From positions 111,212 to 175,211 of the forward strand of contig NZ_BKDJ01000006.1 of NCBI RefSeq assembly GCF_008580665.1: a DNA stretch of 64,000 nt. Direction: 5' to 3'. The stretch comes from Zafaria cholistanensis (GTDB taxonomy: Bacteria > Actinomycetota > Actinomycetes > Actinomycetales > Micrococcaceae). A program made the position numbers and the translations under genes. This document shows positions 1 through 64,000 of this stretch, piece after piece (position 1 is the stretch's first letter; each line of letters starts with the position of its first letter). Below the pieces are notes generated by a model. That model searched no databases and was not told where the DNA came from. It worked only from the letters and a program-made list of their open reading frames with translations.

Positions 1-241
1 GCAGCAGGCAGCCGGCGGTCAGCAGGGCGCGCGGGCCCCACCGGTCCGCCAGGGCACCGCCAACGACGAACATGCCCTGCTGTGCAGCCACTCGGGCCCC
101 GACTATTGCACCGATGGCCGCGGCGTCGAGCCCGTACCGGGACTGCCCGATGGCCGCGAAGAACGGCACCACCGAGGAGAACCCGAGCATGAAGACCAGC
201 TGGAGCCCCAGCAGGGCGCGCAGGGGCGTTGCGCCCCTCAC
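1..241 (-). CDS. MFS transporter, N-terminal part (runs off window start)
   Basis: Only the first 80 residues are present. A GTG start overlaps the TGA of the upstream ATPase gene (GTGA), so the two are translationally coupled. The visible part holds two predicted membrane helices and the MFS loop motif GGALADRWGPR. It closely resembles the start of the MFS protein at 38324-39706 (both share QQGMF and GADRWGPR-like stretches, and both directly follow ABC ATPases). By analogy with CntE of staphylopine systems it may export a metallophore, which is inference from context. The rest of the gene lies outside the window. Confidence 0.8.
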   Translation of the reverse strand, partial: MRGATPLRALLGLQLVFMLGFSSVVPFFAAIGQSRYGLDAAAIGAIVGARVAAQQGMFVVGGALADRWGPRALLTAGCLL

Positions 242-924
242 CGGCTCTGCTCCACTTTTCCCTCCCGCAGGGTGAGGATGCGGTCGCAGCGTTCAGCCAG
301 GGCGTCGTCATGGGTGATCAGCAGCAGGGCGCCGCCTGTCCGGGCGGGCAAGGCCAGCAGGGCGTCGGCAAGGCCAGCGGCGGTGCGGGCATCCAGGGCG
401 CTGGTGGGCTCGTCGGCGATGACCACGTCCGGGGCCACGGCGACGGCGCGGGCGATCGCCGCACGCTGCGCCTGCCCGCCGGAGAGCTGGCGCGGGGTGC
501 GCTCCAACAGCCCCGGATCGATGTGGGCGATGCGGGCTGCCTCCGCGAGGTGCACGCGGCGGTCCCCGCCGACACCCAGCCGCCGCAGCGCCCGTTCAAT
601 GGAGAGGCGCACGGGGACCCCCGGCGGCAGCGAGGCGCCCGCATCCTGCGGGATGCCCTGGACCCGGTGGCGCAGGTGAGCGCGGGGGCCGCGGTCGAAA
701 CCGCAGAAGCGCTCGCCGCGCACCATGACGTATCCGCTTCCCGGGCGCCGCAGGCCAAGGAGGACCTCCGCGAGCGTCGACTTGCCGGCGCCGGAACGGC
801 CGACCACCGCCATCGATTCACCAGCATGCAGCGTGAGGTCGGTGGGGTGCAGGGCGGTCACGGGCTGCCGCCGCGTGCCGTACGCGACGCCGATGCCGCA
901 GGCCTGCAGGACCGGATCGCTCAC
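238..924 (-). CDS. ABC transporter ATP-binding protein, dipeptide/nickel type (second of pair)
   Basis: A 228-residue nucleotide-binding subunit of the Opp/Nik/Cnt family that would couple ATP hydrolysis to substrate import. Walker A is GRSGAGKS at residues 42-49, the signature is LSGGQAQR, and Walker B ends in IADEPTSALD. It starts with an ATGA overlap on the preceding ATPase gene and ends in a GTGA overlap with an MFS gene, so the three form one tight operon. No permease or substrate-binding gene is visible nearby; these would have to lie beyond the window start or elsewhere. The order matches cntD-cntF-cntE of opine-metallophore loci. The exact substrate cannot be read from the sequence. 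Confidence 0.88.
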   Translation of the reverse strand: MSDPVLQACGIGVAYGTRRQPVTALHPTDLTLHAGESMAVVGRSGAGKSTLAEVLLGLRRPGSGYVMVRGERFCGFDRGPRAHLRHRVQGIPQDAGASLPPGVPVRLSIERALRRLGVGGDRRVHLAEAARIAHIDPGLLERTPRQLSGGQAQRAAIARAVAVAPDVVIADEPTSALDARTAAGLADALLALPARTGGALLLITHDDALAERCDRILTLREGKVEQSR

Positions 925-1580
925 GCGGCAACCTCCAAGGAATCGTTGAAAGACACGCGTCCGGCCCCGACCTGAATGAGCTCCGCGCCAAGCCTCAACC
1001 CCACCAGGGGATCGTGCGTGGCGATGACCAGGGCGCTGCGGGTAGTTTCGGAGAGAGTGCGGAACATACGCAGGGTCTCGTCGCGGGAGGCGTTGTCCAG
1101 GGCGCTGGTGGGCTCGTCGGCGATGACCAGCGCGGGGGACCCGAGGAACGCCAGCGAAATGGCCACACGCTGCAGCTGGCCCCCGGACAACTCGGCGGGT
1201 CGCCGCGATGCGAGTGCCCCGGCGTCGAGCCCGACGGCGGCCAGCACCTCGCCCACGCGTACCGTGCCCGCTCCCGTCACCATGCGCAACTGGCGGCCGA
1301 CCGGGAGCAGCGGGTGCAGCGCCTCGGCGCCGCGCTGGGGAACGAATCCGATACGCAGGCCAGGCGCCGCGGTCCGGGTACCGCTCAGGGTGACCCCGCC
1401 CGGCAACCGGCCTGTCAGTGCGGAAAGCAGCAGGGACTTGCCCGCACCCGAGGGGCCCATCACCACGGTACGGGAACCCGGGCGGACGGCCAGGGCGGGG
1501 ACTGCCAGCAAGGGCTCTCCGGTACGGCGGGTGCTGACTGTAACCCCGTCGAGGGACACGAGGAGGGACGAGGGGGCCAT
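921..1580 (-). CDS. ABC transporter ATP-binding protein, dipeptide/nickel type (first of pair)
   Basis: A 219-residue ATPase with Walker A GPSGAGKS at about residues 42-49, signature LSGGQLQR and Walker B VIADEPTSALD. The ATG at 1580 is chosen because AAGGACC lies just upstream and because the in-frame extension to 1706 reads through the promoter region and the Fur/Zur-like palindrome at 1643-1657. It pairs with the downstream ATPase to form the usual heterodimer of Dpp/Nik/Cnt importers. It is short for this family, and its sequence after Walker A is compact. The palindrome 63 bases upstream suggests metal-responsive control of the operon. Confidence 0.86.
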   Translation of the reverse strand: MAPSSLLVSLDGVTVSTRRTGEPLLAVPALAVRPGSRTVVMGPSGAGKSLLLSALTGRLPGGVTLSGTRTAAPGLRIGFVPQRGAEALHPLLPVGRQLRMVTGAGTVRVGEVLAAVGLDAGALASRRPAELSGGQLQRVAISLAFLGSPALVIADEPTSALDNASRDETLRMFRTLSETTRSALVIATHDPLVGLRLGAELIQVGAGRVSFNDSLEVAA

Positions 1581-1642
1581 GGGGGTCCTTGGTGACAGCG
1601 CGAATGGATGGTGCCGACCGGCGAAAGCGGGAAGGCTTTTAC

Positions 1643-1657
1643 TAATGATTCTCATTA
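1643..1657. promoter_or_regulatory. Fur/Zur-like operator palindrome
   Basis: TAATGATTCTCATTA is a 6-3-6 perfect inverted repeat in an otherwise GC-rich region, 63 bases upstream of the ATPase start at 1580. It matches the core of Fur-superfamily boxes (TAATGAT...TCATTA). Which metal regulator (Fur, Zur or Nur) binds it cannot be decided from sequence. Confidence 0.55.
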
Positions 1658-1838
1658 AAGCAGATTGTGACACACAAGGGGGCCGGTACCGGCCCCGGCA
1701 GTTCACGGACCTGCTTGTGCTCCGGTGGCGCAGGCCTGCCGCTCCACGGCATCCCCGCCGGAGTGGGAAGACGCCTGGACCGGGGGAGCGGGGTGCGGAA
1801 GAGAGGGTGGGCTGGGCTCAACGGCCCAGGATGGGTTC

Positions 1839-1852
1839 GTTTCACGTGAAAC
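1839..1852. other. parS centromere-like site
   Basis: GTTTCACGTGAAAC is a perfect 14-bp palindrome identical to the parS core bound by ParB in Streptomyces and mycobacteria. It lies in the non-coding stretch between the ABC operon and the GAF-ANTAR gene. parS sites cluster around the replication origin, which supports an origin-proximal position. Confidence 0.85.
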
Positions 1853-1998
1853 AAACACGGAAGCGGAGCCTTCCCATGGTGCCGGGGATGGCAGGATTTC
1901 CCTCCGCGGGATCTGCAGGACCCCCATTTCACCCCCAGGCAGTTTCCGCACTCCGCCAGCGCGGGAACAGTGTGCGGGGGTGCCGGGAAGGGGCAGGT

Positions 1999-2742
1999 TT
2001 AGGCGGAGCCGGACACGGCGGTGGGGTTTTGGGTGTCCGCGATGATTTTGGCTGCGGCGGTCCTGAGGCTGCCGTCGGATCCTTGTCCGGCTTGCCTAAG
2101 CAGGGCGAAGGCGCGTTGTTGCGTGCACCGGTGCACGGCCATGAGGATCCCCAGCGCCAGGGTGATGTTGGTGCGGGATTGGATGGCGTCAACGATGTCC
2201 TGCTTGCGGTCCGTGAGGTCCGCGATCAGCAGGGCCAGCCGGAGCGAGACGGACGCCTGGTGCGCGTAGCGCTGCGCCCGGGTGGTGAAGTGTTCGGGGA
2301 AGGCATTGGGTTTGGGGGAGTAGAGGTTCAGTGCTCCGATGGTGTCTTCATCCACCCCGAAGGGGATGCTGAAAATGGACCGGATGCCGCTGCCGTGGAC
2401 GGCGTCGAGGTAGCTGCGCCAGCGGGTTTCGGCGTGGGTGTCCGTGATACTGACCGGTTCGTGGCTTTTCGCGGCCGCCAGGCATGGCCCGGTCCCGATC
2501 TTGCGTTGGGTCTCGTCCGTGTGGCGCGCCCGGGTGTCGCTGCTGGTCGCCAGGGCTGTGCGCTGTTTGGTAACCAGGGTGATGCCGCATGACACCTGCT
2601 CGTCCCCGAGGGCGAGCATCTGGACAGCGTTGGAGGCCACCTCGGCGAGGAAGCCGTGGACGTCGGTGCTGCCGAGAATCGTGGCTGGGAGGTGTGCGGC
2701 GACCGCTCCGGTATCCACGGGCGGGCGCTGGACGTGGTCCAT
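1999..2742 (-). CDS. GAF and ANTAR domain transcription antitermination regulator
   Basis: A 247-residue cytosolic protein. A GAF sensor domain fills about residues 25-165 (TGPCLAA, ETRWRSYLDAV and IGALNLYS are typical of this actinobacterial family). A C-terminal ANTAR RNA-binding domain follows from about 170 (IVDAIQSRTNITLALGILMAVHRC, then LLRQA). ANTAR proteins bind paired hairpins in nascent RNA and prevent termination; the signal sensed here is unknown. The ATG at 2742 has AGGGGACAGC in front; the longer frame to 2928 lacks this. It is a paralog of the next gene upstream, which has the same length and reads in the same direction. Confidence 0.85.
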   Translation of the reverse strand: MDHVQRPPVDTGAVAAHLPATILGSTDVHGFLAEVASNAVQMLALGDEQVSCGITLVTKQRTALATSSDTRARHTDETQRKIGTGPCLAAAKSHEPVSITDTHAETRWRSYLDAVHGSGIRSIFSIPFGVDEDTIGALNLYSPKPNAFPEHFTTRAQRYAHQASVSLRLALLIADLTDRKQDIVDAIQSRTNITLALGILMAVHRCTQQRAFALLRQAGQGSDGSLRTAAAKIIADTQNPTAVSGSA

Positions 2743-2890
2743 GCTGTCCCCTCTGTCGATAGTGGCTGGACAGGTATGCCGGGGGTGCGGACCCTGGGTG
2801 CCCCTATATCTTGGTTGCCCCCTACCTTCAGTCAACCCCTGCCCGAGGCCGAAGGCGAGGGGTTTCCAGCGATGGTCCGCCGGGGACCCC

Positions 2891-3634
2891 TCAGGGTTTG
2901 AAGTACGTTTGGACGGGCTTGCCGGCAACGGAGCCGGCGATCTCCGCGGCGAGGTCCCGGATCTTGGCGTTCCGGTTGGAGGAGGCGCGCCGGAGGATGC
3001 TGAAGGCCTGTTCCTGGTCGCACCGGTTCTCGGCCATGAGGATCCCGATGGCGATGTCGATCGCGGTCCGCGACTCCATTGCCGCGGCCAGGTGTTCCTT
3101 CATCTCGGCGAGTTCGCCCATGCGGAGGGCCAGACGCAGGGAGAGGGACGCCTGTTCGGCATAGAGGGCAATGAGGGGTGCGCTGTTGTCGAATGCGTGG
3201 GCTCGGGTCGCGTAGAGGTTCAAGGCCCCTGTGGCGTTCCCCTCGAGATTGAACGGGACGCCCAGAATAGCCTTCACTCCCGTGTCCCGGACGAGGTCAA
3301 GGTAGGAGCGCCACCTGGGCTCTTTATCGACCTCCGGGACGTCGATGAGTACGTGCGTTTGGGCCGCATACAGGCATGGGCCGCCGCCGCACTTGTACTG
3401 TGTCTCGTCCATGTACAGCGATTGCTCGCCGCTGCCGGCCGAGCTGATGCGATTCTTGTCCCGCAGCAGTGTCACGCTGCAGTAGACCTCGCTTCCTGCC
3501 CCGGACAGGGTGTCCGCGGCGTGGCGGGCGAGCTCTGCAAGAAAATCCGCGACGTCTTCGCTGGCCAGGATGCGTTCCTGGAGGGCCGCTGCGATCCGGC
3601 TTGCCTCGAGCAACCAATTGAAGGTTTGGTCCAT
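2891..3634 (-). CDS. GAF and ANTAR domain transcription antitermination regulator (paralog)
   Basis: Also 247 residues, with an N-terminal GAF domain (GGGPCLYA, PRWRSYLDLV, TGALNLYA) and a C-terminal ANTAR domain (MESRTAIDIAIGILMAENRC, then AFSILRRAS). The start at 3634 follows AAAGGACGGAGC. The two tandem paralogs align throughout, so they arose by duplication, but they are diverged. A third, broken relative lies divergently at 3832. The RNA targets are not evident in the window. Confidence 0.86.
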   Translation of the reverse strand: MDQTFNWLLEASRIAAALQERILASEDVADFLAELARHAADTLSGAGSEVYCSVTLLRDKNRISSAGSGEQSLYMDETQYKCGGGPCLYAAQTHVLIDVPEVDKEPRWRSYLDLVRDTGVKAILGVPFNLEGNATGALNLYATRAHAFDNSAPLIALYAEQASLSLRLALRMGELAEMKEHLAAAMESRTAIDIAIGILMAENRCDQEQAFSILRRASSNRNAKIRDLAAEIAGSVAGKPVQTYFKP

Positions 3635-3831
3635 TGCTCCGTCCTTTCGACTCCTGCCCTCTGGTTCCCAGGCCAGCCGTCCCTGGGGGAACGTCACAAT
3701 CCCCTTGCTTCCAAGGTAACGCCCGGGCTGCTTCCTGGAGCTACGAGTGGATAAAGGTACCGGCCGGGACCGCCACGCCGACACTTTAACTTTCCCTTGC
3801 TGGCACGTTCCAAAGCGGAAGGAACCAGGCC

Positions 3832-4388
3832 ATGGCCGAGGAGCCGATGAACGAACTGTCCCTCATGGTGGCCCGCATGAAAGGCATGCACCTGACGCTG
3901 GAGAAAGCGACCGGCGCCATCCAGCTTTTGGCGCAGGCGGCAAAGGCCGTCATCCCGGGTGCCGCCAGTGCCGGACTCAGCCTGAGCGACAGCGACGGCC
4001 GTCGGGCCAGCACGGGCGCGACCGACGAGGTGGTGCGGGAAGCCGACAACCTCCAGTACGCCCGGAGGGAGGGGCCCAGCCTTGAAGCATGGCATACAAC
4101 CCGCAGTATCCTCAGCATGACTTGGAGAGCGATCCGCGCTGGCCGCGCTGGCGGGACGCGGCCGCGAATCTGACGATCGTCTCGGTTCTCAGCACCCCTC
4201 TGGTGGCCGAAGGCCGCTGCATTGGGGCCCTGGAGGGGGCTTTGACCAGCAGGGATACCGTCAGCCGGGCGCGCGGTGCCTCGATGGAACGGCGCGGCAT
4301 CACGGAGGAAGAGGCGATGCGCCAGATGCTGTCTGCGGCCCGGCAGCGGCAAATGTTGCTTGTCGCGTTGCAGACCGCCGGAATCTCC
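3832..4388 (+). pseudogene. Decayed GAF-ANTAR regulator (frameshift plus internal deletion)
   Basis: From ATG 3832 one frame encodes the first half of a GAF domain (ATGAIQLLAQAAK..., REGPSLEAWHT). Near 4110-4125 the homology jumps to another frame, which continues with DLESDPRWPRWRDAA and SVLSTPLVAEGRCIGAL. One missing base would explain the shift. The sequence then goes straight to an ANTAR C-terminal piece (RARGASMERRGITEEEAMRQML), so the end of the GAF domain and the first ANTAR helix are deleted. After about 4388 the open frame runs on as non-homologous sequence. This is inferred from family patterns; a sequencing error could explain the frameshift but not the deletion. Confidence 0.7.
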
Positions 4389-4499
4389 CGCGGAGAGTTG
4401 TGGATCCGGTACTTTGGCCTGGGAGGAGTGGTGGGGCGAATACGAGGTCGATGCCTACCTCGCAGACGGCATCCCGCGATCCTCCCGGGCATCGACGTC

Positions 4500-5495
4500 C
4501 TAGTGGACGGGGGCGGGGCCCGTCTGCGGGTGGTCGGTGAAGCGGTGCCGGTAGGAGGTCGGGGTGGTCGCGTAGTGGGCGGTGAAGTTCTGCCGGAAGG
4601 TGACCGGGCTGGCGAAGCCGCAGGCTGCGGCGATGCGGGAGATGGGCCAGTGCGTGGTCTCCAGCAGCCGGCGGGACTCGTCGAGCCGGCGGAGCAGGAC
4701 CCATCGGGCCGGGCTCATGCCGGTGGTTTCGCGGAAGCGGCGGGAGAAGTTCCGGGCGCTCATGCACGCCCGCTGAGCCAGCGTTTCGACCGTAAGGTCC
4801 TCATCGAGGTGGCCCAATGCCCAGAGAATGGTTTCCCCGACCGGGCCCGCGGCCTGGTCATCGGCCGGCAGGGGGCGGTGGATGTACTGGGCCTGGTCCC
4901 CTTCCCGGTGCGGGGCGATGACCAGGTGCCGGGCAAGGGTGGCCGCCGCGGCCGAGCCCAGCCGCGAGCGGACCAGGTGCAGGCAGGCATCCAGCGCGGA
5001 AGCCGTTCCGGCGGAGGTGAGCACGTCCCCGTGGTCCAGGTAGAGCGCGTCGGCGCGTACCTTGACCTGCGGGTAGCGCCTGGCCAGGTCCTCGGCCGCG
5101 GCCCAGTGGGTCGCAATCGTGCGCCCGTCGAGCACGCCGCTGCCCGCGACCGGAAATGCGCCCAGGCACAGTCCGGCGATCACGGCCCCGCGCCGGTGGC
5201 CGGCCCGGATCAGGTTCACGAGCTTTTCCTCCGGTTCCGGGTACCCGGCGGGCCAGGAGGGGAAGGTGAGCAGGTCCGCCTCTTCCGCAGCCTCGGGGCC
5301 GGCGAGGTCGGCGATCAAGAGCCCCTCCGCGGTGCGGACTGGGCGTCCGTCCTGGCTCCACACCCGGGTGCTCCATCCGGTGGCCGCGTGGTGGCGTGCG
5401 GCTTCGCCGAACACGAGCAGGGGCGTGGAGAGGTGGAACGCGGTGATGCCGTCGAAGGCGTGCACGGCGATGAGCATGGGTTGTCCTGATTCCAT
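4500..5495 (-). CDS. GlxA-family transcriptional regulator (DJ-1/PfpI-like plus AraC HTH)
   Basis: A 331-residue regulator. Residues about 8-170 form a DJ-1/PfpI-like domain with a nucleophile-elbow-like GLCLGAF. The C-terminal 100 residues form an AraC-type double helix-turn-helix (LAQRACMSARNFSRRFRE and ISRIAAACGFASPVTFRQNF). The ATG at 5495 is preceded by AAAGGAACACC. The gene is divergent from the isochorismatase-family hydrolase at 5609, with a 113-base gap, an arrangement common for this family. It therefore probably controls that hydrolase; the inducer is unknown. Confidence 0.87.
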   Translation of the reverse strand: MESGQPMLIAVHAFDGITAFHLSTPLLVFGEAARHHAATGWSTRVWSQDGRPVRTAEGLLIADLAGPEAAEEADLLTFPSWPAGYPEPEEKLVNLIRAGHRRGAVIAGLCLGAFPVAGSGVLDGRTIATHWAAAEDLARRYPQVKVRADALYLDHGDVLTSAGTASALDACLHLVRSRLGSAAAATLARHLVIAPHREGDQAQYIHRPLPADDQAAGPVGETILWALGHLDEDLTVETLAQRACMSARNFSRRFRETTGMSPARWVLLRRLDESRRLLETTHWPISRIAAACGFASPVTFRQNFTAHYATTPTSYRHRFTDHPQTGPAPVH

Positions 5496-5608
5496 CGAAG
5501 GTGTTCCTTTCCGCCACTCACGATACCCGCCACTGCCGCGCGAGGATGAATGGTGCGGCATCAAGCAGGCCGCGTTTACCCCTCCCCAACTCTTTTCAGG
5601 AGAAGCCC

Positions 5609-6238
5609 ATGGCCGTTCCCCGCCGCGCCCTCGTCCTTATCGACATCCAGCAGGAGTACGTCGAGGGGCCGCTGGGCATCCAGTACCCGCCCCGGGACGA
5701 ATCCTTGGCCCGCACCCTCCAGGCCTGGGACGCCGCCAACCAGGCCGGCATCCCCGTGGTCATCGTGCAGCACGAATACCCCGCCGGGACCCCGGTCTTC
5801 GCGGAGGGTTCGGATGGGTGGCAGCTGCAGCCCGAAATCCGGGACCGCGCCTCCACCGAGGCCAAGCGGGTGGTGAAGAACTACTCCAGCATCTTTGCCG
5901 AAACCGGCCTGGAGCAGTGGCTGCGCGATCAGGAGATCGACACCGTCACGCTGGCCGGGTACATGACCAACAACTGCGTCCTGGCCTCTGCCGCTGCCGC
6001 CGAGCCGCTCGGCTTCAGCGTCGAGGTCCTCGCCGACGCCACCGGCGCCGTCCACCTGTCCAACGCTGCCGGCTCGGCCTCCGCGCAGCAGGTCCACGAG
6101 ACCCTCATGACGCTGCTGCACTCGAACTGGGCCGCTGCCACCACCACCGACGCCTGGACCAAGGCCGCCGTCACCGGCGAGGAACTCACCCCGAGCAACC
6201 TGGTCGTCTCCGCCCTCGACGGACGCGCCGCGAACTGA
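5609..6238 (+). CDS. Isochorismatase-family cysteine hydrolase
   Basis: A 209-residue cytosolic hydrolase. The catalytic triad of the family is visible: Asp in LVLIDIQQEY, Lys in RVVKNYSSIF and Cys in GYMTNNCVLASA. The family includes nicotinamidases, carbamoylases and isochorismatases; the substrate of this member cannot be told. CAGGAGAAG precedes the ATG at 5609. It is divergent from the GlxA-type regulator, its likely controller. Confidence 0.85.
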   Translation: MAVPRRALVLIDIQQEYVEGPLGIQYPPRDESLARTLQAWDAANQAGIPVVIVQHEYPAGTPVFAEGSDGWQLQPEIRDRASTEAKRVVKNYSSIFAETGLEQWLRDQEIDTVTLAGYMTNNCVLASAAAAEPLGFSVEVLADATGAVHLSNAAGSASAQQVHETLMTLLHSNWAAATTTDAWTKAAVTGEELTPSNLVVSALDGRAAN

Positions 6239-6251
6239 TCCTCAGGCCTTT

Positions 6252-6296
6252 GGGAGAGGACAGCCTCCTGCAGCTTTCCTTAAGGCCTCCTCTCCC
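6252..6296. terminator. Possible stem-loop after hydrolase gene
   Basis: GGGAGAGGA (6252-6260) pairs perfectly with TCCTCTCCC (6288-6296) just after the stop at 6238. The loop is 27 bases long and no T-run follows, so termination is only plausible. Confidence 0.35.
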
Positions 6297-6341
6297 CGAG
6301 ACTGTGGGGGACACCATCGGTCCGTACGCGGAGGAAACGGG

Positions 6342-6668
6342 ATGCTGGCTGCGGTGCTGGGGTGGATGGGCATGCTTGGAACCTTCATTGCCTACGCCAT
6401 GCTGTGCAGGGGGCGGCTTACCCAGGAGTCCTTCATGTACGCGGCCCTGAACACGGCCGGCGGCCTGGTGGGCGGGATCTCCTGCGCCCTCTACGGGGCG
6501 TGGCCCAGCGTGGTCTCCAACGTCGCCTGGTCCCTTGTGGGTTTGCATTCGCTGGTCCGCATGTACTTCCAGCGGCACTCGGCGGCAGCGGCTGTGCCGC
6601 CGGAAGCGGACGGGTGCGTGCAGCTCGACCCCAAGGCTGGCCAGGGCGGGCGGGCGCGGATACCGTAG
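6342..6668 (+). CDS. Small membrane protein, CBU_0592-like
   Basis: A 108-residue protein with three hydrophobic segments in the first 80 residues (starting LGWMGMLGTFIAYAML, then ALNTAGGLVGGISCALY and VAWSLVGLHSLV) and a polar C-terminal tail. The layout resembles the CBU_0592 family of small membrane proteins, whose function is unknown. The start is uncertain because GGAGGAAACGGG lies only a few bases upstream of ATG 6342. It sits 30 bases before an aldehyde dehydrogenase gene and may be co-transcribed with it. Confidence 0.7.
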   Translation: MLAAVLGWMGMLGTFIAYAMLCRGRLTQESFMYAALNTAGGLVGGISCALYGAWPSVVSNVAWSLVGLHSLVRMYFQRHSAAAAVPPEADGCVQLDPKAGQGGRARIP

Positions 6669-6698
6669 GTCCTGTCTGCGGCCCCACAGGAGGTATCC

Positions 6699-8162
6699 AT
6701 GGCCATTACGCGGAATTTGATCATTGGCGGCGAGCATGTGCCGGCCGCTTCGGGCAGGACCGCCGAGGACATCAATCCCTACACCGGCGGCGTCTATGCC
6801 ACGGTGGCCGCGGCCGGTGTGGATGACGTGACCCGAGCGGTGGCCGCGGCGGACGCCGCATCGGAGGCTTGGGCAGCGGCACCGCCGTCGTTCCGTGCCA
6901 AGATCTTCCTCAAGGCAGCCGATATCCTGGAATCCAGGACCGATGAGGGAGCCGAACTGATGGCGCAGGAGGTCGGCGGCGTCCGGCCGTGGGCCGAATT
7001 CAACCTGCATTTGGCGGCGGAGATCCTGCGTTCGGCAGCCGCGGCGACTACGGCTCCCCAAGGCGAGGTGCTCGCGACAAACCTGCCCGGCAAATACTCA
7101 CTCAGTTTGCGGCAGCCCTTTGGGGTGGTGGCGGCGATCTCGCCGTGGAACGCTCCGTTCATTCTCGGGACCCGGGCCCTGGCCATTCCGCTGGCAGTGG
7201 GGAACACGGTGGTGCTCAAACCCAGCGAGGACGCACCGCTGGCCTGCGGACTGTTCCTCGCCGACGCCCTGTTGGAGGCGGGCCTTCCCGATGGCGTGCT
7301 GAACGTGGTGACGAACGCGCGCGAAGACGCGAACGAGGTCGTCGGAGCCCTGATTTCGGACGACAGGGTCAGGTGCGTGAACTTCACGGGATCCACCCAT
7401 GTTGGACGCATCATTGGAACCCTGGCGGCACAGCACCTCAAGCCGTCGGTGCTGGAACTGGGCGGCAAGAATTCCCTGGTGGTGCTCAAGGACGCCGACA
7501 TCGAATACGCCGCCAGCGCGGCGACGTTTGGCGCCTTCATGAATGCGGGGCAGATCTGCATGTCCGTGGACCGCGTCATCGTGGACAGGTCCATCGCGGA
7601 GGACTTTACCGCCCGCTTCGTCGAGAAGGTGTCCCGGTTGCCCACCGGAGACCCCAACAATGCGGACACGTTCATCGGACCGCAGGTGAACCAAAGCGCC
7701 GCGGACCGGCAGTACGGGCTGATCGAGGACGCGGTCGCCAAGGGGGCCACCGTGGCGACCGGAGGGCAGCGGCTGGGCAACGCCGTCGTGCCCGCCACCG
7801 TACTGACGGGCATCACTGAGGACATGCGGGTCTTCGGCGAGGAGATCTTCGGCGCCGCCACCACCGTGATGCCGGTGGCGGGGGCGGAGGAAGCTCTGCG
7901 GCTGGCCAACGGCACCAAGTACGGGCTGACCGCCGGCGTCATTACCGAGAATCTTTCCGAGGGCATCGAGGTTGCCCAGCGACTGCGCACCGGCATTGCC
8001 CATGTGAACGACCAGCCGGTCCAGGACGAGCCAATGGCACCCTTCGGCGGCATCAAGGAATCCGGCTACGGCAAGTTCGGCGGCCAAGCCGGCATCAACT
8101 CCTTCACCGAGCTGCGGTGGATCACGGTGCAGCAGCGCGGGCACGCCCCGTATCCGTTCTAG
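6699..8162 (+). CDS. Aldehyde dehydrogenase, benzaldehyde/vanillin-dehydrogenase-like
   Basis: A full-length 487-residue NAD(P)-dependent aldehyde dehydrogenase. Visible motifs are SPWNAPF in the cofactor-binding domain, FTGSTHVG, the catalytic Glu in LELGGKNS, the catalytic Cys in GQICMS, and GEEIFGA. Overall it resembles aryl-aldehyde (benzaldehyde, vanillin, salicylaldehyde) dehydrogenases, but the substrate is not proven by sequence. CAGGAGGTATCC gives a strong ribosome site for ATG 6699. No ring-degradation genes flank it. Confidence 0.9.
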   Translation: MAITRNLIIGGEHVPAASGRTAEDINPYTGGVYATVAAAGVDDVTRAVAAADAASEAWAAAPPSFRAKIFLKAADILESRTDEGAELMAQEVGGVRPWAEFNLHLAAEILRSAAAATTAPQGEVLATNLPGKYSLSLRQPFGVVAAISPWNAPFILGTRALAIPLAVGNTVVLKPSEDAPLACGLFLADALLEAGLPDGVLNVVTNAREDANEVVGALISDDRVRCVNFTGSTHVGRIIGTLAAQHLKPSVLELGGKNSLVVLKDADIEYAASAATFGAFMNAGQICMSVDRVIVDRSIAEDFTARFVEKVSRLPTGDPNNADTFIGPQVNQSAADRQYGLIEDAVAKGATVATGGQRLGNAVVPATVLTGITEDMRVFGEEIFGAATTVMPVAGAEEALRLANGTKYGLTAGVITENLSEGIEVAQRLRTGIAHVNDQPVQDEPMAPFGGIKESGYGKFGGQAGINSFTELRWITVQQRGHAPYPF

Positions 8163-8243
8163 GAACAATCCGGCAGGGAGTGGCGGGCGTCCCGGCAGAC
8201 CCATCTGAACATCTGAAGCCCACGTCTTTTCGCGGCCGGGGCG

Positions 8244-8300
8244 CTGTCTCTCCACTCAAACCCCGTCTCTCCACTCAAACCCCGTCTCTGCACTCCAACA
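8244..8300. repeat. 19-bp tandem repeat, three copies
   Basis: Three adjacent 19-base units follow CCGTCTCTCCACTCAAACC. Copies one and two differ at one base; the third is more diverged (CTGCACTCCAACA at its end). The array lies between the aldehyde dehydrogenase and the next gene, outside any supported coding region. The rest of the 279-base gap (8163-8441) shows nothing else recognisable. Confidence 0.8.
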
Positions 8301-8441
8301 ACGTACGGGCAGGAGGCACCCGGGGAAGCGCGCGGGAGCGGCGGAGCCCGTACCGTACGCCGGCACTGCGTGGGAGTGCGCTGGCGACTGATTCGACCGG
8401 TTTGAAAACACGCATCAGGCTCGGAGAGCAAGGAGTAATCC

Positions 8442-9149
8442 ATGGTTGACGGCAAGGCGCTTCGTCTCGCGGCAGGCCTGCTGGCAGCGGGCTTCATTCT
8501 TTATGTCACGGTGGGCCTTCTCCATCCGGGCGGGCCGGCCAATGACCATGAAGCGGTGTTTGCCGAGTACGCCGGCAGCGCCGGCTGGACTGCGGTGCAT
8601 CTCTGGCAGTTCGCCGCCATGGCGGTGGTCATTGCAGGGCTCCTGGTCCTCAGCTTCGCCCTTAATCTCCACACCGGGGGCGCGGCATGGATGGTCCGGT
8701 TCGGCGCCGTCTCCGCGGCCGTGTCACTGGGGCTTTACGCCGTCCTGCAGGCGGTGGACGGGGTCGCCCTCAAGCAGGCCGTTGATGCCTGGACGGCCGC
8801 GCCGGAAGCACAAAAGGCGGCACGCTTCGTCGGCGCCGAGACCACCCGGTGGCTGGAGTGGGGTACCAGGAGCTACCAGTGCTTTGTGTTCGGCCTGGCC
8901 TTGATCCTGCTCGGCAGCGCGTTGGCTTGGGCGGCGAAGCTGCCTCGAGCCCTCGGATACCTGATGGGGCTGTCCGGTCTTGCCTACATTGTGCAGGGCT
9001 GGGTGCTCGGTTCCGAGGGCTTCTCGCCGGCCAACACGTTCGCCATCCTTGGCAGCTATGTCCTCATCATGAGCTGGATTACCTGGCTTGCCCTGGCCGC
9101 CTGGCGGACAAGGGAGTCAAGGGGACCGTCCAGGGAGCCTGCCGGATAG
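8442..9149 (+). CDS. Integral membrane protein, DUF4386-like
   Basis: A 235-residue protein with about six hydrophobic helices, beginning with LAAGLLAAGFILYVTVGLLHP. The pattern (HPGG after helix 1, then long helices and a WLALAAW end) resembles the DUF4386 group of uncharacterised membrane proteins. CAAGGAGTAATCC precedes the ATG. It ends before a strong stem-loop terminator shared with the convergent trxA gene. No function can be assigned. Confidence 0.72.
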   Translation: MVDGKALRLAAGLLAAGFILYVTVGLLHPGGPANDHEAVFAEYAGSAGWTAVHLWQFAAMAVVIAGLLVLSFALNLHTGGAAWMVRFGAVSAAVSLGLYAVLQAVDGVALKQAVDAWTAAPEAQKAARFVGAETTRWLEWGTRSYQCFVFGLALILLGSALAWAAKLPRALGYLMGLSGLAYIVQGWVLGSEGFSPANTFAILGSYVLIMSWITWLALAAWRTRESRGPSREPAG

Positions 9150-9205
9150 CGCCGGGTCCCCGCCCCCGGAGCCATGTCCCCACAGGGCATGGCAGTGCAC
9201 TCCAG

Positions 9206-9251
9206 TACGCCAAAGGGGGCCGCGGAAAATTCCGCGACCCCCTTTGGCGTA
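9206..9251. terminator. Bidirectional terminator hairpin between convergent genes
   Basis: TACGCCAAAGGGGG and CCCCCTTTGGCGTA pair with CGCGGAA/TTCCGCG inside, giving a nearly perfect stem of over 20 pairs with one mismatch. It sits between the + strand membrane protein gene and the - strand trxA, so it can serve both. Confidence 0.85.
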
Positions 9252-9311
9252 ACCCAGGATTCGTCGAAACCAGGATCCGGCGGCCGGCCCTGCCGGCTGC
9301 CGGAGCGCGCC

Positions 9312-9635
9312 TTACAGGTAGGCGGCGAATTCCTGCTCGATGACCTGCTTGGGCTTGGCGCCGATCGAGGTGGCCACGTGCTCGCCACCCTTGAAGACGA
9401 AGACGGCCGGGATGCTCGTGATGCCGTACTTGGCGGCGATGCCCGGGTTGTCGTCGACGTTGACCTTCACGACGTCGACCTTCTCGGCGTGCTCGGCGGC
9501 GATCTGGTCAAGCACCGGACCGAGCTGGCGGCACGGACCGCACCACTCTGCCCAGAAGTCGACGATGACGGCCTTCTCAGCCTCCAGAACCTCCGCCTGG
9601 AAGGTTGCGTCGGTAACATCCTTGGCCTGGCTCAT
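9312..9635 (-). CDS. trxA: Thioredoxin
   Basis: A 107-residue thioredoxin, the usual length. The redox-active WCGPC is at residues 31-35, and the cis-proline loop is SIPAVFVF. It reduces protein disulfides in the cytoplasm and is recharged by the thioredoxin reductase encoded 57 bases upstream on the same strand. GAAAGGGGCC stands before the ATG. Confidence 0.97.
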   Translation of the reverse strand: MSQAKDVTDATFQAEVLEAEKAVIVDFWAEWCGPCRQLGPVLDQIAAEHAEKVDVVKVNVDDNPGIAAKYGITSIPAVFVFKGGEHVATSIGAKPKQVIEQEFAAYL

Positions 9636-9692
9636 GGCTGGCCCCTTTCTGCTGGATTTCCTTGCCGGAAGGCCGCGGCGCGGCCTGCCGTC

Positions 9693-10637
9693 CTAGTGGT
9701 TGGAGAGGTAGTGTTCGACGTCGAGGGCGGCGACGCAGCCGGAACCGGCGGCGGTGATGGCCTGGCGGTAGGTCGGGTCGATGACATCACCGGCGGCGAA
9801 CACGCCGGGGAGGCTGGTCTTGGAGGTGCGGCCCTCGACCTTGATGGTGCCCTCGGCGGTGAGCTCGAGCTGGTCCTTGACCAGGTCCGTGCGCGGGTCG
9901 TTGCCGATCGCGACGAACACGCCGGTGACGTCCAGCACCGACTCGGTGCCGTCGACCAGGTTCTGCACCTTCACGCCGGCAACCTTGCCGTTACCCTCGA
10001 ACCCGGTGACCGCGGAGTTCCACGCAAAGTCGATCTTCGGGTGCTCCAGCGCGCGGTCGGCCATGATCTTGGAGGCGCGCAGGGTGTCGCGGCGGTGGAT
10101 CACGGTGACCTTGGAGGCGAACTTGGTCAGGAAGATTGCCTCCTCCATTGCCGAGTCGCCGCCACCCACCACGGCGATCTCCTGGTCGCGGAAGAAGAAC
10201 CCGTCGCAGGTCGCGCACCAGGACACCCCGTGCCCGGAGAGGCGCTTCTCGTCCGGCAGGCCCAGTTCGCGGTATGCGGACCCGGTGGACACGATGACGG
10301 TCCGGGCGCGGTGCACGTCCCCGTTGCCCAGGGTCACGGTCTTGACCTCGCCGGCCAGATCCAGAGACACGACGTCCTCAAAAAGGATTTCCGCGCCAAA
10401 CTTCTCCGCCTGCGCCTGCATGTTGTCCATCAGGTCCGGGCCCATGATGCCCTCCGGGAAGCCCGGGAAGTTCTCCACGTCGGTGGTGTTCATCAGCTCG
10501 CCGCCGGCGGTCACCGATCCGGCGACCACCAGCGGGGCCAGGTTCGCCCGCGCGGTGTAGACCGCGGCGGTGTACCCGGCAGGACCGGACCCGACAATGA
10601 TGACGTTGCGGATGGCGGAGTTTGCTTCAGTGGCCAC
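9693..10637 (-). CDS. trxB: Thioredoxin-disulfide reductase
   Basis: A 314-residue FAD/NADPH flavoenzyme that reduces thioredoxin. The FAD-binding GSGPAG is at residues 16-21, the redox pair CATC at 141-144, the NADPH-binding GGGDSA at about 158-163, and the second FAD motif AAGDV near the C-terminus. GTG at 10637 (giving MATEANSAIRNV...) matches the usual actinobacterial N-terminus and has GGAAGG upstream. An ATG at 10673 would add 12 residues and is the alternative. It is followed by trxA in the same direction. Confidence 0.95.
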   Translation of the reverse strand: MATEANSAIRNVIIVGSGPAGYTAAVYTARANLAPLVVAGSVTAGGELMNTTDVENFPGFPEGIMGPDLMDNMQAQAEKFGAEILFEDVVSLDLAGEVKTVTLGNGDVHRARTVIVSTGSAYRELGLPDEKRLSGHGVSWCATCDGFFFRDQEIAVVGGGDSAMEEAIFLTKFASKVTVIHRRDTLRASKIMADRALEHPKIDFAWNSAVTGFEGNGKVAGVKVQNLVDGTESVLDVTGVFVAIGNDPRTDLVKDQLELTAEGTIKVEGRTSKTSLPGVFAAGDVIDPTYRQAITAAGSGCVAALDVEHYLSNH

Positions 10638-10752
10638 GCGGCGCGAACCTTCCGTTGGGGACCGGCGGCGCATGGGCGCCAGTTCCGGCTGTTGTTGAAC
10701 GAGTCTGACCGGCACAACGGCGTTGCGCCGGGCGTTATTCCCGGACCCGGGC

Positions 10753-12462
10753 CTAGGAGACCTTGATCTCAGCCACCTGCAGGCCGTACGGGCGGGAGCT
10801 GTTGGCACCGGCTGCCAGCTTCGGCAGTTCGGTGACGTTGATGAAGACATACTGCGCCTGCGCCGGGCCGCCCTCCTCGCCGGTGACCGGGACCGTGACG
10901 GTCGGTCCCGTGAAGGAGCCGGAGGAAACCTCCCGGGAGGCTCCCAGGTCGTCCGTCTCGCCGACGCGGATTTCGAAGGCGCCGCCCGTGCCGTTGAGGC
11001 CCGAAAGCTCCACCGAGGACACGTCGGAGAGTTCCTCAAGCTCCACCACGAGGACCATGTTGGAGGCAAACCCGCCGAACTGCGGCTGGGTGTAGGAGTA
11101 GGTCGCGTAGTAGCTGGCGGAGTTGCCGTCAATGGCCTTGGCCAGGGTGCCGTCGGTTTCCGCGTTCAGCTGCTGGTTGCCCGGCACCACACGGCTGATG
11201 CCGCCGATCTCCGGGCTCACCCCGGTGCCTGCGGGGGCCTCGGCGGTGGGGGAGGCCGGCGTGCCGCCGGATTTGGAGGCCACCGTGCCGCTGCCGGCCA
11301 CCGGGGCGGGATCCTTGGGGGCCAGTGCGTTGAAGGCGAACACCACGGCCACGATCAGCAACGCGCCCAGCACGCCGCCGACGACCAGGCGGGTGGCCTT
11401 CCTGCCGCCCTCCTCCGGCTCCTCGTCCTCATAGCCGTCGTAGTCGGGCTCGGTGGAGGGCTCCTCGACGTAGCCGCGCGCGGCGGCAGGGAACGTGGCC
11501 GCACTGCGCGAGGACGTCCCGCTGCGGATCGGTTCCATGGCCTCGCCGGCAAAAGGGTCCGTGCCTGGCCGCGCCGCGGGGACCGCCGGCCGCACCGGCG
11601 CCTCGGCGGGGGCCGGGCGTTCCTCCCCGGTCCACAGGGAGACCTTGGGGCTCGCGGCCGGGGCCGCCGGCGGAGCCACCTCCTCCAGTTCGCCGGTGGA
11701 TTCCTCCCCGGCGGACTGTCCGGCGCCGGCCGGTGAGGCGGACCCGGCCGGTGGGAGGGGTACGGCTGGCGGGGTGGGCGGGGCCGGCGGAAGGGGTACG
11801 ACCGGCGGGACGGAGGAGGCACGCTGCGCCGGGGAAACAGGCGGGGCGGGTGGAGCCGGCGGCGCCGGGGGAACGGCAGGAGTGGGCGCGGCCGAAGCCG
11901 CCGCGCCCGCCACGGGGAACTCCGGGTGCCCCGCCTCGCGGCCCCTGCCGAAGCGGGACTTCAGCCCGGACAGTTTGTCGGAGAGGTTGATCTCCGGCAG
12001 GCGGTCCATGACGCCCGGCCGGTTCTCCTCCTGGGCCAGCAGTTCCTCGTAGTACTCGTCGTCGTCCTCGTAGACCTGCGGTTCGTTGGAGCGGGAGACC
12101 CCGAAGATCTCCGAGCCCAGGGTGTCCGTGTAGAACGGCTCCACGTACGGGCCGTCGGTCAGGATCACCAGGTCCAGCAGGTCGGCGGGGTTGGCCGTGT
12201 TGGTGATGAGGTAGGTGTTGCCCTCGGAGATGCCGAGGTCCAGCACCTGCATGGCCCCGTAGCGCTCGCCGGTGGCGATTTCACGCGCGCTGGTGGCGAC
12301 CTGGCTGGCGTTGGAGGGGGAAGCCACCAGGATGCTCACCGGGCGGTTCAGGACCTGGTCGTTGCCGTCCAGGACCAGGTCGCCGTCGGCAGAGGTCAGG
12401 ACCAGTGCGGTGACCTTGTAGCGGCCTCCGAGCACGGTTCCGACGTCAATGGACTGCGACAC
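10753..12462 (-). CDS. MurJ-associated pseudokinase-like membrane protein
   Basis: A 569-residue bitopic membrane protein. The N-terminus (VGTVLGGRYKV, then VLDGNDQVLNRPVSILV) looks like the glycine-rich start of a protein-kinase N-lobe, but no catalytic HRD or DFG region follows, so it is a truncated pseudokinase at most. A proline/alanine-rich linker (about 190-240), an acidic patch, one membrane helix (about 358-380, VVGGVLGALLIVAVVFAF) and a discoidin-like extracellular domain follow. In mycobacteria a pseudokinase and such a domain are fused to MurJ (MviN); here they are a separate gene just downstream of murJ. GTG at 12462 has GGGAGG upstream. A cell-wall synthesis role is inferred. Confidence 0.72.
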   Translation of the reverse strand: MSQSIDVGTVLGGRYKVTALVLTSADGDLVLDGNDQVLNRPVSILVASPSNASQVATSAREIATGERYGAMQVLDLGISEGNTYLITNTANPADLLDLVILTDGPYVEPFYTDTLGSEIFGVSRSNEPQVYEDDDEYYEELLAQEENRPGVMDRLPEINLSDKLSGLKSRFGRGREAGHPEFPVAGAAASAAPTPAVPPAPPAPPAPPVSPAQRASSVPPVVPLPPAPPTPPAVPLPPAGSASPAGAGQSAGEESTGELEEVAPPAAPAASPKVSLWTGEERPAPAEAPVRPAVPAARPGTDPFAGEAMEPIRSGTSSRSAATFPAAARGYVEEPSTEPDYDGYEDEEPEEGGRKATRLVVGGVLGALLIVAVVFAFNALAPKDPAPVAGSGTVASKSGGTPASPTAEAPAGTGVSPEIGGISRVVPGNQQLNAETDGTLAKAIDGNSASYYATYSYTQPQFGGFASNMVLVVELEELSDVSSVELSGLNGTGGAFEIRVGETDDLGASREVSSGSFTGPTVTVPVTGEEGGPAQAQYVFINVTELPKLAAGANSSRPYGLQVAEIKVS

Positions 12463-12670
12463 GTTTCCCTCCCGGGAGTGGTTGCGGGCGCGAAGCACCC
12501 TCTGGATGGCTCTTCCCATGCTACCGGGGACCGTGGATGATGCGAGCCCACCCTGCGGGCATGACGCGGCCACGGGCAGGAGGTTGCCCGCGCCTGCCGG
12601 GTCCGGACGGATCCGCGGCACGGCCTGCGCTCTGCCTGCGCTGGTGGCGGTGCCGCCCGGCTGTACTGAC

Positions 12671-14497
12671 CTAGCGCCGCCTGAGCGCGGGGATGCGGCG
12701 GGTGAGCGGTCCGAGGAATTCTTCCAGCTCGGACACCCGCGCGGCGCGCAGCAGGAGCAGATAGGCCACCAGCATCACTGTTCCGACGGCGGCGATCGTC
12801 ACCAGCGCGGAGCTGAGCGATCCCCACGCGTAGCCGTTGGTGTAGCCGCCCATCAGCCACAGCACCACGGCCCCGACGGCGCCGGCGAGCAGGGCCATCC
12901 AGCCGACCCGGATATAGGTGTCGGCGACCTGCGCAGTGCCGTAGTCCCCGTAGCGGCGCACCACCAGCACGTGGGCAATGATGGCGGACAGCACGTTGGT
13001 CACCCCGTAGAGCAGGGCCATGCCCACCGCGATCTGCGTTGCCGGGACCGTCGCGGCCATCGAGTAGGCGGCCACCAGCCCAACCCCGGCGATGGCGGAC
13101 TGGATCAGCATCGGGGTCCGGGTGTCCTCCTCGGCGAAGAAGACGCGGATGAGGAAGAAGTGGATGCTCTTGAACGGCAACCCCAGCGCAGTCAGCACCA
13201 CCAGCTGTCCGATGGCGGCGCCGGCAGCGGCGCCGTCAACGGAGGTGCCGCTGAACAGGCGCCCGATCGGGCCCGCGAGCACGATGAAGCCGACCGAGAA
13301 GAATACGACCGGGATCGCGGTCCCGCGCAGGCCGCGGGAGAGCACCGGAGCGACCTTTTCCCGTTCCCCGTCGGCGAAGGCCCGCGAGAGGTCGTTGAAC
13401 AGGACCGTCGCCAGCGAGAGGGCGAAGATCGAATGCGGCAGCACGGTGATCAGCTGGGAGGTGTTCAGCGCGTACTCGCCCGGTACGGAAGCCCCGCCGT
13501 CGGGCAGGGCCGCGCGCGCGGCGGCGGCGGTGGAGACCAGCCGCGCGTACAGCAGCGAGGCGATGTTGCCCACCATCATGGAGGCCAGGGTCCACGCGGC
13601 GATCTTGCCCACGTGGCGCAGGCCCATCCCGCGCCAGCCGAACCTGGGCCGGATCGCCAGCCCGGAGCGGGCCAGCGGCAGGAAGAGCACCAGGGCCTGG
13701 AGCACGATGCCCAGGGTCGAGCCGCCGGCCAGGAGCAGGGTCTGCTGCGGCGTCCAGGAGTCCAGCTGCCCGCCGCTCCCGTTGTAGGCGCCGAAGAAGG
13801 CGATGTAGGCGCCGATGACGGCCAGTTGCACCAGGTTGTTGACGACCGGGGCCCACATGTAGGCCCCGAAGTGTCCGTGGGCGTTCAGCACCTGCCCCAC
13901 AACGGCGTAGACGCCATAGAAGAACACCTGCGGGAGGCACCAGTAGGCGAAGGCGGTGCCGAGCGCGAGCATCGGTTCCGTCCAGTCCTTGGTGAGCGCC
14001 GCGATGAGGGGCCCGGCCAGAAGGGTGAGCAGGAGGGCGAAGAACGCCATCACGACCACCGTCAGGGTGATCAGCCGGCTGGTGTAATCCGCGCCCCGGT
14101 CCGGGGCCTTGGAGGCCTTGATCAGCTGCGGGACCAGCACCACGTTGAAGATGCCCCCGGCCAGCAGCATGAAGATGATCGTCGGGATGACGTTCGCCTT
14201 CTCGAAGATGTCCGCGACCGTGGTCGTGGACCCGATTGCGACGGCAAGCATCGCGGTGCGGACGAACCCCAATACCCGCGAGACCATGGTGCCCGAAGCC
14301 ATGAGGGCATACGCCTTCGAGTGGCTGCGCTGCTCGGGGGGCCGGGCCGGCGCCTGCGGAGCCTCCTGGACCGGCAGGCTGCCGGTGGCGGTCTCGGGGA
14401 CGTACGAGGACGTGGCGGCCGAGCCGCTCCGGCCCGTGCCGGGGCTGTACGCGGGCATCGGCGGGCGGGTCGGGGTGGGCCTACGCTCCGTGGACAT
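12671..14497 (-). CDS. murJ: Lipid II flippase MurJ
   Basis: A 608-residue polytopic membrane protein of the MOP superfamily that moves lipid II across the membrane for peptidoglycan synthesis. About 14 hydrophobic helices begin at residue ~65, after a disordered polar N-terminal region. The start of the membrane part (ALMASGTMVSRVLGFVRTAML) and the FEKANVIPTIIFMLLAGG stretch are typical. It overlaps the end of the upstream Nudix gene by 17 bases and is followed, after about 200 bases, by the pseudokinase-like gene. Unlike mycobacterial MviN it has no kinase-like C-terminus. Confidence 0.93.
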   Translation of the reverse strand: MSTERRPTPTRPPMPAYSPGTGRSGSAATSSYVPETATGSLPVQEAPQAPARPPEQRSHSKAYALMASGTMVSRVLGFVRTAMLAVAIGSTTTVADIFEKANVIPTIIFMLLAGGIFNVVLVPQLIKASKAPDRGADYTSRLITLTVVVMAFFALLLTLLAGPLIAALTKDWTEPMLALGTAFAYWCLPQVFFYGVYAVVGQVLNAHGHFGAYMWAPVVNNLVQLAVIGAYIAFFGAYNGSGGQLDSWTPQQTLLLAGGSTLGIVLQALVLFLPLARSGLAIRPRFGWRGMGLRHVGKIAAWTLASMMVGNIASLLYARLVSTAAAARAALPDGGASVPGEYALNTSQLITVLPHSIFALSLATVLFNDLSRAFADGEREKVAPVLSRGLRGTAIPVVFFSVGFIVLAGPIGRLFSGTSVDGAAAGAAIGQLVVLTALGLPFKSIHFFLIRVFFAEEDTRTPMLIQSAIAGVGLVAAYSMAATVPATQIAVGMALLYGVTNVLSAIIAHVLVVRRYGDYGTAQVADTYIRVGWMALLAGAVGAVVLWLMGGYTNGYAWGSLSSALVTIAAVGTVMLVAYLLLLRAARVSELEEFLGPLTRRIPALRRR

Positions 14498-15020
14498 GCT
14501 GCGGAAGAACCTCTCGGGCGAGCTCCGCGATGCGGCGCTCGTTGGGGAAGGACAGCCGGCGGCCCAGCTCGGCGATCGGCACCCACGCGACGTCGACGGC
14601 CTCGTGGTCCGGGTCGTTGTCGATGGTCAGTTCGCCGCCGGTGGCTTCAAGCAGGAAATGGTGGACCGTCTTGTGGACGCGGTAGTTGGAGACCGTGAAC
14701 CAGTAGTCGATGCTGCCCAGCGGGGCCAGGATGCGCCCGGCAATGCCGGTCTCTTCCTCCACCTCGCGCATGGCGGCCTGCTCGTTGGTTTCGCGGCCTT
14801 CCGGATGGCCCTTCGGCAGGCACCACTCCAGGCGGCCGCCGCGGTTGTAGCGGGCGATGATCGCCACCGCCAGGTCCGGGCGGGACAGGTCCACCACCAC
14901 GCCGCCGGAAGAGACCTCTTCAACGGTCGGAAGGCTGTGCTGGCCCGGCTGCGCGTGCGCATGCGCCATCGACGCCGTCAACGGCGTTCGCTTCGGGGCG
15001 CTCGGAACTGGATGGGCCAT
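14481..15020 (-). CDS. Nudix hydrolase
   Basis: A 179-residue protein with a complete Nudix box: G in GHPEGRE, then REVEEETGI after seven residues (GX5EX7REUXEEXGU fits). The family hydrolyses nucleoside diphosphates linked to another group; the actual substrate is unknown. ATG 15020 is preceded by GTGGAGTGC; an ATG at 15053 would give a longer product. The gene overlaps murJ and is divergent from cca, an arrangement conserved near the origin in actinobacteria. Confidence 0.9.
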   Translation of the reverse strand: MAHPVPSAPKRTPLTASMAHAHAQPGQHSLPTVEEVSSGGVVVDLSRPDLAVAIIARYNRGGRLEWCLPKGHPEGRETNEQAAMREVEEETGIAGRILAPLGSIDYWFTVSNYRVHKTVHHFLLEATGGELTIDNDPDHEAVDVAWVPIAELGRRLSFPNERRIAELAREVLPQHVHGA

Positions 15021-15190
15021 GCACTCCACTCTATCCATTCTTTGGGCCCGCACGGGGGTGTGGCGCGGTGCGGGCCCCCGTCACGCCGAGGGCTTAATGC
15101 CGGGTGCAGCGCCGGGACGCCGGCGCCGCACCCGGCCGGGGATCTGCCCGGCGTGGCAGACCGGCGAAAGTCTGGCACGCTTAAAGCACT

Positions 15191-16639
15191 ATGCAGCAGC
15201 TTCCCGACCGCACTGGCCTCGCCGCGATCCTTCCACCCGTCGTGCTTGAAATCGGCCGCCTCTTCGAGGCGGCCGGGCACGAGCTGTCCCTGGTCGGCGG
15301 GCCGGTCCGCGACCTGTTCGTCGGCCGTGTCTCCCCGGACCTGGACTTCACCACCGACGCAAGCCCCGACCAGACGCTGGCCGTTGTTGCCGGCTGGGCG
15401 GACGCCACGTGGGAGGTGGGCCGGGACTTTGGCACCATTGCCCTGCGCAAGGGCGAGGAGACGATCGAGGTCACCACCTACCGTGCGGAGGCCTATGACC
15501 CGGACTCGCGCAAGCCGGTCGTGGCCTTCGGGACCTCACTGAAGGATGACCTCTACCGCCGCGACTTCACCATGAACGCGATGGCGCTGCGCCTGCCCTC
15601 GCTGGAGCTGGTGGACCCTTACGGCGGCGCCGCCGACCTGGAGGCGGGGATCCTGCGCACGCCGGGGACGCCGGCGTCGTCCTTCTCCGACGATCCGCTG
15701 CGCATGATGCGCGCCGCCCGCTTCGCCTCGCAGCTGAAGGTGGGCGTTGCCCCGGAGGTGCGCCAGGCGATGGCGGACATGGCCGAGCGCATCACCATCA
15801 TCTCCGCCGAACGGGTGCGCGACGAGCTGGTCAAGCTCATTAACGGCGCGGATCCGCGCGCCGGGATCGACCTGCTGGTGGACAGCGGGCTGGCCGAGCG
15901 GGTGCTGCCGGAGGTGTCCGCGCTCAAGCTCGAGGTCGACGAACACCACCGCCATAAGGACGTCTACCAGCACTCGCTGCAGGTCCTGGAGCAGGCGGCC
16001 GAGCTGGAATCGGGCCCGGACGGGCCGGTGCCCGGCCCGGACTTCGTGCTGCGCTTCGCCGCGCTGATGCACGACGTCGGCAAGCCGGCCACGCGCCGCT
16101 TTGAACCTTCCGGCGCGGTCAGCTTCCGGCATCACGACGTCGTGGGGTCCAAGCTGGTGAAGAAGCGCATGCGCGAACTGCGCTTCGACAACGACACGAT
16201 CAAGGCCGTGGCCCGGCTGGTGGAGCTGCACATGCGCTTCTACGGCTACGGGGAGGCCGGCTGGACCGACTCGGCGGTCCGCCGCTACGTCACCGACGCG
16301 GGCCCGCTCCTGCAGCGGCTGCACCGGCTGACCCGCTCCGACGTGACCACCCGCAACCGGCGCAAGGCCGAACGGCTGGCGTTCGCCTACGACGACCTGG
16401 AGCAGCGCATCGAGGAGATCCTCGCCAAGGAGGAGCTCGAGTCCGTGCGCCCGGACCTGGACGGGCAGGCGATCATGGCGATCCTGGGACTGAGGCCGGG
16501 CCCGCTGGTGGGCCGGGCCTACAAGCACCTGTTGGAGCTGCGCCTGGACAACGGGCCAATGGGCCCCGAGGCTGCCGAGGCCGAGTTGCGCGCCTGGTGG
16601 GCGGACCAGCCGGAGGCGCGGGAGGCCGCTGCGACGTAG
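15191..16639 (+). CDS. cca: CCA tRNA nucleotidyltransferase (PcnB-type)
   Basis: A 482-residue class II nucleotidyltransferase that adds or repairs the 3' CCA end of tRNAs. The polymerase signature GGPVRD is at residues 36-41 and the metal-binding DLD at 50-52. RRDFTMNAMA and DDPLRMMRAARF follow. A C-terminal HD domain is visible as MHDVGK with HHDVVG. The actinobacterial enzymes have this HD domain, and the length is normal. It is divergent from the Nudix gene. Confidence 0.95.
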   Translation: MQQLPDRTGLAAILPPVVLEIGRLFEAAGHELSLVGGPVRDLFVGRVSPDLDFTTDASPDQTLAVVAGWADATWEVGRDFGTIALRKGEETIEVTTYRAEAYDPDSRKPVVAFGTSLKDDLYRRDFTMNAMALRLPSLELVDPYGGAADLEAGILRTPGTPASSFSDDPLRMMRAARFASQLKVGVAPEVRQAMADMAERITIISAERVRDELVKLINGADPRAGIDLLVDSGLAERVLPEVSALKLEVDEHHRHKDVYQHSLQVLEQAAELESGPDGPVPGPDFVLRFAALMHDVGKPATRRFEPSGAVSFRHHDVVGSKLVKKRMRELRFDNDTIKAVARLVELHMRFYGYGEAGWTDSAVRRYVTDAGPLLQRLHRLTRSDVTTRNRRKAERLAFAYDDLEQRIEEILAKEELESVRPDLDGQAIMAILGLRPGPLVGRAYKHLLELRLDNGPMGPEAAEAELRAWWADQPEAREAAAT

Positions 16640-16784
16640 GGGCCCAGGTCCGCGCCCGCCTTTACCGCGGGTTGGCCGCGGACCAGCCCCCGGCAAGGCA
16701 AAACACAGGCCGCACCCCCGCGAGGAGATTCAGTGCGCACTTGCCGGGCCGGGTGGAGGCGGCGGAAGCGTCCCGTGGCGGAAT

Positions 16785-16793
16785 TTATCCACA
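16785..16793 (+). promoter_or_regulatory. Perfect DnaA box
   Basis: TTATCCACA matches the DnaA-box consensus exactly. It lies in non-coding DNA about 50 bases upstream of the -10 element of the candidate small RNA. A second perfect copy is at 45109-45117. Confidence 0.5.
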
Positions 16794-16818
16794 GATTTGG
16801 ATTTCTCCGAAAATTCAG

Positions 16819-16847
16819 TGGCACAAGTCACAGGTGCCGTGTAGATT
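16819..16847 (+). promoter_or_regulatory. Promoter of candidate non-coding RNA, with inverted repeat
   Basis: TGGCAC (-35, 16819-16824) and TAGATT (-10, 16842-16847) are spaced by exactly 17 bases. An inverted repeat GGCAC-N9-GTGCC (16820-16838) overlaps the -35 element and spacer and could be an operator. Confidence 0.5.
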
Positions 16848-16854
16848 GAAACGC

Positions 16855-17113
16855 GTGATTGGGGGAGGCCCGGGGCGAACGTCCCGGTCCAATGGCGAAA
16901 AGGCAGCCGGCCAGCAACGTAGCTGGGCGGCTGGCGCACCCAAAAGAAATGGGTTGGATGAAGGGATGTTGTTCCTGACGCAGATGCTCCCGCAGGCTGG
17001 CAGGGAAGCGGTCCATGAGGATCCGTGAACCAGGCCGGCGGCGAGGAGGAACTATGGAACCGCCCACCGTGTCCATCGCAAAGCCCGCCGGCTACCCCGG
17101 CGGGCTTTGTCGT
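16855..17113 (+). ncRNA. Candidate structured non-coding RNA, unidentified
   Basis: About 260 bases bounded by a good promoter upstream and a strong intrinsic terminator at 17080-17110, with no plausible protein. Predicted local hairpins include ATTGG...CCAAT enclosing CCGGG/CCCGG near 16858-16893, and CAGCCGGCCAGC/GCTGGGCGGCTG near 16904-16933. It is not recognisable as RNase P RNA, tmRNA, SRP RNA or a cobalamin riboswitch. It could be a 6S-like (Ms1-type) RNA or a new family. Because the terminator lies about 150 bases before fhs, it may also act as a leader that attenuates fhs. Confidence 0.5.
17080..17110 (+). terminator. Intrinsic terminator of candidate RNA
   Basis: CAAAGCCCGCCGG and CCGGCGGGCTTTG form a 13-pair stem closed by a short CTACC-like loop. 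The 3' arm ends in TTTGT, giving only a short T-stretch. Confidence 0.8.
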
Positions 17114-17258
17114 GCCGGCTGCGGTGCCGTTCCCCCGGAATGCGCCCCCGCCCCCGGGCGTGGCGGCGAGGCCAACTGGTAGCTTGGGTCCCAGCGGCGC
17201 CGGAGCCGGGCACCGCCTTCCATCGAAACGGCTGGATAAACCGGAAAGGCGGGGGCAG

Positions 17259-18947
17259 ATGGCAACAGCGTCGGCCACGGGCAACAGTGACCTTGAGATT
17301 GCGGCACGGGCCGTCATGCGGCCCATCCAAGAGATCGCCGCGACCGCCGGAATCCCCGCCGAGGCCCTGGAGCTTTACGGGCGGCACAAGGCCAAGATCG
17401 ACCCGGACCGGCTTCCGGCGGAGCCCGGCACGTCCCCGGGCCGGATCGTGCTGGTCACCGCAATGTCCCCGACCCCCGCCGGGGAAGGCAAGTCCACCGT
17501 TACTGTCGGGCTGGGTGATGCCCTTGCCGCCAGCGGGCAGCGAACCATCATTGCCCTGCGCGAGCCCTCGCTGGGTCCGGTGTTCGGGCTCAAGGGCGGG
17601 GCCACCGGCGGCGGCCGCGCCCAGGTGCTGCCGATGGAGGACATCAACCTTCACTTCACCGGCGACTTCCACGCCATCACCAGTGCGAACAACCTGCTCG
17701 CCGCGCTGATCGACAATCACCTCCAGCAGGGCAACGACCTCGGAATCGACCCGCGCCGCATTACTTTCAAGCGCGTCCTGGACATGAATGACCGCGCCCT
17801 GCGGGAGATCGTGATCGGCCTGGGCGGAACCAGCGGGGGCATTCCGCGCCAGGACGGCTTCGACATCACCGTGGCCTCCGAGGTGATGGCGGTCTTCTGC
17901 CTGGCTCGGGACCAGGCCGACCTCAAGGAGCGGCTGGGCGCGATCACGGTCGGGCACACCCGCGACGGCCGTCCGGTGACCGCCGGCGACCTCGGCGCCG
18001 CCGGAGCGATGGCCCTGCTGCTGCGCGACGCCTTCAAGCCCAACCTGGTCCAGACCATCGACGGAACCCCGGCACTGGTGCACGGCGGCCCGTTCGCGAA
18101 CATCGCCCATGGCTGCAACTCGGTGGTCGCCACCCAGGCCGCCCGGCGGCTGGCGGACATCGTCGTCACGGAGGCCGGCTTCGGCGCGGACCTGGGCGCC
18201 GAGAAGTTCATCGACATCAAGGCCCGGCTGGCCAACTGCCAGCCTTCCGCCGTCGTGGTGGTGGCGACCGTGCGGGCGCTGAAAATGCACGGGGGAGTGC
18301 CCAAGGAAGGGTTGGGCGTCCGGGACGACGACGCGCTGCGCGCGGGGCTGGCCAACCTGGAGCGGCACGTGGGCAACGTGCGCCGGCTGGGGATCGAGCC
18401 GGTGGTGGCGCTCAACCGCTTCGCGACGGACAGCGGGGCCGAGCTGGACCTGGTGGCGCAGTGGTGCCGGGAGCGCGGAGTGGCCGTGGCCGTGGCCGAC
18501 GTATGGGCCCGCGGCGGCGCAGGCGGTGCGGAACTGGCCGCCCGGGTGCTGGAGGCGCTGGAGCGCGGACAGGAGGCGCACCCGCTGTACCCGCTGGAGC
18601 TGAACGTGGCGGAGAAGATCGAGACGATCGTGCGCACGGTCTACGGCGGGGCCGGGGTGGACTACTCCGTTCCGGCCCTGCGCCGGCTGGCCGAGATCCA
18701 GGCGGAGGGGCTGGACGGGCTGCCGGTATGCATGGCCAAGACGCAGTACTCCTTCTCCGACAACGCCTCCCGGCTCGGTGCCCCGGAGGGGTTCACCCTG
18801 CACGTGCGGGACCTGGTCCCCAAGACCGGGGCGGGGTTCATCGTGGTGCTGACCGGAGCAGTGATGACCATGCCCGGCCTGCCGAAGGAACCCGCCGCGC
18901 TGCGCATGGATGTGGACGGGGGCGGCCGAGCGGTCGGGCTCTTCTAG
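17259..18947 (+). CDS. fhs: Formate--tetrahydrofolate ligase
   Basis: A 562-residue enzyme that makes 10-formyltetrahydrofolate from formate, ATP and tetrahydrofolate in one-carbon metabolism. The P-loop TPAGEGKST is at residues 72-80. Other family motifs are REPSLGPVFGLKGGATGGG, EVMAVFCLA, and the C-terminal TGAVMTMPGLPKEPAA. The length is normal. ATG 17259 follows GGAAAGGCGGGGGCAG; an upstream in-frame extension crosses the terminator and is rejected. It ends shortly before a small hairpin and the convergent DUF2306 gene. Confidence 0.97.
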   Translation: MATASATGNSDLEIAARAVMRPIQEIAATAGIPAEALELYGRHKAKIDPDRLPAEPGTSPGRIVLVTAMSPTPAGEGKSTVTVGLGDALAASGQRTIIALREPSLGPVFGLKGGATGGGRAQVLPMEDINLHFTGDFHAITSANNLLAALIDNHLQQGNDLGIDPRRITFKRVLDMNDRALREIVIGLGGTSGGIPRQDGFDITVASEVMAVFCLARDQADLKERLGAITVGHTRDGRPVTAGDLGAAGAMALLLRDAFKPNLVQTIDGTPALVHGGPFANIAHGCNSVVATQAARRLADIVVTEAGFGADLGAEKFIDIKARLANCQPSAVVVVATVRALKMHGGVPKEGLGVRDDDALRAGLANLERHVGNVRRLGIEPVVALNRFATDSGAELDLVAQWCRERGVAVAVADVWARGGAGGAELAARVLEALERGQEAHPLYPLELNVAEKIETIVRTVYGGAGVDYSVPALRRLAEIQAEGLDGLPVCMAKTQYSFSDNASRLGAPEGFTLHVRDLVPKTGAGFIVVLTGAVMTMPGLPKEPAALRMDVDGGGRAVGLF

Positions 18948-18960
18948 GCCGTTGCGGCCT

Positions 18961-18974
18961 CCCGCGAACGCGGG
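18961..18974. terminator. Small hairpin between convergent genes
   Basis: CCCGCGAACGCGGG is a perfect six-pair stem with a two-base loop, located between the fhs stop and the stop of the convergent DUF2306 gene. There is no T-run. Confidence 0.4.
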
Positions 18975-18983
18975 GCTGCCCTG

Positions 18984-19478
18984 TCAGGGCGCGCCCGCGG
19001 GAAGGGTGGCCGGGACCTTGCGCGCCAGGCTGCGGGCCGTCAGGACAAGCGCGGCGGAACTGGCCAGGACCAGGGCCGCCGCGAAGGCCAGAGTGGCCGG
19101 TTCCTGCGAGAGCAATTGGGGGATGCGCCGGCCGGGGACCAGGACGGCGAAGGCGAAGGCGGTCACCGTACCCAGGTAGGCGCCGATCATGTTGCCGCGG
19201 TGGCTCTCGATCCGGTGCCGGATGGCGGACACGAGGCCGAGGGTGACGCTCAGCAGGGTGAAGGCGGACAGGCCGTGCAGCCACGTGAAGCCGCCGCCGT
19301 CGCGGATCCAGAAGCTGCTGATGCACACGTAGTACATCACGGCAATCCAGCTGTACCCGATGATCCTGTGGGCCCTGTCCCTCTTGCGGCGGAAGATGTT
19401 GACGGGCCCCAGTACAAGGACGTACCCGGCGGCGAGGGCGTGGGTGGCGATGAGCCAGTTCCATTGCTCCATGATCAT
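18984..19478 (-). CDS. DUF2306-type membrane protein
   Basis: A 164-residue protein with four to five membrane helices. The N-terminal half contains HALAAGYVLVLGP, HRIIGYSWI and the conserved GLVSAIRHRIESHRGNM, typical of DUF2306 proteins, whose function is unknown. ATG 19478 and ATG 19472 are both possible. No ribosome site precedes either, and a -10-like TAAACT lies just upstream, so the message may be leaderless. The palindrome at 19480-19496 covers that promoter, so the divergent MerR-type regulator probably controls it. Confidence 0.8.
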   Translation of the reverse strand: MIMEQWNWLIATHALAAGYVLVLGPVNIFRRKRDRAHRIIGYSWIAVMYYVCISSFWIRDGGGFTWLHGLSAFTLLSVTLGLVSAIRHRIESHRGNMIGAYLGTVTAFAFAVLVPGRRIPQLLSQEPATLAFAAALVLASSAALVLTARSLARKVPATLPAGAP

Positions 19479-19479
19479 A

Positions 19480-19496
19480 GGATAGTTTAGCTATCC
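19480..19496. promoter_or_regulatory. Palindromic operator, MerR/DUF2306 divergent region
   Basis: GGATAG-TTTAG-CTATCC is a perfect 6-5-6 inverted repeat abutting the start of the DUF2306 gene, 75 bases from the divergent MerR gene. It overlaps a likely -10 element. It is the best candidate binding site for the MerR protein. Confidence 0.55.
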
Positions 19497-19571
19497 CATT
19501 TGGTACACAGGCTGGCGGGCCCAGGACTCGGAGCGGGATGGGGCGGGACCGTGGATCCGGGAGGAGGCACC

Positions 19572-20180
19572 ATGCAGCTGAAGGAACTGAGCAGCCGCAG
19601 CGGCGTGAGCGGGGCGAGCATCAAGTTCTACCTCCGCGAGGGACTGCTGGCTCCGGGCAGCACCGCTGCTTCCCCGCGCGCGGACTACGGACCCGGGCAC
19701 CTGCGGCGGTTGGAGCTGATCAAGACCCTGCGCGGGGTGGTGGGGCTGGGGCTGGCCGGAATCAAGGAGATCACCGGGGGTATCGACGATCCCGGGCTCG
19801 GCACCGTGGAGCTGATGGGCAGGGTGCAATCCATAGTCCTTGGACTGGCGGAGGAAGCGGTCCCGGACCACCCGCTGATGGCCGGGCTGGTCGGTCCGGG
19901 CCGGTGGGCGGATGCCTCCTCCCGGGCCCGGAACTCCCTGAACCTGCTGCTGCACCGGATGGATGAGCTCGGCGTGCCCGCCAACCCCCGGGTGCTGGCG
20001 GTGTATGCGGCGGCCGTGGACCAGGTCGCGGCGCTCGACGTGGGGCACGCGGAGCAGGCCGCAAGCAGGGATGAATTGGCGGGGACGGTGGCGGTGGGCA
20101 CCCACCTGTACGGCGAGCTGCTGCTGAAGATGCTGGCGGTTGCCCAGGCTTCCCGCGCCATCCGCGGCCCCGAGGGATGA
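19572..20180 (+). CDS. MerR-family transcriptional regulator
   Basis: A 202-residue regulator. The N-terminal MerR winged helix is clear: LKELSSRSGVSGASIKFYLREGLL at residues 2-25, then DYGPGHLRRLELIKTLR. The C-terminal effector domain is helical, with no metal-binding cysteines or CueR-like loop, so a small organic signal is more likely than a metal. GGGAGGAGGCACC gives a strong ribosome site. It is divergent from the DUF2306 membrane protein, its likely target. Confidence 0.88.
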   Translation: MQLKELSSRSGVSGASIKFYLREGLLAPGSTAASPRADYGPGHLRRLELIKTLRGVVGLGLAGIKEITGGIDDPGLGTVELMGRVQSIVLGLAEEAVPDHPLMAGLVGPGRWADASSRARNSLNLLLHRMDELGVPANPRVLAVYAAAVDQVAALDVGHAEQAASRDELAGTVAVGTHLYGELLLKMLAVAQASRAIRGPEG

Positions 20181-20280
20181 GCCGGCCCCCAAGGACGAAG
20201 CCGGACCGGCGCCGCGCGGCCGGACCCTTCCCGGCCGTGGGATGGGCGCCGCCCCGGACCAACAGGCCGCGCCCTGAAAC

Positions 20281-20330
20281 GCAGACGGCGGAGGGTGGCT
20301 GCCTGAAGGCAGCCACCCTCCGCCGTCTGC
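20281..20330. terminator. Strong bidirectional terminator
   Basis: GCAGACGGCGGAGGGTGGC and its complement form a perfect 23-pair stem with a four-base TGAA loop. It lies between the MerR gene (+) and ino1 (-), so it can end transcription from both sides. Confidence 0.9.
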
Positions 20331-20360
20331 GCGTGCAGGAAGCTTTAGCGTTTGACCGCT

Positions 20361-21449
20361 TTAGCGTTCGATCTCGCCGCGGATGAAGGCTTCGACCTTT
20401 TCCTTGGCGATGTCGTCGTTGTACTGCTCCGGGGGGGACTTCATGAAGTAGGAGGAGGCAGAAAGGATGGGCCCGCCGATGCCGCGGTCCAGGGCGATCT
20501 TTGCGGCGCGCACGGCGTCGATGATCACTCCGGCCGAGTTCGGGGAGTCCCAGACCTCAAGCTTGTACTCCAGGGACACCGGGGCGTCGCCGAAGTTGCG
20601 TCCCTCCAGGCGCACGAAGGCCCACTTGCGGTCATCCAGCCAGGAGACGTAGTCGGAGGGCCCGATGTGCACGTCTTCGGCGGCGAGCTCGGCGCTGGTG
20701 TTGGAGGTCACGGCCTGGGTCTTGGAGATCTTCTTGGATTCCAGGCGTTCGCGCTCGAGCATGTTCTTGAAGTCCATGTTCCCGCCCACGTTCAGCTGGT
20801 AGGTCCGGTCCAGGGTGACTCCGCGGTCTTCGAACAGCTTGGCCATCACGCGGTGGGTGATGGTCGCCCCGATCTGGCTCTTGATGTCATCGCCCACGAT
20901 CGGCACCCCGGCGTCGGTGAACTTCTGCGCCCACTCGGGGGTGCCGGCGATGAACACCGGCAGCGCGTTCACGAACGCGACCCCGGCGTCGATGGCGGCC
21001 TGGGCGTAGAACTTCGCCGCGGCCTCGGACCCCACGGGCAGGTAGCAGACCAGCACGTCCACGGCGGCCTCGCGCAGCGCGGCGACCACGTCCACCGGGG
21101 GGACTTCGGATTCGGCGATGGTCTCGCGGTAGTACTTGCCCAGCCCGTCCAGGGTGGGACCGCGCTGGACGGTCACGCCGGTGGCGGGGACCTCGGCGAT
21201 CTTGATGGTGTTGTTCTCGCTGGCCAGGATCGCGTCGGACAAGTCCAGGCCGACCTTCTTGGAGTCCACGTCGAACGCGGCCACGAACTGCACATCGCCC
21301 ACGTGGTACGGGCCGAACTGGACGTGCATCAGGCCCGGGACGGTGGCGGTCGGGTCCGCGTCCTTGTAGTACTCGACGCCCTGGACCAGCGACGTGGCAC
21401 AGTTGCCAACGCCAACAATTGCTACCCGGATGGGATTACCTGACACCAT
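20361..21449 (-). CDS. ino1: Inositol-3-phosphate synthase
   Basis: A 362-residue NAD-dependent enzyme converting glucose 6-phosphate to myo-inositol 3-phosphate, the first step to phosphatidylinositol, mycothiol and inositol-based osmolytes in actinobacteria. The NAD-binding [12 protein letters not shown] is at residues 13-24, with [20 protein letters not shown] and [11 protein letters not shown] downstream. Length and sequence are typical of the short actinobacterial form. It stands alone, downstream of a hairpin at 21531-21561 and before a strong terminator. Confidence 0.96.
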
Positions 21450-21530
21450 GTCTCCTCAAGGAATTGTTCGGACGCGACGGCACGGGCCGCGCCATGAGCC
21501 TTAACAATTCTAAGTGCAGACGGAGTCGGT

Positions 21531-21561
21531 GTATTCCCGGCCACGTCGTGGCCGGGAATAC
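21531..21561. terminator. Perfect palindromic hairpin downstream of glycan cluster
   Basis: GTATTCCCGGCCACG-T-CGTGGCCGGGAATAC is a perfect 15-pair inverted repeat around one base. It lies just after the last gene of the glycan cluster and upstream of ino1, so it is most likely the cluster terminator. Confidence 0.65.
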
Positions 21562-21591
21562 GAGGGCCGCGGAAGCGCCGCGGAGGCGGGG

Positions 21592-22794
21592 TCAGGCCGC
21601 GGCGCGCAGCCGCTTGCGGGCCTTGCGCACCGCCTTGAGCACCGAGGTGGGCAGGGCGGTGCGGATCCGGGCCCGGCGGGACTTGCGCCGGACCAGGGCC
21701 AGGACTTCGGGGTCGCTGGCCAGCCGCCCGGCCCGCGCCCGTTCGGCCAGCTGGAGCAGGAGGTCGCCCAGGGGCACGTGCTGGGTGTGGAAGTAGTTTT
21801 CCCGCAGCCATTGCGGGTCCGCGCAGGCGAAGCGCAGCTGCTCCACGTCATCCAGCGTGCCCAGCAGGCCGCTGTCGGCGAAGACCTTGTTCAGCAGCTT
21901 TTCGCTGACCCCGAAGTCCTCGAGGATCAGGGCCGGGAGCCCGCGGTCCAGGGCCTCCAGCACGGCGGTGGAGGAGACGGTGAGCAGGGCCGAACCGGGG
22001 CCAAGCACTGAATCCATGGAGCCGGTGGCGAAGCGGACGGATCCCTCACGCACGGTGCCGGCCTCCACCAGGCCGGCCCAGAGGGCGTCGTACGGGTGGC
22101 GTTCGCGGTGGGTTTGGGGTTCTCCGGCCAGGGCGCGCAGCTTCACCACCACCTCCACCCCGGGGTTGCGTTCGGCGGCCGCGGCCAGCCGGACCAGAAG
22201 CTGTTCGCGTTCGGTGCGCCGGAACGGCATCTTCGCCTGGGCCGCGAAAACGATGCGGGTCACCGGCGCTTCCACCGGAACGGGGCGCTTGGGCGAGGCG
22301 AGGAACGGCAGCCGGGAGAGCAGGATCGAGATGTTGGAGCCGATCTTCTCGGCAATGTCCGCAAACGCGCGGGTCTCGGCATGGCTGTGGGCGATGAAGG
22401 CGTCCCCCAGGGCCCGGAAGCGCAGTGCCTTGGAGGTGGCCGGGTAGGCGACCCCGGGCAGCGCGGAGACCAGGGCCGGACGCGGGCGCCGCTTCACGGA
22501 GGCCACCCGGTAGAAGACCTCCTGCACCACCGGTCCGGTGGCTGCCGCGAAGACGACGTCGGTGCCCGCCAGTTCGGCGGCCAGCCGGTGTGCGGGGACG
22601 ACGTCGGGAACGATTCCCTCCATGAAGGTGCCTGCGGTGGCGGCGCGCTGCTGCACCTCGGTGGGCAGCAGCGGGGAGCGCACCAGCACCACGCGGCGCT
22701 CCCATTCGGGGCCCAGCCGGTCCAGCGTGGTGCAGGCCAGCTTCAGGTACGAGTCGCTGTCGGCGACGGCGGTGATCCGGTAGCGGGGGGTCAT
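21592..22794 (-). CDS. Putative glycosyltransferase, DUF6716-like
   Basis: A 400-residue protein of GT-B appearance and the last gene of the glycan cluster. It resembles actinobacterial DUF6716 putative glycosyltransferases. Visible features are a Rossmann-like start (YRITAVADSDSYLKLA), a central FAAQAKMPF, VVVKLRAL, and TVSSTAVLEALDRGLPALIL, a nucleotide-sugar-site pattern with an S-S/T motif like that of bacterial sialyltransferases. The C-terminal tail is Arg/Lys-rich (RRKSRRARIR, RKARKRLR) and may bind the membrane. TAGGAGAGAACGC precedes the ATG. Its acceptor and donor are unknown; CMP-nonulosonate is the best guess from context. Confidence 0.75.
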   Translation of the reverse strand: MTPRYRITAVADSDSYLKLACTTLDRLGPEWERRVVLVRSPLLPTEVQQRAATAGTFMEGIVPDVVPAHRLAAELAGTDVVFAAATGPVVQEVFYRVASVKRRPRPALVSALPGVAYPATSKALRFRALGDAFIAHSHAETRAFADIAEKIGSNISILLSRLPFLASPKRPVPVEAPVTRIVFAAQAKMPFRRTEREQLLVRLAAAAERNPGVEVVVKLRALAGEPQTHRERHPYDALWAGLVEAGTVREGSVRFATGSMDSVLGPGSALLTVSSTAVLEALDRGLPALILEDFGVSEKLLNKVFADSGLLGTLDDVEQLRFACADPQWLRENYFHTQHVPLGDLLLQLAERARAGRLASDPEVLALVRRKSRRARIRTALPTSVLKAVRKARKRLRAAA

Positions 22795-22830
22795 GCGTTC
22801 TCTCCTAGTGAATCCGGTCAGCTGAATCTG

Positions 22831-22864
22831 GTCAGCCCAGTGAAGTAGTCAGCCCAGTGAAGTG
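22831..22864. repeat. 17-bp tandem duplication at a gene end
   Basis: GTCAGCCCAGTGAAGTA/G occurs twice in tandem (22831-22847 and 22848-22864), with a diverged partial copy before it (22817-22830). The stop codon of the GT52-like gene lies in the second copy, so the duplicated unit carries an extra downstream copy of that gene end. Confidence 0.8.
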
Positions 22865-23904
22865 GTCAGGTGCGCGCGCAGCGCGGGGGTCGCCGCCGGG
22901 GTCCACCAGGGATCGGGGACGGGGTGCCCCTTGATGGCCACGCCGTTGGGCGCCAGCAGCAGCCGCAGGGAGGGCAGCACGGTGGAGGGCAGGGCGCGCA
23001 CGGTCTGGCCCGGGCGCAACCCGCGCAACCTCATCTCCACCGGCACTGTGTGCTCCTGGACGCGGATCATGGGGTTCCCGGCCAGCCGGGCCAGGAAGTC
23101 CGGGCGTTCGCGCCGGTGCGGGAAGTAGGCCACCGGGCCGTCCTCGGCCAGCGACATCACCCAACCCAGGTAGGCCTCCACGTCGACCAGGCCATCGGAG
23201 GCCAGCGCGGAACCGACCACGATGGTTGGCTCGTGGAAGGTCTCCGGCACCGGCTGGCTGGCCAGCCACTCGAAGCGGTGGTGCTCCAGGTGTCCGCCCA
23301 GCGCCCGGAACTTCTCGTCGACGCAGATCGGCACGGGCAGCGCGGTGAAGGCCATCAGCCTGCCGTGCCTGGCAAGCAGGCGCAGGTGGTGCCAGGTGGC
23401 CAGGCCCAGGGCCCGCCGGCCGAGGCCGGCCCGCCCGCGCGGGCGGATGAGCGGAACGGGCCGGTCGGCGGTGAGCATGTCCAGCAGCTTCAGGGTGGCC
23501 AGGCCGTCGTCGACGATGACCACCTCCTGGGCCGCGACCGGGCCCAGCAGCGCCCGCTGGATGCGGCCGGAGTAGGCGTCGCCGGTCACCCAGCGGTCGA
23601 TGCCCGGCCGGCTGGCCGGAGGCACCTTGAGCCCGGCATCGGCGAAGCTGATCCCGGGCGGGGCGTGGGCCACCAGCGCCTGCAGCGTGGAATCCAGCCC
23701 CTCCGTTCCCCCGCGGGGGTGGATCACGGTGTCTGAACCCAGCAGCCCCGCACCGTGCGCCTCTACTGCGCTGAGCAGCTGCAGCGGGGATTCGACCCAC
23801 ACCTCGGCACGCCCGTGGCGGGGCCGGGCAACCTCCGGCACCAGCCGCAGCCTGCGGCTGTGCTCCCGCCGCCCCACGGCGGCCTTACTCTGTGCCGTTT
23901 GCAT
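22849..23904 (-). CDS. GT52-like (sialyltransferase-like) glycosyltransferase
   Basis: A 351-residue protein. After a basic N-terminal 32 residues, VWVESPLQLLSAVEA matches the start of GT52 lipooligosaccharide sialyltransferases. The bacterial sialyltransferase motifs can be traced: D-D-G in VIVDDGLATL, a His/Pro region (AYFPHRR), and S-T in ALPSTVLPSL. It would transfer a nonulosonic acid from its CMP form to a cell-surface glycan on the inner membrane face. Its start overlaps the end of the polysialyltransferase-like gene by 20 bases. The assignment rests on motifs only. Confidence 0.7.
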   Translation of the reverse strand: MQTAQSKAAVGRREHSRRLRLVPEVARPRHGRAEVWVESPLQLLSAVEAHGAGLLGSDTVIHPRGGTEGLDSTLQALVAHAPPGISFADAGLKVPPASRPGIDRWVTGDAYSGRIQRALLGPVAAQEVVIVDDGLATLKLLDMLTADRPVPLIRPRGRAGLGRRALGLATWHHLRLLARHGRLMAFTALPVPICVDEKFRALGGHLEHHRFEWLASQPVPETFHEPTIVVGSALASDGLVDVEAYLGWVMSLAEDGPVAYFPHRRERPDFLARLAGNPMIRVQEHTVPVEMRLRGLRPGQTVRALPSTVLPSLRLLLAPNGVAIKGHPVPDPWWTPAATPALRAHLTTSLG

Positions 23905-25372
23905 GGCGGTGTTCCGGCCGAAGCCGTGTGGCGAGCCGGCCCAGCCGCCTCCGTCCGGCCCGCCCCATCCTCAGGAGCGCCCGGGGGTGCAGCCGGTGGG
24001 ATGCGGGGGCGGGATTGGACGGGGCGGGATTGGACGGGGTGGGGTGGGACTGTGCCGAAGCGGACAGGGCGGTGTCGCCGGTGGGGGCGCCGTCCGGTTC
24101 ATCGGCCTCCCGGGACTGGTCGGAAACGGGCAGGTCGGGGAGGGGCAGGTCGAGGACGGACAGGCGGCGTCGCCTGAAATAGCGGGCCTGCTGGGGCAGG
24201 CCCGCACGCAGGAATTCCGTGGTGGCCGAACGCAGGCCCGGCAGTTGCCTGGACTGCATGCAGTACGCCACGGCCTCGACCAGGCGCTGAAGCTGTCCGC
24301 CGGTGCCGTCGGGGTCCTCGGCCGGGGTGGGCATCGAGCGGACCAGCAGCGCATCGATGAGGGTGACCGGGATCCGGTTGCTGTTCTCGTACGGGGTCAG
24401 GCGCTCCAGCAGAAGCTCGGTGCCGACGGCCTGGCATTCGATTCCCAAGAGGTACCGTGCCGTGGCCAGCGCGGTGGAGAAGCAGGAGATGACGACGTCG
24501 GGACGCATCTTCGCCATGGCCGTTTCCGCCAGCACGGGGCTGTCCAGCACCATAAAGCCCAGTCCCAGGCCGGCGGCATCCTCGGCCAGCCGGCGCGCCG
24601 TCGGGGGGCCCGAGCTGGGGTGCGGCTTGAAGACCACCGTGCGGACTCCGCGGTCCCGCGCCGCCCGCAGCATGTCCCGGTGCAGCCCGGCCTCCTCCTC
24701 AGCGGTGAGGATCCCGAGGTCCGCAAGGTACTGCCCGAGCACCAGGGCGGTGGGTCCCTGGGAGGCAGCGGCGGGAAGGTCCGGGGTGGCGTCGGCGACC
24801 TCACAGAACACTGCGGCGAGGCCGGCCAGCCCCACCGCGGTCCGGCGCGGGCCGTGCTCGCGCAGCAGCAGCGGTTCCAGCCCGGGAACCAGGTCGACGT
24901 ACACAATCCCGTCCAGCCGCTGGCACAGCGGCTGGGGCAGCCCGTTACGGGTGGGCCCGTAGGACATGAGGCCGTCGGAATGCACCAGGATGGGGGCGTC
25001 GTGGAAGATCCGGCACAGTGCAACCGCCGGGTTGACCTGTATCGATTCGACCACCAGCTGCACGGGGGCGGTGCCCAGTCCCCAGTGGCTGCGCAGCAGG
25101 CGTTCCCAGAGGGGCAGCTCGTCCCGGCGGGGGCTGAACTGGGCCGGGCGCCGCGGCCACAGCAGTTCGGCAAGGTCGAGGACGCGGTCGAACCGGGCGG
25201 CCAGGGCGCCAAACCCCGCCATGTCCTGGATGCGGGGGGAGAGCTCGGGCTGGTGGGCTCCGTTGGCGAGGACCAGGACGCGCTCGTCGGCGTCGGGAAG
25301 CGCCCCGGCGTCGACCATTGCGGCCAGCGAGACAACCTGGAACATGGTGGAGGCCGCGACAAGCTGGATCAT
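23885..25372 (-). CDS. Polysialyltransferase-like glycosyltransferase
   Basis: A 495-residue protein resembling bacterial alpha-2,8-polysialyltransferases. Motifs in order: S-D-G in VHSDGLMSYGP, H-P in VVFKPHPSSGPP, and S-T in VISCFSTALATARYL, the three conserved elements of bacterial sialyltransferases. The C-terminal 80 residues are low-complexity (TPSNPAPSNPAPAS repeat) and basic. GCAGGAGTCTCCC precedes ATG 25372, which overlaps the upstream GT2 gene by four bases (ATGA). It would polymerise or extend a nonulosonate chain; donor and linkage are inferred. Confidence 0.75.
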   Translation of the reverse strand: MIQLVAASTMFQVVSLAAMVDAGALPDADERVLVLANGAHQPELSPRIQDMAGFGALAARFDRVLDLAELLWPRRPAQFSPRRDELPLWERLLRSHWGLGTAPVQLVVESIQVNPAVALCRIFHDAPILVHSDGLMSYGPTRNGLPQPLCQRLDGIVYVDLVPGLEPLLLREHGPRRTAVGLAGLAAVFCEVADATPDLPAAASQGPTALVLGQYLADLGILTAEEEAGLHRDMLRAARDRGVRTVVFKPHPSSGPPTARRLAEDAAGLGLGFMVLDSPVLAETAMAKMRPDVVISCFSTALATARYLLGIECQAVGTELLLERLTPYENSNRIPVTLIDALLVRSMPTPAEDPDGTGGQLQRLVEAVAYCMQSRQLPGLRSATTEFLRAGLPQQARYFRRRRLSVLDLPLPDLPVSDQSREADEPDGAPTGDTALSASAQSHPTPSNPAPSNPAPASHRLHPRALLRMGRAGRRRLGRLATRLRPEHRHANGTE

Positions 25373-26403
25373 GGGGAGACTCCTGCGGGTGCGGCGGGCA
25401 CGGATTCGGCGGGCACGGAGCCCGTAAAACGCCCGGGGCCACCGGGCAGCAGCGGGAGCAGGGCGGCCCGGCGCTCCGCATCCAGGGTATCCAGGGCCCC
25501 CTGGCATGCTTCCTGGGGCATGGCGGCCAGGGCCTGGGTGATGCCCGCCCGCAGCGGTTCCCGCAAGTCCCCGGGCCAGTTGTCCCTGCCCAGGTGGTGG
25601 CAGGCCACGGCGCAGAACTGCCGGGCAACCTTGGGCCAGAACAGGGTGGGGTCCTCAACGGTTTGGACCAGGTCGAAAATCATCGCGAACGACGGGAGGA
25701 AGTCCAATTGCCTTTCGTCGCAGACCTGGGTCAGGGAGGTTGGCACTCCCCGCCGGTAGATGACGCCGGGGGCGTTGACGACAGCGAAACTGTCCGCCTG
25801 GAGATGCAGGCGCCAGATCCAGGGGCGGTCCTCGGCGGTCCTCAGGCCGTCGGGAAAGCGCAGCAGTCCGCGTTCGGCGACCCGCCGCTGGAACAGCCCG
25901 GCCCATGCATAGGGGTAGTCGACCATGGCCCTTGCGTCGGCCGGCAGGATCGACTCCCGGGGGTCCAGGGCGGTTCCTCGGCGGGCTTGGGGTGCGCGCA
26001 CCAGGGTGCGCCTGCCCTCCTCCACGGTGACGTGGTCGGTGCGGACAAAGTCCACATCCAGCCGCCGCAGCGAATCGAGGCACGCCGCCAGATGCCCGGG
26101 GGCCAGCCAGTCGTCGCCGTCGAGGAAGGCGATGTACGCACCCCCGGCGGCGTCGAGGCCCTGGTTCCGGGCCGTGGCCAGGCCCGCGGTGGATTCGTTG
26201 CGGAGCACCCGGAGGCCGGGGAGCCGGTCCGCGAAGGACGCGGCCAGCTCCCCGGTTCCGTCGGTGGATCCGTCGTCGACCACCAGCACCTCGAGCACGG
26301 CGGGATCGTCGAACTGCAGGGCAAGCGAAGCCAGGGCGTCGGAGACGTACGGTGCCTGGTCCTTGGCCGGGACGATCACGCTGACGAGGGGCCGGTGGGT
26401 CAT
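25369..26403 (-). CDS. Family 2 glycosyltransferase
   Basis: A 344-residue GT-A enzyme. The nucleotide-sugar fold begins VSVIVPAKDQAPYVSDALASL, with VVDDGSTDGT and the metal-binding FLDGDDWL. The acceptor region includes EDRPWIWRLHL. It has no membrane helices, so it acts at the cytoplasmic face. It lies 10 bases after the NeuB-like gene and overlaps the polysialyltransferase-like gene, so it belongs to the same operon. It probably adds a sugar to the nonulosonate-containing glycan. Confidence 0.9.
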   Translation of the reverse strand: MTHRPLVSVIVPAKDQAPYVSDALASLALQFDDPAVLEVLVVDDGSTDGTGELAASFADRLPGLRVLRNESTAGLATARNQGLDAAGGAYIAFLDGDDWLAPGHLAACLDSLRRLDVDFVRTDHVTVEEGRRTLVRAPQARRGTALDPRESILPADARAMVDYPYAWAGLFQRRVAERGLLRFPDGLRTAEDRPWIWRLHLQADSFAVVNAPGVIYRRGVPTSLTQVCDERQLDFLPSFAMIFDLVQTVEDPTLFWPKVARQFCAVACHHLGRDNWPGDLREPLRAGITQALAAMPQEACQGALDTLDAERRAALLPLLPGGPGRFTGSVPAESVPAAPAGVSP

Positions 26404-26413
26404 AGGGCGGTCC

Positions 26414-27310
26414 TTAGGCGTCGACGCGGCGCAGGCGGGACAGCGGGGCCAGCTCGCCCGGGAAGACGCGCTTGACGCCGTCGCCCAGGGCTTCCTCCAG
26501 GATGCGGATGTCGCGGATCAGCGCCTCGAAGCCCTTCGGCTCCAGCGAGGAGGCCTGGTCCGAGCCCCACATGGTGCGGTCCAGGGTGATGTGGCGCTCC
26601 ACCGTCACCGCGCCCAGGGCGACGGCGGCCAGGGAGATCTGCAGGCCGCGCTCGTGGCCGGAGTAGCCCACCGGCACCTGGTAGCGCTCGCGCAGGGTCT
26701 CGATGGTGCGCAGGTTCGCCTCCTCCGCGGGCAGCGGGTAGGTGGAGGTCGCGTGCATGAGGACCAGCCTATCCGTGCCGAGGGTTTCCACGGCGGTGTC
26801 GATCTGCTCAAGCGTGGACATGCCGGTGGAGAGGATGATCGGCTTGCCGGTCTCGGCGAGCGCCCGCAGCAGGTCCAGGTCGGTGACCGAGGCGGAGGCG
26901 ACCTTGTGGGTCAGCGCTCCCTGGGCCTCCATGAACTCCACGGAGGGCACATCCCACGGGGAAGCGAAGCAGTGCAGGCCCTGGGCGGCCGCGTAGGACA
27001 TCAGCTCCTTGTACTGCTCGGCGCCGAACTCGACGCGGTAGCGGTAGTCCAGGTAGGTCATCTCGCCCCACGGGGTGGAGCGGATCTTGTCCCGCATGTC
27101 CATCGGGGTGGAGATGTCCGGGGTGCGCTTCTGGAACTTGACGGCGTTGGCGCCGGCCGCCGCGGAGACGTCGATCAGCTGCTTGGCGATGTCCATGTCG
27201 CCGTTGTGGTTGATGCCGATCTCGCCGATGACGTAGACGGACTGGCCCGGGCCGACCTTGAAGTCGCCGATGCTGACGGGTGCGATGTCGGTGATGGCTG
27301 CGGTGGTCAT
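26414..27310 (-). CDS. NeuB-family nonulosonic acid synthase, lacking SAF domain
   Basis: A 298-residue TIM-barrel enzyme of the N-acetylneuraminate synthase family, which condenses phosphoenolpyruvate with a six-carbon sugar. Signature pieces are GEIGINHNGD, AVKFQKR, STGMSTLEQ, LMHATSTYPLP and GYSGHERG. Classical NeuB proteins carry a C-terminal SAF (antifreeze-like) domain of about 60 residues; here the protein stops right after the barrel. AAAGGGGCGG precedes ATG 27310. With no epimerase gene nearby and a HAD phosphatase next door, mannose 6-phosphate as substrate (Kdn 9-phosphate synthase) is more likely than ManNAc. Confidence 0.85.
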   Translation of the reverse strand: MTTAAITDIAPVSIGDFKVGPGQSVYVIGEIGINHNGDMDIAKQLIDVSAAAGANAVKFQKRTPDISTPMDMRDKIRSTPWGEMTYLDYRYRVEFGAEQYKELMSYAAAQGLHCFASPWDVPSVEFMEAQGALTHKVASASVTDLDLLRALAETGKPIILSTGMSTLEQIDTAVETLGTDRLVLMHATSTYPLPAEEANLRTIETLRERYQVPVGYSGHERGLQISLAAVALGAVTVERHITLDRTMWGSDQASSLEPKGFEALIRDIRILEEALGDGVKRVFPGELAPLSRLRRVDA

Positions 27311-27326
27311 GCTGACCGCCCCTTTC

Positions 27327-28547
27327 TTAGTGGTGTTCGCCGGCGGTCGCGAGGACGCGCGGCTGTGGTTGTGCGGCGAGGATGCGCTCGCAGGCTTCGC
27401 GGACGGCCCCGTGGCCGCCCTTGGCGGACAGCACCAGTCGTGCCGCCGCGCGCGCTTCGGGCCGTGCGTCGGCGACCGCGAGCGGCCATCCGACGGTGGC
27501 CATGGCGCCGACGTCGTTGACGTCGTTGCCAAGGAAGGCGACCCGCTCCGGGTCCAGGCCCCGGGCGGAAATCCATTCGGCCAGCCGGGAGGCCTTGTCG
27601 TCGATGCCCTGCAGGACCTCGACGCCAAGCTTGCGTCCCCGCGCGGCAACGACCGGGTTCTTCTCCGTGGACAGGATCAGCAGCGGCACGCCGGCCCGGC
27701 GCAGCCGGGCCACGCCCATGCCGTCGCCGCGGTGCACGCGCACGTGCTCGGTCCCGTCCTCGGAGAGCAGGACGGCGTCGTCGGTGTGGACGCCGTCGAA
27801 GTCGGTGACCAGGGCGTCGACGTCGATGCCGGCCCCGCCCGGGGCCGCTTCCTCCCGGCGCGCCGCCAGGGCGGTCACCAGGTCCAGGTCCTCGGGCGAG
27901 TCGATCTCGACCGAGTGCTCCGGCGGGACCACGTGCAGTCGCAGCTGGCCGAAGAAACGGTGCCCGTGCCGGCGGAACCCCTCGGTGCGCAGCGCGTAGA
28001 ACGCGCCGGTTTCGCGGTACTGGGGTTCGCGGTCCTGGCGGCGGGGACGGTGCGCGGCGTCATGCCCGACGGCGGCAACCCGGCCGTCCGGGCCCACGGT
28101 CCACAGGAACGCGTGGCTTTCGGCGACGCTGAAGCACACGTCGGCACCCCCGGCGAGGACCTCCGTGACCGCGGCGTCCAGGTCCGCGGGGTCGATGAAG
28201 GGGGAGGTGCACTGCAGCAGGACCACCACCTCGGGATCCTCGCCCGCCTGGGTGCGGTGCGCGTCCAGGGCGTGCAGGACCGCGGATTCGCTGGTGGCCA
28301 GGTCCCCGGAGAGTTCGGCGGGGCGGTCCACGGCCTGGGCGCCGCAGCGCAGCGCCTCCGCGCGGATTCCCGGGTGGTCGGTGCTGACCACCACATCGGT
28401 TACGGAGGGGGCGCAGAGCGCGGCGTCGACGGCCCGGGCCACCAGCGATCGCCCGGCCACGGGCCGGAGGTTTTTGAGGGGGATTCCCTTGGATCCGCCG
28501 CGGGCTGGAATCACCACGAGGACCCGGGATTTCTTGCTCTTGCTCAC
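27327..28547 (-). CDS. CMP-nonulosonate synthetase fused to HAD phosphatase
   Basis: A 406-residue two-domain protein. Residues about 8-230 are a NeuA-type cytidylyltransferase (VVIPARGGSKGIPLKNL, LLQCTSPF, ETGAFYA, EIDSPEDL). Residues about 245-400 are a KdsC-like HAD phosphatase (VTDFDGVHTDD with its DxD, ILSTEKN, FLGNDVNDVGAM). The pair can remove the 9-phosphate of a nonulosonate and activate it as its CMP form. GTG 28547 is chosen; a TTG at 28553 is possible. No clear ribosome site exists, so the message may be leaderless. It is the first gene of the six-gene cluster. Confidence 0.87.
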   Translation of the reverse strand: MSKSKKSRVLVVIPARGGSKGIPLKNLRPVAGRSLVARAVDAALCAPSVTDVVVSTDHPGIRAEALRCGAQAVDRPAELSGDLATSESAVLHALDAHRTQAGEDPEVVVLLQCTSPFIDPADLDAAVTEVLAGGADVCFSVAESHAFLWTVGPDGRVAAVGHDAAHRPRRQDREPQYRETGAFYALRTEGFRRHGHRFFGQLRLHVVPPEHSVEIDSPEDLDLVTALAARREEAAPGGAGIDVDALVTDFDGVHTDDAVLLSEDGTEHVRVHRGDGMGVARLRRAGVPLLILSTEKNPVVAARGRKLGVEVLQGIDDKASRLAEWISARGLDPERVAFLGNDVNDVGAMATVGWPLAVADARPEARAAARLVLSAKGGHGAVREACERILAAQPQPRVLATAGEHH

Positions 28548-28744
28548 CCCCAAGACGGTACGGAGCAGCTGTTAAGGGGCCGGGAAGGGCGGGTGAACGG
28601 CCGGTGATGGGCCGAAGACGCTTTGGCGTCCCGCACGTCCCGCCGGCGCCGCACGCTCCGAAGGAGCCGGCGCCCGCGGACGGGCGGGTTCCGCCGGGCC
28701 CGGACCCTTCGGTTGGGCGCCCCCCAGCGGATAGGCTCGAACCT

Positions 28745-30367
28745 ATGGAGCCTCATCCCCCCGGGCCGCCGGCGCGCCCGTCCGGCCGGCCGGTGCGCAT
28801 CACCGCGCCCACGCGCAACGACCCGCTGCTGCGCCGGCTGGCGGAAGTGGCCGGGGGGCCGCTGGGCCGCCACGCGGATCCGGGGCGGGTAAACCCCGGA
28901 TTCTGGAGCCTTGAACGGGTGCTGATCGCGATGACCGTCGTCGCGGCGATCCTGGCCGTGCTGGCCAAGAACGCCTGCCGGGTGAACGGCTGGGGCGGCA
29001 CCGGCTCCTTCGCGTGGGGCTGCTATTCGGACTGGCCCTCGCTGTTCACCGGCCGCGGCTTCGCCGGGAACCCGTGGGCGGCTTTCGCTCCCGGCGCCGA
29101 GTTCGAATACCCCGTCCTGATGGGGGCGGTGGCGGGCCTGATCGCCTGGCTCGTCCCGCCGGATGCCGGGAACCGGGCCCTGGTGTTCTTCGATCTCAAC
29201 GTGCTCGCCGTCGTCGGGCTCTGGCTGGCGGCAGTGATCGCGACGGCGCGCAGCGCCGGACGCAGGCCCTGGGATGCGGCCATGGTGGCACTGGCTCCCG
29301 GCATCATCCTGGCCTCCACCATCAACTGGGACATGTGGGCGGTGGCGCTGCTGGCGCTGGCCGTGCTGGCGTGGTCGCGGGACAAGCCGCTGCTTGCCGG
29401 GGTCCTGGTGGGGCTGGGCACCGCCATGAAGCTTTATCCCGTGCTGTTCTTCGGTGCCGTCGCCGTGCTGGCCCTGCGCACCGGGCGCTGGCGCCCGCTG
29501 GCGCTCAGCGGCGCCGGGGCCGCGGGGGCCTGGGGGGCCGTGAACCTGCCGTTCGCGCTGGCGAACTTTGAGGCGTGGGCGTACTTCTTCGAATTCACGC
29601 GGGACCGTGAGGCCGGCTGGTCCTCGCTGTGGAACGCCTGGAACACCCTGGCCGCCGCTCTCCCCGGCGCCCCCCGTTTCGACGCCGCAAGCATCAACGC
29701 AGCCGGGTTCTGGCTTTTCGCCGCAAGCTGCGCGGGCATCGCGGCGCTGGGGCTGCTGGCCCCGCGGCGCCCGCGCTTCGCGCAGCTGCTGTTCCTGGTG
29801 GTCGCCAGCTTCATCCTGTTCAACAAGGTGTACTCGCCGCAGTTCGTGGTGTGGCTGGTGCCGCTGGCCGTGCTTGCCTGGCCGCGCTGGCGGGACTTCC
29901 TGGCCTGGCAGCTGGTGGAGGCCCTGCACTTCTGGGCCATCTGGATGCACCTCTACGCGATCACCGCGGACATCAAGCCCCAGCACACCTTTCCCGAATC
30001 CTTCTACGTCCTGGCCGTCTTTGGACACATGGCCGCGACCGGGTACCTGATGTACCGGGTGGTGCGCAGCATGATGGATCCGGAGCGGGATCCGGTGCGC
30101 CGGGTCGGCCAGGAGGACCCCCAGGCCGGTCCTTTCGCGGGGGCCCCCGACCGGTTCACGCTGCGTTGGCCGCGGGCCTCCGAAGCGGTCCGCGCTGCCC
30201 GCGCCGGCACCGCGCGCGGACGGCGTTTTGCCCAGCCGCCGTTCGATCCCTCCACTGAACCACCCACTGGCCCGCCTGCCGGCCCGAACTCCGCCCCGCC
30301 CGGCCCACCGGCCGCCGGGGCCGGATCCGGCGTTCCGGGCGCGGGGAACGGAGCCCGCAATGGCTGA
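28745..30367 (+). CDS. GT87-type polytopic glycosyltransferase
   Basis: A 540-residue membrane protein with about nine to ten helices after an 80-residue cytoplasmic segment, and a proline-rich C-terminal tail. The sequence around ASTINWDMWAVALLALAVLAW and GTAMKLYPVLFF is characteristic of GT87 polyprenyl-phosphate-mannose mannosyltransferases (DUF2029), and NKVYSPQFVVWLVPL is also typical. These enzymes extend mannans such as lipomannan on the outer membrane face. ATG 28745 lacks a strong ribosome site. It is divergent from the nonulosonate cluster and overlaps the next gene by eight bases. Confidence 0.82.
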   Translation: MEPHPPGPPARPSGRPVRITAPTRNDPLLRRLAEVAGGPLGRHADPGRVNPGFWSLERVLIAMTVVAAILAVLAKNACRVNGWGGTGSFAWGCYSDWPSLFTGRGFAGNPWAAFAPGAEFEYPVLMGAVAGLIAWLVPPDAGNRALVFFDLNVLAVVGLWLAAVIATARSAGRRPWDAAMVALAPGIILASTINWDMWAVALLALAVLAWSRDKPLLAGVLVGLGTAMKLYPVLFFGAVAVLALRTGRWRPLALSGAGAAGAWGAVNLPFALANFEAWAYFFEFTRDREAGWSSLWNAWNTLAAALPGAPRFDAASINAAGFWLFAASCAGIAALGLLAPRRPRFAQLLFLVVASFILFNKVYSPQFVVWLVPLAVLAWPRWRDFLAWQLVEALHFWAIWMHLYAITADIKPQHTFPESFYVLAVFGHMAATGYLMYRVVRSMMDPERDPVRRVGQEDPQAGPFAGAPDRFTLRWPRASEAVRAARAGTARGRRFAQPPFDPSTEPPTGPPAGPNSAPPGPPAAGAGSGVPGAGNGARNG

Positions 30368-31904
30368 TGCCGCCGTCGTCGGATCCGGACCCAACGGCCT
30401 CGCGGCCGCGGTCACCCTGGCCCGGGCCGGGCTGTCGGTACGCGTCTACGAGGCCGAGGACAGCATCGGCGGCGGTTCCCGAACGCTGGAGCTGGGCCTG
30501 CCGGGGCACCGGCACGACATCGGCGCCGCCGTCCACCCCATGGCGCTGGCGTCCCCGTTCTTCCGCGAAATCGGACTGGCCGACCGGGTGGACTTCATAG
30601 TACCGGAGGTCTCCTACGCGCACCCGCTGCCGGACGGGCGAACCGGCCTGGCCTGGCGCGACCTGGAGCGCACGGCCGAGGGGCTGGGTTCTGCCGGGCC
30701 CGCCTATGAGCGGCTGTTTGGACCACTGGTCCGCGCCTACGGCTCCGTCACGGACCTGGTGCTGCACCCGCTGCTGCGGATGCCGCACGGCCTGGACGGA
30801 CTGGGCGCCACCGCCGCGTTCGGTGTGCGGGCGGCCGCACTGTCCGTGCCCGCCCCGGTCCTGAACTCCGCCGCCGGGATGCTGCCGCCGCTTCTGGGAG
30901 GCGCCGGCTGGGGAGGTGCGGGCGGGAAGGATGTGGAGGCGATGGCCGCGCTGCTGGCCGGGGTGCGGGCCCACAACGCCGGCGGGGGTGCCGGGCCCGC
31001 GGCAAACGGAGCCGCCCTGGTGCTCGGCACCGCAGCGCATGCGACCGGCTGGCCGATCCCGCTGGGCGGATCGCAGGCGATCCCCAACGCGCTGGCCATG
31101 GACCTGATAGACCACGGCGGGCGGATCGAAACCGGGCGGCGCGTGGAGCGGATCGCGGACCTGGAGGAGGAGCTGGTGTTCTGCGACACCTCGCCCGAGG
31201 ACCTGGCCCGAATCGCCGGGGCCGTCCTGCCCGAGGGCTACCGGAACCGGCTCCTCGCCACCCGGCGCGGGCCCGGGTCCTGCGTGGTGCACTACGTGCT
31301 GGACGGGCCGGTCCCGTGGCGGGACCCGGACATCGCGCTCGCCGGGACGGTCCACCTGGGCGGCACCGCGGCGGACATCCGGCGGTGGGAGCTGGACCAG
31401 CGCGGCCCGGGAAGCCGGCGCGGCGCCGGAGGTCGGGGCCGCCGGGCCGGGGCCGGATCCGGGCCGGGAATCGGCGGCGGGCACGGCCCCTACGTGATCG
31501 TGTCCCAGCCGAGCCTGTTCGACCCTTCCCGCGCCCCAGCGGGCCACCACGTCCTGTGGGCCTACTGCCACGTTCCGTTCGGCAGCCCCGCCGACATGAC
31601 GGAGGCGATCACAGCCCAACTGGAGGCAGCGGCACCGGGGTTCCGGGACACGGTCGTGCACTCGGAGGCGATGACCGCCCCCGGGTTGCAGGCGCGCAAC
31701 GCGAATCTGGTGGGCGGGGACATCTCCGGGGGCGCCGTGGACCTGGCGGGGATGCTGAGCCGGCCGGTGCTGGCGGCCTCGCCCTGGCGGACCCCGGCGC
31801 GCGGGCTCTACCTGTGTTCCAGCTCCACCCCGCCGGGGCCGGCCGTGCACGGGATGTGCGGGCACCTGGCCGCGCGGACGGCGCTGAAGGACCTCGCCGG
31901 CTGA
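30360..31904 (+). CDS. FAD-dependent oxidoreductase, phytoene-desaturase-like
   Basis: A 514-residue flavoprotein. The dinucleotide-binding start AAVVGSGPNGLAAAVTLARAG (residues 4-24) is followed by VYEAEDSIGGGSRT, as in the carotenoid desaturase/amine oxidase superfamily. LGGSQAIPNAL and a C-terminal YLCSSSTPPGPAVHGMCG complete the FAD site. These actinobacterial proteins are often called NAD(P)/FAD-dependent oxidoreductases and have no known substrate. A Gly/Arg-rich insert near residues 355-378 is probably a loop. It starts inside the last codons of the GT87 gene. Confidence 0.83.
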   Translation: MADAAVVGSGPNGLAAAVTLARAGLSVRVYEAEDSIGGGSRTLELGLPGHRHDIGAAVHPMALASPFFREIGLADRVDFIVPEVSYAHPLPDGRTGLAWRDLERTAEGLGSAGPAYERLFGPLVRAYGSVTDLVLHPLLRMPHGLDGLGATAAFGVRAAALSVPAPVLNSAAGMLPPLLGGAGWGGAGGKDVEAMAALLAGVRAHNAGGGAGPAANGAALVLGTAAHATGWPIPLGGSQAIPNALAMDLIDHGGRIETGRRVERIADLEEELVFCDTSPEDLARIAGAVLPEGYRNRLLATRRGPGSCVVHYVLDGPVPWRDPDIALAGTVHLGGTAADIRRWELDQRGPGSRRGAGGRGRRAGAGSGPGIGGGHGPYVIVSQPSLFDPSRAPAGHHVLWAYCHVPFGSPADMTEAITAQLEAAAPGFRDTVVHSEAMTAPGLQARNANLVGGDISGGAVDLAGMLSRPVLAASPWRTPARGLYLCSSSTPPGPAVHGMCGHLAARTALKDLAG

Positions 31905-31914
31905 GGCGTGGGCC

Positions 31915-32814
31915 CTATCCGATCGTGGCCAGGGCCCGGGGCACGCTCCGGATGCGGACCACGGTGTTGGCGGAGACTGACTTCACTTCGCCGTCCACCT
32001 GGTACGGCATCGGCTTGAGCGCGGTGAATTCGTAGCGGCTGACGCTGGGCTGGTCGCCCAGTCCCTTCGTCGTGGCGCGTGCGGCGAGCAGCAGGATCCG
32101 CCACTTGGGCATGTGGGGGAAGGTGATGACCTCGAACTTCCCGTCGCGGGGCTGCTCGTCGGCCTCGCTGAGCGTGGCGTACTTCGCCATTTCGGGGATG
32201 TTGGCGAAGATCAGGCTGTCGAGCTTGCGGCGCTTCCCGTTCTGCTCCTTGATTTCGAAGGGCTTGAACTTCGAGAAGGTCCGCACCACCGTGACCATTT
32301 CCTTCAGCGAGCCCTTGCTGCCCTTTTCCAGGTCGACCGCCACCACCGGAGTGAGGCCAAAGCCGATGTAGGAGTGCGCATAGGCGCTGCCGGAGCCTTC
32401 CCCGCCCTCCGTCTCGATCCGCAGCAGGTCGATGTGGCGCACCTGGCCCCCGGCGATGGCCTCCTCCAGAGGCTGGGTGCCCACCGTGCGCTGGTGGTCG
32501 TTGGCGTTCCCGGCGGCCATGACCGCGCAGACGGCCTCCCGGTTGCCGCTTTGCATGACCCCGTTGACCACCTCGTTGTAGCCGCCGTCGCCGCTGACCG
32601 ACACAACCAGGACCCGGCCGCCGCCCGCGGCAGCCTCCCGCGCCAGGTCCACGGCGTGGCCGGCATGCTCGGTGGGCTGGAGCCGGATCTCCGCCGGGTA
32701 GGGAAGCAGTTCGCCCAGCCGGTCCCTCAGTTGTTCCGCAAGCTGGGGCGCGTTGCCCGTGCTGTTCGGGTTGAAAATGATGACGATCGATTCGAACCTG
32801 CGTGCAGCATCCAT
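31915..32814 (-). CDS. Diacylglycerol/lipid kinase family protein
   Basis: A 299-residue protein of the DAGK/YegS family, which phosphorylates lipids such as diacylglycerol at the membrane. IIFNPNSTG opens the ATP-cone fold. The usual GGDGT nucleotide motif appears as SGDGGYNEVVNG, a notable change at the first and fifth positions. AAGNANDHQR replaces the usual GTGND element. These changes leave the activity uncertain. It is convergent with the FAD oxidoreductase, with a 10-base gap. Confidence 0.75.
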   Translation of the reverse strand: MDAARRFESIVIIFNPNSTGNAPQLAEQLRDRLGELLPYPAEIRLQPTEHAGHAVDLAREAAAGGGRVLVVSVSGDGGYNEVVNGVMQSGNREAVCAVMAAGNANDHQRTVGTQPLEEAIAGGQVRHIDLLRIETEGGEGSGSAYAHSYIGFGLTPVVAVDLEKGSKGSLKEMVTVVRTFSKFKPFEIKEQNGKRRKLDSLIFANIPEMAKYATLSEADEQPRDGKFEVITFPHMPKWRILLLAARATTKGLGDQPSVSRYEFTALKPMPYQVDGEVKSVSANTVVRIRSVPRALATIG

Positions 32815-32858
32815 GTCGTGATCCTATGGTCTTCGGGCCGCGCGCGTCGCGTGCAGGC

Positions 32859-33278
32859 TCAGTCCTCGGGGCCCGTGCCGGCGTCGAACCGGTCCTCGTA
32901 GATCCGCTGGGCCTCGTCGAGCAGAGCGTCGGAAAGCCGGGCGACCGGGGTGACACCGGTCAGCAGGGGCTCGCAGTCCGGGCCCCGGGCGATGCAGTGC
33001 CCCCTTGCCACCCAGGCGTACCGGTCGGGGTTTTTGTCCTTGAGGTGCTTGTACTGGCAGAGCTGGCGCGCCAGCCAATCCTGCAGGGGGCGGGTCCACC
33101 ACGACTCCGGGCGCAGGGGATTGACGGAAAGCCCCGGAAGTTCGATCCCGCTCTCGGTGTCCAGGCTCCCGCCGTCCCGGTCGGATTCGTAGCCTGCGGA
33201 GTACCTGACATAGAGGTCCGGCTCGCTGCGCACCAGGTCCTCCAGCTCGGCGATGGAGTGCAGGTGGGGAAGTGCCAT
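32859..33278 (-). CDS. DUF6098-like protein
   Basis: A 139-residue soluble protein. It starts with a short helix (SIAELEDLVRS) and contains LYVRYSAGYESD, GIELPGLSVNPL and WWTRPLQDWLARQLCQY, a pattern seen in actinobacterial DUF6098 proteins. The function is unknown. AGTTGGAGGAAACC precedes the ATG. It lies 44 bases upstream of the lipid kinase gene in the same direction and may be co-transcribed. Confidence 0.75.
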   Translation of the reverse strand: MALPHLHSIAELEDLVRSEPDLYVRYSAGYESDRDGGSLDTESGIELPGLSVNPLRPESWWTRPLQDWLARQLCQYKHLKDKNPDRYAWVARGHCIARGPDCEPLLTGVTPVARLSDALLDEAQRIYEDRFDAGTGPED

Positions 33279-33349
33279 CGTGGGTTTCCTCCAACTAGTG
33301 CGGAGCTTTGGGCTCCGCAGTGTATGACGCAGCCGAATTACCGCGCCAT

Positions 33350-33384
33350 CCCGGAGCCGCCCCGCCGCAGTGGGCGGCTCCGGG
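33350..33384. terminator. Hairpin terminator downstream of yihY-like gene
   Basis: CCCGGAGCCGCCC and GGGCGGCTCCGGG pair over 13 bases with a nine-base loop, right after the stop of the minus-strand YihY gene at 33393. A smaller hairpin GCGGAGC-TTTGG-GCTCCGC follows at 33300-33318. Confidence 0.75.
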
Positions 33385-33392
33385 GAGCCCCG

Positions 33393-34451
33393 CTAGGGGT
33401 TCCGGCCTTGCTGTTCGCGCAGCTCCCGGCCTTCCGCGATGTCTTGTTGCTCCTTGTCGTGTTTCTTGTCGCTGGCCTTGGTGTCGCGGGGCGGCAACTG
33501 CAGGTTTTCCTCGGCCCTGATTCCGCCCTGGAGCTGCCGGCCCCGTTCCATTTCGGCATCGAATTCGGCTCCGAAGAGCAGCGAGATGTTCGCGATCCAG
33601 ATCCAGAGCAGCAGCACGATCATGCCGCCAATGGTTCCGTAGGTCTTGTTGTAGTTGCCGAAGTTCGAGACGTAGAAGAAGAATCCCAGCGTCGCCAGGG
33701 CAAGCACGACCAGGGCGATGAGGGCCCCCAAGCTGATCCACCTGAATTTGGGCTGCCGGACGTTGGGGGTCGCGTAGTACAGCACAGCAATCAGGACGAT
33801 GGCAAAGCCCAGCAGGACAGGCCACTTGGCGATGTTCCACACCGCCACAGTGGTCTGTCCCAGGCCCACCGCGTCGCCGATGGCTTGGGCCAGCGGCCCG
33901 GAAACGACCAGGAGGATGGCCATGAGCATCGCGAGCAGGAGCAGCGCGACGGTGACCGCCAGCATGACGGGGCGCAGCTTGTAGAAGGGCCGGCCCTCCT
34001 CGATCTCGTAGATTCGGTTCATGGCCCGGCCAAATGCCCCCACGTATCCCGAGGCGGACCAGATGGCGCCGGCGAGGCCGATGATGAACGTCAGGCCGGC
34101 GCCCGGGGCCGTGGCCAGCTGCTGGATCGGCGGGCGCAGCGTGTCCACGACGTCCGAACTGGCAACGCGTTCAAGGATCTGCAGCAGCAGCTGCGTGGTC
34201 TGCTCGGCCTGGCCAACGATGCCGAGCAGGGACATCATGGCCAGGAGCGCCGGGAACAGGGAGAGGACGCCGAAGAAGGTCAGTGCGGCCGCCAGGTCCG
34301 TGCAGTGGTCCCCGGAGAATTCGCGGATGGTCCGCCTGAGAATGTACTTCCACGAGGGTTTTTCGATCTGGGCGGGCGTGTCCGGCTTCCGGCCGTCCTC
34401 GGGGCCGGGCGTGGTGCGCGTGTCTTGTGAAGAAGAATCACTGCTTGGCAT
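33393..34451 (-). CDS. YihY/virulence factor BrkB family membrane protein
   Basis: A 352-residue protein with a polar N-terminus, six membrane helices (about residues 45-285) and a charged Lys/Glu-rich cytoplasmic tail. FSGDHCTDLAAALTFFGVLSLFPALLAM and SASGYVGAFGRAMNRIYE are signature stretches of the YihY/BrkB family, whose role is unknown despite the old link to ribonuclease BN. CTGGGAGGCTCCC precedes the ATG. It is divergent from the gene at 34699. Confidence 0.88.
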   Translation of the reverse strand: MPSSDSSSQDTRTTPGPEDGRKPDTPAQIEKPSWKYILRRTIREFSGDHCTDLAAALTFFGVLSLFPALLAMMSLLGIVGQAEQTTQLLLQILERVASSDVVDTLRPPIQQLATAPGAGLTFIIGLAGAIWSASGYVGAFGRAMNRIYEIEEGRPFYKLRPVMLAVTVALLLLAMLMAILLVVSGPLAQAIGDAVGLGQTTVAVWNIAKWPVLLGFAIVLIAVLYYATPNVRQPKFRWISLGALIALVVLALATLGFFFYVSNFGNYNKTYGTIGGMIVLLLWIWIANISLLFGAEFDAEMERGRQLQGGIRAEENLQLPPRDTKASDKKHDKEQQDIAEGRELREQQGRNP

Positions 34452-34698
34452 GGGAGCCTCCCAGGGTCGCTCTTGATGGTCCGCGGACCAGTCCTTGGCC
34501 GGTCCGCGCTCGCTGGCACGATTCCCCGCCTAGCGTAGCGGGGATACGGGACATCTCCACCCTGTTGGGGCCCCGAAATGCGGTGGCGGGAGCCGGTACC
34601 CCACACGCCCAGGCCCCCACCAGGGCCCGCTCGTAGTGTGGAAGAAGGCGCGTGGAAGGCGATGACAGAATGACGGCGGGCGGGAAGGAGGACAGGGT

Positions 34699-35778
34699 TT
34701 GAGCGAGGATGGTGGCCAGCGCACCCTGCGGGTGGGCATCCTGGCGGACCCGGGGCTGCCCGAGGCGGCCGCGCGCCCGATCGCCCAAGGGTTGGCCGGC
34801 GCCTTGCGGCGCGTGGTCGATCCTGGCTGCCGGTGGGATGTCGAAACCCTGCGCGGAGCCTTGCCGCTGACGGAGGACGGGCACATCCCCCTGCTTGAGC
34901 AGGCCGCGGAGCTGAGGGCGCGGAACCGGTGGGATTACGTGGTGTACCTGACGGACCTGCCCCGATCTCACGACGGGAAGGTCATGGTGTGCGAATCCAG
35001 CGCGGAGGCGAAGACGGTCCTGGTTTCGATGCCCGCGCTGGGGGCCTGGCGCGTGGGGGCTGCTGCCCGGAAGCTCCTGCTGGGCGCGCTGGGGTCCCTG
35101 CACGGGGGCGGCGGGCACCCCCCGCTTCCCCGCAGGACGCCCTTCCGGGCATCGACGGTTCAACGCCAAGGAGCAGAGGATGTTTCCTACACGGTAGTGT
35201 CCGGCTGGCCGGGCCGGCTGCGGCTGCTGGCGGGCATGGTCCGCAACAACAGGCCGGGCCGGCTGCTGTCCGCCCTCTCCACCTGCATGGCCGCCGCGGC
35301 CGCGACCGGTGCCTTCGGCATCTTCTACACCACCATGTGGAACATGGCCGACGTGCTGCCCCCGTGGCGGCTGGCGCTGATCAGCGCCGCGACGGTCGGC
35401 GCGCTGGGAGCGTGGCTCATCGTGCACAACGGATTGTGGAGCAGGGGCCTGGGCCCGGAAGCCTCGGCCCGGGCGGGCCTGGACAACGCGGCAACCATCG
35501 CCACCGTGGCGCTGAGCGTGGGGCTGATGCACATGGTCCTGTTTATGGTGCTGATGGCCGGGTCGCTGGTGGTTATCGATGCCGGCTACCTGGAAGCGGA
35601 GCTGGGCCACCCGGTGGGCCCGCTGGACTACGCGCGCCTGGCCTGGCTGGCGGCTTCGCTGGGAACCGTGGCGGGGGCCCTGGGCTCCAACTTCGACAGC
35701 GACGAGGCCATCCGTGAGGCGACCTACAGCAGGAGGGACCGCCAGCGGCGCCGCCTGAAGGACTCCTTCGAGGACTGA
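34699..35778 (+). CDS. Conserved actinobacterial membrane protein
   Basis: A 359-residue protein starting with TTG, supported by GGAAGGAGGACAGGG upstream. The first 150 residues are soluble (LRVGILADPGLPEAAARPIAQ, WDYVVYLTDLP) with an alpha/beta look. Four hydrophobic segments follow from about residue 190 (TCMAAAAATGAFGIFYTTMW, LALISAATVGALGAWLIV, VALSVGLMHMVLFMVLMAG, LAWLAASLGTVAGALGS). The family is common in actinobacteria and sometimes carries a folate-dehydrogenase name that nothing in this sequence supports. The function is unknown. Confidence 0.72.
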   Translation: MSEDGGQRTLRVGILADPGLPEAAARPIAQGLAGALRRVVDPGCRWDVETLRGALPLTEDGHIPLLEQAAELRARNRWDYVVYLTDLPRSHDGKVMVCESSAEAKTVLVSMPALGAWRVGAAARKLLLGALGSLHGGGGHPPLPRRTPFRASTVQRQGAEDVSYTVVSGWPGRLRLLAGMVRNNRPGRLLSALSTCMAAAAATGAFGIFYTTMWNMADVLPPWRLALISAATVGALGAWLIVHNGLWSRGLGPEASARAGLDNAATIATVALSVGLMHMVLFMVLMAGSLVVIDAGYLEAELGHPVGPLDYARLAWLAASLGTVAGALGSNFDSDEAIREATYSRRDRQRRRLKDSFED

Positions 35779-36000
35779 TCCGGAGGGGGCGCCCGCCGGC
35801 CCGCGGGGAGCAGGAGTCCGCACGCCGGGAGACGCATGTTGTGGCTTGCACCGCAGGTGCCGCCCGTGATGATCTTGAGGGGCGCACTGCAGCCATGGAA
35901 GTGGCGGGCAGGTGCGTCCTCACCGCTGGCAACGGAGGTGGGGGTTTACCTCGGGTTTTAGATGAGGAACCAGCTGGACGCGGCAAGAGGGGAATCCACC

Positions 36001-38259
36001 ATGACCGATCTGACCGGATCCAAAAACATGGACGAGCGGCAAGGGGATCCCGCCGAGCCGCAGGAGACCGAGCCGGCCCCGTCGCATGCGCTGGACATCA
36101 CCTTCGATGAGCAGTTCTACCCGGCCCGGCCGCGGCCTCTCCGGCCGACGGCCAGGCGCAGGGAACACATTGCAGGGCAGCCGCCGTTCCAGGCCGATGG
36201 ACGCAACAAGGTTTACGTCGAATGGCTGCGCAACCAGTCGATGCTCGGCGATGCCGATGTCCTGGCCCGCCAGCTGTCGGGGCAGGCCAGCATGTGGCAG
36301 AACCCCTACGCGTTTCCCAACCCGCGGGCGGCGGTGGAAAGGGCGTCCGTCTGGTTCACCGCCTACCCCTTGTCCTTCATCACCAAGCCCGGCCAGTCCT
36401 TCCTGGCGGCGCTGGGGGACCGGGACATGTGGGAGGCGTTCCAGCGCATCGGGATCAAGGCCATCCACACCGGCCCCGTGAAGCGGGCCGGCGGGCTCGA
36501 CGGATGGGAACACACCCCCAGCATCGACGGCCACTTTGACCGCATCAGCATGGCCATCGACCCGTCCTTCGGCACCGTCGAGGAGTTCAGGGCGATGTGC
36601 GAGGCCGCGCAGGCGCACGGAGGCACCATCATCGACGACATCGTCCCCGGCCATACGGGCAAGGGGGCGGATTTCCGGCTGGCGGAGATGAACTACCGGG
36701 ACTACCCGGGGATCTACCACATGATCGACATCCCCGAAGCCGACTGGCACCTGCTGCCCGACGTCCCCGAAGGCGAGGACTCGGTCAACATCGACAGCCG
36801 GACCGAAAGCGCCCTGCAGGAAGCCGGATACATCATCGGGCAGCTGCAGCGGGTCATCTTCTACGAGCCCGGCGTGAAGGAAACCAACTGGAGCGCCACC
36901 CGCCCCGTCTACGACACCACCGGCAAGCTGCGCAGGTGGGTCTATCTGCACTACTTCAAGTCCGGCCAGCCCTCGATCAACTGGCTCGATCCGACCTTCG
37001 CCGGAATGCGCCTGGTGATGGGCGACGCCCTCCACTCCCTGGTCGACCTTGGGACCGGCGCCCTCCGCCTGGACGCCAACGGTTTCCTGGGCGTCGAGAA
37101 GAGCGCCGAGGAAAGCCCCGCGTGGTCCGAAGGCCACCCCCTCTCGGAAGCGGCCAACCAGCTGTTGGGCAGCATGGTCCGAAAAGTCGGTGGCTTCACG
37201 TTCCAGGAACTGAACCTGAGCATCGACGACATCAAGGCCACCTCGGAAACCGGTCCGGACCTGTCATACGACTTCGTGACCAGGCCCGCGTACCACCACG
37301 CGCTGGTGACGGCGGACACCGAATTCCTCCGGCTGACCCTGCGCCTGGCCATGGACGCCGGCGTGGACCAGGCCTCGCTGGTCCATGCCCTGCAAAACCA
37401 TGACGAACTCACGTACGAGCTGGTTCATTTCACCACGAAGCACCGGGACGACCACTTCGACCTGGCAGGGCTTCGCATGACCGGTTTCGAAGTCGCGGAC
37501 AAGATCCAGGGCGACCTCAGGAAGGGCATTACCGGGCAGGCGGCGCCCTACAACCTCCTTTTCACCACCAACGGCATCGCCTGCACCACGGCGAGCGTGA
37601 TCACCGCCGTCCTGGGCATCAAGGACCTGTCCGCGATCACCGGGGAACAGAAGCGGCAGATCCGCGACGTCCACCTGCTGCTGGCCATGTACAACGCCCT
37701 GCAGCCCGGCGTCTTTGCCCTGTCGGGATGGGACCTCTGCGGAGCACTGCCACTGGGGCGGGACCAGGTCTCGGAACTGCTCAGCAAGGGCGACACGCGG
37801 TGGATCAACCGCGGCCGGCACGACCTCATGGGACACGGCACCGCGGGCGAGCCCGGCGGCTCGGCGCTGCCCAAGGCCCAGACCCTCTACGAAACGCTGC
37901 CCGAGCAGCTCCTGGATGAGCATTCCTTCGCCTCACGGCTGGCCCGCATCCTCAGGGTGAGGGAGGACCTGGGCATCGCGAAGAGCGAGCTCATCGATGT
38001 TCCGGACGTTTCCCATCGCGGGCTCCTGGTCATGGTCCACCGCCTGCCCTCAGGACAGCTGCAAATCACCGTCCTGAACTTCTCGCCCGAAGACGTCGCC
38101 GGTTCCGTCCACTCGCCAACGCTCCCCACGGACGAAACCGTCACGGATGCCTTCACCGGGGAAAAAATCAGCACCGTCGATGACCTGCACAGCTTCTACA
38201 TCTCCCTTCCGCCGTACACCGGAACGGCCCTGCTCATCGGCTCCGTCGAAGGAGCCTGA
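36001..38259 (+). CDS. GH13 alpha-amylase-family enzyme, trehalose-synthase-like
   Basis: A 752-residue enzyme of glycoside hydrolase family 13. The four conserved regions can be followed: [12 protein letters not shown] (region I), [11 protein letters not shown] with the nucleophile Asp (II), FTFQELNLS with the acid Glu (III) and [10 protein letters not shown] (IV). The long N-terminal part ([23 protein letters not shown]-like stretch) and overall shape suit the GH13 subfamily that includes trehalose synthases interconverting maltose and trehalose, but other transglycosylation is possible. GAGGGGAATCCACC precedes ATG 36001. It is a single-gene unit with no other trehalose genes beside it. Confidence 0.72.
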
Positions 38260-38279
38260 CCGCACGGGGAACCCACCCA

Positions 38280-38294
38280 GCCGGCAGTACCGGC
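38280..38294. terminator. Short hairpin between convergent genes
   Basis: GCCGG-CAGTA-CCGGC forms a five-pair stem in the 64-base gap between the GH13 enzyme gene and the convergent MFS gene. It is weak and has no T-run. Confidence 0.3.
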
Positions 38295-38323
38295 CCGTTC
38301 CGCGGCGGGACGCGGGCGGCCTG

Positions 38324-39706
38324 TCAGGCGTTCCGCGAGGGACCCGCGGCCGTGGTTGCCGGGGCGGCATTGCTGCCGGTGCGGTGTCCACGCAGCACCG
38401 GCGGCAATGCCGCTGCGGCCAGCAGGGCGAGCAGGACCAGCGGCACCCAGGGGATGCCGGGCCACCAGTGGTGCCGGTCGGTGAGGTCGAGCAACCGGCC
38501 CAGCAGGGCATTGCCTGCCAGCACGGCGATTCCGCCGCAGGTGGCTGACAACCCGAAGTAGGCCCCCCGCCGCGGCACCGGCCCGCCGGCCGGGACGAAG
38601 GCCGGGATCAGGGACAGGATGGTGGGGGTGAGGAGCATGCGGCCCAGGATCAAGACAGCGACGGCACCCGCCATCGGTGCCAGGGAACTGCCCGAAGTCC
38701 CGGGATGCACCGCGGTTGTTGCGGTCAGGGCAAACGCGGCGGCGAGCAGGACGAAGCCGGCGGACAGGGTGCGCCCCGGCCCCAGGCGCTGGGCCGCCGC
38801 CGCCGCCGGCAGCTGCAGCAGCAGGGTCAGGACAGAGGCCAGCAGGAACAGGGCGCCCAGCCAGGCGCCGTCCAGGCCCCGCCGGTCCAGTTCCACCGGG
38901 ACCGCGAAGTAGAGCTGGTTGTAGGCCAGCATGTTCATGCTGGCGAACATGCAGAACACCACGAAGCGGCGGTTGCGCAGGCACTCAAGGGCCGGGCGGG
39001 CCACGGCGTGTCCCGGCTCCTCCAGATCCGGCTCCGGACCCTGTGTCGAATCCGCCGCAGTACGCTCCGGTGCAGCACGGTCAGCTGCAGCACGGTCAGC
39101 TGCAGCACGGCCCGCTGCAACACGGTCCGGCGCGGCGGGGAGGCGGTACCACAGCAGGATCGTTACGGCAGTGAAGACCGCGATCCCGGCGGCCAGCGCG
39201 GCGTCGAAGCCCCATCCCAGCAGGGCTGACCCCAGGACCGGGCCCAAGACGGCGCCGATCTCCCCGGTGATCGCCAGCCAGACGAACACCGAGCGCCGGC
39301 CCTTTTTTCCGCCGGCGGGTGCGCCGGCGTCGGCCTGGGACAGCTGGGATTCCAGGGCCGGGGAGAACAGGGCGCCCCCGGCGCCGGTGAGGACCGCGCC
39401 GAGCAGGAACAAGGTGAAGTCGGAGGCCGCCGCCAGGGTGGCGTAGCCGAGGATGCGGATCAGGCAGCCGGTGAGGATCGCCCGGCGCGGGCCCCAGCGG
39501 TCGGCCAGTATGCCGCCGGCCAGGAACATCCCCTGCTGGCTGAAGGTGCGTGCCCCGAGCACCAGTCCGATCGCGGCGGCATCCATTCCGTAGTCCCGGC
39601 CCATGGCCCCGGCGAGGAAGGGAACGACGGCGTAGAAGCCGAGGTTGAAAACCAGTTGGGCACCCAGCAGGGTGCGCGTCTCAGGCCGGTAGTGGCGGAA
39701 GGGCAT
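38324..39706 (-). CDS. MFS transporter, last gene of metal-linked ABC operon
   Basis: A 460-residue 12-helix major facilitator. The loop motif GGILADRWGPRR after helix 2 is clear. A hydrophilic mid-loop between helices 6 and 7 contains an in-frame repeat RAAADRAAADRAAPERTAAD. The start at 39706 lies inside the last codons of the dual ATPase gene. Position and pairing match CntE, which exports the metallophore staphylopine in cntABCDFE loci. It is paralogous to the truncated MFS gene at 1-241. Export of a chelator is inference from gene order. Confidence 0.85.
   Translation of the reverse strand: MPFRHYRPETRTLLGAQLVFNLGFYAVVPFLAGAMGRDYGMDAAAIGLVLGARTFSQQGMFLAGGILADRWGPRRAILTGCLIRILGYATLAAASDFTLFLLGAVLTGAGGALFSPALESQLSQADAGAPAGGKKGRRSVFVWLAITGEIGAVLGPVLGSALLGWGFDAALAAGIAVFTAVTILLWYRLPAAPDRVAAGRAAADRAAADRAAPERTAADSTQGPEPDLEEPGHAVARPALECLRNRRFVVFCMFASMNMLAYNQLYFAVPVELDRRGLDGAWLGALFLLASVLTLLLQLPAAAAAQRLGPGRTLSAGFVLLAAAFALTATTAVHPGTSGSSLAPMAGAVAVLILGRMLLTPTILSLIPAFVPAGGPVPRRGAYFGLSATCGGIAVLAGNALLGRLLDLTDRHHWWPGIPWVPLVLLALLAAAALPPVLRGHRTGSNAAPATTAAGPSRNA
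39071..39130. repeat. 15-bp in-frame tandem repeat in MFS loop
   Basis: Four adjacent 15-base units (TGCAGCACGGTCAGC, copies three and four diverged) encode repeated AAADR-like pentapeptides in the central cytoplasmic loop of the MFS protein. Confidence 0.8.
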
Positions 39707-41369
39707 CGAGGAGCTCCTGGGTCTCGGGAACCAGGCGTTGGGGACCCGTCGTCCCGGCCCGCCGGGAGGGAAGCGAGGCCGCCACCAGCTGCCTGCTGTG
39801 CGGGTGCTGCGGATCCGTGAAGAAGTCTTCGGTGGCCGCGAGCTCGACCAGGGCACCCTCGAAGAGGACGGCGACGCGCTGGCTTGCGTAGCGGATGACG
39901 TTCATGTCGTGGGAGATCATGACCAGGGACATCCGGTGGTCGCGCTGCAGGCGCAGCAGCAGGTCCAGGACCTTGCGTTGGGTCACCGCGTCCAGGGCCG
40001 AGGTGGCCTCGTCGCAGATCAGCACCGTGGGCTCCAGCAAAAGCGCCCTGGCGATCGTGAGCCGTTGCAGCTGGCCCCCGGAGCATTGGCCGGGATACCT
40101 GTCCAACAGTCCGGGCTCCAGCTCCACTTCCTGCAGGACGCGGTGGATGCGGTTTTGGCGCTCCTCCGTGGTGAGGCCGCCGCGCTGCGCCAAAGGCGCT
40201 TCCAGGCTGGCACAGAGCCTCATGCGCGGGTCGAAGGCGTCGTGCGGCTCCTGGAAGACCAGCTGCACGGCGGTGCCGGCACTGCCGCCAGGGCCCTGCC
40301 GTGCGCCCGTGGGCCGGGTGATGCGTCCGCTGTCCGGGGACTCGAGCCCGACGGCCAATCGGGCGAGGGTGCTTTTCCCGGAGCCGGACTGGCCCAGGAC
40401 GCCGAGGATTTCGCCTTCAAGGACAGTGAGCGAGACCTGCTCCAGGGCGGGACGCAGGCCGCGTTTGGCCGCTGCGAAGCGCTTCGTGACGCCCTCAAGG
40501 GCCAGGACGGTGCGCGCGGAGGCGGCGGGGGCGGGCTTCGGGCCGGGGACCAGGGCGGAGGATGCCAGGAGCTGCCGGGTGCACTCGCTTTGGGGGGCGT
40601 CCAGGACTGCTGCGGCCGGGCCGGACTCCTTGACCTGTCCCGCCTCCATGACCACCACGCGGTCTGCGAAGGCGGAAACGGTGGCGAAGTCATGCGTGAT
40701 GTAGAGGATGCCCAGTCCGCGCTGGCGCCGCTGCCGGTCGATCAGCTCCAGGATCTGGCGCTCGAGGACCTTGTCGAGGGCGGAGGTCGGCTCGTCCGCC
40801 AGCAGCAGTTCGGGCTGGCCGGCCAGGGCGACCGCGAGCATGGCCCGCTGCGCCATGCCTCCCGAGAGTTGGTGGGGATACGCCCGCGCCCAGTGGCCCG
40901 GGTCGGAGAGGCCGGCCTCGGCCAGCAGGTCGACGGCCCGCGCCCTGGCTTCCCGGCCCCGGAGGCCCGCGTGGAGCCGGAGCGGTTCCAGCAGATGGCT
41001 GATGATGGTCTGCCGGGGGTTGAACATCCGTTTGGGCTGCTGGAAGAGCATGCCGATCCTGCCGCCGCGCACGCGGTTGAGCTCCGCCTCGCCGGCCGCC
41101 CTCAGGTCCGTCCCGCCCAGCCGGATCGTGCCGGAATCAATGCGCAGGTTGGGGGGAAGCAGGCCCAGCGCGGACATGGCCGTGAGCGTCTTGCCGCTTC
41201 CGGAGGCTCCGACGAGGGCCACGAACTCGCCCGGGGCGACGGTGAGGTCGACGCCGGCCAGGAGGGTGCGTGGGGCGGGCGCGCTCCGGTCCGCCCTGGT
41301 GCGCGCCGGAGCGGTGGAAGGTGTCCCCTCGCTGAGGCGCAGCTGTTCGATGAGCAGGCCCTCAGGCAT
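39681..41369 (-). CDS. Fused dual ABC ATPase of peptide/nickel/metallophore importer
   Basis: A 562-residue protein with two complete nucleotide-binding domains, equal to a DppD-DppF or CntD-CntF fusion. The first has Walker A GASGSGKT at 54-61, signature LSGGMAQR near 168 and ADEPTSALD near 191. The second has Walker A GQSGSGKS at 326-333 and signature CSGGQLQR, with CDEATSALD. It energises import through the two permeases encoded just upstream; its start overlaps the end of the second permease gene by eight bases. The equivalent subunits in the operon at 1-1.6 kb are separate genes. Confidence 0.93.
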   Translation of the reverse strand: MPEGLLIEQLRLSEGTPSTAPARTRADRSAPAPRTLLAGVDLTVAPGEFVALVGASGSGKTLTAMSALGLLPPNLRIDSGTIRLGGTDLRAAGEAELNRVRGGRIGMLFQQPKRMFNPRQTIISHLLEPLRLHAGLRGREARARAVDLLAEAGLSDPGHWARAYPHQLSGGMAQRAMLAVALAGQPELLLADEPTSALDKVLERQILELIDRQRRQRGLGILYITHDFATVSAFADRVVVMEAGQVKESGPAAAVLDAPQSECTRQLLASSALVPGPKPAPAASARTVLALEGVTKRFAAAKRGLRPALEQVSLTVLEGEILGVLGQSGSGKSTLARLAVGLESPDSGRITRPTGARQGPGGSAGTAVQLVFQEPHDAFDPRMRLCASLEAPLAQRGGLTTEERQNRIHRVLQEVELEPGLLDRYPGQCSGGQLQRLTIARALLLEPTVLICDEATSALDAVTQRKVLDLLLRLQRDHRMSLVMISHDMNVIRYASQRVAVLFEGALVELAATEDFFTDPQHPHSRQLVAASLPSRRAGTTGPQRLVPETQELLDALPPLPA

Positions 41370-42204
41370 TCCGCACCTCCAGCGCGGGGGAGGTTGGCGC
41401 CAGGGGGGTGGTGCTGCGGCGGACCAGGTGCTGGCCGATGAGGGTGACGCAAAGTGCGACGACGAAGATGGCCAAGCCGGGAGCGAGGATGGCCAGCGGC
41501 GAGCGCAGGGCGAAGGGCTGCGCGGCGGCCAGCATCGAGCCCCAGTCCGACTGTGGCGGCTGCACCCCCAGTCCCAGGTAGGACAGTGCTCCGACGCTGA
41601 TCAGCAACTGTCCAAAGCGGAGGGTGGCCTGTCCCAGCAGTGGGGCGGCCAGGTGCGGCAGGATGTGCCGCATGACGATGAAGCGGGGCGTGCACCCGAG
41701 CACGCGGGCGGCCTCGATGAATCCCCGGGCGGAAACGTCGTAGGCCAGTGCCCGGGCCAGCCGGGCGAAGGGCGTCCAGCCGGCCACCGTCAGGGCCAGC
41801 AGCAGCGACGGGTAGCCGCTTCCCAGCAGGGCGACCAGGAACAGGGCGAGCACCATCTCGGGCAGCGCGAGGAAGACGTCGTTGGTCCGGGTGAGGAATT
41901 CGTCGAGCCAGCCCCGGCGGCGGGCGCTGGCCACGCCGACCGCCGTGCCGATCACCCCGGTCAGCACCGTGGCCAGGGCTGCGATAGTGAGGGAGAACCG
42001 CCCGCCCTCGAGCAGGCGGCTGAGGGTGTCCCGGCCGAGGTGGTCCGTGCCCAGCCAGTGGTCGCCGCCGGGCGGGGAGAGCCTGGCGCCAAGGTCCTGG
42101 GCGGCGGGGGAATGGGGAGTGATCCAGGGGGAGAGCGCCACGGCGAGCACGATCAGGGCCAGGATCGAGGCGGCAACAAGCACGTGGGCGGGGAGGTTAC
42201 GCAT
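41362..42204 (-). CDS. ABC transporter permease (DppC/NikC/CntC-type)
   Basis: A 280-residue inner-membrane permease with six helices. The N-terminal helix is followed by a periplasmic stretch with PGGDHWLGTDHLGRD, a hallmark of the DppC class. The EAA-like loop that contacts the ATPase reads SARGFIEAARVLGCTPRFIVMRHILP. It overlaps the preceding permease gene by eight bases and the ATPase gene by eight bases. Confidence 0.93.
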   Translation of the reverse strand: MRNLPAHVLVAASILALIVLAVALSPWITPHSPAAQDLGARLSPPGGDHWLGTDHLGRDTLSRLLEGGRFSLTIAALATVLTGVIGTAVGVASARRRGWLDEFLTRTNDVFLALPEMVLALFLVALLGSGYPSLLLALTVAGWTPFARLARALAYDVSARGFIEAARVLGCTPRFIVMRHILPHLAAPLLGQATLRFGQLLISVGALSYLGLGVQPPQSDWGSMLAAAQPFALRSPLAILAPGLAIFVVALCVTLIGQHLVRRSTTPLAPTSPALEVRNA

Positions 42205-43138
42205 GGTGGGCCCTCATCCGGGGGTTCAGGAGCCGGTGGACCAGGTCGGCGGCCGTGGTCAGGACGACGGCGAGTCCCACCACCACGACGACGCCTCCCT
42301 GGGCCAGGGGAATGTCGCTGTTGAGGACCGCGTCGTAGAGCAGCCGTCCCATGCCCGGGATCGCGAAGATGACTTCCACGATGACCGATCCGCCCAGCAA
42401 CCCGGCGAACCACACCGCCGCCAGGGTGGTCAGGGGCAGCAGCCCGTTGGGGAGCACGTGCTTCAGCACGGTTTTCCGGCGGCCCAGCCCGCGGCTGCGG
42501 GCCGCCACCACGTGCTCGGCACTCAGGGCGTCGAGCACCCCTTCGCGCACCGCCGAGGTGAAATGGCTGATCGGGCGCAGCGCGAGCACGGTGACGGGCA
42601 GGACCGCGGAGGCGGGCCCCGCCCATCCCGCGGAAGGCAGCACGGACAGCTTCAGGGCGAAAATCAGCACGAGCACCGGCGCGAGCCAGTATTCCGGGAT
42701 CGCGATGAACGCCTGCGTCACGGTGGTGATGGCCTTGTCCGCCAGGCGTCCCTCCTGCAGGGCGGCGGCCGTCCCGAGGAGGACGGAGACCAGGGCCGCG
42801 GCGCCCAGGGTGGCCACGACCATGCTCAGGGTGATCCACAGGGCAGGCAGCACCTGTTCGACGACCGGGGTGCGGCTGGTGTAGGACAGGCCCATGTCCC
42901 CGCTGCCGAAGCGGCCCAGCCACCGCAGGTACTGCGTCCACAGCGGGTCGCCGATCCCCAGCTGGAGCGTCAGGGCCTGCACGGTGGCCTCGTCGACCAC
43001 CTCGCCGGAAACCCGGGAGCGGATGATCTTCCGTGCCGGATCCCCGGGGGTGACGTAGGGGATGAGGAAGACCAGGAAGGACGCCAGAAGGACGGAGACC
43101 CCCAGGGTCGCCGTCCTTCTGGCAAGGAACAGCATCAT
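42197..43138 (-). CDS. ABC transporter permease (DppB/NikB/CntB-type)
   Basis: A 313-residue inner-membrane permease of the DppB class. It begins MMLFLARRTATLGVSVLLASFLVFLIPYVTPGDPA, with the typical first helix and PGDPA. The EAA loop reads EHVVAARSRGLGRRKTVLKHVLPNG. It pairs with the DppC-type permease. It lies 61 bases after the substrate-binding protein gene. Confidence 0.93.
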   Translation of the reverse strand: MMLFLARRTATLGVSVLLASFLVFLIPYVTPGDPARKIIRSRVSGEVVDEATVQALTLQLGIGDPLWTQYLRWLGRFGSGDMGLSYTSRTPVVEQVLPALWITLSMVVATLGAAALVSVLLGTAAALQEGRLADKAITTVTQAFIAIPEYWLAPVLVLIFALKLSVLPSAGWAGPASAVLPVTVLALRPISHFTSAVREGVLDALSAEHVVAARSRGLGRRKTVLKHVLPNGLLPLTTLAAVWFAGLLGGSVIVEVIFAIPGMGRLLYDAVLNSDIPLAQGGVVVVVGLAVVLTTAADLVHRLLNPRMRAHHA

Positions 43139-43199
43139 TGCCGGCCCTGCCCGGGAGGAGCACCGGTGCTGCCGTGCACGCTCACGAGCCGGACCATGT

Positions 43200-44792
43200 T
43201 CACGATCCGGACTTGGTCGTTTCGGCGCGGAGCACGTACCGGGCCAGCGGGTCCTGCACGTGGGAGCCCAAGTTGGCGCGGACGGCGTCGATGGCCTGCT
43301 CGTTGACCAGCCAGATGTTCACGGCCTGGTCCTGGAGGATCTTCCCCGCCTCCGCGTACAGCCGGTAGCGCTCCTGGGTGTCGGCGGTCCGGGCCGCCTG
43401 CGCGATGAGCTTGTCGTAGTCCTCGTCGCAGAAGTGGCTGAGGTTGTACCCGCCGTCGCAGGTGTAGTCCGCCGTCAGGAAGCCGATCGGGTCGGCGATG
43501 TCGATGAGGCGGTTGCGCTGGCTGAGCACCATGTCGTAGTCGCCCGACAGCAGGTCCGGCTCCACCGCGGCGTATTCCGCGGTCCGGATTTTCACCGGCA
43601 CATCCACTGCCTTCAGGTTTTCCTGGATGACGGTGGCCACGTCGGCGAACTCGGCGCGTTCGACGATCGCGATGATTTCCAGCGGCCGGCCGGCGGTGTA
43701 TCCGGCGGCGGCGAGCAGCTGGCGGGCTGCCTCCACGTCCTGCTGTGGGGTCTGCGCGCCCTCGATCGCCCACGGCTCGGAGGGGGCGAAGGGCCCGCTG
43801 GCCGGCAGGGCGGCACCCTCGTAGACGCTGCCGGCCAGGGTGTTTAGGTCGAGCGCGGCCCGCAGGGCCTGGCGGAATTCGACGTCGTCGAACGGTGCCT
43901 TGCCGTTGTTCATGTACAGCGTCGCCGTCCGCGGCGAATCGGCCTTGAGGACCTTGACGTTCTCATCGGCCTCGAGCGCGGACAGGCTGGAGACGGGGAT
44001 GGAGAGGGAAACGTCGGCCTCGCCGGTCTGGACCTGCGTGGCGCGGGTGGCTCCGTCGGTGATGAAGCGGACTTCGGCCCCGGCCAGCTGCACCTGCCCG
44101 CCCCAGTAGTCCTCGTTCCGGTCCAGGGTCAGGGACTGCTTGGGCTTCTCCGAGACGGGGGTGAAGGGTCCCGTGCAGTGGCCGAAGGGATCGACGGTTT
44201 CGCCTTCGAAGGCGGCCGGGGCCAGCACGCCGGTGTTGACGCTGGCCAAGCGGTAGGGAACCAGCGGGCTTTCAGTCGGGGTGGTGATCCGGACCGTGCG
44301 CTCGTCGATGGCCTCGACACCGCTGACGACGGTCGGGTTGAAGGCCCGGGCCGGGACCTCCGCCTCGAGCACCGTCCGCAGGGAGTTCACCACCGTGTCG
44401 GCCGTGAGCGCGGTGCCGTCCTGGAACTTCACCCCGTCGCGGAGGGTGAAGTCCCATTCCAGGTCGGAGACCTGCTCCCACCCGGTGGCGAGCGAGGGCA
44501 CGATCTTCCCTGCGGCCTCGTCATACCGCGTGAGCGTCTCAAGGCATCCGGACAGGGACAGGATGTACGCCGCGTCGCTTTCGAGGGCCCAATCGGCCAC
44601 CGGAGCGCGGAAGTTGTCCACCACGATCCGCTGGTCGAGGTCGGCCGCCTGCGGACTTTCTCCTTCACCGGAGAAGCCACAACCGGACAACGCCAACACG
44701 GCAACTAATCCCATGGCCGCCGAGGACCGCAGCAAAGCGCGCACAAAACCACCTAAGTTCAATTTCCGCAGACGGGGTGTCCGGGACGGCAA
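43200..44792 (-). CDS. Substrate-binding lipoprotein of peptide/nickel/metallophore ABC importer
   Basis: A 530-residue family 5 extracellular solute-binding protein. A signal peptide ends in the lipobox LALSGC, with the lipidated Cys at residue 38. The mature part has typical pieces such as GLETLTRYD-like CLETLTRYD, WTFTLRDGVKFQDGT-like WDFTLRDGVKFQDGTALTA and a C-terminal LARYVLRAE. It is the first gene of the five-gene operon and lies 25 bases from an IdeR/DtxR-like iron box, so expression is probably induced by iron starvation. The ligand is likely a metal chelate or peptide; which one is not decided by sequence. Confidence 0.92.
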   Translation of the reverse strand: MPSRTPRLRKLNLGGFVRALLRSSAAMGLVAVLALSGCGFSGEGESPQAADLDQRIVVDNFRAPVADWALESDAAYILSLSGCLETLTRYDEAAGKIVPSLATGWEQVSDLEWDFTLRDGVKFQDGTALTADTVVNSLRTVLEAEVPARAFNPTVVSGVEAIDERTVRITTPTESPLVPYRLASVNTGVLAPAAFEGETVDPFGHCTGPFTPVSEKPKQSLTLDRNEDYWGGQVQLAGAEVRFITDGATRATQVQTGEADVSLSIPVSSLSALEADENVKVLKADSPRTATLYMNNGKAPFDDVEFRQALRAALDLNTLAGSVYEGAALPASGPFAPSEPWAIEGAQTPQQDVEAARQLLAAAGYTAGRPLEIIAIVERAEFADVATVIQENLKAVDVPVKIRTAEYAAVEPDLLSGDYDMVLSQRNRLIDIADPIGFLTADYTCDGGYNLSHFCDEDYDKLIAQAARTADTQERYRLYAEAGKILQDQAVNIWLVNEQAIDAVRANLGSHVQDPLARYVLRAETTKSGS

Positions 44793-44816
44793 GGAAATGG
44801 CCGCGAGGGCCGAAGG

Positions 44817-44835
44817 TGAGTTTAGGCAATCCTAA
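44817..44835. promoter_or_regulatory. IdeR/DtxR-like iron box
   Basis: Read on the minus strand, TTAGGATTGCCTAAACTCA agrees with the 19-base DtxR/IdeR consensus TTAGGTTAGCCTAACCTAA at 15 positions. It lies 25 bases upstream of the substrate-binding protein start, where a bound repressor would block the promoter or early transcription. Confidence 0.72.
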
Positions 44836-45108
44836 GTTATCTGTCTATTCGTGCCGGAAAAGGGACGTAATCCGGACATGGTGCCGGGGGCTGAAGCGGG
44901 AGCGCCGAAACGGTGGTCCGTCCTGCCGCAGATCGGCATGATGGACCCCTCCGCGGCCCCCTGCGCACCTTCCGGGGTTTCCCTGGCGCGCATGGATCCG
45001 GCCTTCCCCGCCGTATGTGTTTGCCGTGTCATGTTTCGCCGTATTGCGCCGGATCCGGGGATGCGCCTTTTTGCCGGAGCCCCGCCACCGCAGCCTTGAC
45101 GGGCGCTC

Positions 45109-45117
45109 TTATCCACA
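45109..45117 (+). promoter_or_regulatory. Perfect DnaA box
   Basis: TTATCCACA, an exact DnaA-box consensus, lies 142 bases upstream of the ppsA start in non-coding DNA. Together with the copy at 16785 it could mean DnaA control of origin-proximal promoters, or simply chance. Confidence 0.45.
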
Positions 45118-45258
45118 TCCGGCCCGCCGTTCATGACGCGCCTTCATATGACGTGCACCACACAGCCTTGCCTCCGGGGGCCGTATCCGGCCAGCCTTGG
45201 CACACTCGTCTTTTCCCCAGCGCTTATCGGCGCGTGCCCCAAAGAAGGAGCACCACCC

Positions 45259-47661
45259 ATGACCGATGTTCTTTGGTTTTCCGAACTAGGCTTGACCGAC
45301 CTCGACCGGGTCGGGGGCAAGAACGCTTCCCTCGGAGAGATGGTCCGCAACCTCGCCTCGGCGGGGGTCAGGGTCCCGGACGGTTTTGCCACGACGGCTG
45401 ACGCCTACCGGCGTTTCCTCAGTGAGTCCGGCCTCGATGCCCGGATCGCCGCGATCCTTGAGGACCTGGACAGCGATGACGTGACGGCCCTGGCCTTGGC
45501 CGGAACGCTGATCCGCGACCTGATCCGCCAGGCCCCGTTCCCGACCGGTTTCGAGGAGCAGATCCGAGCCGCTTACGGCCGCCTGGCCGACGGCCACGAC
45601 GGAGACATGTCCTGGGCAGTGCGCTCCAGCGCCACGGCCGAAGACCTGCCCGATGCCTCCTTCGCCGGCCAGCAGGAGACGTTCCTGAACATCAGGGGCG
45701 TGGAGAATGTCCTGCACGCCATCAAGGACGTTTTTGCCTCCCTCTACAACGACCGGGCCATCGCGTACCGGGTCCACCATGGGTTCACGCACTCCGAAGT
45801 GGCCCTGTCGGCTGGCATCCAGCGCATGGTCCGCTCCGACATCGGCGCATCCGGCGTGATGTTCACCATGGATACCGAGTCCGGCTTCACCGACGCGGTG
45901 TTCATCACCTCCTCCTACGGCCTGGGCGAGGCCGTAGTCCAGGGCGCAGTGAATCCCGACGAGTTCTACGTGCACAAGCCTGCCCTGGCTGCCGGCCGGC
46001 CGGCCGTGCTCAAGCGGGGCCTGGGCGAAAAAGCGGTGCAGATGACCTACACCGACTCCCGCGAGGTAGGCAAGACCGTCGATTTCGTGCCCGTGCCTGT
46101 CCGGCAGCGCCGCCGCTTCAGCCTGACCGACGCTGAAGTCGAGCAGTTGGCCCGGCACGCGATGGCCATCGAGGCACACTACGGCCGCCCCATGGACATC
46201 GAGTGGGGCAAGGACGGGCTGGACGGGGAGCTGTACATCCTGCAGGCCCGTCCCGAGACCGTCGAGTCCCGCAGGAACACCGGGGTGATCTCCCGCTACA
46301 CGCTCAACGAGCGCTCCCGGGTCCTGGCCGAGGGCCGGGCCATCGGCCAGCGCATCGGCGCCGGCCAGGTGCGCGTGCTGGCCTCGATCGACCAGATGGC
46401 CTCGTTCCAGGCCGGCGACGTCCTGGTGGCGAACATGACCGACCCGGACTGGGAACCGATCATGAAGAAGGCTGCCGCCATCGTCACCGACCGTGGCGGG
46501 CGCACCTGCCACGCGGCCATCATTGCCCGGGAACTGGGCATCCCGGCCGTGGTCGGCACCGGCAACGCGTCCCAAGTCCTGGCCGACGGCGCACCGGTGA
46601 CCGTCTCCTGCGCCGAGGGTGAGGCGGGCCTGGTGTACGAGGGGCTGCTGGACTACACGCTGCAGGAGACCACTTTGGACACGATGCCGGAGGCGCCGGT
46701 CAGGATCATGATGAATGTCGGGACCCCCGAGCAGGCCTTCGGCTTCGCGCGCCTGCCGCACCACGGCGTCGGGCTGGCCCGGCTGGAATTCATCATCAAC
46801 CGCCAGATCGGCATCCACCCCAACGCCCTGTTGGCCCTGGCCGGCGAGATCGAACGTCCCACCGCGCTTTCGGACTACACCGAGCGGCAAATCCAGGAAA
46901 GGATTGCCGCCTACGACGGCCCGCGGGACTTCTACGTGAAGCGCCTGGCCGAGGGCATTTCCACCCTCGCCGCCGCCTTCGCCCCGGAGCCGGTCATCAT
47001 CCGGCTTTCGGACTTCAAGTCCAACGAGTACGCCAACCTGCTCGGCGGTCCCGCCTTCGAGCCGGCCGAAGAGAACCCGATGATCGGCTACCGCGGGGCC
47101 TCGCGGTACCTCTCGGACTCGTTCCGCCAGGCGTTTGAGCTCGAGTGCGAGGCCCTGAAGTTCGCCCGCAACGAGATGGGCCTGTCCAACATCAAGGTCA
47201 TGGTTCCGTTCGTGCGCACCCTGGAGGAAGCACGCGGCGTAACCGAGCTGCTGGCCGCCAACGGCCTGCGCCGTGGCGAGGACGGGCTGGAGATCGTCAT
47301 GATGTGCGAGCTGCCGGCCAACGCCCTGCTGGCCGATGAGTTCCTGGAGTACTTCGACGGCTTCTCCATCGGCTCCAACGACCTGACCCAGCTCACCCTA
47401 GGCCTGGACCGGGACTCGGCACTTGTCGCGGGCGGGTTCGACGAGCGCAACCCGGCGGTCACCAAGCTCCTGGAAATGGCCATTGCCGCCTGCCGCGCCC
47501 GCGGCAAGTACGTGGGCATCTGCGGCCAGGGCCCCAGCGACCACCCGGACTTCGCCGAATGGCTGCTGGAGCAGGGAATCAACTCCATCTCGCTGAACCC
47601 CGACGCCGTGACCGACACCTGGATGCGCCTGGCCAAGAGCGCCAAGCGCTCCGCGGTCTGA
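45259..47661 (+). CDS. ppsA: Phosphoenolpyruvate synthase
   Basis: An 800-residue enzyme making PEP from pyruvate, ATP and water for gluconeogenesis. The ATP-grasp domain opens with [18 protein letters not shown] and contains [26 protein letters not shown]. The phosphohistidine loop [22 protein letters not shown] holds the catalytic His. The C-terminal barrel has [22 protein letters not shown] and the catalytic-type Cys in [22 protein letters not shown] precedes ATG 45259. The regulator gene ppsR follows 52 bases later, as in many bacteria. Confidence 0.96.
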
Positions 47662-47713
47662 GCATGAGCCTGAGCATGGGCGCGCCAGCAGTGCCGCGCA
47701 GGACCCTGCCGCG

Positions 47714-48559
47714 GTGACCACGGCACATGGCGGGAAAACCGCGGGGGCGGAGCATGCGCCCGCCCCCGTGGTTTTCTTCCTCTCCGACAGCACCGGCATC
47801 ACTGCCGAGACCCTGGGCAACACCCTGTTGACCCAGTTTCCCGGGCAGCGGCTGGAGCGGCGCACCATCCCCTTCATCACCACCGAGGAGCAGGCGCGGG
47901 AGGTCGTCGCCGTCATCGACCGCCTCGCCGCCGCGGGTCCGCGGCCGATCGTCTTCTCGACCGCCGTCAGCCAGGACGTCCGCGCGATCCTGTCGCGCAG
48001 CAGCGGGCACTTCGTGGACCTGTTCGGCGCCCACATCGCCCAACTGGAGCATGCCCTGCACGCCACGGCCAGCGGCGAACCGGGCAAGGCCCACGGTGTC
48101 GGCGACGCCATCCGCTACCAGTCCCGCATGACCGCCGTCGAGTACGCCATCGAGCACGACGACGGACAGTCCATCCGCGCCCTCGGGCGCGCGGACCTGA
48201 TCCTCATCGCCCCCTCCCGGTGCGGCAAGACTCCGACGGCCATGTACCTGGCCCTGCAACACGGGATCCTGGCCGCCAACTTCCCCCTGATCGAGGAGGA
48301 CTTCGCCCGCCGTGAACTGCCGGAGCCGCTCCGGCCCTTCATCCACAAGTGCTTCGGGCTGATCTCCCAGCCGGTCAGGCTGAGCCAGGTACGCCAGGAA
48401 CGCCGTCCCGGCACCACCTACGCCTCAATGGCCCAATGCAGTTACGAACTGCGCAACGCCGAAGAGATGTACCGGTTCAACCGGGTGCCGTACGTGAACT
48501 CCGCATCCATGTCGGTCGAGGAAATCTCCGCCACCATCCTCCAGCGGATGCAATTGTAG
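47714..48559 (+). CDS. ppsR: PEP synthetase regulatory protein (kinase/pyrophosphorylase)
   Basis: A 281-residue bifunctional regulator of the DUF299 family that inactivates PEP synthase by ADP-dependent phosphorylation and reactivates it by phosphorolysis. The N-terminal VFFLSDSTGITAETLGNTLL and the P-loop APSRCGKTPTAMYLA are signatures. C-terminal RRPGTTYASMAQCSYELRNAE fits too. GTG 47714 is used, with AGGACC upstream. Pairing with ppsA directly upstream makes the target clear. Confidence 0.94.
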   Translation: MTTAHGGKTAGAEHAPAPVVFFLSDSTGITAETLGNTLLTQFPGQRLERRTIPFITTEEQAREVVAVIDRLAAAGPRPIVFSTAVSQDVRAILSRSSGHFVDLFGAHIAQLEHALHATASGEPGKAHGVGDAIRYQSRMTAVEYAIEHDDGQSIRALGRADLILIAPSRCGKTPTAMYLALQHGILAANFPLIEEDFARRELPEPLRPFIHKCFGLISQPVRLSQVRQERRPGTTYASMAQCSYELRNAEEMYRFNRVPYVNSASMSVEEISATILQRMQL

Positions 48560-48583
48560 GTATTTGCGCCTGGGGCCAACCCT

Positions 48584-48634
48584 CCGCGGCTACCTTCCCT
48601 CTGCGGCTACCTTCCCTCTGCGGCTACCTTCCCT
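48584..48634. repeat. 17-bp tandem repeat at the 3' end of the Lrp gene
   Basis: Three adjacent units of CTGCGGCTACCTTCCCT (first copy with one change) and a partial fourth. Each unit carries the CTA that, on the minus strand, is the TAG stop of the Lrp gene; the first stop met is in the third unit (48624-48626). Confidence 0.85.
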
Positions 48635-49097
48635 CTGCGGCCTGGCGCAGCAGATCCGTGAGCCGCAGCGGCATGACCTCCCGCAGGGCGATTGAGGTGT
48701 TGGTGCGCAGCACGCCGGGAATCTCCAGCATCAGGTTCGTGATGCGGTGCAGGTCGGCGGTGTCCCGGGCCACCACCCGAAGGAGGAGGTCGGCGTCCCC
48801 GGTGGTGGAGTGGATTTCGATAATCTCCGGGATCTTCCGCAGCTCCGCCAGCGCCGCGTCCCCCGAGCCCTGGCGGATGGCGAGTTCGACGAAGGCGGTG
48901 AGGTCATAGCCCAGCGCCCGGGGATCCACCCGGCGGCTGAACGGCTGGAGGGCACCGCCCTCGGTGAGGCGCCGCAGACGCGCCTGCACCGTGTTTCGGG
49001 CGACCCCAAGGGTTTGGGAGAGGGCGAGGACGGTCGCCGAGGGGTCCCGGTCCAGAGCCAGGAGTAGGCGCGCATCCAGGGCGTCAAGACGGTACAC
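48624..49097 (-). CDS. Lrp/AsnC-family transcriptional regulator
   Basis: A 157-residue regulator. The N-terminal HTH begins LDALDARLLLALDRDPSATVLALSQTLGVARNTVQARLRRL. A ligand-binding RAM/AsnC domain follows (GDADLLLRVVARDTADLHRI, EIPGVLRTNTSIALREV). Proteins of this type sense amino acids. GTG 49097 is used; no ribosome site is visible, so it may be leaderless. It is divergent from an aminotransferase and a ThDP enzyme, which it very likely controls through the inverted repeat in the 183-base gap. Confidence 0.9.
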   Translation of the reverse strand: MYRLDALDARLLLALDRDPSATVLALSQTLGVARNTVQARLRRLTEGGALQPFSRRVDPRALGYDLTAFVELAIRQGSGDAALAELRKIPEIIEIHSTTGDADLLLRVVARDTADLHRITNLMLEIPGVLRTNTSIALREVMPLRLTDLLRQAAEGR

Positions 49098-49103
49098 ACT
49101 GAG

Positions 49104-49150
49104 CAGAATGCCACGAAAAAGGAAAGCCGTTGAGCATCCATCGCATTCTG
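49104..49150. promoter_or_regulatory. Spaced inverted repeat in divergent lrp/aminotransferase promoter
   Basis: CAGAATGC (49104-49111) and its exact complement GCATTCTG (49143-49150) lie 39 bases apart start to start, close to four helical turns. This is the kind of spacing expected for Lrp oligomers bridging half-sites. It lies just upstream of the Lrp start. Confidence 0.4.
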
Positions 49151-49280
49151 GAGGAAGTGTGTTGCGCGTCTCATCCTTCCGGGCCAAGGATCGTAACCGC
49201 GCGGCACACCCTGGTGGCCGCGCCCCGGCAGGGCCTGTAAATCCATGGGCCGGGCCCCAAGACCCCAGGAAGGACCCTCC

Positions 49281-50408
49281 ATGACGACCACTGGCTCCGC
49301 CCGCACACCCACTCCCGCCCGCATCGCGGAGTCCGGCGGACCGGCCCTGCGGGAGGTGGTGTCCCGGCTGCCCGGCTACGTGGCCGGCCGCCGGGCGGCC
49401 AGCGTCCTGACAGCCGCGCTGGCCTCCAACGAAAGCCACGAAGAGCCGCTGCCCTCGGTCCTGGAGGCGGTCCTCCAAGGTGCGGGGGGCATCAACCGCT
49501 ACCCGGACATTGCCGCCGTCGGGCTGCGGGAACGGATCGCGGCCTTCGTGGAGGCCGACGCCGCGGAGGTCGCGGTGGGGCCGGGCAGCGTGGGCGTGCT
49601 GCAGCAGATCCTCGCCGCCACTTGCGGACCGGGGGATGAGGTGGTGTTCGCCTGGCGATCCTTCGAGGCGTACCCCATCCTGGTCTCCCTCACGGGCGCG
49701 ACCCCCGTGCCGGTGCCGCTGGGGTCGGACGAGGGGCACGACCTGGAGGCGATGCTGGGAGCGGTGACGGAGCGGACGCGGGTGGTGATGGTCTGCTCGC
49801 CGAACAATCCCACCGGGGTGGCCGTACGCCACGACGCGCTGGCCCGCTTCGTGGCGGCGGTTCCCTCCAGCGTGCTGGTGCTGGTCGACGAGGCGTACGT
49901 CGAGTACGTCGGCGACGACGCCGGCCGGCTCGACGCCCTGGGGCTCTTCCGGGCCCACGCCAACGTCTGCGTACTGCGCACCTTCTCCAAGGCCTACGGT
50001 CTGGCGGGGCTGCGCGTGGGCTATGCGGTGGCACACCGCCCGCTCGCCGAAGGCCTGCGCCGCGTCGCCCTTCCGTTCGGCGTCAATTCCCTGGCGCAGC
50101 GGGCAGCGATTGCGTCCCTGGACGCCGCGGAAGAGGTCCGGGAGCGGGCTGCCGCGGTGGGGCGGGAACGCCGCCGCGTCACCGGCGCGCTGCGGCAGGC
50201 CGGATGGGACGTTCCGGAGAGCCGGGCGAACTTCATTTGGCTGCGGGCGGAGGACCGGTTGCGCTCCGCCCTCGCGGAGGCCTTCGACCGGGCCGATGTG
50301 CTGGTGCGCGCCTACGACGGCGACGGCATCCGGATCACCCTGGCCGACCCGGAAACCAACGGGCGGGTCCTTGCGATCCTGGGCGACCGTTCGGCCTTCC
50401 CCGCCTGA
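49281..50408 (+). CDS. Histidinol-phosphate/aromatic aminotransferase-like enzyme
   Basis: A 375-residue fold-type I PLP aminotransferase of the HisC/Pat group. The PLP Lys is in TFSKAYGLAGLRVGY; SPNNPTGVAV and VDEAYVEYV flank it, and ANFIWLRA is near the end. Sitting with an Lrp regulator and a ThDP decarboxylase-like enzyme rather than in a his operon argues for catabolic or secondary use, such as turning an aromatic or branched amino acid into a 2-oxo acid. AGGAAGGACCC precedes ATG 49281. The true substrate is unknown. Confidence 0.86.
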   Translation: MTTTGSARTPTPARIAESGGPALREVVSRLPGYVAGRRAASVLTAALASNESHEEPLPSVLEAVLQGAGGINRYPDIAAVGLRERIAAFVEADAAEVAVGPGSVGVLQQILAATCGPGDEVVFAWRSFEAYPILVSLTGATPVPVPLGSDEGHDLEAMLGAVTERTRVVMVCSPNNPTGVAVRHDALARFVAAVPSSVLVLVDEAYVEYVGDDAGRLDALGLFRAHANVCVLRTFSKAYGLAGLRVGYAVAHRPLAEGLRRVALPFGVNSLAQRAAIASLDAAEEVRERAAAVGRERRRVTGALRQAGWDVPESRANFIWLRAEDRLRSALAEAFDRADVLVRAYDGDGIRITLADPETNGRVLAILGDRSAFPA

Positions 50409-50493
50409 CGGCGTCCCCTCCCGCGCGGGTCCCTCAGGGACTGCCCGCTTCCCCGACCCCCAACCCCCGACCCCCTGCCCGAAAGGACCCCCA

Positions 50494-52182
50494 GTGGCCA
50501 ACGCACCCCTGTCCCAGACCGTCTCCACCGCCGTGGCGGAGGTGATCGCCGAGCGTGCCGAACACCTGTTTGGGCTGATGGGCAACGGCAACGCCCACGT
50601 CATCAGCCACCTCACCCGGGCAGGGTTCCCCTTCACGTCCGCCCGGCACGAGGCCGCCACGGTTGCCATGGCGGATGCCTGGCACCGCGCCACCGGGAAG
50701 GTCGGCGTGGCCACGGCCACCTACGGGGCCGGGTTCACGAACACATACACGGCCCTGGCCGAGGCGAGGCTGGCCCGGGTCCCCCTGGTGCTGGTGGTGG
50801 GGGATGCGCCCAGCAGCGGACCGCGCGCCTTCGACATCGACCAGTCCGCCGCCGCGGCGGCCCTGGGCGTCACGACGCTGGTGGCCGGCCCGGAGAATGC
50901 GGTGGCGATTGCGCACCGGGCCTTCGACCTGGCCTTCCACACCGTCCAGCCGGTGGTGCTGGCGATCCCGTACGACCACGCCACCGCTCCGCTGAGCGGG
51001 GACGTCCCGGCCGGGGAGCTGCCCCCGCTGCCGCCCAAGCCGGCCCGGTCCGTCCCGGCGGAGGAGCTCGGCCGCGTCGCCTCCCTCCTGCGCGCCGCCG
51101 AACGGCCCCTGGTCCTGGCCGGCCGCGGGGTGCTCCTGGGCCACGCCGAGGCGGCGCTCAAGGACGTCGGTGACCGCTTGGGCGCCCTGTTCATGACCTC
51201 GGTAATGGCCGCGAACGTCGTCGGCTCCCCGTGGAACCTGGGCATCGCCGGCGGGTTCACCCGGGCCCACCGGCTCGAGCTCGCCCGGCAGGCCGACGTC
51301 GTGCTGGTGGCAGGGGCCTCGCTGAACGCTTTCCAGTCCCGCTACGGGACCCTTTTCGCCCCGGGAACACGCGTAATACGCGTCGACAACGAGCCGGATT
51401 CGGGACATCCCCAGGTCACCGACTATGTCCGCGCGGACCTGGATCCGTTCCTGCGGGACCTCGCCGCCCTCCTCCCCACGGGGGCCGGGGACGGGGCCGG
51501 CGGCGGGGGGACCTGGCGGGCCGCTGCCCCGGAGGTGGCCTCCGCGTCCTTCCGCGGCGCCGACCCGATCGAGGACCCGGCCGAGTTCGGCGAGGACGGG
51601 CGGCTCAATCCGCGCGCGGTGGTCGCGGCCCTCGAGCACATCCTGCCGGCCCAGCGCTCGGTGGTGATGGACGGGGGCCACTTCATCGGCTGGGCCCCGA
51701 TGTACCTCTCGGTTCCGGATCCGCAGGCCATGGTCCTGGTGGGCACCGCATTCCAGACCATCGGGCTGGGCTTTGGTTCCGCGGCCGGCGTGTCCGCGGC
51801 GCGCCCCGAGCGCACCACCGTGTTCTTCTCCGGCGACGGCGGAGGCCTGATGGGGCTGGCCGACTTCGAAACGTTCCTGCGCACCACCCGGCGCGGGGTG
51901 GTCGTGGTGCTCAACGACTCCGCCTACGGCGCGGAGCTGCACCAATACGCCTCGAAGGGGCTGCACGAGGCGGCCATGCTCATCGACGAGGTCGACTTTG
52001 CCGCCGTGGGGCGGGCGCTGGGCGCCGACGGCATCAAGGCCACCTCGCTGGCCGACCTTGCCGTGCTCGAGGCCTGGCTGGCGACCCACGACACCGGCGT
52101 GTTCGTCCTTGACGTCGCCATCTCCCAAAAGGTCGTTGCCGACTTCATGTCCGCCTCCCTCGCCGCCGGCAGGAAACTCTGA
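50494..52182 (+). CDS. Thiamine-diphosphate-dependent enzyme (2-oxo acid decarboxylase or acetolactate-synthase-like)
   Basis: A 562-residue three-domain ThDP enzyme. The N-terminal domain holds the cofactor-activating Glu in SARHEAATVAMADA. The C-terminal ThDP/metal motif reads SGDGGGLMG...VLNDSAYG. The middle domain is of the FAD-type fold but lacks an evident FAD signature. It could decarboxylate the 2-oxo acid formed by the aminotransferase encoded 85 bases upstream, giving an aldehyde, or carry out an acyloin condensation. GTG 50494 has GAAAGGACC upstream. Which family member it is cannot be fixed from sequence alone. Confidence 0.82.
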   Translation: MANAPLSQTVSTAVAEVIAERAEHLFGLMGNGNAHVISHLTRAGFPFTSARHEAATVAMADAWHRATGKVGVATATYGAGFTNTYTALAEARLARVPLVLVVGDAPSSGPRAFDIDQSAAAAALGVTTLVAGPENAVAIAHRAFDLAFHTVQPVVLAIPYDHATAPLSGDVPAGELPPLPPKPARSVPAEELGRVASLLRAAERPLVLAGRGVLLGHAEAALKDVGDRLGALFMTSVMAANVVGSPWNLGIAGGFTRAHRLELARQADVVLVAGASLNAFQSRYGTLFAPGTRVIRVDNEPDSGHPQVTDYVRADLDPFLRDLAALLPTGAGDGAGGGGTWRAAAPEVASASFRGADPIEDPAEFGEDGRLNPRAVVAALEHILPAQRSVVMDGGHFIGWAPMYLSVPDPQAMVLVGTAFQTIGLGFGSAAGVSAARPERTTVFFSGDGGGLMGLADFETFLRTTRRGVVVVLNDSAYGAELHQYASKGLHEAAMLIDEVDFAAVGRALGADGIKATSLADLAVLEAWLATHDTGVFVLDVAISQKVVADFMSASLAAGRKL

Positions 52183-52219
52183 CCTGCGCCCGGCCCGGCC
52201 CGGGGATCCCTCCCGCAGG

Positions 52220-52749
52220 GGTGCACTCCTGGGGGCGGGGGCGTGTTGGGGTGGTTAGGTTCTGGTTGTGCCGTAGATGAATTTTTCGGCGTGGGCGACG
52301 GCTTTTTTGAAGGAGTCGTTGCGCAGGGCGGCCTGCCGGGCGTCTGCGGTGTCGCCGGGTTCGACGTATTGGGTGAAGCCCGGGTGCAGGACCCAGATGC
52401 CTCCGGTGGGTGGGAGGTAGAAGACGGCGAAGGAGCGGTTTTCCCTCTCGTCCTGCCAGACCGGGACGACGGCGACGGCTGCGCCGGTGTCCACGTTGAT
52501 CCATTGGGCCCGGGGCCGGGGCTGGTCCTCGTCGTAGACGCTGGGGTCCAGGAAGGGGGCTGTGCCCGGGCCCCATTTTTCTTCGAATCTTTCATGGAAT
52601 ACCGGGAAGAGGGTGTCGTCGTACCGGCGCCATCCGGTGTGGCCTTCCCGGTCCTGTCCGCCGAACATGTTGCTGCCTCCTACAGCTGGTAGCCGCAAAG
52701 ATGTGCATTGTGTGGGTGCGGATATTTTAGTCCCGCCGCGGCCGGGACG
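52220..52749. repeat. 530-bp direct repeat, copy 1
   Basis: Bases 52220-52749 appear identical to 55398-55927 throughout, including the promoter and the complete gene. One edge carries the palindrome GTCCCG-CCGCGGC-CGGGAC (52730-52748); the other begins GGTGCACTCC. There is no transposase or obvious target duplication. Confidence 0.93.
52255..52668 (-). CDS. Protein of unknown function, duplicated gene copy 1
   Basis: A 137-residue soluble protein starting MFGGQDREGHTGWRR, with AGGAGGCAGCAAC as a strong ribosome site. It has WINVDTGAAVAVVPVW, FYLPPTGGIWVLHPGF and a C-terminal helix (DSFKKAVAHAEKFIY) that suggest a small beta-rich domain. I recognise no family. An identical copy is encoded at 55433-55846. 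A likely -10 TAAAAT lies inside the repeat about 60 bases upstream, so both copies should be expressed alike. Neighbouring stress-type genes suggest, but do not prove, a stress role. Confidence 0.8.
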   Translation of the reverse strand: MFGGQDREGHTGWRRYDDTLFPVFHERFEEKWGPGTAPFLDPSVYDEDQPRPRAQWINVDTGAAVAVVPVWQDERENRSFAVFYLPPTGGIWVLHPGFTQYVEPGDTADARQAALRNDSFKKAVAHAEKFIYGTTRT

Positions 52750-52760
52750 GCCCGTTTCCC

Positions 52761-53330
52761 CTAGCCGGTGTGGCGGCCGGTGAGCTTGTCGCGCAGCCGG
52801 TCCACCATGCCGACGCCGGCCCCGACCGTCTTGTGGAAGAGCTCCGAATGCGGGGCGTGGGGATGCGGGCGGGTGGGAGCGAGTTTCTTGGCATGCTCGA
52901 CCTTTTCGCCCAAGGAGACGAGTTCGCCGGCGGGGATGTGGGTCCGCAGTTGCGGGAACTGCTCCGTCTCCTCGTCGTTGGCGTGGTGGCGCAGCGTCTC
53001 TTCCAGCTTGTGGACCAGTTCCATGAACACGGGATCCGATCCATCGGCGTCCTCCAGGCCCTTCATGAGCTGGACGATCTCGCCGTGTTCCTTCTTGTCG
53101 TGCTCCACCTTCTCGGCCCCGTCGGGTACGTGCTTTTTCACGGCCGGATAGACGAACATCTCCTCGGCCACGGCATGGCGCATGACCTCGGCAATCAACG
53201 TGTCAGCCAGGTCCCTCCGCTCGGCCGGGTCCGGGGCCGCCTTGATCCGGGCGAGCAGTTCGATCATGTCCTGGTGGTCGGCGGTGAGGATGTCAACGAC
53301 ATCCCGGCCGGCTGCAGGGGTCTCGGTCAT
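52761..53330 (-). CDS. Hemerythrin HHE domain protein
   Basis: A 189-residue protein. Four-helix bundle ligands of a di-iron hemerythrin-like centre can be picked out: [34 protein letters not shown] and [14 protein letters not shown]. The C-terminus is helical with a basic tail. Such proteins bind oxygen or nitric oxide or act in oxidative stress. GGAGCGACCG precedes ATG 53330. The gene follows csbD in the same direction but is separated from it by a strong terminator. Confidence 0.9.
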
Positions 53331-53486
53331 CGGTCGCTCCTTTTGACATGTGCCTTTTGGTGTGTGTCTTTTGGCGTGTACCTGCGGGCGGGTGCCCGGG
53401 GCTGGAAACGGACTTCCGTTCAGGTCCGCCAGGACCTGCCTTCGGGCGCGGCGCACCTGCCGGCGGACCGTGCGGCCCCGCCGGCT

Positions 53487-53522
53487 CCCACAGGTCCGGC
53501 AGTTGGCTGCCGGACCTGTGGG
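53487..53522. terminator. Strong hairpin terminator after csbD
   Basis: CCCACAGGTCCGGCAG and CTGCCGGACCTGTGGG form a perfect 16-pair stem with a TTGG loop, just beyond the stop of the csbD-like gene on the minus strand. Confidence 0.85.
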
Positions 53523-53542
53523 CGCGCGGTTGGGGTGGGCGG

Positions 53543-53728
53543 CTACTGTCCGGTGATGTCCTTCGCCGCGTCCTTGACGTGCTCGCCGGCCTGCTTGATG
53601 CCCGCGCCGGCCTGGTCCTTCTGGCCCTCGGCCTGCAGGCTCTCGTTGCCGGTGGCGTCGCCTGTCTTTTCCTTCGCCTTACCGGCGGCTTCCTCGGCCT
53701 TGTTGCTGATCTTGTCTCCGAGTCCCAT
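53543..53728 (-). CDS. CsbD-family stress protein
   Basis: A 61-residue hydrophilic protein, [20 protein letters not shown] at its start, followed by further Lys/Glu/Ala/Gly-rich helix-forming sequence ([23 protein letters not shown]). This is the CsbD pattern; these proteins are induced by general stress but their molecular role is unknown. GGAGGAACCCACC is an excellent ribosome site. The longer open frame upstream is not supported. Confidence 0.92.
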
Positions 53729-53878
53729 GGTGGGTTCCTCCTCCGATCGTGTGCAGCAGGATGGATGCTTTCCAACGTACGGACCGGCGTCGTGCCTTGG
53801 CAAGGACGGCCGCATAGTCCCAGCACCCGCAGGCCCTCCGGCCAGACAAGTGGCCTCGGCGGCGCGTATGCTGAATGG

Positions 53879-55339
53879 ATGGATGCGCCGGCCCAGTCCA
53901 CCGTGGTCTTTGACAGTCACTTCGCGCGCGAACTGCCGGAGATGGCGATTCCGTGGCGGGCGGAGGAGTTCCCGGATCCCCGGATGCTGGTGCTGAACGA
54001 GCCGTTGGCAACATCCTTGGGCTTCGATCCGGCATTCCTGCGGACCCCCGACGGTTTACTGCTGCTGACGGGCCAGCGGCCCCCGCAGGGGTCGGCACCG
54101 GTGGCCCAGGCGTATGCGGGACACCAATTCGGCTGGTACTCGCCCCGCTTGGGTGACGGGCGGGCCCTGTTGCTCGGCGAGGTTGTCGACGGCACCGGCA
54201 AGCGCCGCGACATCCACCTCAAAGGTTCCGGGCAGACTCCTTTCGCCCGGGGCGGGGACGGGTTTGCCGCTATTGGCCCCATGCTCCGCGAATACATCGT
54301 CAGCGAGGCGATGCACGCCCTCGGCGTGCCCACGACGCGGTCCCTGGCCGTCGTCGCGACGGGACAGTCCGTCTCCCGAGAGACCCTGCTCCCGGGCGCG
54401 GTGCTGGTGCGGGTGGCCAGCAGCCACCTGCGCGTGGGCAGTTTCCAGTACGCCCGGGCCACGGGCAACGCCGACCTCCTGCGCCGCCTGGCGGACCATG
54501 CCATCGCCCGCGACCATCCCGCCGCCGCGCAGGCCGAGAACCCCCATCTGGCACTGTTCCAGTCGGTGGTGTCGGCCCAGGCATCGCTGATCGCGCAATG
54601 GATGCTCGTGGGATTCGTCCACGGGGTGATGAACACGGACAACATGACCGTGTCCGGCGAGACTATCGACTACGGTCCCTGCGCCTTCATGGACGCCTTC
54701 AATCCTTCCGCGGTGTACAGCTCGATCGATGAGACGGGCCGGTACGCCTACGGCAACCAGCCGCTGGTGGCGGAGTGGAACCTCGCCCGGTTCGCCGAGG
54801 CCCTCCTGCCCCTTTTCGACCCCGACGAGGACCGGGCGGTCGCGCTGGCACAGGAATCATTGGGGGCCTTCTACCCGCAGTACAGCGCGGCGTGGCTGGC
54901 CGGCATGAAGGCCAAGCTCGGACTGCCGGGCCTTGAGGATTCCGCCGCGTCTTCGCTGGCCAAGGAGCTGACCGGCCTCCTGCAGGCCGCGGGGGCCGAC
55001 TACACCTCGTTCTTCCGCGCACTCGGCCGGGCCGCCGGCGGCGACGACGCTCCGGTCATCGCGTTTTTCCAGGACCCCCAGCCCCTGCGGGAGTGGCTGG
55101 GGCGCTGGCGGGCGCTGGCTCCCGACGCCCGGGCCATGGAGAGGACCAACCCGGCCTACATCCCCCGCAACCACCTCGTCGAGGAGGCGCTGGCCGCCGC
55201 CGCGGCGGGGGACCTGGACCCCCTGCGCCGCCTGCTGGGAGCCGTCACGGCCCCCTATGACGAACGGCCGGGCCTGGAGCGCTACGCCGCCCCCGCGCCC
55301 GAGGACTTCGGAACGTACCGCACCTTCTGCGGCACCTGA
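53879..55339 (+). CDS. selO: SelO/YdiU protein adenylyltransferase
   Basis: A 486-residue pseudokinase-fold enzyme that transfers AMP from ATP to Ser, Thr or Tyr of proteins during redox stress. Key pieces are [45 protein letters not shown]-like [15 protein letters not shown], and [20 protein letters not shown] with the catalytic Asp/Asn/Asp set. A Cys sits next to the C-terminus (FCGT), where eukaryotic SelO has selenocysteine. A -10-like TATGCT ends six bases before ATG 53879 and no ribosome site exists, so the message is probably leaderless. It lies between the two 530-bp repeats. Confidence 0.94.
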
Positions 55340-55397
55340 ACGACCTGAGGCACCTGAACGACGGCGGCACCTGAAGGGCGGCGCACCCCCTCGCGGT

Positions 55398-55927
55398 GGT
55401 GCACTCCTGGGGGCGGGGGCGTGTTGGGGTGGTTAGGTTCTGGTTGTGCCGTAGATGAATTTTTCGGCGTGGGCGACGGCTTTTTTGAAGGAGTCGTTGC
55501 GCAGGGCGGCCTGCCGGGCGTCTGCGGTGTCGCCGGGTTCGACGTATTGGGTGAAGCCCGGGTGCAGGACCCAGATGCCTCCGGTGGGTGGGAGGTAGAA
55601 GACGGCGAAGGAGCGGTTTTCCCTCTCGTCCTGCCAGACCGGGACGACGGCGACGGCTGCGCCGGTGTCCACGTTGATCCATTGGGCCCGGGGCCGGGGC
55701 TGGTCCTCGTCGTAGACGCTGGGGTCCAGGAAGGGGGCTGTGCCCGGGCCCCATTTTTCTTCGAATCTTTCATGGAATACCGGGAAGAGGGTGTCGTCGT
55801 ACCGGCGCCATCCGGTGTGGCCTTCCCGGTCCTGTCCGCCGAACATGTTGCTGCCTCCTACAGCTGGTAGCCGCAAAGATGTGCATTGTGTGGGTGCGGA
55901 TATTTTAGTCCCGCCGCGGCCGGGACG
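55398..55927. repeat. 530-bp direct repeat, copy 2
   Basis: Identical as far as I can see to 52220-52749, offset by 3178 bases, same orientation. It ends abruptly on both sides, and the flanks of the two copies share nothing. Recombination between copies would remove the hemerythrin, csbD and selO genes. Confidence 0.93.
55433..55846 (-). CDS. Protein of unknown function, duplicated gene copy 2
   Basis: Identical in sequence to the 137-residue product of the gene at 52255-52668, with the same start, ribosome site and promoter because all lie inside the repeat. It is convergent with selO and divergent from the ABC transporter gene at 56044. Perfect identity implies a very recent duplication or ongoing gene conversion. 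Confidence 0.8.
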   Translation of the reverse strand: MFGGQDREGHTGWRRYDDTLFPVFHERFEEKWGPGTAPFLDPSVYDEDQPRPRAQWINVDTGAAVAVVPVWQDERENRSFAVFYLPPTGGIWVLHPGFTQYVEPGDTADARQAALRNDSFKKAVAHAEKFIYGTTRT

Positions 55928-56043
55928 CACGCGGAAATGGACCCCTAGGGAAGCACCCCTAGTCCCATAGGCGGAGACCCGCCGCGGCAAGATCATCCGC
56001 CCGGAGGGCGCCGGCGGAAACCGGCTTCCGTAGCGTTGAAGCC

Positions 56044-56979
56044 ATGATCCAGGCACACTCTCTGGCCAAGACCTACGGCCCCAAGCGCGCGGTCGACGGC
56101 GTCACGTTCACCGTCCAACCCGGCAAGGTCACGGGCTTCCTCGGGCCCAACGGCGCCGGCAAATCCACCACCCTGCGGATGGCCATGGGCCTTGACCGCC
56201 CCACCTCCGGAACCATCACCGTCAACGGCAAGGCACTCGCCGGGCACCGGGCCCCGCTGCGGGAGGTTGGGGCGCTGCTCGAGGCCAAGTCCGTCCACAA
56301 GTCCCGCACCGCCCGCGCCCACCTCCTGGCGCTGGCGTCCACCCACGGCATTGGCCGGGCCCGTGTCGACGAGGTCATCGGCATCACCGGCCTTGGCACC
56401 GTCGCCGGCAGGAAGGTCGGCGGGTTCTCCCTGGGCATGGGCCAGCGCCTCGGCATCGCGGCCGCCCTGCTGGGGGATCCCCAGACCCTGATCCTGGATG
56501 AACCAGTCAACGGCCTGGATCCCGAAGGCGTGCTGTGGGTGCGCAACCTCGCCCGGGGCCTCGCCGCCGAGGGCCGCACCGTGTTCCTGTCCTCGCACCT
56601 GATGAGCGAGATGGCGCAGACCGCGGACCACCTGATCGTCATCGGCCGGGGCAGTATCCTTGCCGACGCGCCGATCGCGGAGATCCTTGCCGCCCGGAAC
56701 CGCATCCGCACGCTGGTGCGCACCGAACAGCCCGCCGAGCTGATGAACGCCCTCGCGGCCCCCGGCGTGACCCTCACCCGGCTGGACGCCGAGACATTCG
56801 AGGTGCTCGGCGCGGACGCGCGGACCATCGCCCGGCGCGCGCTGGAGCGGCAGGTCCTCCTCCACGAACTCACCCCGCTGCAGGCGTCCCTCGAAGAGGC
56901 GTACCTGGAGCTGACCAAGGACGACGTCGAGTACCAGTCGAGCGTCGGGGCTGTCCCCGGTGCCGGAAAGCAGGCATGA
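56044..56979 (+). CDS. ABC transporter ATP-binding protein (exporter, drug/antibiotic-type)
   Basis: A 311-residue ATPase of the ABC-2 exporter class. Walker A GPNGAGKST is at about residues 37-45, the signature reads FSLGMGQRLGIA, and Walker B LILDEPVNGLDPEG. A C-terminal domain of about 90 residues follows (IRTLVRTEQPAEL...), as in drug and lantibiotic resistance exporters. It overlaps the permease gene by four bases (ATGA). A histidine kinase and response regulator follow, so the transporter may defend against cell-envelope antibiotics; this is inference. Confidence 0.9.
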   Translation: MIQAHSLAKTYGPKRAVDGVTFTVQPGKVTGFLGPNGAGKSTTLRMAMGLDRPTSGTITVNGKALAGHRAPLREVGALLEAKSVHKSRTARAHLLALASTHGIGRARVDEVIGITGLGTVAGRKVGGFSLGMGQRLGIAAALLGDPQTLILDEPVNGLDPEGVLWVRNLARGLAAEGRTVFLSSHLMSEMAQTADHLIVIGRGSILADAPIAEILAARNRIRTLVRTEQPAELMNALAAPGVTLTRLDAETFEVLGADARTIARRALERQVLLHELTPLQASLEEAYLELTKDDVEYQSSVGAVPGAGKQA

Positions 56980-57848
56980 CCATGGCAACGCAACAGACCG
57001 CGGCCCAGCTCCGGCACGACGACGGCCGGTACGGCGACGGCCGGAGCGGCGGCGGGCACGTCACCTTCGGGCGTGTGCTGCGCTCGGAAATCATCAAGTT
57101 CCGCAGCCTCCTCTCCACCCTGGTCCTGGTGCTGGCTACCGTGGCCGTGCTGGTCGGCTTCGGCGCCCTCGGCGCCTGGGGCGTCGGCTCGGCGCTGGAG
57201 GCCACGGGTCCGGAGGCCTTCATGGCCGAAGGGGGCCCGGACCGCATTGCCAACACGCTCGCCGGCAGCGGCGTCACCTTCGCCCAGCTGATCATCGGCT
57301 CCCTGGCCGTGCTGGTCATCAGCTCCGAATTCGCCACCGGCTCCGCACGCTCCACCTTCGCCGCGGTTCCGAAGCGCTACCCCGTGTTCCTCGCCAAGGT
57401 GCTCCTGGTCGCCGTCGTGTCCTTCGTGGTTTCGGCCGGCTCCATGCTGCTCACCGCCATGGTGATCAACCCGATCGTGGAGCACTACGGACTGGAGCAG
57501 GACACCGGCTCCGGGGATTTCCAGCGCATGCTCTGGATCGGTTCCCTGTACGTCACCGCCGTCGCGCTGAGCGGCTTCGCGCTCGGAGCACTGCTGCGCA
57601 ACTCCGCCGGCGCCATCGTCTCCCTCGCCGGGCTGTTCTTCGTGCTGCCGGTCGCCTGCCAGCTGATCCCGGGCGAATTCGTCGCTGACCTGCGCCGGTT
57701 CCTGCCCTCCGAGGCAGCCAGCCAGCTGATCACCGGCTCCACCGGGCCGGAGACACTGGAACTGTGGCAGTCCTGGGTGGTCCTCGGGGCGTGGGTGGTT
57801 GTCCCGCTGGCGCTGGCCGGTACCGTGCTGCAGCGCCGGGACGTTTAG
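56976..57848 (+). CDS. ABC-2 type exporter permease
   Basis: A 290-residue inner-membrane protein with six helices after an N-terminal cytoplasmic segment. [22 protein letters not shown] and a large extracytoplasmic stretch after helix 1, plus [21 protein letters not shown], are typical of these partner permeases. The C-terminus ends LQRRDV, as is common in the family. ATG 56976 overlaps the ATPase stop; an in-frame ATG two codons later is possible. Confidence 0.88.
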
Positions 57849-57990
57849 TCCCGAACCTTCCCGGCCACCAGCCCTCCAGTCCCGGGTGGGTCGGCGGAAC
57901 GAACGGCCGCCGCCCCGCCCGGAACACCCCTTCTACCGTGCTCTTCCCCTGCTCCCTTCCACCCCGGCCGCCGAAAGCTAAGCTCAGACC

Positions 57991-59442
57991 ATGACCCCAG
58001 CCCCGCAGCAGGAGACGCCGGAGATCCCCGACGTCTCCTTCGCCGAGCTGTCGGCGCAGCGGCAGGGACCGCTGCGCCGCTTCATGCGCGGGCGCCCGAT
58101 CGCCGTGGATGCCGCCGTCTGCCTGCTCTACCTGCTCCTCTCCGCGGCGGGACCCGTGCAGGGGCTGCAGCGCGGGGACTGGATCCCCGCGTCCCTGACG
58201 CTGGCAGCGGCCGGCCTGCTGTTCCTGCGCCGGCGCTACCCGATGGCGGTCCTGGCCGGCGTCGCGGTGCTGGAAACCGCGGCCATGGCGGCCCAACCGC
58301 TGGATTCCAAGAACGGCGTGGGCCTGTGGATTGCCCTGTACTCGGCGGCCACCCAGTACTCGGGCAAGCGCATGTTCATGCTGGCCGGGCTCATCAGCGG
58401 GGTCCAGACCCTGGCGATGGCCGTCGTCCTGCCCTCGGCGGCCCTGCACCCGCTGCCGGGCCAGGAGCTGGCCGCCGCCACGATTGCCGAGGACCCGGCG
58501 ATCGTGTGGCTGGGGGCGGCCCTGATGGCGGCGCTGAACCTCGGCGCCGTGGCCCTGGGTGCCTGGGTGCGCAACAGCCGGCTGCACGAGGCCGAACTGG
58601 CCAACTGGGCCAACCGGGTCCGCACCCTGGCCCAGGCCTCCGAACGGAACCGGATTGCCCGCGAGATGCACGACGTCGTGGCCCACTCGCTCTCGGTGAT
58701 GGTGGCGCTCTCCGACGGCGCCGCCGTCGTCATCAAGCGCGACCCCGAACGTGCCGCCGAGGTGCTGCGCGAGCTCTCCTCCACCGGACGCGGCGCGCTC
58801 GCGGACATGCGCCGCGTGATCGGTGTCCTGCGGGCCGGACCCGACGCGCCGCTGCAGCCGCAGCCGGCGGCCGGGTCGCTGAAGGAGATGCTGGACGGCT
58901 TCCGCGTCGCCGGGGTGCCGCTGAAGTTCGGACGCACCGGCCCGGACCTGCCGGAGGACGCCAGCTTCCAGCTCACCGTCTACCGCATCATCCAGGAAAG
59001 CCTGACCAACGTGCTGCGCTACGGCCGCGGGGTGAGCCGGGTCGAGGTGCTCATCGCCCGCGACGGGGACACCGTGCGGATCAGGGTCGCGGACAATGGC
59101 CAGCTGGCCGGAGCGGCGCGGGAGGCCGTGGGCAGCGGACAGGGCCTGCGCGGGATCGCCGAGCGGGCCGCCATCTTCGGCGGCTCCTCCTACGCCGGGC
59201 CCGGCCCGCAGGGGGGCTGGGTGGTGCACGTGATCCTGACCGTCCCGGAGGACCCGGACCCGGGTCCGGCCGGCGGCACCACGGCCGCGGGCCCCGCCAG
59301 CACCGGACCCGCGCGCGTCAGCACCGGCATCCCGCCCGACAGCACACGCACCACCGCCACAGGCACGAACGCTCCAGGCACGAACGCCACCAACACAACC
59401 ACAAGGGGGGAGGTCCGGCATGGACCACGCAACGACGTCTAG
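57991..59442 (+). CDS. Sensor histidine kinase, NarL-type partner
   Basis: A 483-residue membrane kinase. Five or six N-terminal helices (about residues 38-190) are followed by a HisKA_3 dimerisation helix with the phosphorylated His in [17 protein letters not shown]. The HATPase has [16 protein letters not shown] and VADNGQ, then [16 protein letters not shown]. The last 60 residues are a Thr/Pro/Ala-rich low-complexity tail. It overlaps its response regulator gene by 23 bases. A -10-like TAAGCT near 57979 suggests a leaderless start. It may sense the substrate of the adjacent exporter. Confidence 0.92.
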
Positions 59443-60160
59443 CGGCCCGGTCGCCGAACGGGATCCGGGGGCACCCATCAGCGTGCTGCTGGTCGATGAC
59501 CAGCCGCTGCTGCGCATGGGGTTCCGGCTGATCCTTGAGGGCGAACCGGACCTGCGGATCGTCGGGGAGGCCTCCGACGGCCGCGAAGGCGTGGCTGAGG
59601 CCGCCCGACTGCAGCCCGACGTCGTGCTGATGGACGTGCGGATGCCGGCGATGGACGGCATCGAGGCCACCCGGCGCATCGCCGCGGCCGGAGGGTCTTC
59701 GCGGATCATCATCCTGACCACCTTCGACCTCGACGAGTATGCGTTCGCCGGGCTGCAGGCCGGCGCCTCCGCCTTCCTGCTCAAGGACGTCGCCCCGGAG
59801 GAGCTGGTCCAGGCGGTGCGCCTGGTGGCCAGCGGCGACGCCGTCGTCGCCCCGCGCGTGACCCAGCGCCTGCTGGAGACCTACGTCCGCGGCGCCGGCG
59901 CCGCGCGGCCCCAGCCGCCCGCCCCGGAGCGGGATCCGCTGCTGGAGGACCTGACCCCGCGCGAGCTTGAGGTCCTGGGCGCGATGGCCGAGGGCCTGTC
60001 CAACGCGGAGATCGCCCACCGCTTCTTCCTCTCGGAGGCGACCGTCAAGACGCACGTGCGCCGGATCCTGACCAAGCTGCACCTGCGGGACAGGGTTCAG
60101 GCGGTGGTCTACTCCTACGAAACCGGACTGGTGGTTCCCAGCCAGGGACTGGACTTTTGA
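59420..60160 (+). CDS. NarL/FixJ-family response regulator
   Basis: A 246-residue regulator. The receiver domain shows [15 protein letters not shown], the phospho-acceptor Asp in [13 protein letters not shown], and LLKD; a LuxR-type HTH follows ([40 protein letters not shown]). A short proline-rich linker joins them. GGGGGGAGG precedes ATG 59420. It is the partner of the kinase it overlaps and probably controls the ABC exporter operon. Confidence 0.94.
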
Positions 60161-60165
60161 GCCCC

Positions 60166-60330
60166 ATGAACATCGAATTCCTCCGCAACCCGTGGTTCAT
60201 GGTGGCCGTGCTGCTGCTCTCCGGCGGCACGTTCCTGGTGGCGGTGCTCGGAGCGTCCACGGCGGGCTGGAGTAGCATCGTGCTGGGCGTGGGGATGTTC
60301 CTCTTTGCCCGCTACCGGCAGGGCGTCTAG
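60166..60330 (+). CDS. Small membrane protein of 54 residues
   Basis: The frame starts five bases after the response-regulator stop and encodes 54 residues with two hydrophobic stretches (FMVAVLLLSGGTFLVAVLG and SSIVLGVGMFLFA) and a charged end (RYRQGV). Codon bias is as in neighbours and no other frame is open across it. It may be translated by coupling to the response regulator, since no good ribosome site is present. The function is unknown. Confidence 0.6.
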   Translation: MNIEFLRNPWFMVAVLLLSGGTFLVAVLGASTAGWSSIVLGVGMFLFARYRQGV

Positions 60331-60383
60331 CCGCGCGCTGGACCGGCACCGAAGCAACCGGACCGACGGGAAGGGCACCGACG

Positions 60384-61763
60384 ATGGCCCCCAGCAGCAC
60401 CGCGCAGGAGAACACCGCCGCACCGGACGGTGCTGTTCCGGACCAAGCGGCTGCCCCGGACGGTGCTGTCCCGGACCAAGCAGTTGTCCCGGACCATGCG
60501 GCCGGGCACCTCGCCGACCTGGGCGCCTTCGTGGCCGCCTCCCCGTCCAGCTTCCATGCCGCCGCCGAGGCCGCCCGGCGCCTGGACGCGGCCGGGTTCG
60601 TGGGCCTGGCCGAGGCGGACCCCTGGCCGGGCGGTCCCGGGTCCTACTATGCGGTGCGCGACGGCGCGATCATCGCCTGGGTGGTCCCCGACGGCGCCGG
60701 TGCCGCCACCGGATTCCACATTGTCGGCTCCCACACCGACTCCCCCTCCTTCAAGCTCAAGCCCAAGTCCACCACCGGCCGCCACGGCTGGCTGCAGGCC
60801 GGCGTCGAAATCTATGGCGGACCGCTGCTGAACTCGTGGCTGGACCGCGAGCTGCTGCTCGCGGGGCGGATTGTCCTGCTGGACGGGTCCGAGCACCTGG
60901 TGCGCACCGGCCCGCTCCTGCGTTTCCCGCAGCTGGCCATCCACCTGGACCGCTCGGTCAACGAGGGGCTGACGCTGGACCGGCAGCAGCACATGAACCC
61001 GGTGTGGGGGACCGGGGACCCGGCGCAGGCGGACCTGCTGGCGCTGCTGGCCCGGGCCGCGGGGGTGGACCCGGCCCGGGTGGGCGGGTACGACGTCGTG
61101 GCCGCCGATGCCCAGCCGGCGGCGGTCTTCGGCGGGGACGGGGAATTCTTTGCCTCCGGCCGGCTGGACAACCTCTCCTCCGTGCACGCGTCCCTGGCGG
61201 CGCTGATCGGGCATGCGGCCTCGCCCGCAGGCGGGCACATCGCGGTGCTGGCGGCCTTCGACCACGAGGAAATCGGCTCCGCCACCCGCTCCGGTGCCTC
61301 GGGGCCGTTCCTGCAGGAGGTCCTCGAGCGCATTTCCGCCGGTCTCGGCGCCGGCCTGGAGGACCGTGCCCGCGGATATGCGGACTCGGTGTGCGTCTCC
61401 GCGGACGCCGGGCACGCCGTCCATCCGAACTACCCCGAGCGCCACGACCCGGCCAACCGGCCGCTGGTGGGGGCCGGCCCGCTGCTGAAGATCAACGCGA
61501 ACCAGCGCTACGCCACGGATGCGGTCGGTGCGGCACTGTGGGCGCGCCTGTGCGCCGAGGCGCAGGTGCCTTACCAGGAGTTCGTGTCCAATAACGCCAT
61601 GCCGTGCGGCTCCACGATCGGACCGCTGACCGCGACCCGGCTGGGCATCCGCACCGTGGACGTGGGCATTCCGCTGCTGTCGATGCATTCGGCCCGCGAG
61701 ATGTGCGGGGCCGAGGATCCGCACCGGCTCGCCCGCGTGGCCCGGGCGTTCTTCGCCGCCTGA
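60384..61763 (+). CDS. apeB: M18-family aspartyl aminopeptidase
   Basis: A 459-residue zinc metallopeptidase that removes N-terminal acidic residues from peptides in the cytosol. Metal and active-site motifs are FHIVGSHTDSP, GRLDNLSS, FDHEEIGS, SADAGHAVHPNY and LLSMHSARE. The N-terminal 40 residues hold an 11-residue repeat (PDGAVPDQAAA, PDGAVPDQAVV) absent from typical members. ATG 60384 has GAAGGGCACC upstream. The core length is normal. Confidence 0.94.
   Translation: MAPSSTAQENTAAPDGAVPDQAAAPDGAVPDQAVVPDHAAGHLADLGAFVAASPSSFHAAAEAARRLDAAGFVGLAEADPWPGGPGSYYAVRDGAIIAWVVPDGAGAATGFHIVGSHTDSPSFKLKPKSTTGRHGWLQAGVEIYGGPLLNSWLDRELLLAGRIVLLDGSEHLVRTGPLLRFPQLAIHLDRSVNEGLTLDRQQHMNPVWGTGDPAQADLLALLARAAGVDPARVGGYDVVAADAQPAAVFGGDGEFFASGRLDNLSSVHASLAALIGHAASPAGGHIAVLAAFDHEEIGSATRSGASGPFLQEVLERISAGLGAGLEDRARGYADSVCVSADAGHAVHPNYPERHDPANRPLVGAGPLLKINANQRYATDAVGAALWARLCAEAQVPYQEFVSNNAMPCGSTIGPLTATRLGIRTVDVGIPLLSMHSAREMCGAEDPHRLARVARAFFAA
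60423..60488. repeat. 33-bp in-frame tandem repeat in apeB start
   Basis: Two adjacent 33-base units starting CCGGACGGTGCTGT encode the duplicated undecapeptide PDGAVPDQA-x-x at the N-terminus of the aminopeptidase. Confidence 0.75.
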
Positions 61764-61779
61764 GACGGCGCCCCGGCCG

Positions 61780-61836
61780 CGCTGTCCCGGATTTGGTGGA
61801 AAAGGCGGCCCGCTTCCGCCGGGACCCGGGACAGCG
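61780..61836. terminator. Stem-loop downstream of apeB
   Basis: CGCTGTCCCGG (61780-61790) and CCGGGACAGCG (61826-61836) form an 11-pair stem, with a smaller GGCGG/CCGCC hairpin inside. It lies shortly after the apeB stop. Confidence 0.6.
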
Positions 61837-61927
61837 TGCGCTGCGGGGGCGGATTCTTCGCAAGCGCCGCCCGCGGGGGCATCATGGTGGGTGGAGACCG
61901 GCACGGACCCGAAGGGCGGTGGCGAAC

Positions 61928-62533
61928 ATGGCGGAAGCGGCCTTTGCCTTCAAACCCACGCTGCAGGGCGAACGGACCCTGCTGCGCCCGTTCCAGTCCC
62001 AGGACATCGAGGCCATGGGACCCATCCTGGCCGACCCCGAGGTCCTGCACCTGACCGGAAGCGTGCACGCCTCGGCCGAACTGGTGGGCCGTCCCACCGC
62101 CCTGGACGCCAAGACGCGCCATTGGTACCGGACCCGTGCGGACCAGCCGGACCGGATGGACCTGGCTGTCGTGGACCCTGGGACCGGCGAATGCGTGGGG
62201 GAGATTGTCCTCAACAACTGGGAGCCGGGCAACCAGACGTGCAGCCTGCGCATCCTCCTTGGCCCCCGCGGCCGCGGCCGCGGCTTGGGCACCGAGGCCA
62301 TCCGGCTGCTGCTGGACTACGCGTTCGCCCAGACGGACCTGTTCCGGATCGAGCTCGAGGTCTACTCGTTCAACACCCGCGCCCTGCGTGTCTACGAGCG
62401 GGTGGGATTCATCCCCGAGGGACGCCGCCGCGCCGCGCACGTCTTCGATGGCGTCCGCTTCGACGCGATCACCATGTCGGTGCTGCTGCCGGACTGGATG
62501 GAAGGGACCGCCCCGGCGGACCCGCTGCCGTGA
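61928..62533 (+). CDS. GNAT-family N-acetyltransferase, RimJ/RimL-like
   Basis: A 201-residue acetyl-CoA-dependent acyltransferase. The N-terminal LQGERTLLRPFQSQDIEAM is typical of the RimJ/RimL group. The acetyl-CoA-binding motif A reads ILLGPRGRGRGLGTEAIRLLL, and VYSFNTRALRVYERVGFIPEG is motif B. Targets of this group include ribosomal proteins, antibiotics and small amines; the one here is unknown. The start at 61928 is preceded by GGGCGGTGGCG, a modest ribosome site. Confidence 0.9.
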   Translation: MAEAAFAFKPTLQGERTLLRPFQSQDIEAMGPILADPEVLHLTGSVHASAELVGRPTALDAKTRHWYRTRADQPDRMDLAVVDPGTGECVGEIVLNNWEPGNQTCSLRILLGPRGRGRGLGTEAIRLLLDYAFAQTDLFRIELEVYSFNTRALRVYERVGFIPEGRRRAAHVFDGVRFDAITMSVLLPDWMEGTAPADPLP

Positions 62534-62600
62534 GCGCATCCCGGCGCCCGGCCCCCTGCATGCCACCGCCCGTTCACCCTGCCGTGGTGAAGTGGGCACC

Positions 62601-64000
62601 GTGAACCGCCCCGATTCGCCCCCGACCGCCGGGTCTCCAGCAGCCGGGTCCGACGCAGCAGGGTCCGACGCAGCCGGGTCCGGCCCCGGGCCGGGCCGGC
62701 CTTTCCTCCCCGAGGTGCAGGCGCTGCGCGCCCTGGCCGTCCTGCTGGTGGTCTTTTACCACTTCACGCCCGGCCTGGTCCCGGGCGGCTTTGTGGGAGT
62801 GGACGTCTTCTTCGTGATTTCCGGGTTCCTTATCACCGGACACCTGCTGCGGGAGGCCCGCGCCACCGGGCGGATCGACCTGCCGGCTTTCTGGGCCGGG
62901 CGCGTCCGGCGGATCCTTCCGGCGGCGCTGGCCACCGTTGCCGCCGTCGTGGCCGCGACACTGCTCCTCGAGCCGGAAACGCAGTGGGGGCAGGCCAGCC
63001 GCCAGGCCCTGGCCAGCGTCTTCTCCGTGCAGAACTGGGTCCTGGCCGCCGACGCGGTGGACTACCTGGCCGCGGAACACCAGCCCACGGCCCTGCAGCA
63101 CTTCTGGTCCCTCGGCGTCGAGGAACAGTTCTACCTGTTCTGGCCGCTGCTGGCCGCCGGCGCGGCCGCCCTGGCCGCCCGACCGGGCGCCCTTGCCGTC
63201 CTGCGCGCCGCTCTGGGGGACCGGCTCCGGACCCGGTTTCGGGACCCTTTCCGGGCCCTGGTCGGGGCGCTGTTCGGCGCAGTGGCGGCGGCATCGCTGG
63301 GCTGGAGCATCCACCTGACCGGAACAGGGGACCCCGCCGCCTACTTCGCCACACCCACCCGCGTCTGGGAACTGGCCGCCGGCGGCCTGCTCGCCCTGGG
63401 CATGGCGCCCGGACAGGGAGCCGAACAGGGAGACGGCAAGTCAGGCGGATCGGGAACCGGGAGCCGGTGGCTCCGCCGCCACCGGCTGTGGCACCCCGGG
63501 CTGTGGCGTCCGTGGCTGTGGTCCGGCCCGGCCCGCGCCGTGGTGGCGCTCGCCGGGTTCGCGGCAGTCGCCGCGGCCGCCTTCGGGTACGACGCCGCCA
63601 CCCCCTTCCCCGGCAGCGCGGCCGCACTGCCGGTGGCCGGGACGGCGGCCGTGATCGCGGCCGGACGGACGTCCGGGCCGCTGGCGCTGAACCGCCTGCT
63701 TGGCCTGGCGCCGGTGCAATGGATGGGGGAGGTGTCCTACTCGCTCTACCTGTGGCATTGGCCGGTGCGGGTGTTCCTGGGTCCGCGCATCACCGGCTGG
63801 GGTCCGGCTGCGCACGGCGGGGCCGTGCTCCTCCTGCTGCCGGCCGCCCTGCTGCTTGCCGCGGCCAGCCACCGCTTCATCGAGGTTCCGGCCCGCCGGT
63901 TCGCCCCGCTCGCGGCGTCCCGCTGGCGGACCCTGGCGGCCGGCACCGCCGCCGTCGTGCTCGCCGCGGCCCTCGCCGCGGTGCCGGCGGTGTGGCAGGA
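62601..64000 (+). CDS. Acyltransferase-3 (OafA/YrhL-like) membrane protein, runs off window end
   Basis: At least 466 residues. A low-complexity N-terminal segment (repeats of AAGSDA) leads into FLPEVQALRALAVLLVVFYHF, the signature of membrane acyltransferases that O-acetylate surface polysaccharides. GGFVGVDVFFVISGFLITGHLL, FWAGRVRRILPAAL and HFWSLGVEEQFYLFWPLL follow, and EVSYSLYLWHWPVRVFLG near the end; about ten helices are visible. Related proteins often continue into a C-terminal SGNH hydrolase domain, which would lie beyond 64000. GTG 62601 is the likely start. The upstream GNAT gene ends 67 bases earlier. Confidence 0.88.
   Translation, partial: MNRPDSPPTAGSPAAGSDAAGSDAAGSGPGPGRPFLPEVQALRALAVLLVVFYHFTPGLVPGGFVGVDVFFVISGFLITGHLLREARATGRIDLPAFWAGRVRRILPAALATVAAVVAATLLLEPETQWGQASRQALASVFSVQNWVLAADAVDYLAAEHQPTALQHFWSLGVEEQFYLFWPLLAAGAAALAARPGALAVLRAALGDRLRTRFRDPFRALVGALFGAVAAASLGWSIHLTGTGDPAAYFATPTRVWELAAGGLLALGMAPGQGAEQGDGKSGGSGTGSRWLRRHRLWHPGLWRPWLWSGPARAVVALAGFAAVAAAAFGYDAATPFPGSAAALPVAGTAAVIAAGRTSGPLALNRLLGLAPVQWMGEVSYSLYLWHWPVRVFLGPRITGWGPAAHGGAVLLLLPAALLLAAASHRFIEVPARRFAPLAASRWRTLAAGTAAVVLAAALAAVPAVWQ

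Follow-up and report, generated by a model that had tools for sequence, protein, structure and literature searches.

Known teichulosonic acid systems

A gene system for Kdn-containing wall polymers is already recognised in Streptomyces. The S. coelicolor genes SCO4873-SCO4882 are described as a teichulosonic acid cluster in passages of PMC13011467, which, like parts of PMC8003754, cites Ostash et al. (2014) on the Streptomyces teichulosonic acid region, and the wall polymer of this species is given as Gal plus Kdn in excerpts of PMC11481543 and PMC7831098. Within this cluster, SCO4880 was named 'putative transferase' and SCO4881 'polysaccharide biosynthesis related' (PMC2267785). The portion of PMC8269224 that treats Planobispora rosea equates its genes RS15220, 15225, 15230, 15235 and RS38880 with SCO4882, 4879, 4877, 4878 and 4880, respectively; in the table there, a GT2 and a sialic acid synthase are the only products given by name, and the other three equations follow gene order. 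Passages of PMC6801904 assign a Kdn teichulosonic acid to Promicromonospora citrea. Teichulosonic acid is also noted for Kribbella (excerpt of PMC6113628), and the utr genes of S. griseus are presented as a separate teichuronic acid system (excerpt of PMC13274773), neither of which changes the reading given below. Outside the actinobacteria, the route from Man-6-P through Kdn-9-P and Kdn to CMP-Kdn is outlined for Bacteroides thetaiotaomicron and Prymnesium parvum in passages of PMC6200933. Kdn in Micrococcaceae walls was not found in the titles or abstract openings of the literature matches listed.

A conserved six-gene locus

The stretch of DNA analysed here (64,000 nucleotides, hereafter the window) contains six conserved, tightly packed genes at 21592-28547, all on the minus strand:

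27327..28547, minus strand: NeuA-HAD bifunctional protein (Pfam CTP_transf_3 and Hydrolase_3)
26414..27310, minus strand: NeuB-family synthase, 298 aa (Pfam NeuB)
25369..26403, minus strand: GT2 glycosyltransferase (Pfam Glycos_transf_2)
23885..25372, minus strand: polysialyltransferase-like transferase (PF07388, Pfam A-2_8-polyST)
22849..23904, minus strand: 351-aa protein, no Pfam family (described by fold and motifs)
21592..22794, minus strand: DUF6716 putative glycosyltransferase (PF20471)

Coordinates and Pfam families agree with the minus-strand set with short gaps and overlaps that the first-pass annotation had described: the junctions consist of gaps of 16, 10 and 54 bases and of overlaps of 4 (ATGA) and 20 bases. 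The six genes probably form one transcription unit, within which no exporter or ligase gene was found.

We surveyed 80 titled actinobacterial loci fetched with the synthase, the best of at least 573 confirmed; no Streptomyces is among these 80. All six families were present in 26 of these best 80 loci, so that the co-occurrence of three different transferases, which had been thought unusual, is a recurrent arrangement, and 13 of the 80 displayed the gene order of the window. Since the same families, often in the same order, recur in other genera, a chance occurrence is very unlikely. Among the Promicromonospora loci fetched, which belong to species other than P. citrea, NeuA-HAD and NeuB were present in three of three. 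In 17 of the 80 loci NeuA, HAD and NeuB share a single open frame, coding in 13 of the 17 for a protein of 678-696 residues, which ties the cytidylyltransferase, phosphatase and synthase activities together. DUF6716 was held by 29 of 120 family genomes, and all 29 also hold a close NeuB synthase. Because each ORF was called from its earliest possible start codon, several ORFs of the compared loci extend too far at the N-terminus, and their coordinates are outer limits. Alignments A2, A3, A4 and A6 took in 41 of 42, 60 of 68, 31 of 44 and 24 of 67 relatives, respectively.

Judged by gene content, order and conservation, predicted folds, motifs and the lack of a match to three ManNAc-forming families, the six-gene unit very probably produces CMP-Kdn and incorporates this sugar into a wall polymer of the teichulosonic acid type, with enzyme substrates, polymer, export and anchoring as predictions.

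The GT2 and the polysialyltransferase-like protein

The GT2 (Glycos_transf_2, E 3.9e-30) would add a neutral hexose. Its neighbor matches A-2_8-polyST (E 1.8e-24) and carries the motifs SDG, KPHP and FST, with near-invariant residues D134 G135, H252 P253 and S300 T301 (numbering begins one residue before the start Met). Searched against PDB sequences, the profile of this family gave no significant match, the weak rows including SiaD at E 0.67. This protein would be a CMP-Kdn transferase.

As PF07388 is named after alpha-2,8-polysialyltransferases, the product could be conceived as a Kdn homopolymer, a polysialic-acid-like capsule, instead of a hexose-Kdn copolymer. This is very unlikely, given that the GT2 stands beside the polysialyltransferase-like gene in 45 of the 45 loci having the latter (45 of the 80 surveyed, neither gene occurring alone at bit thresholds of 200 and 60), and that the actinobacterial polymers treated in parts of PMC11481543, PMC7831098 and PMC6801904 are copolymers with Gal or Glc.

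The 351-aa protein

The 351-aa protein has no Pfam or NCBIfam match and shows the motifs DDG (132-134), PHRR (262-265) and PST (306-308). Its structure model (pLDDT 91.6, pTM 0.86) is closest to the bacterial polysialyltransferase 5wc6/5wcn (for 5wc6, Z 16.7, rmsd 4.9, 296 residues aligned), which we take to belong to CAZy GT38, as we also assume the usual motif names; the Neisseria LOS sialyltransferase 2yk5, presumably a GT52 enzyme, ranks third with Foldseek. A global hhalign comparison of the 351-aa family with the polysialyltransferase-like family (84%, E 8.5e-7) shows that the two proteins are remotely related. In a Pfam scan of 42 family members, three gave weak PF07388 matches (best E 0.0085), and each of six unrelated families was matched by a single member. 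GT52 was listed neither for the 351-aa protein nor among these 42 members, so the earlier label 'GT52-like' gives way to a fold resemblance to 5wc6/5wcn. The family profile gave no significant match against PDB sequences, and comparisons with DUF6716 or the 2-epimerases gave no signal of kinship. The protein may act as a second CMP-Kdn transferase.

The DUF6716 protein

Regarding the last gene of the unit, PF20471 covers its product with an E of 2.8e-121, and the structure model reached a pLDDT of 92.4 and a pTM of 0.87. The nearest folds among those listed are UDP-GlcNAc-type 2-epimerases (best Z 21.1, rmsd 3.7, 295 residues aligned). The DUF6716 profile matched no PDB sequence significantly and showed no relation to the 351-aa family profiles; together with the 2-epimerase folds, these comparisons leave the proposed 'sialyltransferase-type' nature of the protein without backing. 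The word DUF6716 is absent among the literature matches listed. We retain a putative glycosyltransferase, with a role in the Kdn pathway suggested by co-occurrence.

This fold is the basis of another reading of the locus, in which Neu5Ac is made instead: DUF6716 would be a divergent UDP-GlcNAc 2-epimerase giving ManNAc, and a kinase encoded elsewhere would phosphorylate it. Beyond a Z of about 21, a local profile match to WecB-type epimerases (E 1.3e-4, probability 54%) speaks for it. However, this match spans just 90 C-terminal columns and the global alignment fails, for which we rejected a 2-epimerase as the main reading of DUF6716; Pfam lists no Epimerase_2 in the protein up to E 1. Moreover, a ManNAc kinase would also be required, since a phosphatase domain points to a 9-phosphate intermediate, and the S. 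coelicolor region that includes DUF6716, as judged by gene order, is linked to a Kdn polymer in the passages cited above. Synthesis of Neu5Ac is thus very unlikely.

The synthase and the NeuA-HAD protein

The synthase, starting at 27310, contains a NeuB domain (PF03102, E 1.5e-78), and Pfam lists no SAF domain, as had been noticed from the sequence. It matches PDB entries 6ncs (E 1e-47), 8h2c and 4ipi, and is the sole match to its own sequence in its genome at E <= 0.001. Across the proteins of the unit, the NCBIfam models NeuB_NnaB, PseI and PseF score under their cut-offs. In the 99.96% complete genome, the UDP-GlcNAc 2-epimerase, NanE and GlcNAc 2-epimerase families (PF02350, PF04131, PF07221) had no match, while the same search found a mannose-6-phosphate isomerase (PF20511).

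The NeuA-HAD frame starts with GTG at 28547, with an in-frame TTG at 28553. Its N-terminal domain (CTP_transf_3, E 3e-21) is, by sequence, a CMP-nonulosonate cytidylyltransferase; the C-terminal part (Hydrolase_3) forms a KdsC-like phosphatase domain at about 27369-27827. PDB sequence matches include 9t4z, named PpNeuA (E 7.5e-34), and the HAD protein 3mmz (E 2.3e-50). In a 68-row alignment of relatives scoring above 400 bits, D251, D253, S295, E297, K308, K320, N343, D344 and D347 are kept in all rows. Besides the catalytic motifs, the HAD domain has the Glu56/Lys67 pair of 3e81, with which E297 and K308 align; we take 3e81 to be a Kdn-9-phosphate phosphatase and likewise assume the role of this pair. 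The HAD domain would accordingly be a candidate for action on Kdn-9-phosphate. Another 2-keto-3-deoxy acid such as Kdo is a highly improbable product, for although the KdsC model of NCBIfam scores higher on this domain (100.4, cut-off 208) than the Kdn-9-P phosphatase model NF058599 (88.2 bits, cut-off 180), both staying under their cut-offs, the synthase is of the NeuB family and the KdsC-type chains 3n07, 3mn1 and 4um5 have Arg where the HAD domain keeps the conserved Glu.

Kdn is favored over sialic acid because none of the three ManNAc-forming families searched for matched, mannose-6-phosphate isomerase is present and the Glu/Lys pair of 3e81 is found in 68 of 68 rows. With the S. coelicolor synteny, these results uphold the Kdn-type nonulosonic acid glycan cluster first proposed, and the synthase is a predicted Kdn-9-phosphate synthase using mannose 6-phosphate and PEP.

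Proposed pathway and its significance

In the Kdn pathway that we propose, the synthase would condense mannose 6-phosphate with PEP to Kdn-9-phosphate, the HAD domain would strip the phosphate and the NeuA domain would convert Kdn to CMP-Kdn. The GT2 and the polysialyltransferase-like enzyme would then add hexose and Kdn units alternately, and the 351-aa enzyme and DUF6716 may form further linkages, such as those of a first unit, a side residue or a cap.

More tentatively, DUF6716 and the 351-aa family could be two new CMP-Kdn transferase families, so that with the polysialyltransferase-like one at least three actinobacterial families would place Kdn in wall polymers, while in 17 of the 80 loci one protein would cover the steps from mannose 6-phosphate to CMP-Kdn. 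Both families, which have no assigned function, are tied here to one sugar and thereby become directly testable, and the single-chain CMP-Kdn synthases are possible tools. NeuA-HAD plus a short NeuB, often with DUF6716, forms a genome signature from which Kdn wall polymers can be predicted, for instance in Glutamicibacter, Microbacterium, Agromyces, Nonomuraea and Brevibacterium.

Comparison with known systems

Compared with 5wc6/5wcn (PDB name SiaD), the 351-aa enzyme shares the fold and the DG, HP-like and S/T motifs, and the polysialyltransferase-like enzyme the motifs, by motif comparison alone; identity to the 351-aa enzyme is about 11%, and the donor of the window enzymes would be CMP-Kdn. 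DUF6716 resembles the UDP-GlcNAc 2-epimerases (WecB/MnaA) in overall fold and differs from them by having neither a full-length profile alignment nor an Epimerase_2 match. The chemistry predicted for the window is that of the B. thetaiotaomicron and P. parvum Kdn pathway, except that here cytidylyltransferase and phosphatase form one protein, which in 17 of 80 relatives also includes the synthase.

The six-gene locus appears to correspond to the SCO4873-SCO4882 region, more precisely to SCO4877-SCO4882, in which the same six families are clustered. By gene order, SCO4877 corresponds to the polysialyltransferase-like protein, SCO4878 to GT2, SCO4879 to DUF6716, SCO4880 to NeuA-HAD, SCO4881 to NeuB and SCO4882 to the 351-aa protein. 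Locus L078 has the P. rosea/SCO order, and five presumed Streptomyces genomes (L058-L062) have the order polysialyltransferase-like, GT2 / DUF6716, NeuA-HAD, NeuB, 351-aa, which fits SCO4877-SCO4882; within this presumed genus, five of seven sampled genomes show the gene order and two lack the synthase. In L058-L062 the GT2-polysialyltransferase pair lies in divergent orientation to the remaining genes, whereas the window carries all six on one strand and in another order.

Gene content and conservation of the cluster

The six-gene set proposed by the first-pass annotation was found to be present, with all of its genes on the minus strand. The locus and its Pfam content are as follows:

21592-28547, minus strand: NeuA-HAD (cytidylyltransferase and HAD); NeuB synthase (NeuB); GT2 glycosyltransferase (GT2); polysialyltransferase-like protein, polyST (A-2_8-polyST); 351-aa protein (no family); DUF6716 protein (DUF6716)
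28604-30367, divergent: GT87-family gene adjoining the cluster

The genes are separated by gaps of 16, 10 and 54 bases or overlap by 4 and 20 bases. NCBIfam searches matched NeuB_NnaB, PseI, PseF, KdsC and Kdn-9-P phosphatase, none of the five models attaining its own cut-off. No second synthase match was found in the genome (3.29 Mb, 99.96% complete, 49 contigs) at E <= 0.001. Synthases from Glutamicibacter, Arthrobacter and Galactobacter species (L071-L076) share 85-88% identity with that of the window, and the adjoining inositol-3-phosphate synthase shows 82-90% identity in seven of the nine loci compared, so that the source probably belongs to the Micrococcaceae. The GT87-family gene also lies beside the cluster in seven of nine related loci compared (L071, L072, L073, L075, L076, L079, L106).

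When titled genomes were searched with the synthase alignment, at least 591 stretches matched and at least 573 of these were confirmed; the best 80 were kept (14 clipped at contig ends, 66 uncut). Families were called using profiles from the window and an earlier set of fetched loci, with bit thresholds of 80 (NeuA-HAD), 150 (NeuB), 60 (DUF6716), 80 (351-aa), 60 (polyST) and 200 (GT2). Among these best 80 of at least 573 loci, 26 carried all six families; the presence of three transferases in one locus, initially considered unusual, is thus common by these family counts. NeuA-HAD and NeuB occurred with DUF6716 (16/80), DUF6716 and 351-aa (16/80), DUF6716, polyST and GT2 (11/80), polyST and GT2 (7/80) or by themselves (2/80), while NeuB was found with polyST and GT2, or alone, in one locus each. 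GT2 and polyST were always paired (together in 45/80, singly in none). The gene order of the window recurred in 13 loci (L071-L077, L079, L106, L136, L137, L139, L143). In two large genomes, the stretches read held a GT2-polyST pair (L070) or a DUF6716 gene (L069) and no synthase.

Co-occurrence of the transferase candidates with the synthase

The family to which the window belongs was sampled in 120 genomes: 30 encoded a synthase of at least 65% identity, 24 a remote one only (35-41%) and 66 none. All 29 genomes with DUF6716 fell within the 30 with a close synthase (Fisher p 5e-27, kinship ignored), DUF6716 being unmatched at E <= 1e-20 in the other 90. Remote NeuB sequences (39-40%) lay in frames of 808-1266 codons in family genomes such as G248, G311 and G258, where NeuB is perhaps fused with other domains.

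Across 246 genomes of the phylum, DUF6716 was matched in nine, all with a synthase. PolyST exceeded its cut-off in seven, six with a close synthase and one (G113) with a remote one. The 351-aa protein was matched in eight, seven with a close synthase; the eighth match, in a genome without synthase (G209), was weak (E 7e-4).

Among the best 80 of at least 573 loci, DUF6716 was the sole one of DUF6716, 351-aa and polyST in 16 (13 of the 66 uncut) and polyST in eight (6 of 66). These cases suggest, without proving it, that each could act as the Kdn transferase, although transferases from other families, or ones encoded beyond the stretch read, may also be present.

Folds and family relationships

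For the 351-aa protein, the predicted structure (pLDDT 91.6) was closest to the bacterial polysialyltransferase structures 5wc6/5wcn (Z 16.7, rmsd 4.9, 296 aligned; Z 16.2), followed by a UDP-sugar C-glucosyltransferase (Z 14.3) and a Photobacterium sialyltransferase (Z 14.0). The top three Foldseek rows were bacterial sialyltransferases of two kinds. Profile comparison with the polyST family gave E 0.0026 and 11.6% probability in local mode, and 84% and E 8.5e-7 in global mode, where the DG, PH and ST positions of the two families coincide; at the profile level, this links the two families as putative relatives. In Sanguibacter hominis (L077:11483-14161), polyST-like and 351-aa families share one 893-residue open frame, for which Pfam listed no family. 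A diverged second polyST-like copy adjoins the first in Galactobacter caseinivorans (L075:13605-14996).

The DUF6716 model (pLDDT 92.4) had 2-epimerases as its nearest folds (Z 21.1, rmsd 3.7, 295 aligned), and profile comparison gave no link with the 351-aa family. The E. coli control genome was matched by the DUF6716 model above its cut-off.

Kdn or sialic acid

Family profile searches of the window's own genome gave no match for Epimerase_2, NanE or GlcNAc_2-epim, and one match for mannose-6-phosphate isomerase. The 14 control genomes were matched in 11, 8, 2 and 7 cases, respectively. In NeuB, contact with the N-acetyl group is made through the SAF domain, so loss of this domain would fit Kdn.

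In the alignment of the HAD domain with PDB 3e81, which we take to be a Bacteroides Kdn-9-P phosphatase, E297 and K308 of the window protein fall on E56 and K67, residues that presumably determine its specificity. Both were conserved in 68 of 68 alignment rows, and the three KdsC-type chains shown carry Arg in place of the conserved Glu. Against a Kdn-9-P phosphatase assignment, however, the corresponding NCBIfam model scored below its threshold and below KdsC.

NeuA-HAD and NeuB share one open frame in 17 of the best 80 of at least 573 loci (L078, L079, L081, L082, L083, L085, L086, L087, L090, L091, L092, L095, L097, L099, L102, L103, L105), with 678-696 residues in 13 of the 17. In all four such proteins tested, Pfam recognized a cytidylyltransferase, a HAD and a NeuB part. 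The single frame places all three activities in the same pathway, and the protein is possibly a single-chain CMP-Kdn synthase; no report of such a protein was found among the 10 papers listed out of 37 matching ones. In Curtobacterium sp. MCBD17_032 (L118:8541-10873), NeuA-HAD and NeuB are each split over two open frames.

Comparison with the Streptomyces teichulosonic acid genes

In five genomes of one genus (L058-L062, 7-10 Mb), probably Streptomyces, polyST and GT2 are divergent from DUF6716, NeuA-HAD, NeuB and 351-aa; two further sampled genomes of this genus had no synthase match. The table excerpt of PMC8269224 pairs five Planobispora rosea genes with SCO4877, SCO4878, SCO4879, SCO4880 and SCO4882, labelling SCO4878 as GT2 and SCO4880 as 'sialic acid synthase'. 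In the P. rosea locus (L078), 351-aa, DUF6716, polyST and GT2 run in the order of the locus tags in that excerpt. SCO4873-SCO4882 and S. lividans SLI_5146-5156 are described as teichulosonic acid genes in passages of PMC13011467 and PMC8003754, crediting Ostash et al. 2014, and the S. coelicolor polymer as galactose and Kdn in passages of PMC11481543 and PMC7831098. A Kdn teichulosonic acid is also reported for Promicromonospora citrea in a passage of PMC6801904; NeuA-HAD and NeuB were found in all three fetched Promicromonospora loci, from other species. The locus of the window is probably a cluster of the Kdn teichulosonic acid type, a kind already known in Streptomyces.
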